Of a stretch of 26,027 nucleotides of DNA, positions 1-26,027 are shown piece by piece. The stretch covers positions 1 through 26,027 of IMG/VR virus record IMGVR_UViG_3300042566_000753, one strand, 5' to 3'. This DNA comes from a virus. A program made the translations under genes and the position numbers. Numbering within the stretch: the first letter of the stretch is position 1; each line of letters opens with the position of its first letter. The notes under the pieces are model-generated. The model ran no database searches, was not told the origin of the DNA, and worked only from the letters and a program-made list of their open reading frames with translations.

Positions 1-38
1 TTCACCGCTTCATTAGGACGAGGAATCTTTACAACCAT
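1..38 (-). CDS. Possible gene start running off the left edge
   Basis: An ATG at 38-36 on the minus strand opens a frame of 12 codons (MVVKIPRPNEAV) that is still open at base 1. It begins 33 bases after the stop of the next gene upstream, which fits the tight same-strand packing here. The first codons lie in one copy of a 15-base direct repeat. Too little is visible to name a product or be sure it is a gene. Confidence 0.35.
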   Translation of the reverse strand, partial: MVVKIPRPNEAV

Positions 39-61
39 ATTGCTATGGAATCTTTACAACC
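22..61. repeat. 15-base direct repeat, two copies
   Basis: GGAATCTTTACAACC occurs at 22-36 and again at 47-61, 25 bases apart start to start. On the minus strand the second-read copy includes the ATG-proximal codons of the partial frame at 1-38. It looks like a small local duplication around a gene start. Confidence 0.7.
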
Positions 62-71
62 TCGTGCTAAA

Positions 72-386
72 TTATTTTACTACTGATGTAGTATCAGCTA
101 CTGGAGCTACTACTGCTGTATCTACTTTTGTAGAATCCACTGCAGTTGAATCAGCTTTCACTTCAGTCGATGCAGTTCCACATGCTACCATACCCAAAGT
201 TAACACTAATGCCATCGCACCTACTTTTGCTTTATTCAAAATAGATGATAAACGCTTTGCGTTATAAAGAGCCTTAGTTGTATAAAAGTCTCTCTTTTGT
301 TCACTAATAGTAGTAGCAGCTTCGTTTAAGTTGTTTACTAATTCTGTTACCTGATAGTTTACCTTTGTTGCAATTTTCTTTGCCAT
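72..386 (-). CDS. Lipoprotein-like protein with late hydrophobic segment and Thr/Val/Asp-rich tail
   Basis: 104 residues from the start MAKKIATKVN. An in-frame ATG at 431 is possible but has a poorer, GC-rich upstream context. Residues 1-50 are charged or helical. A hydrophobic stretch of about 15 residues follows and ends in a lipobox-like LGMVACG, then a tail of repeated D-S/T-x-V units. Seen alone, the hydrophobic stretch plus Cys resembles a lipoprotein signal, but it lies more than 50 residues from the N-terminus, so the protein may instead be a single-pass membrane protein. The start lies about 115 bases downstream of a promoter-like site at 499-529. Function unknown. Confidence 0.75.
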   Translation of the reverse strand: MAKKIATKVNYQVTELVNNLNEAATTISEQKRDFYTTKALYNAKRLSSILNKAKVGAMALVLTLGMVACGTASTEVKADSTAVDSTKVDTAVVAPVADTTSVVK

Positions 387-498
387 GTTATTTTTTTGCT
401 TCCCTTTAATTATTAATTGTTCAAACTCCATTGAGGCGGGTCGCTTTTACCTCAGCTTCGTTTGTATCTTTATTGTGTTAATGTCTCTTTGTTATATA

Positions 499-529
499 CA
501 ATATACGACAAATTTTTGACACTACCAAA
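499..529 (-). promoter_or_regulatory. Bacteroidota-type promoter, upstream of the gene at 72-386
   Basis: Read on the minus strand: TTTG (529-526), 20 bases, then TATATTG (505-499). This fits the Bacteroidota primary sigma pattern of TTTG near -33 and TAnnTTTG near -7. The block including the internal AAAAATTTGTCG is shared almost base for base with the sites at 8252-8281 and 13076-13105. It overlaps the end of the upstream gene at 531. Confidence 0.7.
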
Positions 530-530
530 T

Positions 531-926
531 TTATTTTATTATAGTTCCGTATCCACCACTATTGGTATTAGTTCTAAACCAATTCCAATCTTCATTGCCA
601 TAAAACCTATCCCAATTAGGGCCTTTACTCAATCCTTTGCGTCCGTTGTATTGGATAACTCCGATATCTTTTAAGTTCTTGCGAATAGTTGAATAGTATC
701 CGTTTATACTTACTTTACCTATCTTGCCGTCCTCAATTAACATTTCCCTAATGATTGATGTCCACGATGGTTTACTTACTAATGTCATCACATTGTATAA
801 GTGTTTATATACTTTAGCAATCATTCTTTTGTTTGCTGAATCATATCCTACCTTCTCTTCCCAAATTTCGTTTGGTGTATCAATCGGGTCAATTAAATGA
901 TTTGGTGTGTTTGTTATCTTATTCAT
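531..926 (-). CDS. Hypothetical protein, possible winged-helix DNA-binding
   Basis: 131 residues. I do not recognise a family. The middle (about residues 45-95) has a helix-helix-helix pattern followed by IGVIQYNGRKGLSKG, which resembles the recognition helix and basic wing of winged-helix proteins. This is a guess from pattern, not a match. The C-terminus is rich in W, N and G. The ATG is 23 bases after the stop of 950-1321, with A/T-rich spacing, so it is probably co-transcribed with the genes to its right. Confidence 0.7.
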   Translation of the reverse strand: MNKITNTPNHLIDPIDTPNEIWEEKVGYDSANKRMIAKVYKHLYNVMTLVSKPSWTSIIREMLIEDGKIGKVSINGYYSTIRKNLKDIGVIQYNGRKGLSKGPNWDRFYGNEDWNWFRTNTNSGGYGTIIK

Positions 927-949
927 ATTATTGTTTTAATGGTGTTTAA

Positions 950-1321
950 TTATTTATCAGTATCTTCCGGCCTTCTTGCATTCATGTCTCTAAAGTTCGC
1001 ATCCACTAATACCTCTAACGCCGGCACCATGTCGCTTAACTCTTTGGACGCAAGGACTTCTTTTTTATCCTTCTTGCTCAATACATTTTTGATTAAGCTA
1101 TTCTCTAACTTATCCATTTTAGTTTCTACTTCTAACTCACCTATATACTTACGCACCGATGTTTCGTCAACAAAGATACGGGGTTTGTCCATCTTGGGAC
1201 CTGATAACTCAATGACTTCGTAAATGTGCTTACCATCACCAAAGTTGAATTTCTTATTCTTTACTACGGCTTTATAACCTCTCTTACCTAACTTAATTTC
1301 TTTTACTTTACTCTTACTCAT
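950..1321 (-). CDS. Hypothetical lysine-rich protein
   Basis: 123 residues, starting MSKSKVKEIKLGKRG, basic in the first 30 residues and acidic-helical later. No family recognised. Its leader (ATTAAAGTAAAGTAAT before ATG) is nearly the same as that of the gene at 1807-2073, which also starts M-x-K-S-K-V. The two N-termini and leaders may share an origin, but the bodies do not obviously align. Confidence 0.75.
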   Translation of the reverse strand: MSKSKVKEIKLGKRGYKAVVKNKKFNFGDGKHIYEVIELSGPKMDKPRIFVDETSVRKYIGELEVETKMDKLENSLIKNVLSKKDKKEVLASKELSDMVPALEVLVDANFRDMNARRPEDTDK

Positions 1322-1322
1322 A

Positions 1323-1385
1323 TTACTTTACTTTAATGTTTTTAATTACTTCGTTGAATGGATACCAGGGTATTGACCTTTGCAT
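1323..1385 (-). CDS. Possible 20-residue micro-ORF
   Basis: A frame of 20 codons (starting MQRSIPWYPF) fills the gap between the GIY-YIG gene and 950-1321. Its TAA lies immediately before the next ATG (TAATATG), the same stop-to-start pattern used by other genes here. It could equally be untranslated spacer. Confidence 0.3.
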   Translation of the reverse strand: MQRSIPWYPFNEVIKNIKVK

Positions 1386-1386
1386 A

Positions 1387-1704
1387 TTAATGTGTTGAAT
1401 TTAATTCATAATGAAACTTTTGTAATTGCTTTGTTTCGTATTGGTGTGCGGCAGCTTTTCCTCTTATTACTTTGACTATAAACAATTCGTATACCTCTTG
1501 TGCATACTCTCTCATATCGTTATACAATGCCCAGTTCTTATTCTCTTTACGAGCTCGACTGAAATGTTTTTGTAATCGTAGTTTTGCAGAATAGTGGAAA
1601 CGTCTACCAATAGCCGCAGTAATACCAATATAACTTTTACCATTTTCAGTATTCACTATTTCGTATACTATGTGGTTTCTATCGTTTCGTTTCTTTCTAT
1701 TCAT
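1387..1704 (-). CDS. GIY-YIG endonuclease domain protein
   Basis: 105 residues from MNRKKRNDRN; a start 8 codons earlier is possible, but the ATG at 1704 has the local A/T-rich context AAATAGT. Motifs in order: VYEIV (13-17, the GIY position), a turn ENGKSYIG (20-27, the YIG position), Arg 34/35, and a Glu near 90 in HQYETK. This is the minimal GIY-YIG nuclease fold, used by phage homing endonucleases to cut DNA. No separate DNA-binding domain is attached, so target choice is unknown. It is one of three nuclease-like genes within about 4.6 kb. Confidence 0.82.
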   Translation of the reverse strand: MNRKKRNDRNHIVYEIVNTENGKSYIGITAAIGRRFHYSAKLRLQKHFSRARKENKNWALYNDMREYAQEVYELFIVKVIRGKAAAHQYETKQLQKFHYELNSTH

Positions 1705-1705
1705 A

Positions 1706-1804
1706 CTATTTAATTTTAATGTCCTCAAATCTAATATCCTTATCGGTTAAGTTTAATGTGTGTCCGATATATACCACACTCAAAAAGATTACTATTCCTA
1801 TCAT
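1706..1804 (-). CDS. Small membrane peptide (32 residues)
   Basis: ATG at 1804, TAG at 1708-1706, starting MIGIVIFLSVVYIG. The first 15 residues are a plausible membrane segment, followed by a charged tail. It fills the gap exactly: the gene before it ends at 1807, and its own stop is directly followed by the GIY-YIG start at 1704. Position, strand and hydrophobic start support a real gene. Function unknown. Confidence 0.5.
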   Translation of the reverse strand: MIGIVIFLSVVYIGHTLNLTDKDIRFEDIKIK

Positions 1805-1806
1805 TG

Positions 1807-2073
1807 TTATATTGTTTTAATTGGTAACTTCATATTCTCTAATCGTTTGATTTCTTTGAACGCATCTACGACTAACATTTTGTTATCAGTTAGTTTATTC
1901 ACATATGCGGTTGCGTCCTTTTTACTACTGAAATACTTTACATCCTTATTCGGACTCGTTACCTTATATAGTATGTAGTCGTATGGCTCATACTTATTTT
2001 CTTTTAACTTCAATTCCTTTGTAACTGATTTTATCTTATAGTTACTCTTTACATTTACTTTACTCTTATTCAT
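1807..2073 (-). CDS. Hypothetical lysine-rich protein
   Basis: 88 residues, starting MNKSKVNVKS. Highly basic, with a region YDYILYKVTSPNKDVKYFSS followed by KKDATAYVNKL, which suggests a small alpha/beta fold with a final helix. No family recognised. It lies downstream of the hairpin at 2105-2130 and has the same ATTAAAAGTAAAGTAAT leader as the gene at 950-1321. Confidence 0.75.
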   Translation of the reverse strand: MNKSKVNVKSNYKIKSVTKELKLKENKYEPYDYILYKVTSPNKDVKYFSSKKDATAYVNKLTDNKMLVVDAFKEIKRLENMKLPIKTI

Positions 2074-2104
2074 ATTACTTTACTTTTAATGGTTATTAAC
2101 TAAA

Positions 2105-2130
2105 ATAGTGTTAGATTATCCTAACACTAT
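2105..2130 (-). terminator. Hairpin enclosing the stop codon of the gene at 2116-2487
   Basis: A perfect 10-base inverted repeat: ATAGTGTTAG and CTAACACTAT with a 6-base loop (2115-2120). On the minus strand the stem is followed by TTTTAG, a short U-tract. The TAA of the gene at 2116-2487 lies at the loop/stem junction. It could be a weak intrinsic terminator or attenuator, or a 3'-end stabiliser. Confidence 0.6.
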
Positions 2131-2487
2131 ATCAATGGCTCTTTTTGTCAAACCGAAAGCTTTTAACTCTCTTTTACATTCGGCAACAAATCGTTTTTCA
2201 ATTTGACCTAACTTAATAGGATATTCCGAAATAATTTGTTTAATCGTTGCAGACTCTTTTTTCAACATACCAAAAAACTTCATTTGTTTTTTCAATTCGG
2301 TATTATTGCGAACCGCAACAATATGTTTACGACCCATAAAGTCCGTAAATTCAACAATTGAATTGGGTTTAACCGATTGAGACATTTTACTCGCAGCAAA
2401 ATTCTTATATTGAGGTTTTTCGTTACGGCTCGTATTATACGCAGTTTCCGTAAATTGATTAAATTCGTTTGTGTTTCTACTATTCAT
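2116..2487 (-). CDS. Hypothetical protein, first gene after a promoter
   Basis: 123 residues, starting MNSRNTNEFN. The first 45 residues are polar and N/S/T-rich, probably disordered. Then a segment SIVEFTDFMGRKHIVAVRNN, and a basic helical C-terminus with ELKAFGLTKRAIDIVL, which could be a helix-turn-helix-like end. No family recognised. It is the first gene downstream of the promoter-like site at 2535-2566, with a leader of about 45 bases. Confidence 0.78.
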   Translation of the reverse strand: MNSRNTNEFNQFTETAYNTSRNEKPQYKNFAASKMSQSVKPNSIVEFTDFMGRKHIVAVRNNTELKKQMKFFGMLKKESATIKQIISEYPIKLGQIEKRFVAECKRELKAFGLTKRAIDIVLG

Positions 2488-2534
2488 ATATTACTTTTTT
2501 TTAATGTGATAGGTCTCTCTCTCAACCCAATACA

Positions 2535-2566
2535 CTAAATTACGACAATTTCGGGAATCTACCAAA
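2535..2566 (-). promoter_or_regulatory. Bacteroidota-type promoter for the left operon
   Basis: On the minus strand: TTTG (2566-2563), 20 bases, TAATTTAG (2542-2535). It keeps the shared TTTGGTA and TTGTCGTA blocks of the other copies but differs in the middle (GATTCCCGAAA). The first start downstream is at 2487. Confidence 0.65.
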
Positions 2567-2587
2567 TTTTTACTAAAAGTTCTTTAT

Positions 2588-2719
2588 TGATAATCAACGA
2601 GTTATGGCATTATAAAAAAAAATATGTATAACGCACTGATACTCAATAAAGAATTTTACCCTCATAACTGGTTGATTTTCAGTGCTTTACGCCGGCACAT
2701 TGATTATCAACCAGTTATG
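2588..2719. repeat. Three copies of a 19-base repeat in mixed orientation
   Basis: Consensus TGAtAATCAACcAGTTATG. Copies: 2588-2606 (plus), 2663-2681 (minus), 2701-2719 (plus). The second and third form a perfect 14-base inverted repeat (2663-2676 with 2706-2719). A separate 10-base inverted repeat TCTTTATTGA / TCAATAAAGA (2581-2590 with 2643-2652) interleaves with GCACTGA / TCAGTGC (2633-2639 with 2679-2685). Copies one and three are each embedded in a palindrome TTGATNATCAA. Confidence 0.8.
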
Positions 2720-2831
2720 CATTTAATAAATTTTTAATGAATCCAGTATATTTTAAAGATTATCTATTTTAAGTCCACGTTGAATTAAATAATATCTAAT
2801 AAATCATTCAGTATGTTAGATGAAACTCAAT

Positions 2832-2919
2832 GCCAGTAAGGATTTGGCAATGCCGATTATTTTTTGTATCTTAATAGTTAAAGTGCGCCTGTCCGGCAAT
2901 CCACAGCCAGTAAGGGTTT
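2832..2919. repeat. Two copies of GCCAGTAAGGnTTT
   Basis: Direct copies at 2832-2845 and 2906-2919, 74 bases apart, differing at one base. Between them are GGCAATGCC (2846-2854) and CCGGCAAT. They lie in the non-coding region and have no obvious coding role. Confidence 0.65.
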
Positions 2920-2938
2920 TAGGGGAATAAAAATCACT

Positions 2939-3025
2939 TCGCAGTAAAAAATTCTGTTCAAATAACTAATCGCAGAAATTCTTTTGGTCTATTATTTTTT
3001 ATACAGGAAAAAAATTCAATCGCAG
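2939..3025. repeat. Three TCGCAG elements near A/T tracts
   Basis: TCGCAG at 2939-2944, 2970-2975 and 3020-3025. The first is followed by TAAAAAATTC, the second by AAATTC, and the third is preceded by AAAAAATTCAA. They look like diverged direct repeats of a short unit. Confidence 0.5.
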
Positions 3026-3215
3026 AACGCATGGGTGGGATATAAACTATCTTACTGATACACTTATATAGGGTTTCGGTTTCTTTGTAGTGTGTAAGTA
3101 TGTAACGATTTTAATATGACACATACTAACTATTGACACTCTTTAACACAATTTACCACTTTCACCCACAAATTAACACTAAATTATTTATTTTGACATG
3201 GTATCGTTTGATATA

Positions 3216-4646
3216 CTAATACGCAAACCATTGAGTTAATTTTTGTTCACTTTGTTTTATCTTATTAGTATCTATTTCCCTCACTATAACAGGTAATACC
3301 TTACTTAATTCTATTTCACTTATAATACTATCCTTATTCCGTTTGATTATCTTTTGTATTCCTTTGTCAGTATTATGCCACTCATTCAATTGTTCACTCA
3401 ATATTCTATTCTTTAAGATACCATTTGATATTCCGCACATTGGTATAAAGTTCTTATGATAATTAATTAAGTAACTTTCTTTTTCATTAATCGCAAAGTC
3501 TTTTGGTATGATATGTTGCAACTGCCACTTACCCTCACCTAATCCATGATTATCCCACGACATCCAATCCTCAAATCTTGCTTCAATGTATTGTTTAAAT
3601 TCATAAGGTTCAATTCCCAATATTTCTTTTGTTCTACGGGTTTTTGGTTTACCTTTCAGTGCTCCATACACATATCGCCTTATTAATTCGTTTAACTTAA
3701 ATATAGGGTCAGTATTATACCTTTCTTTTAGTTTTTTTATTTCATTGGGTAACAGGTGTATTCTCCTATATTCTTTTGCACATTCCTTACATTGGTTAGT
3801 GTGTCTCTTAAATTCTTTTATAGGTTTATGTTCTATACATAGATTGCATATCTTATAACCCCTCTTAATTGGTTTATCAGGACACTTTGAATTAGCAGTC
3901 CTATATACATAATAACTTATCCTATCTAATTCTTTTGTTAACTCTTTGTCTCTATACTCTATACCATGCTTATCATTATAAAATGTATATTCTTTAATAA
4001 CAGGTGTTTCTTTCCAGTTAGTATATTCCTTATACCTATTACTATGTATAAATTCTTTTAGTGTTTCTACTCTACTTGTATACTCTTTAATCCTTGCTGA
4101 ATTTTTATTATCTCGTATTTCAATTTCGTTTTTGATTCTTTTTTCTATTCTTTGTTTTGTTATACAATTATTACAACCTCTGCGACGCATTGTATACCAA
4201 CTTACAATTGTATTACACTCATTACATTTTACCTTTATATCTTCTCTTTTGATATTATCGGTATGTAGGGTAAATCCTAAATCACTTATTGTTTTATATG
4301 TTTGCTCTCGTAACTCTTTGTCTCTAATTGCTACTACGCTTTCAATCGTTGGTAGTTTATATATACCCAACTCTTTTAACCTTTTGATTAACCAACTTTG
4401 TGACCTACTTTTTTTACCTATTCGCTTATATTCTTTTTGTATTAACCCCGTTGTCTCTATTCCACTACTTACACATTGTTGCAGAAATTGATTTTCTTGC
4501 TCCATTGTAAACCCCGTATGTAATATATGATTCTTTTTATGCCATTCTCTTTTTAATTCTTTTTTACATGAGACGCATAAACTTTTACCCTTTCCAACGG
4601 GTAGATTACATTCTTTACAATATCTTTGTTCTACTTTTTTACTCAT
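3216..4646 (-). CDS. Zinc-knuckle protein with degenerate HNH endonuclease domain
   Basis: 476 residues, starting MSKKVEQRYC. Three four-Cys zinc-binding pairs are visible: C10/C13-C24/C27, C141/C144-C158/C161, and C267/C270-C286/C289. The C-terminal part (about 342-415) matches the phage HNH layout: LGIEPYEFKQYIEARF, then MSWDNHG, then WQLQHIIP (H378), then NYHKNFIP and NGILKN. Known members usually read H-I-D-H-I-I-P; here the first His and the Asp are replaced by Gln, so catalysis may be reduced or lost. Likely a homing or mobile endonuclease, active or decayed. It follows the repeat-rich gap and the 4647-4691 element. Confidence 0.75.
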   Translation of the reverse strand: MSKKVEQRYCKECNLPVGKGKSLCVSCKKELKREWHKKNHILHTGFTMEQENQFLQQCVSSGIETTGLIQKEYKRIGKKSRSQSWLIKRLKELGIYKLPTIESVVAIRDKELREQTYKTISDLGFTLHTDNIKREDIKVKCNECNTIVSWYTMRRRGCNNCITKQRIEKRIKNEIEIRDNKNSARIKEYTSRVETLKEFIHSNRYKEYTNWKETPVIKEYTFYNDKHGIEYRDKELTKELDRISYYVYRTANSKCPDKPIKRGYKICNLCIEHKPIKEFKRHTNQCKECAKEYRRIHLLPNEIKKLKERYNTDPIFKLNELIRRYVYGALKGKPKTRRTKEILGIEPYEFKQYIEARFEDWMSWDNHGLGEGKWQLQHIIPKDFAINEKESYLINYHKNFIPMCGISNGILKNRILSEQLNEWHNTDKGIQKIIKRNKDSIISEIELSKVLPVIVREIDTNKIKQSEQKLTQWFAY

Positions 4647-4691
4647 ACTATCAAAAAAATTTACCTAACCGACATTGATTTCCCCGGCCCC
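4647..4691 (-). promoter_or_regulatory. G-rich block plus AAATTTTTTTGATAGT element, copy 1
   Basis: On the minus strand, GGGGCCGGGG (4691-4682) is followed by TGTCGGTTAGG, then TAAATTTTTTTGATAGT directly before the ATG at 4646. A closely similar composite lies at 5404-5450. The 16-base core AAATTTTTTTGATAGT is identical in both. Function is inferred only from the repeated position upstream of gene starts. Confidence 0.5.
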
Positions 4692-4693
4692 TT

Positions 4694-4858
4694 TTACTTT
4701 CTCATTGTTATACTTCTAAAGTTACTTGCATCCTTTGTAAGTTCTCGTAACTCCTTCACTTCATATAATACACATAACATACCTACTATTGCAATTACCC
4801 ACAGTACAAAGGTTACCCCTTCTATTACATCTTTTGTTAGTTCCTTATTACTATTCAT
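4694..4858 (-). CDS. Small single-pass membrane protein (54 residues)
   Basis: ATG at 4858, TAA at 4696-4694. It starts MNSNKELTKD and has one clear membrane segment (about residues 13-32, VTFVLWVIAIVGMLCVLY) followed by a charged tail with two ELxK-like repeats. It sits in line with another small membrane gene 3 bases upstream. The longer frame on the opposite strand is a shadow. Function unknown; size and topology suit small phage membrane proteins. Confidence 0.7.
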   Translation of the reverse strand: MNSNKELTKDVIEGVTFVLWVIAIVGMLCVLYEVKELRELTKDASNFRSITMRK

Positions 4859-4861
4859 ATC

Positions 4862-5029
4862 TTAATCGTTTATTAATCCCTTACTCTTTAACCTTTCCTC
4901 TCTTTGTATATAGTAATCAGTTAATCTTTTTTCTAATTCCTTTATTCTCTTATTCCTCTTCCTGTTTTGTATTATAGTCATTATACCTATCGTTATAAAT
5001 CCTATCATTAATACTACTATCTTAATCAT
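4862..5029 (-). CDS. Small membrane protein with basic coiled tail (55 residues)
   Basis: ATG at 5029, TAA at 4864-4862. It starts MIKIVVLMIG, with a membrane segment over residues 3-20, then a very basic helical tail (about half K, R and E). Its stop lies 3 bases before the start of the next small membrane gene. Function unknown. A single-pass anchor with a cytoplasmic charged helix is the likely shape. Confidence 0.7.
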   Translation of the reverse strand: MIKIVVLMIGFITIGIMTIIQNRKRNKRIKELEKRLTDYYIQREERLKSKGLIND

Positions 5030-5063
5030 TGTTTGCTGAATTTATTTTATCTTACTTTCAAAT

Positions 5064-5381
5064 TTACTTTAATAACTCTAATATTACATAGGACAATTTG
5101 TATCCCGTAAATGCACCCAACGCAGAGGGTATCGGAAACACTATCATTTTTCCTAAGTCCGTTACATATTTTGGTCTATTAACTATCTTTGCCATAAAAA
5201 AGTAATAACTAAAATATGCCAATAGAACTGCGATATCAGTTTTCATTGCAATAAACACTACAAGGGTTGCACCCAAAAATCCAAATATAAAGTTATCCCT
5301 AAAACCTTCCCAGATTTCCTTTGTAGTTGCGTCCTTATATTCCTTTACTATCTTTTGTATTTGTGCCTTTTGTTTTTTCAT
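5064..5381 (-). CDS. Membrane protein, about three membrane segments
   Basis: 105 residues, starting MKKQKAQIQK. A basic, charged N-terminus (1-28) is followed by hydrophobic segments at about 30-46, 50-64 and 82-101. No family recognised. Holin-like size and topology, but no holin signature that I can name. A 3-codon frame (ATG CAA AAC TAA) lies just upstream, after the repeated element at 5404-5450. It probably forms a unit with the two small membrane genes after it. Confidence 0.75.
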   Translation of the reverse strand: MKKQKAQIQKIVKEYKDATTKEIWEGFRDNFIFGFLGATLVVFIAMKTDIAVLLAYFSYYFFMAKIVNRPKYVTDLGKMIVFPIPSALGAFTGYKLSYVILELLK

Positions 5382-5403
5382 TATCTTATTTTAGTTTTGC
5401 ATG

Positions 5404-5450
5404 ACTATCAAAAAAATTTCCTAAAACGACTCGCCCCCAACCCCCGCCCC
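5404..5450 (-). promoter_or_regulatory. G-rich block plus AAATTTTTTTGATAGT element, copy 2
   Basis: On the minus strand, GGGGCGGGGGTTGGGGG (5450-5434) is followed by CGAGTCGTTTTAGG, then AAATTTTTTTGATAGT (ending at 5404), then CATG. It matches the element at 4647-4691 in order and core sequence. The G-rich run stands out sharply in this AT-rich sequence and could fold as a G-quadruplex or act as a pause site. Confidence 0.5.
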
Positions 5451-5476
5451 TTCGGTTCGTGGTTTGTGGTTTCGTA

Positions 5477-5980
5477 TTAATTCGGGCTTTTAATCTTTAC
5501 TACATTAACATAATCGTTTACACTACTATCCCACAAATCAATCAATTCGTTTAATTTATTCACTTCAAATAATTCACCTTTTCCAGGCATTTTCATTTCA
5601 GTTTGTATTGTCTCTATTTTAGACTTTATATACCTTTCAAATTCAACTGCTCCGCCGGCTTGTAGTTTTTGCTCCTTTATTATTTCAATCAATTTAAAAT
5701 CCTCAGCTCCGTTATATCTTTTTTCACTGAATCTTTGTTGAATTGTGTTTTTTGTATAACCCACTTTAATATAGTCTATTCCTTTATATTGTATCTTAAT
5801 TAAATAAACTCTATGCTCACCATAAATCCCCATTGCCGTAGTCCAAAGGTAGTCAATAGTTTCCGGGTGCGTTTCCATTAATTTATTTAAAAGATATTTT
5901 CTTTTGTTTATATCCCCACTACTCTGCCATTCATTATATAATTCAACTCGTATGTCCTTTACATCATTAAACCAATTCAT
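5477..5980 (-). CDS. GIY-YIG-superfamily (T5orf172/MUG113-like) protein
   Basis: 167 residues, starting MNWFNDVKDI. The core at about 57-140 reads HRVYLIKI...DYIKVGYTKNTIQQRF, then a Glu-containing helix (VEFERYIKSKI) and GELFEV. This is the order of the GIY-YIG superfamily branch typified by T5orf172: Y-x-K-V-G-x-T, Arg 83, and a helical Glu near 113-115. The N-terminal 50 residues are helical and of unknown role. Likely a DNA endonuclease domain protein. Which substrate it cuts cannot be told. Confidence 0.7.
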   Translation of the reverse strand: MNWFNDVKDIRVELYNEWQSSGDINKRKYLLNKLMETHPETIDYLWTTAMGIYGEHRVYLIKIQYKGIDYIKVGYTKNTIQQRFSEKRYNGAEDFKLIEIIKEQKLQAGGAVEFERYIKSKIETIQTEMKMPGKGELFEVNKLNELIDLWDSSVNDYVNVVKIKSPN

Positions 5981-5992
5981 AATTTATTTTAT

Positions 5993-6310
5993 TTAACCTA
6001 ATGCGACATATCTTAATTTGTCAATGAATATATCCATGTTACTAATTTCCTTTTGTGTTATATAGTATATGCGTCCGTTGCTACTATGTAATTTGAAATA
6101 CGTTCCCAATTCATTTTTTTGTGCCGGCTCTCTATTCAATATTACAGTTATTGCATATTTCATATTAGATAATTCAAATTTGTATTGATATTCACTTGCA
6201 GCATAATTTATATTATCAATATTAAATTGTTCCTCAATTCTTGCAACATAAAAGTTTTTCTTGCCCAATGTCTTATGGTTTAACTTATTTAAGTTTTGTA
6301 TCGTTAACAT
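5993..6310 (-). CDS. L-T-I-x-N family protein, member 1
   Basis: 105 residues. It begins MLTIQNLNKL, the signature shared with four other full-length proteins in this window. The middle is beta-rich with YQYKFELSN and a short stretch ILNREPAQ; the end (MDIFIDKLRY) is the family's final helix. No outside family recognised. It starts 3 bases after the stop of the upstream gene and belongs to the same run. Role unknown. Confidence 0.78.
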   Translation of the reverse strand: MLTIQNLNKLNHKTLGKKNFYVARIEEQFNIDNINYAASEYQYKFELSNMKYAITVILNREPAQKNELGTYFKLHSSNGRIYYITQKEISNMDIFIDKLRYVALG

Positions 6311-6313
6311 AAT

Positions 6314-6511
6314 TTAACTTTTAATTTCAAAATCTTTATTGTATATGTTATTCTCTTTTATTTTATTAACAGTATACGCAATTCCTTTACTCAATCCTTG
6401 TGTATGAATACCTGGCTCATCTTTTAATTCATCAGCGTATTCAATTAAATCGTCTAATACTTTCCTTTCAATTACAATAAACTCTTTGTAAGCTCCTATT
6501 AACTGGTCCAT
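6314..6511 (-). CDS. Small acidic helical protein
   Basis: 65 residues, starting MDQLIGAYKE. Mostly helical and acidic in the first 40 residues (IERKVLDDLIEYADELKDEP). No signal peptide, membrane segment or motif. It lies directly upstream of the family member at 5993-6310, 3 bases away, so the two are probably translated from one message. The 90 bases upstream of it (6512-6601) hold no convincing gene. Confidence 0.7.
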   Translation of the reverse strand: MDQLIGAYKEFIVIERKVLDDLIEYADELKDEPGIHTQGLSKGIAYTVNKIKENNIYNKDFEIKS

Positions 6512-6601
6512 AATTTTTATTTGTTTTTCCTTTTAATGTATTCGGTATATAAATAAAATATGTATACTGACATTATACATACTACATAGAATATAGTTTG
6601 C

Positions 6602-6865
6602 CTATGATACATTTGTATTGTCAATTTCGTTTTCAAATGCTTTGATTGCCTTCTTTACATTTTCCATTTCAGGTATGTCTAATTTTTCACCGATTGAAAC
6701 AAATCCTATCGTTAATATTGCAAATACAATACCAATACTAAATTCTACAACTCGTTCATTATATAAACCGTTGGTCTCTGCGGTAACTCCGTTATGTGTC
6801 GTTAATTCCAATCCTAATAAGGTTTCTCTTTTACTTAAGAAACTAAATCCTAATTCTATTTTCAT
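6602..6865 (-). CDS. Small membrane protein
   Basis: 87 residues, starting MKIELGFSFL. One membrane segment at about 41-59 (EFSIGIVFAILTIGFVSI), flanked by a polar N-terminal half and a charged helical C-terminus (MENVKKAIKAFENEID). No family recognised. The ATG lies 18 bases after the stop of the upstream L-T-I-x-N family gene. A longer frame on the plus strand here is a shadow. Confidence 0.72.
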   Translation of the reverse strand: MKIELGFSFLSKRETLLGLELTTHNGVTAETNGLYNERVVEFSIGIVFAILTIGFVSIGEKLDIPEMENVKKAIKAFENEIDNTNVS

Positions 6866-6883
6866 AATTTTTATTTTGTTTGT

Positions 6884-7231
6884 CTAAAACGGGTTATTAA
6901 AGTTTGTATTACCCGTTGTTTGCTGTGCTTTTGGTTTACATTTTACTATCAATGATTCAAATATTAATGCAGTTAGTTCAAATGATTTTAATTTTCTACC
7001 TGCAATCCAATCTCTACAATATTGTACCGTATTCAATCCATCCCTTAATACTATTTCATATTCGTTTATTATTGTTCCCTGTCTAAATATTACTATTGTA
7101 TAAGGTGCCTTATTATACGCAACTCTAAAAGTATATTCCGTTTCGGTTTCAATTACATCACCTATCATAAACTCTTTATAGTGATGCGACCAACTTTCTA
7201 ACTTTTTATAGTTCTTTATTGTCAAACTCAT
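6884..7231 (-). CDS. L-T-I-x-N family protein, member 2
   Basis: 115 residues, starting MSLTIKNYKKL, one residue longer at the start than most members and closest in that part to the protein at 22330-22638 (MKLTIKNYEKL). The middle has YTFRVAYN and YTIVIFRQG, matching the family's beta-strand pair. The end differs: after SFELTALIFESLIVKC comes a polar, N/Q/T-rich tail. Its first 26 bases overlap the end of the gene at 7206-7361. Function unknown. Confidence 0.78.
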   Translation of the reverse strand: MSLTIKNYKKLESWSHHYKEFMIGDVIETETEYTFRVAYNKAPYTIVIFRQGTIINEYEIVLRDGLNTVQYCRDWIAGRKLKSFELTALIFESLIVKCKPKAQQTTGNTNFNNPF

Positions 7232-7361
7232 ATACTAAATAGTTTTGTTCTTTATGTGTTTCAACTCTTGTCGGTTTTGTATGTAGTAAACTATCTGCTG
7301 ACAATTCAATTTCATTTTTAACAATCATTTCAATTGTCCTTTGCATGTATATTATTTTCAT
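7206..7361 (-). CDS. Small hypothetical protein coupled to uvsE
   Basis: 51 residues: ATG at 7361, TAA at 7208-7206, starting MKIIYMQRTI. Its start overlaps the uvsE stop as ATGA, the classic arrangement for translational coupling. Its end overlaps the next gene by 26 bases. Acidic and basic residues alternate; there is no membrane segment. The coupling supports a real gene, but no function can be assigned. Confidence 0.65.
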   Translation of the reverse strand: MKIIYMQRTIEMIVKNEIELSADSLLHTKPTRVETHKEQNYLVYEFDNKEL

Positions 7362-8245
7362 ATAAACTTTATTATTGCTAAATCTTTTTGTTTTGCTTCA
7401 ACCATAATGTCCACGTCCATATCGTATGTATTGGGGATGGCATTAATATAATCGGAATGTGCTTGCGGTTTAAGTTTTGTATTGTTTTCATGTAATGCTT
7501 TACTTTCGGAATAATGAACTGCCGGTGTTATACCTTTCGGCCACGTTGTAATTGCTAATGCCAATGCATCTCGTTCACTTAAATCTCCTGTGTTAAATGT
7601 GTGGTGGTGATAATCAAATACAATAGGTATGTTAATCTTATTATGAATATACATTAAGTCTTTAACTGAATACATACTTGCTTTGTCATCATTTTCAATT
7701 GTTAGTCTACTCTTAACTGAATTAGATAGTTTGTCAAAGTTATTACAAAACCTATCCATTGCTGCAATCTTGTCACCATACACTCCGTTGCAATGTATAT
7801 TAATTTTGTTGTAAGGTGTTTTAGACAAATTCATTGCGTCCATAATTCTACCATGCACTTCCAAATCTTTGATTGTATTCAATACCACATTTTCTTTTGG
7901 TGAAACTAATACATTGAAAGGTCCTGGGTGAAATGATAATCTTTGTTTATACTTTGTTGCCTTTGCACCACATCTTTGTAGTATCTTTTGTATTTCGTTC
8001 CAGTCTTTTAATTCAGTAAATTCGTATTCAGTTGCCCACGGAAACATCTCACTACTCATACGATACATTTTAATTCCGTTTTGTTCGTTCCAGTCTATAA
8101 TCTTTTCTAGGTCTGCAACATTCTGCAATACCAAATCCGATACATAGTCAATACCCTTTGCTATGAAAGTTCGTTTGACCATTGTCCTATTCGTTGTAAT
8201 CTTTTTACCTAATGAAAGGTTAATACATGCATATCCTATATTCAT
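7358..8245 (-). CDS. uvsE: UV DNA damage endonuclease
   Basis: 295 residues. UvsE/UVDE nicks DNA 5' of UV photoproducts (pyrimidine dimers and 6-4 products) to start excision repair, using a TIM-barrel metal site. The start IGYACINLSL is the family's N-terminal signature, so I place the ATG at 8245 rather than 9 codons earlier. Downstream are RMSSEMFPW, RLSFHPGPF, NIHCNGVYG, LTIENDDK, VFDYHHH and PAVHYSES, which carry the metal-binding His, Glu and Asp residues in family order. Length suits the family. A promoter-like site ends 6 bases before the ATG, predicting a leaderless or nearly leaderless message. Phages carry uvsE to repair their own genomes. Confidence 0.93.
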   Translation of the reverse strand: MNIGYACINLSLGKKITTNRTMVKRTFIAKGIDYVSDLVLQNVADLEKIIDWNEQNGIKMYRMSSEMFPWATEYEFTELKDWNEIQKILQRCGAKATKYKQRLSFHPGPFNVLVSPKENVVLNTIKDLEVHGRIMDAMNLSKTPYNKINIHCNGVYGDKIAAMDRFCNNFDKLSNSVKSRLTIENDDKASMYSVKDLMYIHNKINIPIVFDYHHHTFNTGDLSERDALALAITTWPKGITPAVHYSESKALHENNTKLKPQAHSDYINAIPNTYDMDVDIMVEAKQKDLAIIKFI

Positions 8246-8251
8246 ATAGTA

Positions 8252-8281
8252 AATATACGACAAATTTTTCACTTTACCAAA
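8252..8281 (-). promoter_or_regulatory. Bacteroidota-type promoter directly before uvsE
   Basis: On the minus strand: TTTG (8281-8278), 20 bases, TATATT (8257-8252), then TACTAT and the uvsE ATG. With the -7 box this close, transcription should begin at or next to the ATG. The block TTTGGTAAAGTGAAAAATTT continues as GTCGTATATT, nearly identical to the sites at 499-529 and 13076-13105. Confidence 0.75.
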
Positions 8282-8551
8282 TTAGATAGTCTGCATGCAA
8301 ATGATAATCTTGTCCGTAGTATCAAACTCATTCGTATTTAACCAAAGGGTTTTATTGTTATACTCCATTATATACATTCCGTTATCGGTTTGCTTTCTAT
8401 GTAGTAATATTGTTTCTACTGCCGGTTTTATAGTAGCATCATATCCTAATGTAAATTCGTAGTGGTCTTTATGTTCTTTAACTCCAATAATATTAAACAC
8501 TTCGTTGTATTCTTGTCCGATTAACTTTTGTGGGTTTTTTATTGTTAGCAT
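8282..8551 (-). CDS. L-T-I-x-N family protein, member 3
   Basis: 89 residues, starting MLTIKNPQKL. The pattern matches the family: YEFTLGYD strand, ILLHRKQTDNGMYIMEYNN (the conserved R-x-x-x-x-N-G-x-Y region), then a short acidic and helical end. It overlaps the next member (8545-8811) by 7 bases and ends exactly at the uvsE promoter. Role unknown; a small cytosolic single-domain protein is likely. Confidence 0.8.
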   Translation of the reverse strand: MLTIKNPQKLIGQEYNEVFNIIGVKEHKDHYEFTLGYDATIKPAVETILLHRKQTDNGMYIMEYNNKTLWLNTNEFDTTDKIIICMQTI

Positions 8552-8811
8552 AACAATCTTTTTATTTGTTTACAAAAGGTATCTATATTTTGTATGTCTG
8601 AAAATTTCAAATACAAAGAATAATTGCCATGTGATATTGTGTATTTACCTCGTCTACTTTTCATACGATTAAGTTTTAAGTCTCTACATTGGCCTTTGCC
8701 ATCTATTAAACTAATATGATAATTTGTGTGGCCACAAACCATTGACTTAACACGAAAGGAATATCCTATTGGATATCTAACTATTTTATCTAAATTATTT
8801 ATTGTTAGCAT
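8545..8811 (-). CDS. L-T-I-x-N family protein, member 4
   Basis: 88 residues, starting MLTINNLDKI. More basic than its neighbour (RMKSRRGKYTI). It keeps the N-terminal signature, a GKYTISHGNYSLYLKFSDI segment and the final helix IDTFCKQIKRLL, which resembles MDIFIDKLR at 5993-6310. It lies 2 bases after the lipoprotein gene and overlaps member 3 by 7 bases: a tandem pair of diverged paralogues. Confidence 0.8.
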   Translation of the reverse strand: MLTINNLDKIVRYPIGYSFRVKSMVCGHTNYHISLIDGKGQCRDLKLNRMKSRRGKYTISHGNYSLYLKFSDIQNIDTFCKQIKRLLC

Positions 8812-8813
8812 TG

Positions 8814-9266
8814 TTATTTATTTGATTGAATTAAATACATTAATTGTGTTATGTTTTGATTTAATTGAGCCATATTCTGTGCTATTTGAATAAAACCATC
8901 TAATATTCTTTGATAGTTATAATCCATAGTTTGTAAATTAGTTTGTAAAATATATATTTGATTATTAATAGTTTCAATTTGTTTTTGTATAATCACAATC
9001 AATTCACTTAATGCCGTTACCTTTTTATTGGTAGCAATTAATTGTAATTGTAAGGTATCACTTTGTTTTTTCAATGTGTCCATTTGTAACTGAAATGTAT
9101 TCAATTGCAATTTTAAGGTATTAAAATCATTTGTATATTTTATATTATTTTGTTTTAATAACTCTATTTCATTTTTTAAATTAATTATATCTTTTGAATA
9201 ATCAATTTGTTTTTTACATGATGTGAATAATGTAACTATCACAATCAATTGAATTAATTTTATCAT
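8814..9266 (-). CDS. Coiled-coil lipoprotein
   Basis: 150 residues. N-terminal signal MIKLIQLIVIVTLFTSC with a lipobox (LFTSC, Cys 17), so it is probably lipidated and exported. Residues 25-145 form a nearly unbroken coiled coil rich in L, Q, N, I and T, with repeated LQLQxxT-type heptads. The shape (lipoprotein plus long coil) recalls outer-membrane spanin subunits used in lysis, but no partner inner-membrane spanin is obvious, so this is only a possibility. It overlaps the upstream gene by 4 bases (ATGA). Confidence 0.78.
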   Translation of the reverse strand: MIKLIQLIVIVTLFTSCKKQIDYSKDIINLKNEIELLKQNNIKYTNDFNTLKLQLNTFQLQMDTLKKQSDTLQLQLIATNKKVTALSELIVIIQKQIETINNQIYILQTNLQTMDYNYQRILDGFIQIAQNMAQLNQNITQLMYLIQSNK

Positions 9267-9739
9267 ATATCTTTTGTTAAGTTTGTAATTGTTTGTTGCA
9301 TACTTTGAATACTTTGAACTATTTGTCCGTATGGTATTGTAGTGCCGTTGTTATTTATGTGATTAACTATTCCACTATTTAACGAATGACTACGGGGTGC
9401 TGATGTTATTTGTATTTTCAATAACTCGTCAACCATTTCCTCAAATGTTTGTCTGAAATTTGAAATAGACTTCATCATTTGTTTATTCATTTTACGAATT
9501 GAACTAAACTTATTATCATCCCACATTGATATAAAAAATATACCATCTGCAGTATTTTCACCTACTATAAATTTATGTTGCGGTGTCAATACTGATAATT
9601 CCCATTTTGGTTTTTGTGGTAAGTTTAAGTTTAATATTGTTGCTTCATACTTTGTTTCATGTGCATTGTGTATTGGATTAACTATTGTATATCCTTTGTA
9701 TGTATATCCACTTATTTTTTCCCAACCTTTTATTTTCAT
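9263..9739 (-). CDS. Hypothetical protein, weakly like the L-T-I-x-N family
   Basis: 158 residues, starting MKIKGWEKISG. It has a beta-rich first half (YKGYTIVNP, YEATILNLN, WELSVLTPQ, GIFFISMWDD), then a helical stretch with ISNFRQTFEEMVDELLKI and a polar N/Q/T-rich tail. The first residues and the strand-then-helix order resemble the family nearby, but I would not call it a member without alignment. It is coupled by ATGA to the coiled-coil lipoprotein gene. Confidence 0.72.
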   Translation of the reverse strand: MKIKGWEKISGYTYKGYTIVNPIHNAHETKYEATILNLNLPQKPKWELSVLTPQHKFIVGENTADGIFFISMWDDNKFSSIRKMNKQMMKSISNFRQTFEEMVDELLKIQITSAPRSHSLNSGIVNHINNNGTTIPYGQIVQSIQSMQQTITNLTKDI

Positions 9740-9740
9740 A

Positions 9741-10181
9741 TTAATATTTTTTGACTGCTGTAATCATTCTATTTATCAATTCATCCCTATCTTGTATTAC
9801 ATCAACAGTTAAACTACTAAATTCCATACTTTTACCGGCATTCCAAATATTAAATTGGACTTTGTTATCTATTATCTTAGTATGTATTTCAAATACTACA
9901 TTAATTGTGTGTGAACCATTTTTAACTCCACAAAATTTGTAAAAAGTGTATGGTTTATTATCTGCTGCATTGATTGCCGTTTCGTGTCCAACATAATTTA
10001 TTTGAACCTTTGTGCCATCCAAACATAAATTCGTTGTATTAATCTTTTCGGGATTAGTTATTTTTAATTTTGTTTTCATTTTGATATTACTTAATGCACA
10101 TGATAAATGGTCATACCCATCCAAATAATCGTAATCAATATCGGATGTATCTTTGCCACAATATCTGCAAGTCCAACTCAA
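9741..10181 (-). CDS. Zinc finger fused to an L-T-I-x-N-like domain
   Basis: 146 residues. Residues 1-30 form a small zinc site (WTCRYCGK, then DHLSC: C4, C7, a His and a Cys). From about residue 36 it reads MKTKLKITNPEKI, which matches the start signature of the L-T-I-x-N proteins, followed by a beta-rich body and a final helix DELINRMITAVKK. It looks like a zinc-binding tag added in front of the family domain. An in-frame Met just before this signature could also start a second, shorter product. It overlaps the next upstream gene by 4 bases. Confidence 0.75.
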   Translation of the reverse strand: MSWTCRYCGKDTSDIDYDYLDGYDHLSCALSNIKMKTKLKITNPEKINTTNLCLDGTKVQINYVGHETAINAADNKPYTFYKFCGVKNGSHTINVVFEIHTKIIDNKVQFNIWNAGKSMEFSSLTVDVIQDRDELINRMITAVKKY

Positions 10182-10396
10182 TGTTTATGTTTTTTCTTTT
10201 TTCTTTTGTTAGGTATTGTTATTGTTATACCCATTCCACTTTCATCTGCCCACCATAAATCGTAGGATGTGTAACCATACAATTCAACTTTGCCTTTCTT
10301 TATTAAACTCTTTTGATAATAAATCATTTGACAGGTAGTATCATTTGTTTGTGCTGATATTGAAAATGGTAGTAATAAAATTAATAACCATTTCAT
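10178..10396 (-). CDS. Small secreted protein
   Basis: 72 residues from MKWLLILLLPFSISAQTN; I choose this ATG because it overlaps the upstream stop as TAATG and gives a clean signal peptide, with cleavage probably after SISA. The mature part is about 55 residues with a YGYTSYDLWWADE segment and a strongly basic tail (KRKKKKHKH). Function unknown. It couples to the zinc-finger gene downstream by a 4-base overlap. Confidence 0.72.
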   Translation of the reverse strand: MKWLLILLLPFSISAQTNDTTCQMIYYQKSLIKKGKVELYGYTSYDLWWADESGMGITITIPNKRKKKKHKH

Positions 10397-10797
10397 TATT
10401 TTTTTCCGCTTTTTTCTCTTATCCACTTATACATAAAATCAATATCCCTTTTTTCAATTTCTTTTTGGGATTGCAATTCATGTCCAACACATGGTGGAAT
10501 TTTATGTTCGTTTTGATAATCGGTTTGTGTTTTTGGTTTACTACCTATTGTACCCATTGTATCATCATTTACTAAACTTGGTGGTGTCCATTTGGGTATA
10601 TCCTTAAAATGTGGTGGATTGAATTCCATTGTATCATTGTTTACCGAACTTGTCCTATAAGGATAAACTGCTCCTGTAATTTCCGTATCAAAATACCCAC
10701 CATCCTTTTTAATTTTATTTATCATATGCTTATTGCCTGCTATAAATGCAATACACCATACAATAATCAATACAATTAGTGCTAATATTAATTCCAT
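10396..10797 (-). CDS. Membrane-anchored hypothetical protein
   Basis: 133 residues. An N-terminal membrane segment (2-20, ELILALIVLIIVWCIAFIAG) is followed by a polar, proline-rich region with two related NNDTM/NDDTM stretches (about 53-58 and 77-82), then a charged helix at the end. One-pass anchor with a soluble tail. No family recognised. It ends in TAATG overlap with the small secreted protein. Confidence 0.72.
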   Translation of the reverse strand: MELILALIVLIIVWCIAFIAGNKHMINKIKKDGGYFDTEITGAVYPYRTSSVNNDTMEFNPPHFKDIPKWTPPSLVNDDTMGTIGSKPKTQTDYQNEHKIPPCVGHELQSQKEIEKRDIDFMYKWIREKSGKK

Positions 10798-10800
10798 AAC

Positions 10801-10989
10801 TTATTTTTTAGATTTTAATTGTATTATTTGTTTTTCTACTTTTGCAAACCTTTCTTTTAATCTTTCTAATCTTATACTACGGCCCCACTTACCTAACCAA
10901 TTCACTCCTTGATATTTTTCCCAATAAAGTATTTGTTCTTGCAATTCTTTTTTTCTTTTATAGAGTGCCATAACTTTTTCCGATTTCAT
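10801..10989 (-). CDS. Small charged helical protein
   Basis: 62 residues, starting MKSEKVMALY. Almost entirely helical and basic: KRKKELQEQILYWEKYQ, then a break at GVNWLGKWGRS, then a second helix RLERLKERFAKVEKQIIQLK. This is a helical hairpin, perhaps a coiled-coil dimer. No signal peptide. It starts 3 bases after the upstream stop. Function unknown. Confidence 0.7.
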   Translation of the reverse strand: MKSEKVMALYKRKKELQEQILYWEKYQGVNWLGKWGRSIRLERLKERFAKVEKQIIQLKSKK

Positions 10990-10992
10990 TGT

Positions 10993-11184
10993 TTACTTTT
11001 TTTGTAATGTGAAATAATAATTCCACTTTAACCAACTAATTGCTATTCCAAATGCCGGTGTAAATGTATTCGGCCCTGCGTAATATTTTTTACTATACCA
11101 TAATTTTAATATTGGTAATACCACTACAATATCTTTATTCTTTTGTAGTTTGTTGTTGTCAATAACCCATTCTAATTTTCTCAT
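10993..11184 (-). CDS. Small hypothetical protein rich in aromatic residues
   Basis: 63 residues, starting MRKLEWVIDN. A hydrophobic and aromatic body (VVVLPILKLWY, then GIAISWLKWNYYF) could associate with membranes, but no clean membrane segment is seen. It lies in line with the SGNH gene 18 bases upstream and the helical gene 3 bases downstream. Function unknown. Confidence 0.6.
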   Translation of the reverse strand: MRKLEWVIDNNKLQKNKDIVVVLPILKLWYSKKYYAGPNTFTPAFGIAISWLKWNYYFTLQKK

Positions 11185-11202
11185 TTTATTTTGTATTTTG
11201 TT

Positions 11203-11841
11203 TTAAATAATTCTTTTGTTTATCTTACTATCCATAATTGACATCAATGCGTCTGCCAATTCTATATGCCCTATTTCACTATAATGACCATCGTTAACTT
11301 CACCATTTGTTTCGGTTATAATTCTATTACATTGTCCAAAATTCCACAAATTAGTTCCGTGCATTGCATGTGTCCAATGAATTATGGTATTGGTTTTGAA
11401 TGTTTTATTTAATAATTTTATCCAATGGATAACCTCATGTTGATATGGTGATGTGTCTCTATTTACAAAAATTTCATCTAATGTAGATTGATTAATCATT
11501 TTTCCAAAATAATCAATGTTATTATCAAAGTTTGGTATTAAAGAATGCCAAGTTTTTTCATCTTGACCAACCAACCTAAATCTAACAGGAGATGACCAAC
11601 CTATTATGATTAAGTCATCATTTTTAATTTTGTCAACATTTTCACAAACTCGTTCTAAGATTGTATAATTATCACTACCACCTTGTCCTATATTTTTTAA
11701 ATTTATATGCAATCTATCTGCAATAACCTCACCATAAACTTTTGGTGTATAACCTTTCCATTTAATATAATTGTTTGACCATTCGTATTTGTCACCATAT
11801 CCTTCGGTAAAACTATCCCCAAATGTCCACAATCTTTTCAT
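11203..11841 (-). CDS. SGNH/GDSL-family hydrolase
   Basis: 212 residues, no signal peptide. Block I is TFGDSFTEG with nucleophile Ser 10; block II glycine is in NIGQGGSDN; block III is replaced by IIGWSSP, lacking the usual Asn; block V is DGHYSEIGH near the C-terminus, holding the catalytic Asp and His. The family hydrolyses esters (lipid, acetyl or sugar esters). The missing block III Asn may change activity. A phage could use it to deacetylate cell-surface sugar or modify a nucleotide, but the substrate cannot be told. Confidence 0.82.
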   Translation of the reverse strand: MKRLWTFGDSFTEGYGDKYEWSNNYIKWKGYTPKVYGEVIADRLHINLKNIGQGGSDNYTILERVCENVDKIKNDDLIIIGWSSPVRFRLVGQDEKTWHSLIPNFDNNIDYFGKMINQSTLDEIFVNRDTSPYQHEVIHWIKLLNKTFKTNTIIHWTHAMHGTNLWNFGQCNRIITETNGEVNDGHYSEIGHIELADALMSIMDSKINKRII

Positions 11842-11850
11842 ATAAAAAAA

Positions 11851-12045
11851 TTATTTTGTATTTTGTTTTGTGTTTTCTATTGTTTCATCTTGACTAACTA
11901 CTTTTGCCTTATACATTTGTCTAATTATTTGACCCAACTGCAGGTCAGTAGTATTTTCGTCTAATATAATTTCTTTACGAATGGTTAAATATTGTTTTGC
12001 TTCTTCTGCCCATTCTATTATTTGTTTTGCGTATCTTTTATCCAT
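11851..12045 (-). CDS. Small hypothetical protein
   Basis: 64 residues, starting MDKRYAKQII. Helical, with a charged start and a polar tail rich in N, T and Q. Its ATG overlaps the stop of the SPFH gene (TAATG), so it is probably made in a fixed ratio to that protein. Function unknown; a partner of the SPFH protein is conceivable from coupling alone. Confidence 0.7.
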   Translation of the reverse strand: MDKRYAKQIIEWAEEAKQYLTIRKEIILDENTTDLQLGQIIRQMYKAKVVSQDETIENTKQNTK

Positions 12046-12584
12046 TATATATCAGTTGGTAATATTGTTGTTTTATGTCCCTCATCGCCAAATATTCTAA
12101 AACTTTTTACTAAACCTAAATCGGTTATAGTTACTGCTTCAACTTCAATACCCCACTTAACTACATACTCTTTAACTTTCTTAGTTATCGTTTCATTGAC
12201 ATCAACCAGGTCATCCCACGTTGTCAATTCCACTACATCCCTAATCATTCCCTGTGTCGTATCAATCAATACATCATTTGCGTGCATTACACTTAATAAA
12301 TAAGTTCTTACATTACTAACTCTATATCTTATAATTGATTTCAATACAATACTTTGTTCGTCTAATGTAGTTAGGGTTTGTGAGGGTAAATTTACCGATT
12401 GAGTAATAACAGGCGTTTCCATTATACTATCAAAAAATGGTATTTTAAAATAAATACCACTATATAATGTGTTTATATATTTACCAAATCTTAAATGGAC
12501 TGCCTCATTCCATTCTTCTATAATTACAAAGGGCATCAACTGATACCCAAATCTTTCTATTAACGCTACTAATTTATCAAACAT
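12045..12584 (-). CDS. SPFH/band-7 (stomatin-prohibitin-like) protein
   Basis: 179 residues. Residues 18-145 match the SPFH core: VIIEEWNEAVHLRFGKYINTL, then GIYFKIPFFDSI, VNLPSQTLTTLDEQSIVLKSIIRYRV, then helices ending VVKWGIEVEAVTITDLGL. The N-terminus (about 8-22) has a short hydrophobic stretch that may dip into the membrane, as in stomatins; the long coiled coil of full-length family members is absent. SPFH proteins scaffold membrane complexes and control FtsH-type proteases. Here it sits between a 64-residue gene (overlapping stop) and a cell-wall peptidase gene 6 bases upstream. Confidence 0.85.
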   Translation of the reverse strand: MFDKLVALIERFGYQLMPFVIIEEWNEAVHLRFGKYINTLYSGIYFKIPFFDSIMETPVITQSVNLPSQTLTTLDEQSIVLKSIIRYRVSNVRTYLLSVMHANDVLIDTTQGMIRDVVELTTWDDLVDVNETITKKVKEYVVKWGIEVEAVTITDLGLVKSFRIFGDEGHKTTILPTDI

Positions 12585-12590
12585 AATTTT

Positions 12591-13070
12591 TTATTTTATT
12601 CTACCGGCCCCTCTATATGCTTTTTTATAATTGGGCTCATTTAAACTACTAATCTTTACACCTTCATATTTGTTGGATGCATGAACAAACATTGTTTCAC
12701 CTATGTAAGTTCCACAATGCCATCTACTAGGTGATACTTTACTTTTGAAAAATATCAAATCACCAACTTGTAAACTATCTTTTTTTATTCTAGATGTGGT
12801 TTCCCATTGTGTTGCGCAAGTATTTTCTATATTGATTTTATATACATCTGCTGCCAATCGTTTGTTGAATTGAGAACAATCAATTCCCCTTTCAGTATTT
12901 CCACCCAATTTATATGGCTTTCTTAACCAATAAGTAATAAAAGTATTTAATGTAGTATCATTACTAAATTTTGGTTTCAATTCAAACACTTCGTTGGTTT
13001 GAGATTTTACAAATATAGGTAGTATTACTACTAATATTGTAATAAAAATAAACTTATTTATTGTTTTCAT
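12591..13070 (-). CDS. Secreted NlpC/P60 cell-wall peptidase
   Basis: 159 residues. A signal peptide MKTINKFIFITILVVILPIF leads to VKSQTN, with cleavage near residue 24. The NlpC/P60 core follows: GGNTERGIDCSQF with catalytic Cys 65, DLIFFKS, RWHCGTYIG with His 118, and MFVHAS with His 130 as third polar residue. The family cuts peptide bonds in peptidoglycan stems. Export suggests it acts in the periplasm, for lysis or wall remodelling. It is the first gene after the terminator and promoter pair at 13076-13140; its ATG lies 5 bases after the -7 box. Confidence 0.9.
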   Translation of the reverse strand: MKTINKFIFITILVVILPIFVKSQTNEVFELKPKFSNDTTLNTFITYWLRKPYKLGGNTERGIDCSQFNKRLAADVYKINIENTCATQWETTSRIKKDSLQVGDLIFFKSKVSPSRWHCGTYIGETMFVHASNKYEGVKISSLNEPNYKKAYRGAGRIK

Positions 13071-13075
13071 ACTCT

Positions 13076-13105
13076 AATATACAACAAATTTTTGATATTA
13101 CCAAA
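13076..13105 (-). promoter_or_regulatory. Bacteroidota-type promoter directly before the NlpC gene
   Basis: On the minus strand: TTTG (13105-13102), 20 bases, TATATT (13081-13076), then AGAGT and ATG. The intervening bases include ATCAAAAATTTGTTG, as in the sites at 499-529 and 8252-8281. Predicts a leaderless or nearly leaderless mRNA. Confidence 0.75.
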
Positions 13106-13106
13106 T

Positions 13107-13140
13107 AAAAAAGGGACACCCAATCAAAAAAGGTATCCCC
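13107..13140 (-). terminator. Intrinsic terminator ending the right-hand operon
   Basis: On the minus strand: GGGATACC (13139-13132), loop, GGTGTCCC (13120-13113), then TTTTTT (13112-13107). The stem is 8 base pairs with one G-U pair. It lies immediately upstream of the promoter at 13076-13105, so one transcript ends just before the next begins. Confidence 0.8.
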
Positions 13141-13164
13141 GACGCTCATGGCATGCAAGAATGT

Positions 13165-13266
13165 TTATGTATGTCTACGATAGTTTTTCTTTTTTAATTG
13201 TTCACTTCTTGTTTTGTTACCCATCGCTTTGCGATTAGTTGCTTTCGCTTGTTTCTTTGTTATCAT
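13165..13266 (-). CDS. Basic micropeptide (33 residues)
   Basis: ATG at 13266, TAA at 13167-13165, starting MITKKQAKAT. About a third of the residues are Lys or Arg; there is no acidic residue except one Glu. It overlaps the end of the upstream gene by 32 bases and precedes the terminator. It resembles short nucleic-acid-binding basic tails, but composition alone cannot show that. Confidence 0.45.
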   Translation of the reverse strand: MITKKQAKATNRKAMGNKTRSEQLKKKNYRRHT

Positions 13267-13471
13267 TTGTTATTATTTGTAATTCCTCTATTAAATTCAC
13301 GAATAAGTATTCCTGTGTTTGATGAAATTTCAATATCTTTTCAACTCCATAATACTTTTTTAATGCTTCTGCATATTCACCCGTTACTTCTTGTGTAAAT
13401 CTTTGTATTGGTAATCGTTTTACTATTTCGTATAAGTCCTCGCCAACTTTTGCTGTTTCTATTTTTCTCAT
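13235..13471 (-). CDS. Small hypothetical protein
   Basis: 78 residues from MRKIETAKVG. I choose this ATG because it overlaps the stop of the upstream membrane gene as TAATG; an ATG 17 codons earlier would overlap it more deeply. Helical, with VGEDLYEIVKRLP, an EVTGEYAEALKKYYGVEKIL stretch and an acidic tail. No family recognised. Confidence 0.68.
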   Translation of the reverse strand: MRKIETAKVGEDLYEIVKRLPIQRFTQEVTGEYAEALKKYYGVEKILKFHQTQEYLFVNLIEELQIITNDNKETSESN

Positions 13472-13812
13472 TATTTCCAAAACATTTGTATCATTAATAT
13501 TGAAAATGCCAATATCAAACATGTAATTGTTTTATATGTAATTGGTTCTTTGAATAAAAAACTACTCATTAAACTAAATACAAATACACCTATTACAAAT
13601 CCTATTAAACGAGAGGGCCATAGTTCACCATTATATGCTTCTACAATATATCCAACCGATTTAATAAATAACCAGCTTATTGGTATTGATACCATCAGTA
13701 TTGTAATTGGATATTTTTTATTCCAATCATATTTCAATCCACCTTGTAATTGTAAAAACGTGAGTATTTGTGCGACAACTCCATAGAGTGCACCTATAAG
13801 TAACCTATTCAT
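13471..13812 (-). CDS. Four-segment membrane protein
   Basis: 113 residues, starting MNRLLIGALY. Hydrophobic segments at about 4-22, 35-55, 68-87 and 91-110 separated by short polar loops (one with YDWNKKYP, one with YNGELWPSR). The size and four-helix layout resemble small drug/metabolite transporter-like or phage membrane proteins; I cannot name a family. It is translationally coupled (TAATG) to the gene after it. Confidence 0.75.
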   Translation of the reverse strand: MNRLLIGALYGVVAQILTFLQLQGGLKYDWNKKYPITILMVSIPISWLFIKSVGYIVEAYNGELWPSRLIGFVIGVFVFSLMSSFLFKEPITYKTITCLILAFSILMIQMFWK

Positions 13813-13826
13813 TTGTTTTGTTTTAA

Positions 13827-14009
13827 TTAATAATCTTCATCTTCAAATGATAATGCATCCGCTGCGGCATCATCTTCATAGATTTCATCTTCAATCAATT
13901 CTAAAGTCTCATAAACATTATCAATTAGTGGATGACTAACACCATCCCTATCAATTGCTTTTAAGTCCTCTTTTATTTGATTTACCAATTTTAATATTTG
14001 TTGTTTCAT
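13827..14009 (-). CDS. Small acidic protein
   Basis: 60 residues from MKQQILKLVN. An amphipathic helix is followed by LELIEDEIYEDDAAADALSFEDEDY, strongly acidic at the C-terminus. The first 59 bases overlap the end of the gene at 13951-14316 in another frame; both frames look protein-like, so this is probably a real long overlap. Function unknown. Confidence 0.65.
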   Translation of the reverse strand: MKQQILKLVNQIKEDLKAIDRDGVSHPLIDNVYETLELIEDEIYEDDAAADALSFEDEDY

Positions 14010-14316
14010 TTTTTGGGTTTTCAATAAGTATATACAAATCACGAATTTTGCCACATTGTTCGTATTCTTCTATTGATAAAAAATATTTCATTGCTTTGTC
14101 CAAAGTAATTTTAATATTTTCCCTTTTAACTATAAACACAATATTATCATAATAATTAGATACCATTATTGCCTGAATACTATTCAAATTTTCTTTAATT
14201 AGTTTTTCGGAATATCTAACTAATTCAGAAAATATAACATATCTATTTTGTTCCAACCATTCCGAAACGGATTGATTTTCTAAATTTATATGCAATATAA
14301 TTGGTTCTACTTTCAT
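13951..14316 (-). CDS. Hypothetical protein with UVR-motif-like segment
   Basis: 121 residues, starting MKVEPIILHI. The segment about 77-104 (AMKYFLSIEEYEQCGKIRDLYILIE) closely resembles the UVR motif of UvrB/UvrC and of other proteins, a helical hairpin for protein contact. The rest is unknown, ending in a basic tail (KSNKRGLKSN) that lies over the next gene's start. The motif alone does not show a repair role. It starts directly at the stop of the upstream gene. Confidence 0.7.
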   Translation of the reverse strand: MKVEPIILHINLENQSVSEWLEQNRYVIFSELVRYSEKLIKENLNSIQAIMVSNYYDNIVFIVKRENIKITLDKAMKYFLSIEEYEQCGKIRDLYILIENPKNETTNIKIGKSNKRGLKSN

Positions 14317-14796
14317 CTAAGATAAATATGTATTCTTTCTTTTTAATTGAATATCAATTTCCGATTTTGTAGTTCCTATTTTGCATTGTTTTTTATACCA
14401 CATATATAAATCTTCTAATGTTCCTTTACCTCTACTTCGTTCCATTGCTTTATCCCATAAATCCTTTCCGAATTCTTTTGTAAGTTCACTACGCAGTTTC
14501 CACAATAACATTTGCTCCTCTTTGTTAGCTTCTAGTTCTAACTTTAATGCTTTCAATCGTTTCATTTGCGATGCTTCTAATGCGGCCTGTATTCTATTTC
14601 GTTCATCCGTTCCACCATAATTATCATATGTTTGTTGATAAACCATTTGTTCGGTTTCTCTCATTTGTTTTGCCTCATTAAACATATAACAATAGTCAAA
14701 ATCACCATTGCGTATTTTTAATAACAAAGGTGCGTCTGCTTTTAATGGTTTGTTCACTCTACCCTTTGTCCACCATCTAAATTTATTGTATGCCAT
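14317..14796 (-). CDS. Hypothetical charged helical protein
   Basis: 159 residues, starting MAYNKFRWWT. A basic, aromatic N-terminus is followed by a long charged helical stretch (about 45-115, with RNRIQAALEASQMKRLKALKLELEANKEEQ), probably a coiled coil, then GKGTLEDLYMWYKKQ. No signal or membrane segment. No family recognised. Located between the FG-GAP lipoprotein gene (2 bases) and the UVR-like gene (no gap). Confidence 0.72.
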   Translation of the reverse strand: MAYNKFRWWTKGRVNKPLKADAPLLLKIRNGDFDYCYMFNEAKQMRETEQMVYQQTYDNYGGTDERNRIQAALEASQMKRLKALKLELEANKEEQMLLWKLRSELTKEFGKDLWDKAMERSRGKGTLEDLYMWYKKQCKIGTTKSEIDIQLKRKNTYLS

Positions 14797-14798
14797 AA

Positions 14799-16019
14799 TT
14801 ATTTTTTAGTAAATTTATTACCATCCCATTCCCAACGAACATTGTCCATTTTATTTGTAGAAAATAAATCTACAAATCCATTTTTATCTATATCTTGTAC
14901 ACGTAAATTGGAAAATCTTTTAGTTAAATTATCATTAAAATATTTTGATGTATTGTCAATAAATTCATTATTGATTGATTCAAATAATTGAACTTTAAAA
15001 ATTGACATGTTATTAGAATAGTTAAAAACTATTATTTCAAATAAAGAATCATTGTTAATGTTTACAAAATCTAAATTAATCACATCCCCAACATCTTTTA
15101 ATTGAATGGTATATGGATTTTTTGCAAAAAATGATTTTCCATTTCCCAACAATATTTTTAATTCATTCTGGTTATTTACTTTATTATTTAAAATCAAATC
15201 TAATACCCCATCCTTATTAATATCAAATAATTCCGATGCAGTTACTGATAAAAATTCTTTTAAAATAGTTGTATCTTGTGTAAAAGACCCGCTACCATTA
15301 TTTATTAAAATTCTATTTTTTACACCATTTCCAATTGGAGGAACTTGGTGCATATTAAACATAATAATATCCAAATCACCATCATTGTCAATATCACCTG
15401 AACATCCAGAATACCAAAATCCTTGCAAATCTATTTCCAATACTTTAGAAAGTCCATTTTTTGAATTAAAAATTAAATGACAATTTTCATTTAATAATGG
15501 ATATTTTACAATCAATGGTTGGTCTATCGCAACCATAGAAAATATGTCTGGCAAAGAATCACCATTAAAATCACCCAATAATATTTTTGTACCATGTGGA
15601 TATTTTATAGGTGGGCCTGTGTATGATTTTCTATCCAATATTCCATTTGAATTATAATAAATAGCGGGTGGTGGATTTGGTGTTGGATTTATTTTTAAAT
15701 CATATCCATCGTAAGAAAAAACATCTTCTAACCCATCTTGGTTCAAATCCAATTGAGTTGATTGCATATCCGTTAATGGATTATTTGTTAAATATTTATT
15801 TCCATTTTCGTATATATCACTACTACTAAACCATAATTCAAAATTTGATAATTCATAGGAAGATTTTATATAATTTTTTTGTATTGGTTTAGTTACATTT
15901 GATATTGGTTTATTAATTAAATCAAAGTTTGATTTTGTTTTCCACCTGTATGTATCTGGAGCGACTTTCTCACACCCGAATATTGTCAATGTGATTATTA
16001 TTACCAATAACTTTTTCAT
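14799..16019 (-). CDS. FG-GAP/VCBS-repeat lipoprotein
   Basis: 406 residues from MKKLLVIIITLTIFGC. This start gives a clean lipoprotein signal with lipidated Cys 16; an ATG 13 codons earlier would bury it. Six calcium-loop units D-x-N/D-x-D/N-G-x-x-D are seen near residues 91 (DLNQDGLED), 149 (DFNGDSLPD), 209 (DIDNDGDLD), 266 (DINKDGVLD), 320 (NINNDSLFE) and 376 (DIDKNGFVD), spaced about 55-60 apart: a beta-propeller of the FG-GAP/VCBS type. Such proteins bind calcium and sugars or proteins at the cell surface. Very rare in phage genomes, as far as I know. It overlaps the end of the upstream gene by 50 bases. Confidence 0.88.
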   Translation of the reverse strand: MKKLLVIIITLTIFGCEKVAPDTYRWKTKSNFDLINKPISNVTKPIQKNYIKSSYELSNFELWFSSSDIYENGNKYLTNNPLTDMQSTQLDLNQDGLEDVFSYDGYDLKINPTPNPPPAIYYNSNGILDRKSYTGPPIKYPHGTKILLGDFNGDSLPDIFSMVAIDQPLIVKYPLLNENCHLIFNSKNGLSKVLEIDLQGFWYSGCSGDIDNDGDLDIIMFNMHQVPPIGNGVKNRILINNGSGSFTQDTTILKEFLSVTASELFDINKDGVLDLILNNKVNNQNELKILLGNGKSFFAKNPYTIQLKDVGDVINLDFVNINNDSLFEIIVFNYSNNMSIFKVQLFESINNEFIDNTSKYFNDNLTKRFSNLRVQDIDKNGFVDLFSTNKMDNVRWEWDGNKFTKK

Positions 16020-16176
16020 ACTCTTTAATTTTTTTTTCAATAAATTCAAAACATTCATTTGGGCCGGTTAAGGCATCATAACTACGATAAGTTTTAATAA
16101 ACTTTTCTAAACCTACATTATCTAAATATTTTTGTAAGTCCTTAACACTTGTAAGGTAGCAATGATTAAATCCCAT
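15970..16176 (-). CDS. Small hypothetical protein
   Basis: 68 residues, starting MGFNHCYLTS. A short helical protein with VKDLQKYLDNVGLEKFIKTYRSY and a C-terminal helix ECFEFIEKKIKEYEKV. Its last 50 bases overlap the start of the FG-GAP lipoprotein gene in another frame. It begins 1 base after the cyclophilin stop. Probably real by spacing, without recognised family. Confidence 0.62.
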   Translation of the reverse strand: MGFNHCYLTSVKDLQKYLDNVGLEKFIKTYRSYDALTGPNECFEFIEKKIKEYEKVIGNNNHIDNIRV

Positions 16177-16177
16177 A

Positions 16178-16609
16178 TTAGATTATTGATATTTTTTTAA
16201 TTTCGTCTCCTGCTTTAATTTCATCAATCACATCTAAACCTTCAATAACTTTACCGAAGCAAGTGTGATTTCCGTCTAAATGTTGAGTGCCCATTCTATT
16301 ATGACAAATAAAGAACTGACTACCGCCTGTGTTTCTGCCGGCATGTGCCATACTTAGGACACCTCTATCGTGAAATTGTTTTGGTGCCGATACCTCACAT
16401 TGAATTGTGTAACCCGGACCACCCGTTCCATTTTTGTTTGGACATCCACCCTGAATTACAAAGTTAGGTATAACTCTATGAAAATTCAATCCATTATAGA
16501 ATTCCTCACGGATTAATTTCTTAAAGTTATTAACTGTGATTGGTGTTTCGTTATCATACAATTCTACTACCATTATACCTTTTGTTGTTTCAATTTTTAC
16601 TTTGCTCAT
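16178..16609 (-). CDS. Cyclophilin-type peptidyl-prolyl isomerase
   Basis: 143 residues, no signal peptide, so cytosolic. Catalyses cis-trans isomerisation of X-Pro bonds. Active-site signature [13 protein letters not shown] with Arg 45, Phe 50 and Gln 53; [19 protein letters not shown] with Met 87, Gln 98 and Phe 99; [15 protein letters not shown] with His 110. Short bacterial-type length (about 145-165 usual). All key residues are present, so it should be active. A phage-borne copy may help fold phage proteins or alter host ones. Neighbours are an acidic hypothetical gene 2 bases upstream and a small gene downstream. Confidence 0.93.
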
Positions 16610-16611
16610 AA

Positions 16612-17265
16612 CTATTTTTTATTGTTTCGTTTTTTAGATTTCATTTTCTTCACTTCACTTTTATATCGTTCGTTTACTTCAACTAATTTTTGATTTGGTT
16701 TCCATTCATCACCTTCAAATAAATTATCATCTTCGGGTGTTTCGTTTTTCCAATCACCAAACTGGCCATCATAATCTTCTTCGGATTCATCACCCCACTC
16801 AAAAGTTGGATATTCTATTCTTTTACCATAATCATCAAATTCGGCCGCATCTTCATCGGTTGCTCTATAATGTAATCCTTCATTTCCGTTTTGTCCTATG
16901 ATGTCCATTCTTTTTTCACTTTCGTCATATGAACCAAAAAAATCATTATCCAATTCCTCACGATTTTCATAATATCCATGTCTAAATACAATATCATTAC
17001 TTTCATCATCAAACTTCCAAGCTTCTAACTTTTCTTTTAAGTCCTCTGCATCGGTTTCGTTATATTCATTTGCTCTATCTATTACCCATCTCTTAAATGA
17101 ATTTTCGTGATATCCCATACCGATAATTAAAGTTTGAAATGCATCCATCACTTCGTCCAACGTCAAATCGCTATGGTCAACTTCTACTGAAACTTTTGTT
17201 CCGTATTGTTGTGCTGTAAATATAGATGGTTTATCAAATCCTTGTTTAAAATTTTCGTAGTTCAT
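16612..17265 (-). CDS. Large acidic hypothetical protein
   Basis: 217 residues, starting [10 protein letters not shown]. The first 60 residues include [20 protein letters not shown], a helical region seen in some phage proteins of unknown role. The rest is very acidic and probably disordered ([18 protein letters not shown]), before a basic lysine-rich tail ([12 protein letters not shown]). No family recognised. Starts exactly where the gene at 17265-17543 ends. It heads a run of acidic small proteins. Confidence 0.75.
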
Positions 17266-17543
17266 TACTTGTTTTTTATTTTGTTTATTAAAATATCTTT
17301 ACCCATTTTATCGTGTTCGTCTGCAATTTCTTTTACTTTATTATAATCCAAATTGTCAAACATTTCATCCGTTCCTTTATTACCTTTTGATATTGCTTGG
17401 CCAATGTGAGCAAATCGTTTTGTTTGATAACTACTCAATGGTGTGATGTGTTTTTTTAAGTGTGCTGCTTTTGCATCTAAATATTCAAACAACTCATCAT
17501 CATTCATTCGTTTTAGCTCCTCGTCTGTTTTTTTGAATTCCAT
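17265..17543 (-). CDS. Small charged hypothetical protein
   Basis: 92 residues, starting MEFKKTDEEL. Helical and charged, with LFEYLDAKAAHLKKHITPL, a GQAISKGNKGTDEM turn, and a lysine-rich end. It overlaps the gene upstream by 44 bases and shares its last base with the start of the gene at 16612-17265. No family recognised. Confidence 0.7.
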   Translation of the reverse strand: MEFKKTDEELKRMNDDELFEYLDAKAAHLKKHITPLSSYQTKRFAHIGQAISKGNKGTDEMFDNLDYNKVKEIADEHDKMGKDILINKIKNK

Positions 17544-17856
17544 TTGTATTAAATTGTGTTGATTGAATTAATTTTTCTATTTCATTTTGTTTTTCCATTA
17601 TAGTTTTATTCACCAATACTTCAATACTTTCTTGTGCACTATCTGCTGAAATTTTATATAAGTCTGCCTCATTTAGTTCCAATTCGGTTTCTTCACTGTT
17701 TGTGATTTTATCTAAAATAAAAATCTTTAAATGTTTTTTAAAAATAGTTTCGTCAATTCCTGAAAATTCTACAAAATATTCTTCTTCTTTTAAAGCTTCT
17801 GTTATTTTATCCGTAATGTCTATTGCTTCCATTTCTAAAGCTTTATTCACTTTCAT
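17500..17856 (-). CDS. Acidic hypothetical protein
   Basis: 118 residues from MKVNKALEME; ATGs a few codons earlier (17862-17868) are equally possible, within the overlap with the previous gene. The body is rich in Glu and Ile, with ITDKITEALKEEEYFVEFSGID and ETELELNEADLYKI, then a basic end (QKNRRGAKTNE) lying over the next gene. Similar in style to 17843-18187: both contain ALxxxxxFxE-like and VxQS-like segments, so a distant duplication is possible. Confidence 0.68.
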   Translation of the reverse strand: MKVNKALEMEAIDITDKITEALKEEEYFVEFSGIDETIFKKHLKIFILDKITNSEETELELNEADLYKISADSAQESIEVLVNKTIMEKQNEIEKLIQSTQFNTNGIQKNRRGAKTNE

Positions 17857-18187
17857 CTTCATCATCATTTTTAAATTGATAATCTTTATTTGCTGTATAT
17901 AGTATTTCACCATCTTCGTTTACACTCATATTCAATGCACCTTTGTCTACCAATGCTTCAATTGTATTTGCAATTTCATTATTAGAAACACTTTGACATA
18001 CTTCTAAAAATTCATCATCACTCAAAAAGATTTCTTCGTCTTGTTCCCACTTTTGTTGCATCCTAATTTGTAATGCTCGTTTCAATCGTATTTGTTCTAT
18101 AAACGGATTTTCAATAAAGAAATCGTTTTCATCTAAAGTATCAATAAGTTGATTTGACACTTCAATTATTTCACTAAGTATGTCCAT
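17843..18187 (-). CDS. Acidic hypothetical protein
   Basis: 114 residues, starting MDILSEIIEV. Strongly acidic, mostly helical: NQLIDTLDENDFFIENPFIE, then QIRLKRALQIRMQQ (the only basic patch), then FLSDDEFLEVCQSVSNNEIANTIEALVDKGALN, ending in DDEDESE. The middle resembles small helical domains that bind basic partners; no known family. It overlaps both neighbours by 14 bases. Confidence 0.7.
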   Translation of the reverse strand: MDILSEIIEVSNQLIDTLDENDFFIENPFIEQIRLKRALQIRMQQKWEQDEEIFLSDDEFLEVCQSVSNNEIANTIEALVDKGALNMSVNEDGEILYTANKDYQFKNDDEDESE

Positions 18188-18431
18188 TTTCTTTTATTTG
18201 TTTAAAGTTTTCTGCCTCTTCATCGGGTGTTGGTAGGTAACTTGATTTATAATATTCATCGGTATATTCCATTTCATCTGGAAATATAGAATGACTTTGA
18301 ACACTTTTCCACTGCCAATATTCTTCATTCATTTGTTCTTGTGCAAGATATTGTTCATATAAAAAATCTTCATCACCACCAATAGAACCTGTCAATTGTT
18401 GTTTCATAAATTCTTTGTTTGTCTTACTCAT
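18174..18431 (-). CDS. Acidic hypothetical protein, first after a promoter
   Basis: 85 residues, starting MSKTNKEFMK. Rich in Glu, Asp and Tyr (YLAQEQMNEEYWQW, DEMEYTDEYYKSSY), low in basic residues and probably partly disordered. It is the first gene after the promoter-like site at 18450-18478, with a short leader of about a dozen bases. No family recognised. Confidence 0.72.
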   Translation of the reverse strand: MSKTNKEFMKQQLTGSIGGDEDFLYEQYLAQEQMNEEYWQWKSVQSHSIFPDEMEYTDEYYKSSYLPTPDEEAENFKQIKENGHT

Positions 18432-18449
18432 AATTATTTTCTTTTAGTA

Positions 18450-18478
18450 AATATACACTAATTATTTGTTATTTCAAA
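18450..18478 (-). promoter_or_regulatory. Promoter-like site before the acidic-protein run
   Basis: On the minus strand: TTTG (18478-18475), 19 bases, TATATT (18455-18450), then TACTAAAAG and 9 more bases to the ATG at 18431. The same two boxes as the other promoters, but the shared internal block is absent. It overlaps the last codons of the lipoprotein gene at 18469-19143. Confidence 0.55.
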
Positions 18479-19143
18479 ATTATTTTCTGATAATTTATGA
18501 TTGAGTCAACTTTATATTTTTCAGAAATTCCATCCGTTTCATATGGATACCAATATTTTACTTTACAAGTAATAATCATTGTATCACCTTTCATTTCCCA
18601 CATTGGAGCTATGACTGTATTTATTTCACCCGTTTTTAAATCACTTTGAGATGTTTTATTTATGGTTGGAACTATTGCATTAACATTTGAAATTAAAGCA
18701 GGTAATTGTGATGTTGTTAATTGACCTGTATATTGATTAAAATATGTTTTTGTAAACTTTACTATTGTTTCACCTTTATTTATCCACCAATATAAATTAC
18801 TTTCCCATTCCACATCTTGACTTGGTCTCGGAGCTGCACCATTAAATAATATCTTACCACTTATTCTATGTAAGTTTTGTGTTTCCATCGAATACAATTG
18901 AAATACCGAATATCCATTATTATCTTTTGGCAATCTTGTATCGATACTAACATCTACATTTGGTTTTTGCAAAGGTTTCCATTCTCTAATGTAATTTACT
19001 TTTTTAAATTCAACACTATTATCGTATATATCGACATCTTTACTACAACCCATAAGTCCTGCTGCCATAAGTGCAAATAATATACATAATGCTAATAGAG
19101 CACTAAGTTTTAAATCTTTTTTATCACTTTCTTTACCTTGCAT
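18469..19143 (-). CDS. Predicted lipoprotein
   Basis: 224 residues from MQGKESDKKD. A charged start, then the hydrophobic LSALLALCILFALMAAGLMGC with lipobox (Cys about 33). The mature part is beta-rich with many Trp/Tyr residues (WESNLYWWINKGETIVKFTKTYF, CKVKYWYPYETDG). No family recognised. An ATG 31 codons earlier overlaps the upstream gene and would bury the signal, so this start is preferred. It begins 1 base after the stop of the SWIM-tail protein gene. Confidence 0.78.
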   Translation of the reverse strand: MQGKESDKKDLKLSALLALCILFALMAAGLMGCSKDVDIYDNSVEFKKVNYIREWKPLQKPNVDVSIDTRLPKDNNGYSVFQLYSMETQNLHRISGKILFNGAAPRPSQDVEWESNLYWWINKGETIVKFTKTYFNQYTGQLTTSQLPALISNVNAIVPTINKTSQSDLKTGEINTVIAPMWEMKGDTMIITCKVKYWYPYETDGISEKYKVDSIINYQKIILK

Positions 19144-19144
19144 T

Positions 19145-19738
19145 TTATTTTGTTTTAGCTTCTCTAATATGTTTACATTCTTTACCACCCGTATATGTGT
19201 AAGATGGACAATCACATTCCCAACTTCCGTTATCATTTTTTACTTTGTATGTAACATTTGGGTCTTTTGAGGATGTCATTGTAAATTCTTTCACTTCGGT
19301 TAATCCTTTCTCTTTCAGTTTTCTTTCAATCAAAGAGTCAACTTGACTATCCGATATCCAACTTGCTCTATTCTTTCTAAACTCCGTAAAGAAATATTGG
19401 TCATCACAAAGTGCATCTAATACTTTTATGGATATATCTTCACCTTCCGCCTGACAAATTTCATATAAAGTTTGTTCGGGTTCTTTTACAAACTTACCCG
19501 TATCGGCATAATCGCCGGCAACAACAATGTTATCACCTGCCCAACTACCTACGATATCGTTTTCACTATGTAAGTCTCCACCACCTCTACCATTTCCGTC
19601 AGCAAGTAATATTGCCAAACCGGCTAATACACCACTTGCGGACATACTAAATTCCATTAACTTACTACCATCACCAAATATGTAAGGTGATATGTATTGT
19701 TTCTTTTTGATATTTACTATCTTATAATATTGTCCCAT
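19145..19738 (-). CDS. MGQYYKIVN-family phage protein with SWIM zinc-finger tail
   Basis: 197 residues. The N-terminal half (MGQYYKIVNIKKKQYISP, FGDGSKLMEF, GVLAGLAILLADGNGRGGG, GSWAGDNIVVAGDY) belongs to a phage family of unknown function that I recognise. After about residue 140 a different tail begins: KDPNVTYKVKNDNGSWECDCPS...CKHI with C175, C177, C188 and H190, the C-x-C-x(n)-C-x-H pattern of a SWIM zinc finger, used for DNA, RNA or protein binding. The same tail is in the protein at 21969-22328. An apparent module fusion. Confidence 0.82.
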   Translation of the reverse strand: MGQYYKIVNIKKKQYISPYIFGDGSKLMEFSMSASGVLAGLAILLADGNGRGGGDLHSENDIVGSWAGDNIVVAGDYADTGKFVKEPEQTLYEICQAEGEDISIKVLDALCDDQYFFTEFRKNRASWISDSQVDSLIERKLKEKGLTEVKEFTMTSSKDPNVTYKVKNDNGSWECDCPSYTYTGGKECKHIREAKTK

Positions 19739-19740
19739 AA

Positions 19741-19944
19741 TTATTTCTTTTTACGTTTGTCATATCCTACTGGGTAATAACTTACTCCATCCAAATTGAT
19801 ATTTAATACTTTGAACCCATTATCTGGGTCAGTTACTTCAATTGCTTTTTCTGCATGTTGAGACCAGACTAATCCATCTAATACGATACGACCATCTTCT
19901 AATCTTCTAAATTCATTCATTTGTGTTGCTACTGTTTGTGCCAT
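19741..19944 (-). CDS. Small hypothetical protein
   Basis: 67 residues, starting MAQTVATQMN. Sequence RRLEDGRIVLDGLVWSQHAEKAIEVTDP is consistent with a short beta-rich fold; the end is basic (YDKRKKK). No signal peptide. It lies 2 bases upstream of the MGQYYKIVN gene. No family recognised. Confidence 0.68.
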   Translation of the reverse strand: MAQTVATQMNEFRRLEDGRIVLDGLVWSQHAEKAIEVTDPDNGFKVLNINLDGVSYYPVGYDKRKKK

Positions 19945-19955
19945 GTTGTTTGTTT

Positions 19956-20372
19956 TTATATTTTGTATAATTTAATCTTTTTTAATTTTGTTTGTTTGTC
20001 ATCTGGGTTAATGAGAATGTCAATTCGTTTCTTATATCGTTTGTTCATTACATCCTTAACTACATATGTCCCACTATACTTACCTGCTCCTTCAATACGA
20101 ACCTTGCTACCAAACTTTAATTTCTTTTTAAGGTCTCTACTCACTGCAATAATTCTATGTCTCTTTGCATTCTTTGTGTCAATCTTAAAACCACTTGCTG
20201 TGATATTTGGTGTTGAGTCCGTTTCGTTTTCACTTGCGGTGTATGTGGTTAGTGTAACGATATCGGGTACTATACCTTCTATCATTTTACTTATTTCCTT
20301 TTCTTTCATTTCCATTTGGTAAGGTAAAAATACCATTACGATTGAAAGTAATATATTGTAATTCATAATCAT
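19956..20372 (-). CDS. 3D-domain (double-psi beta-barrel) protein, probably exported
   Basis: 138 residues. The first 18 residues (MIMNYNILLSIVMVFLPY) look like a signal or anchor; an ATG 2 codons later is an equal start. Residues 34-138 match the 3D domain: TLTTYTASENETDSTPNITASGFKI, IIAVSRDLKKKLKFGSKVRIEGAGKYSGTYVVKDVMNKRYKKRIDI. Three conserved Asp (D46, a K-D before VMN, and the final R-I-D) give the domain its name. Found at the C-terminus of lytic transglycosylases and in Bacteroidota phage proteins; likely to bind peptidoglycan or a saccharide. Confidence 0.82.
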   Translation of the reverse strand: MIMNYNILLSIVMVFLPYQMEMKEKEISKMIEGIVPDIVTLTTYTASENETDSTPNITASGFKIDTKNAKRHRIIAVSRDLKKKLKFGSKVRIEGAGKYSGTYVVKDVMNKRYKKRIDILINPDDKQTKLKKIKLYKI

Positions 20373-20378
20373 AACTCT

Positions 20379-20726
20379 TTAATTTTGGAATGTCCCGCGT
20401 CCCATTTGTTCTTCAATAGCCAATTGTATGTGATTTATAAAGTCATCTTTTGTCTTAATAATATCTCGTCTAAGCCAATTGTCTTGGAATATATAATTCC
20501 CTGTATTACCTTCACCTAATATACATTTTTTCATACTATAACAATCATGTTCCCATTTTAATTCAAATAAAACTACATAATCACCTAATATTCCACCATG
20601 AGGAAATACCCATACCCAATTACTTTTTTCTTTATTTTGTAATTGGTCTAAGTCAGTATGAAAAGAATGTCCATGTATTTCAAAATCCACTGCATCTATT
20701 GTTTCAAAGTTTACTGGTCGTCTCAT
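20379..20726 (-). CDS. Hypothetical protein, possible distant L-T-I-x-N relative
   Basis: 115 residues, starting MRRPVNFETI. Aromatic-rich body (SNWVWVFPHG, YVVLFELKWEHD) then NYIFQDNWLRRDIIKTKDDFINHIQLAIEEQ. The ending (a Lys/Asp-rich turn, then FINHIQLA) matches the strand-then-final-helix order of the L-T-I-x-N family, but the start signature is missing. It lies 6 bases after the gene at 20733-21053, which also seems related. Confidence 0.7.
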   Translation of the reverse strand: MRRPVNFETIDAVDFEIHGHSFHTDLDQLQNKEKSNWVWVFPHGGILGDYVVLFELKWEHDCYSMKKCILGEGNTGNYIFQDNWLRRDIIKTKDDFINHIQLAIEEQMGRGTFQN

Positions 20727-20732
20727 ATTATT

Positions 20733-21053
20733 TTATTTACTATTTACATAATCAATTTGCATTTCTTTTATTCTACCTATTTGCTGACAAAATATTCTTA
20801 TGTCTTTAATGTAATGAATTGGTAAATGTAATTCTTGAGTAGAACAATGTAATGTATACCATGCTCCACCATGACATCTTTTGTCCAATTCAAAATGCCA
20901 TCTTCCACCGGTTCTATTATCACAAAATTCAAATTGATATTGTGAACCTATATCGTTTATATCAACTTTTCTTATAGGTAATCCTAATTGTTTAGTTAAT
21001 ATTTCTTCAAACCTACCTATCAATTGTGGTGAAATTTCAAATTTTAATCTCAT
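20733..21053 (-). CDS. Hypothetical protein, possible L-T-I-x-N relative
   Basis: 106 residues, starting MRLKFEISPQ. It shares with the family a YQFEFCDN strand, RWHFELDKRCHGGAWYTLHC and the final IHYIKDIRIFCQQIGRI helix (compare IDTFCKQIKRLL at 8545-8811). The start differs from the strict signature. Cys and His residues are scattered, without a clear zinc site. 3 bases separate it from the metallopeptidase gene upstream. Confidence 0.7.
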   Translation of the reverse strand: MRLKFEISPQLIGRFEEILTKQLGLPIRKVDINDIGSQYQFEFCDNRTGGRWHFELDKRCHGGAWYTLHCSTQELHLPIHYIKDIRIFCQQIGRIKEMQIDYVNSK

Positions 21054-21056
21054 AAC

Positions 21057-21419
21057 TTATAATTTTCTTTTATGTCTTTCTTCAAATTTATCCTCTACTA
21101 ATTGTGCAGCTTTGGTATATCCTTTATCTTTTAGTAAAATGATTGCAAACATATCAGCAGCAATTTCATCATTGTCGTTTCTATCCTTTGTGTGTTTCAA
21201 CATTATGTGTGCTAACTCATGTGCTTCAACCCACTTCAATTCATCTTTGGTTAACTTCACTTCACCATCAATGAATACACAACCCGAACTTGTCTCAGCA
21301 AAACCAAAACCACACATTTCAAATAGTGGTTTCATTACTTCATATCGGTAGTCATCTTTGGTTAGTATTGCAACTGCAACATCACTTTTGAACTCACTAA
21401 AATATGTTTTCGTTTTCAT
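21057..21419 (-). CDS. HELAH zinc metallopeptidase
   Basis: 120 residues. Zinc motif WVEAHELAHIMLKH with His 67, Glu 68 and His 71; a downstream NDEIAADMFAI, with Glu 85 as probable third ligand, matches the ImmA/IrrE (M78)-like order H-E-x-x-H then E-x-x-A-x-x-F. Cytosolic, one short domain. ImmA-type enzymes cut repressors to switch prophages or mobile elements, so a regulatory protease is one possibility; the target is unknown. It overlaps the upstream gene by 23 bases. Confidence 0.85.
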   Translation of the reverse strand: MKTKTYFSEFKSDVAVAILTKDDYRYEVMKPLFEMCGFGFAETSSGCVFIDGEVKLTKDELKWVEAHELAHIMLKHTKDRNDNDEIAADMFAIILLKDKGYTKAAQLVEDKFEERHKRKL

Positions 21420-21807
21420 AATTACTTTTTGATATTAATACAATATGACAGGGTTCTTTAATTCGTTTTCCACCACCATTTCGTTTACCCCAACCTTGAT
21501 TCGGGTCTCCTTCACTTTGTGTTGTTGGTATTTTACCTGTGAAATACTTTTCTAATACTACTGCGATACCATCACCATCATTATCATTAAACATCATATC
21601 ACATACCTCACCCCATTCCATTTTCCATTCAAACGAATCCTCACAGGTTTTATCTTTGAATACTCTACCATAAGAGTCGTAATGACCTCTCATCTCCTCT
21701 ATAACCTCACCATTTTTTAATAGATACAATCTAACTGCATCACCACTAAAAGAGTCTGATGCAACTGGTAAACCACTTTCTTTACATATAAAACTGAAAC
21801 ATCCCAT
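21397..21807 (-). CDS. MGCFSFICKESG-family phage protein
   Basis: 136 residues from MGCFSFICKESGLP, which I recognise as the beginning of a phage conserved family of unknown function; an ATG 14 codons earlier is not needed. Typical segments follow: DSFSGDAVRLYLLKNGEVIEEM, GHYDSYGRVF, and SEGDPNQGWGKRNGG, then CHIVLISKS near the end. No catalytic motif is evident. The end overlaps the metallopeptidase gene by 23 bases. Confidence 0.75.
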   Translation of the reverse strand: MGCFSFICKESGLPVASDSFSGDAVRLYLLKNGEVIEEMRGHYDSYGRVFKDKTCEDSFEWKMEWGEVCDMMFNDNDGDGIAVVLEKYFTGKIPTTQSEGDPNQGWGKRNGGGKRIKEPCHIVLISKSNYENENIF

Positions 21808-21826
21808 AACTTTATTTTTTAATTTT

Positions 21827-21988
21827 TTATAATTCTTCAATAATTCCAAAACATTCTGCTACAAAGAATAAACATCCACCAATGAATATATCTCCAAACA
21901 TAAATGCCGAACAACCCAACATTCTAATACCCGATTTCAATACACTTATTCTAAAATGTTTTGAACTTTTACTTTCTTTTAACTCCAT
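21827..21988 (-). CDS. Small membrane protein (53 residues)
   Basis: Starts MELKESKSSKHF at 21988. A basic N-terminus is followed by hydrophobic segments about residues 18-50 (IRMLGCSAFMFGDIFIGGCLFFVAECFGII), enough for one or two crossings. It overlaps the end of the SWIM-tail gene by 20 bases. Longer frames upstream would run deeper into that gene, so this start is preferred. Function unknown. Confidence 0.65.
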   Translation of the reverse strand: MELKESKSSKHFRISVLKSGIRMLGCSAFMFGDIFIGGCLFFVAECFGIIEEL

Positions 21989-22328
21989 CTTTTTTATTTT
22001 TAATTTGAATAATGTGTTTACAATCTTTACCTCTACTAAACCCATGTGCGGGACAACTACAACTCCAAAATCCCTCATCATTTACTACCTTATATACATT
22101 GTCTTTACTTCCTTTGACTTTGTATTCAATTTTCACTTCGGTCTTTTTGAACTCTTTTGGTTTTATGTAGTCAATTTTATCCCACATCTTTTCTAATTCG
22201 TTCCAACTATACCATCTATTTACTTCTATCCATCCACTACTTTCTTTACCACCCGTGCAGACAATCCAAGTCTTTTTTGACATTGGAGACTCAAAACATA
22301 TCGGGGGTAATGCTGATTTAATTCTCAT
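21969..22328 (-). CDS. SWIM zinc-finger protein
   Basis: 119 residues from MRIKSALPPICFES. A first part with WIVCTGGKESSGWIEVNRWYSWNELEKMW is unfamiliar. From about 65 it reads KVKGSKDNVYKVVNDEGFWSCSCPA...CKHI with C90, C92, C103 and H105: a SWIM finger with the same lead-in as the protein at 19145-19738. The start lies 1 base after the upstream stop; an ATG 9 codons earlier would overlap it. Likely a nucleic-acid- or protein-binding adaptor. Confidence 0.8.
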   Translation of the reverse strand: MRIKSALPPICFESPMSKKTWIVCTGGKESSGWIEVNRWYSWNELEKMWDKIDYIKPKEFKKTEVKIEYKVKGSKDNVYKVVNDEGFWSCSCPAHGFSRGKDCKHIIQIKNKKDGVKRK

Positions 22329-22329
22329 A

Positions 22330-22638
22330 TTATAATAATTTTGGTTTCCATTCATCAGTCATTAATTTAAGTTTGTCCATTAGACTATTTATATTCACTA
22401 TGTCCTCATGCTTTATCCAATAGGGATATCTTACACACATTGCTTCATTACTCCATTTTCCAATTTTGTAATAACCATTTTCTACCGGCCTTCTTTCTAA
22501 AATAATAAAATGTCTCATATGTTCTCTCCATACATTAATTCTATATTCATTCCTATTTTCATCAATGTCCTCAATGTAGTTTTTATCATCCCATTCTTTA
22601 CGGAATAGTTTTTCATAATTCTTTATAGTCAATTTCAT
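22330..22638 (-). CDS. L-T-I-x-N family protein, member 5
   Basis: 102 residues, starting MKLTIKNYEKL, almost the same start as the member at 6884-7231 more than 15 kb away. Middle: EYRINVWREHMRHFIILERRPVENGYYKIGKW (the R-x-x-x-x-N-G-Y region shared with 8282-8551), then WIKHEDIVNINSLMDKLKLM, the family's final helix. This member is among the most complete. Function unknown. Confidence 0.8.
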   Translation of the reverse strand: MKLTIKNYEKLFRKEWDDKNYIEDIDENRNEYRINVWREHMRHFIILERRPVENGYYKIGKWSNEAMCVRYPYWIKHEDIVNINSLMDKLKLMTDEWKPKLL

Positions 22639-22648
22639 AACTTATATT

Positions 22649-23017
22649 TTACCACCAACTTGTATAATAAACTGTCTTACCTTCTTTGATTGCTTCTCTT
22701 GCTTTACTAACGAACAATAAATCATCTTCATCACAATCATCACTTACACCAAAAAAGAAACCCGATGTATCGGGTAAGTTACCATCCTTAATATCTTGTT
22801 CTAAATTGTCCAAATCTTCACTATCCAATACAACACAATCACCATTAAAGTCGTCTGATGTTCCACCCTTTGCGTCATATAAGTTCTGCATCCAACCATG
22901 TAAGTTAGGGTGCTTTCTCCAATAGTGTAATTCATCTTGTTCAAAGTTCTTTGTTGAAAAGTCTACATCCGTTTCCGGTTTTGCTTTTGTAGCTAAAGCG
23001 TACATATCTAATCCCAT
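22649..23017 (-). CDS. MGLDMY-family phage conserved protein
   Basis: 122 residues. It begins MGLDMYALAT, then ELHYWRKHPNLHGWMQNLY, DFNGDCVVLDSEDLDNLEQDI, GNLPDTSGFFFGVSDD, DDLLFVSKAREAIKEGKTVYYTSWW. All are signatures of a common phage family with this length. I believe databases often carry a kinase-like label for it that the sequence does not support; its function is unknown. It sits 1 base after the stop of the gene at 23019-23282. Confidence 0.85.
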   Translation of the reverse strand: MGLDMYALATKAKPETDVDFSTKNFEQDELHYWRKHPNLHGWMQNLYDAKGGTSDDFNGDCVVLDSEDLDNLEQDIKDGNLPDTSGFFFGVSDDCDEDDLLFVSKAREAIKEGKTVYYTSWW

Positions 23018-23018
23018 C

Positions 23019-23282
23019 TTAGTTTAAGTTTATATTGTTTGTTAATACATTGTTTAATATTCTATCTCCGTTTAATTGTCTAACTATACTTTGCATCTCA
23101 CTATCCATTGCTGTTGATAACTGAATTAGTTCATCATTCAAAAACGGACTACCTTCCTCACCAATTAAATGTTGGAATGTTGATATCGTTGCTTGTTTAG
23201 TTGCTTGTGGTGTGTGTTCACTTTTAACTATTGAACATAATACACCGAATAATTGTGCTATTGCTTTTTCACTATTTGTCAT
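23019..23282 (-). CDS. Small helical hypothetical protein
   Basis: 87 residues from MTNSEKAIAQ; longer frames upstream only overlap the neighbouring gene. Helical: LFGVLCSIVKSEHTPQATKQATISTFQHLIGEEGSPFLNDELIQLSTAMDSEMQSIV. No signal or membrane segment. 10 bases after the gene at 23293-24024. No family recognised. Confidence 0.7.
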   Translation of the reverse strand: MTNSEKAIAQLFGVLCSIVKSEHTPQATKQATISTFQHLIGEEGSPFLNDELIQLSTAMDSEMQSIVRQLNGDRILNNVLTNNINLN

Positions 23283-23292
23283 TTGTTTTAAT

Positions 23293-24024
23293 TTATATGT
23301 TACTAACTTTATATTTTCCATCGGTATCTTTATACAAATACCTACCACACCTTCTACCAATTGCATTACGTGCATCAATCAAAGAATGTAAATGATGTAT
23401 GAAACTTCCACCTTTTTGGATAGTTGCATTACCTCTCATGACAATATCATAATGACTTTTCAATTGTGAAAATGATACTTTATTACATAGGTAAGTGTAG
23501 TCTAATAACTCTTGTGCTATATAACCCCAATCACCTTTTTGTAAACGATACGATTTGTTTTGATACTTTCGTTTCATTTCCTTTCGTTGAAACTTCGGGT
23601 CTTGCATTTGAGTTTGATATTGTAAAGATTGAATTGCTTGTAATGCAGGAATACCTTTTGATTGTTCGGTATGTTTAACACCATCTGCTAAACTACAACC
23701 CATACTACCCAATGTCCTAGCAATCATTACATTGTTATTACTCAACGATAAGTTTTGTCTTTCCATACCTTGCTTTTTCCATATCCTTATACGATTTGGA
23801 TTAGCGTGGTGTAAGTAAATGTCAATGTATTGTGATACTCTCCACGGAACATCATTTTGTCTACTTCTACCCCAACCTTTCACTACGGATTTTCTATCAC
23901 TATGACGACCTCTTAATGTAACCCATCCAAATATTTGTTCTAATACTTTTTTCACTTCTAACACTTGCTCCTCATTTTTCATTGGGATAGTTGCAATGTA
24001 GTTTGATGTTCTATTTGCTGCCAT
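23293..24024 (-). CDS. Basic hypothetical protein
   Basis: 243 residues, starting MAANRTSNYI. Rich in Arg, Lys and Gln: GRHSDRKSVVKGWGRSRQ, PKFQRKEMKRKYQNKSYRLQK. A middle region LSNNNVMIARTLGSMGCSLADGVKH and a late stretch IVMRGNATIQKGGSFIHHLHSLIDARNAIGRRCGRYLYK. The basic character suggests nucleic-acid binding, but no motif proves it. The ATG is 1 base after the stop of the 53-residue gene. No family recognised. Confidence 0.75.
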   Translation of the reverse strand: MAANRTSNYIATIPMKNEEQVLEVKKVLEQIFGWVTLRGRHSDRKSVVKGWGRSRQNDVPWRVSQYIDIYLHHANPNRIRIWKKQGMERQNLSLSNNNVMIARTLGSMGCSLADGVKHTEQSKGIPALQAIQSLQYQTQMQDPKFQRKEMKRKYQNKSYRLQKGDWGYIAQELLDYTYLCNKVSFSQLKSHYDIVMRGNATIQKGGSFIHHLHSLIDARNAIGRRCGRYLYKDTDGKYKVSNI

Positions 24025-24025
24025 A

Positions 24026-24187
24026 TTATTTAATTTTTTTATCGTATTGTTTTGTAATTGTGATTGATTTTAATTCAGTATTATTACTTGCTATGTTCAT
24101 AATAGTTGAATAACTCAATCCCTTAATTGTAATTGTGTCACCTGATTGAGATACTATTTCAATATCGTGCATCGTTTTGTAATTCAT
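24026..24187 (-). CDS. Small hypothetical protein (53 residues)
   Basis: ATG at 24187, TAA at 24028-24026, starting MNYKTMHDIE. A short beta-rich sequence: IVSQSGDTITIKGLSYSTIM, then NNTELKSITITKQYDKKIK. It fills the gap between 24197 and 24024, leaving 9 bases upstream and 1 base downstream, exactly as other genes here are spaced. Function unknown. Confidence 0.65.
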   Translation of the reverse strand: MNYKTMHDIEIVSQSGDTITIKGLSYSTIMNIASNNTELKSITITKQYDKKIK

Positions 24188-24196
24188 ATAATTGTA

Positions 24197-24544
24197 TTAA
24201 AGGTATTCAGGTCCGTATATACCATAACGAGCAGTTCCGTCTATAATGTTTCCTCTCGCATGTTTTGCTGGTGCTTTCCACGTTGCACATTTTAATAAAT
24301 CACCTTTCTTAATTGGTGAACCTTTTAAGTCTCCATCAACTCTACTAATGAAACCCCAACAAGATGTTCCATACCATAAACGAATATACTTTTGGCCAAC
24401 TTCAACCGTTAACTCTTTCCATTGATTAACCATATCTGCTTTCACATAGTAATCTTTTCGTTGAATGTTTAATTTGTTTATAAAGTTTGCAACAATAGGA
24501 TTACCTTTAAGATACTCCATAGCTTTTTTATCAGTCGTTCTCAT
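24197..24544 (-). CDS. Hypothetical protein, likely phage-conserved
   Basis: 115 residues, starting MRTTDKKAME. Segments: YLKGNPIVANFINKLN, KADMVNQWKELTVEVGQKYIRLWYGTSCWGFI, RVDGDLKGSPIKKGDLLKCATWKAPAKHARGNI, and IDGTARYGIYGPEYL. Trp/Tyr-rich, with a probable small beta-barrel. I have the impression of a phage-conserved family with this GDLLKxATWKAPAKHARGN core, but cannot name it. 8 bases after the upstream gene. Confidence 0.72.
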   Translation of the reverse strand: MRTTDKKAMEYLKGNPIVANFINKLNIQRKDYYVKADMVNQWKELTVEVGQKYIRLWYGTSCWGFISRVDGDLKGSPIKKGDLLKCATWKAPAKHARGNIIDGTARYGIYGPEYL

Positions 24545-24552
24545 ATTATTAT

Positions 24553-24768
24553 TTAATCTATGTTATCTAATCTATTAACTTCATCATACAGAGCAGTTTG
24601 TATTTTATGTAACAACTGAACTGACTTACTTAATTCTCTATCAAAATACTTTTCTAATTCGGGTGTAGTTCTTTTAGCTATTTCAACTAACTCTTTATGA
24701 GACTCTACTCCTTTATTAACCACATAATAAAGGTCATTCAATTCCATTAATGTTAATTCCAAATTCAT
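24553..24768 (-). CDS. Small helical protein
   Basis: 71 residues, starting MNLELTLMEL. Two amphipathic helices: MELNDLYYVVNKGVESHKELVEIAKRT, then PELEKYFDRELSKSVQLLHKIQTALYDEVNRL. No signal or membrane segment. An in-frame ATG 7 codons later is possible. 6 bases after the zinc-ribbon gene. Function unknown. Confidence 0.7.
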   Translation of the reverse strand: MNLELTLMELNDLYYVVNKGVESHKELVEIAKRTTPELEKYFDRELSKSVQLLHKIQTALYDEVNRLDNID

Positions 24769-24774
24769 ATTATA

Positions 24775-25038
24775 TTATTTATAGTTTCCTTTAATTCCTT
24801 TACTAACTCCGTAACCTTGTCTTTGTGATAGTGTGTATAACCTATCAGCATCTTCTTTAGGCATAATTTGTATTTCGTTACCTGTCTTATGATTTGCAAT
24901 TGCAACACCACCAACTTTTTGAATAGTGGAACATTCAACACAACTTTTGTAACCATACTTCACTACTCGCAAAACAGGCATCTTACCACCACACTTAATA
25001 CATTGTGTCATTTCTAATTTTACTTTCACTCCTTTCAT
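24775..25038 (-). CDS. Zinc-ribbon protein
   Basis: 87 residues, starting MKGVKVKLEM (an ATG 9 codons later is possible). Zinc site CIKC (about 12-15) and CVEC (33-36), spaced by VRVVKYGYKS. Then a segment GGVAIANHKTGNEIQIMPKEDADRL that I associate with small phage zinc-ribbon proteins. Likely binds a nucleic acid or protein partner. The competing frame at 24765-24956 covers the same DNA and is rejected. Starts 1 base after the upstream stop. Confidence 0.78.
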   Translation of the reverse strand: MKGVKVKLEMTQCIKCGGKMPVLRVVKYGYKSCVECSTIQKVGGVAIANHKTGNEIQIMPKEDADRLYTLSQRQGYGVSKGIKGNYK

Positions 25039-25039
25039 A

Positions 25040-25450
25040 TTATCTATCGTTGTTTAATGTGAATAATTTTCTTTCAGTTTCAGTATAAGGTTTAAACCAA
25101 CCTTTAATTACTCTATGTGTTAAATCATCTCCGTTACTATCCTTATCATTGTATTCTTGTTTGACTAAGGATAAAACTCTATCTAACAAATCATCAGCAT
25201 CGTATCTACATACTGAAATCAATATGTGTAGTTTTTCTTCAATTTGTCTTTCAAAACTACGACCTCTACTATAAACTCTATCATCATCACTCATCATATA
25301 GGAATAGTCGTGTCGTTTCACTTCATCCATAAACTCACCATACAATTTACTTTCTTCATTATACGCATCATTGATAAATGTGTCATTATTGTTTTTCATA
25401 TTTTCTTTTTTTAAATGTTGTGCAAATGCAACTATTTGATAATAATTCAT
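25040..25450 (-). CDS. Hypothetical acidic protein
   Basis: 136 residues, starting MNYYQIVAFA; an internal ATG 17 codons later (25399) is an alternative start. Body: EESKLYGEFMDEVKRHDYSYMMSDDDRVYSRGRSFERQIEEKLHILISVCRYDADDLLDRVLSLVKQEY, then VIKGWFKPYTETERKLFTL. Helical and polar. No family recognised. It starts 1 base after the stop of the gene upstream. Confidence 0.7.
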   Translation of the reverse strand: MNYYQIVAFAQHLKKENMKNNNDTFINDAYNEESKLYGEFMDEVKRHDYSYMMSDDDRVYSRGRSFERQIEEKLHILISVCRYDADDLLDRVLSLVKQEYNDKDSNGDDLTHRVIKGWFKPYTETERKLFTLNNDR

Positions 25451-25451
25451 A

Positions 25452-26027
25452 CTATTTTGTTTTAATTTTACTTTGTGCTTTTTTGGTTAACATTGGGTTA
25501 ACATCATACACACTAAATTGACTATTCATTGGTATAATGAATTTGTTATTAGATGTGTCAATTTCATTACGAACTTTCTTAAACTTCAATCCTACAATAA
25601 CACCTTGCTCATCCAAATATCTCATATCGTATTCATCACCATCAATTACCTTATAACCCATAAATGTAGTAGGTAATTGTTTACCTTCAAATACCATTGC
25701 AACTCTACCTTTCTTTTCACTTAACAATTCTAATGATTGTAACATATTATAACCACTAAAAGAATAAGTCAAATCATAGTTAGGATATTTAGACATCAAC
25801 TTAAATCGTTTACTTACCTTTGTATAATCATAGAATTGAGTATCGTTAAACAATTCTAATATGTTTCGTTTACCATTTAATTTGAAAGTAGTTAAGTCAA
25901 TATCACTCGTACCATTAATACGAACTGAAAAACGATAACCTAATTGTTCAGCGTTATATTTAGCTTTCTCAATTTCAGTTACCAACCAACCCATAAAGAA
26001 ATTTCTATGTTCAAAGAATAATTTAGT
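25452..26027 (-). CDS. DUF7227-like phage protein, N-terminus beyond the window
   Basis: The frame is open to base 26027: eleven codons (TKLFFEHRNFF) precede the first ATG at 25994, and in the family as I recall it such residues lie just ahead of GWLVTEIEKA. So the true start is outside and the N-terminal Cys-rich part is missing here. What is visible: VRINGTSDIDL, ILELFNDTQFYDYTKV, KYPNYDLTYSFSGYN, KKGRVAMVFEGKQLP, FMGYKVIDGDEYDMRYLDEQGVIVGLKFK. These are the core segments of a family found in phages and plasmids, of unknown function. Confidence 0.82.
   Translation of the reverse strand, partial: TKLFFEHRNFFMGWLVTEIEKAKYNAEQLGYRFSVRINGTSDIDLTTFKLNGKRNILELFNDTQFYDYTKVSKRFKLMSKYPNYDLTYSFSGYNMLQSLELLSEKKGRVAMVFEGKQLPTTFMGYKVIDGDEYDMRYLDEQGVIVGLKFKKVRNEIDTSNNKFIIPMNSQFSVYDVNPMLTKKAQSKIKTK

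Follow-up and report, generated by a model that had tools for sequence, protein, structure and literature searches.

Two proteins of the window end in a SWIM-type tail

The stretch of DNA analyzed here, referred to as the window, is the whole 26,027-base virus record. Among 50,697 phage records, neither a near DNA match to its first 25 kb nor a match to the protein that we call P1 was found, and the close relatives used for comparison all come from IMG/VR virus contigs. The reading frames of the two proteins under study, P1 and P2, were confirmed on the minus strand at the positions given in the preliminary description (19145 to 19738 and 21969 to 22328), and relatives share the start of P2 used there, MRIKS. 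The features of the locus are the following.

19148..19738, minus strand: P1, MGQYYK-family protein of 197 aa with a C-terminal SWIM tail
19304..19738, minus strand: N-terminal MGQYYK domain of P1, residues 1-145
19148..19294, minus strand: SWIM-type tail of P1, residues 149-197
19169..19216, minus strand: C175-x-C177-x10-C188-x-H190 of P1, predicted zinc ligands, invariant in 20 aligned tails
19956..20372, minus strand: cluster c4, conserved neighbor; in relatives it lies close to the second tail carrier (from synteny)
20382..20726, minus strand: P3, 115 aa, tailless; its family is tailed in related phages
21972..22328, minus strand: P2, 119 aa, short N-terminal domain (PPxxF...WxxVxRxYSWxELExMW) and C-terminal SWIM tail
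21993..22130, minus strand: SWIM-type tail of P2, about residues 67-112
22014..22061, minus strand: C90-x-C92-x10-C103-x-H105 of P2, predicted zinc ligands, invariant in 42 aligned P2 proteins

A BLASTP comparison of P1 with P2 gave 33 identical and 48 similar residues out of 76 with an E value of 5e-14, and the match was restricted to the C-terminal parts. This result bore out the claim of the preliminary description that both proteins carry the same SWIM-type C-terminal tail. Their N-terminal parts had been called unrelated, in agreement with a profile-profile comparison that detected no relation between those of P1 and P2 (probability 0.4%); by profile comparison the N-terminal parts of P1, P2, and P3 are mutually unrelated. 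The shared motif as originally written needs a small correction, as N-V-T-Y-K-V in P1 corresponds to N-V-Y-K-V in P2, which is one residue shorter.

At the DNA level the P1 and P2 tails of the window are 68.6% identical, compared to a mean of 60.0% and a maximum of 72.7% for codon-shuffled controls. Similarity at the DNA or profile level had been named as a check of the shared tail; likeness was present for protein and profile, whereas for DNA it was not demonstrated. As the DNA likeness does not exceed that of the controls, the relation between the two tails is old. A value inside the shuffled range would also fit an independent origin of the tails, as convergent CxC...CxH zinc motifs without a common ancestor. 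However, the protein likeness, with the E value given above, spans ~45 residues beyond the ligands (YxV..D.G.W, CP, CKHI..K) and a single profile recovers every carrier, which makes convergence extremely improbable.

Conservation and predicted fold of the tail

SWI2/SNF2 ATPases, transposases, and kinases are known carriers of the SWIM domain (PF04434). The domain was reportedly first described by Makarova, Aravind and Koonin in 2002. The tails described here resemble it in the CxC-xn-CxH core, a predicted strand-strand-helix arrangement, the addition to unrelated proteins, and the profile match; they differ in that P1 represents a sub-threshold variant and that the carriers are short phage proteins. 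The Pfam SWIM profile gave 19.9 bits for P2, above the curated cut-off of 19.6, and 14 bits (E 0.037) for P1, below it. At E<=0.1 the profile matched 41 of 42 P2 proteins and 10 of the 18 members of the MGQYYK alignment A5, 11 of which are tailed. With NCBIfam, only matches far below the cut-off were obtained.

Among the 20 aligned tails, S9, Y16, W25, C27, C29, P30, and C40-K-H-I43 (numbered as in the first row) show no variation; the ligand motif is invariant in all 42 P2 proteins as well. The predicted structures contain strands at residues 163-169 and 172-175 and a helix at 189-196 in P1, and strands at 78-84 and 87-90 and a helix at 104-110 in P2, in models of moderate confidence (mean pLDDT 79-80; P2 pTM 0.44). 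A sequence search of solved structures with the tail profile and with P1 yielded no match, and comparison of the models with solved chains yielded no row for P1 and one row, with a Z score of 2.1, for P2. As no solved structure matches the tail profile, the tail fold is a prediction of moderate confidence. The modeled strand-strand-helix order is that expected for a SWIM domain, and the invariant C, C, C, and H are putative zinc ligands. Judged by the motif and the predicted fold, the tail very probably binds zinc, and it would fold around one zinc ion. In P1 the tail codons are under purifying selection: dN is lower than dS in each of the 21 pairs that seven sequences form. In the relative L010, P1 is broken, lacking about 25 residues at its start and having a disrupted tail frame.

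Families with and without the tail

A scan that was blind to the tail, with the N-terminal MGQYYK domain alone as the query, gave 22 loci, of which 11 were tailed and 11 tailless. All 11 loci at >=76% identity had the tail and none of the 11 loci at 40-63% identity had it, so that within the reach of the scans the SWIM tail is universal in the near group of P1 and absent beyond it. These counts show that the tail defines the family neither way. They confirm the expectation that the family exists without the tail, and the opposite possibility named in the preliminary description, a tail universal in the MGQYYKIVN family, did not hold. In the tailless group, eight records were searched whole and no such tail was found anywhere in them. 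The tailless proteins of alignment A5 stop where the tail would start and have a total length of 118-159 aa, and all 18 aligned members share the blocks MGQYYK...G.G.KL.EF and GNGxGGGD..G.W.GD..GDY. Residues 1-41 of P1 match phrog_35050 (E 1.9e-5 for the whole protein), and the tailless homologues match phrog_3156 weakly. Compared to this family as known (phrog_35050, phrog_3156; Bixzunavirus gp76-like), the SWIM tail of P1 and its close relatives is an addition. The mycobacteriophage form, exemplified by gp76 of EasyJones, is tailless and contains a long insertion.

P3 is a second family that occurs in both forms. When the tail profile was applied to reading frames from the window and 141 loci (142 sequences in all), 80 distinct tail-positive frames were obtained, among them a fragment of 39 aa and the damaged P1 of L010. 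Besides proteins of the P1 and P2 types, the 80 include eight members of the P3 family, whose member in the window is tailless. Of the 15 loci from a tail-blind scan with P3, 9 have the tail and 6 lack it; the tailed members occur in one group of related phages and the tailless ones in the window and its relatives. In alignment A9, which comprises 8 tailed and 12 tailless members and omits the P3 copies of L010 and L015 (the latter cut by the contig end), the tailless proteins end shortly before the start of the tail. In one 237-kb record a tailless P3 adjoins a tailed one.

The N-terminal part of P2, used alone as the query, identified 46 loci, and the tail was present in all 46. The idea, formed by eye, that this part is related to a marine family also preceding the same tail was unsupported (probability 0.3%). 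The families with and without the tail, MGQYYK and P3, are natural controls for what the SWIM tail adds, and it is highly probable that the C-terminal SWIM-type tail is a detachable module.

Distribution of the tail among genomes

Searching 46 records whole with the tail profile revealed the tail in 38. It was located on P1 in 11 records, 9 of which also had it on P2, whereas the P1 genes of the two records without P2 (G006 and G020) lie near a contig end. On P3 it was found in 11 records, all of which also had it on P2; 14 records had it on P2 alone and 2 on other proteins. In none of the 46 records were P1 and P3 both tailed. The MGQYYK domain was present in the 11 P1 records and in 8 tail-free ones but in none of the 11 records with the tail on P3, and a tailless P3 was present in 9 of the 11 P1 records. 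Many of the records are close relatives, so the carrier counts do not represent independent events.

In a tree built from seven proteins shared by the phages, phages with the tail on P1 and phages with the tail on P3 split once, with a support of 99. When more proteins and three P2-only records were included, this split was lost and most supports were low. A fair reading of the P1-or-P3 pattern is one switch or mosaic genomes rather than repeated exchange, and the fact that both are never tailed together may reflect a single historical event. The occurrence of the tail on the MGQYYK protein or on P3, and never on both in the records searched, suggests that, in addition to P2, which was tailed at every locus found, one further tailed partner suffices.

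Age of the fusions

In a tree of 73 tails, the P1 tails formed a cluster (support 97), as did the P3 tails (support 88), and the P2 tails made up the remainder, mixed with a few others. The DNA identity of P1 and P2 tails was 65.6% within genomes (8 pairs, as P2 is truncated in L150 and missing in L157) versus 64.6% between genomes (152 pairs), and that of P3 and P2 tails was 69.5% within versus 68.3% between genomes. As the tails cluster by carrier and the identities within and between genomes are equal, each fusion is of old date and has passed down together with its carrier since then. The preliminary description had spoken of a movable tail; this is true over long time scales, but neither the tail tree nor the DNA identities gave a sign of recent shuttling, and a recent transfer of the tail between P1 and P2 was rejected for the equality of the within- and between-genome values.

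A tail copy that recently hopped between genes of one phage genome by recombination or gene conversion would agree with the carriers lying within a few kilobases of one another and with the second carrier differing among related phages. The same identities and the clustering by carrier argue against such hopping, which we therefore regard as very unlikely compared to old, inherited fusions. Gene c4 is located upstream of both second carriers, an observation from which the idea arose that the N-terminal part had been swapped at exactly one slot, P3 for MGQYYK, in front of a resident tail. This swap was rejected, since in the P3-tailed record L166 P3 precedes genes c8 and c10 whereas in the P1 records P1 follows both, and since the tail tree does not join the P1 tails to the P3 tails.

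Occurrence of the tail in other viral proteins

Two scans of viral contigs with the bare motif, in which CP and CKHI were 9 or 7 residues apart, identified at least 238 motif-bearing frames in at least 236 loci (loci from L216 on). At least 233 of these frames matched the tail profile at an E value below 1e-3; five failed and were left out. The partner parts of the tail-positive frames fell into at least 42 clusters, of which at least 10 contained more than one member, in single-linkage BLAST clustering at E 1e-3, the number of clusters depending on the threshold. A search with the tail alone for fusion partners, as had been proposed, thus yielded this set of partners in addition to the neighboring P3 family. 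The partners range from short proteins of 66-80 aa that are nearly domain only, through proteins in which the domain comes first, to large families.

Named phages with the tail are the Sinorhizobium phage Phosso, a Methanobrevibacter virus, ANMV-1, and Nodularia phages. Protein 463 of Phosso joins a tail of this kind, on the C-terminal side, to a different short protein, whose N-terminal part looks unrelated by eye. Vibrio phage PVA7 (E 0.3) and Ochrobactrum phage OC (E 2) were dismissed as carriers, the matching frames being chance matches without the motif. Three rows for Corynebacterium phages appeared at E 6. A scan of bacterial genomes gave one locus, a frame on a contig of Acidimicrobiales in which a related CxC...CxH stretch occurs.

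Two entries of uncultured Caudovirales phages in BFVD/UniProt align with the proteins of the window, A0A6J5MEX0 with P1 (214 columns, 48% identity) and A0A6J5MA62 with P2 (113 columns, 52%), and both are named by the SWIM domain alone. P1-like and P2-like SWIM protein entries are thus already in the viral structure library. Among openly available publications, none on SWIM tails of phage proteins was found; SWIM-associated SWI2/SNF2 ATPases are mentioned in phages in PMC5512222. SWIM fusions are already known in general, and new here are the partners and their pairs with and without the tail; for now, this amounts largely to an ordered account of a common type of domain fusion.

Possible function of the tail

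Among SWIM domains studied elsewhere, that of human SWS1 is described as vital to DNA damage tolerance (PMC12167799) and the C-terminal one of FAR1-type proteins as associated with transcriptional activation (PMC13306707), and the title of Rieger et al. 2012, cited in PMC13072407, names the MEKK1 SWIM domain as a c-Jun receptor. By analogy with these roles we infer a docking role for the phage tail, which would take small, otherwise nonbinding phage domains to a target, the docking surface perhaps facing nucleic acid or a protein complex. That docking is the job of the tail seems somewhat more probable than not, and the statement as a whole, a SWIM zinc-finger tail serving as a detachable module for docking to a putative target, is likely.

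Alternatively, the tail might be purely structural, a zinc-stabilized end without any binding partner that maintains the fold or stability of a small protein. The small size of the carriers, the existence of proteins of 66-80 aa with little beyond the domain itself, and the conservation of the motif while the charge of the P1 and P3 tails is weak are all compatible with this role. However, tailless homologues of P1 and P3 have been maintained, the same tail on many unrelated parts favors an added interaction, and SWIM domains elsewhere serve interactions, as the MEKK1 title indicates. A purely structural tail is thus rather unlikely compared to a docking tail.

It is conceivable, though doubtful, that the tail acts as a shared address label, in which one docking surface and one host or phage target would serve changing small proteins, with P2 and either the MGQYYK protein or P3 brought to one and the same site. 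If the tails do share one target, finding that of P2 would explain many small viral proteins.

With regard to the nature of the target, the mean net charge was -6.1 for the N-terminal part and +2.0 for the tail of P1, -6.6 and +1.5 for P3, in which the tail was positive in 5 of 8 proteins, and +3.0 and +5.4 for P2, of which both parts are basic. The small charge difference in P1 and P3 together with the positive N-terminal part of P2 lends weak support to nucleic acid binding. The charges of N-terminal parts and tails would fit binding of the tail to nucleic acid without proving it, and we give nucleic acid, rather than protein, an even chance of being the target.

MGQYYK, P3 and SWIM-like genes in other viral loci

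In L010, a relative from a viral contig, a gene for P3 (the neighbour family) immediately precedes the MGQYYK gene (L010:5678-6500), which lacks approximately 25 N-terminal residues and in which the frame of the SWIM-type tail is disrupted. Either this copy of the MGQYYK gene is decaying or the assembly is faulty here. Three copies of P3 are present in the single genome of record G013 (L018:5258-8239); two are tailless, one carries a diverged tail, and two of the three are adjacent. At L428:7135-8391, a 419-aa frame has a SWIM-like motif close to its N-terminus and, as judged by eye, is perhaps a transposase-type protein.

Other genes of the window

A lipoprotein-like gene has an open frame (18469-19236, minus strand) that runs over the end of the tailed MGQYYK-family protein P1; by visual inspection, the true start of this gene is probably near 19143 (MQGKESDKK). 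Small proteins starting with M..LTI(K/Q)N..KL, likewise recognized by eye, appear to form a paralogous family scattered across the window:

5993-6310, minus, small protein
6884-7231, minus, small protein
8282-8551, minus, small protein
8545-8811, minus, small protein
22330-22638, minus, small protein

Amid the phage genes lie the following:

12045-12584, minus, Band 7/SPFH protein
12591-13070, minus, NlpC/P60 protein
14802-16058, minus, FG-GAP repeat protein
16178-16609, minus, cyclophilin

Endonuclease and nuclease-like genes were also found:

1390-1728, minus, GIY-YIG nuclease-like gene (E 3.3e-6)
5480-5980, minus, T5orf172 nuclease-like gene (E 1e-5)
7361-8272, minus, UV-damage endonuclease UvdE (Pfam E 2.2e-65)
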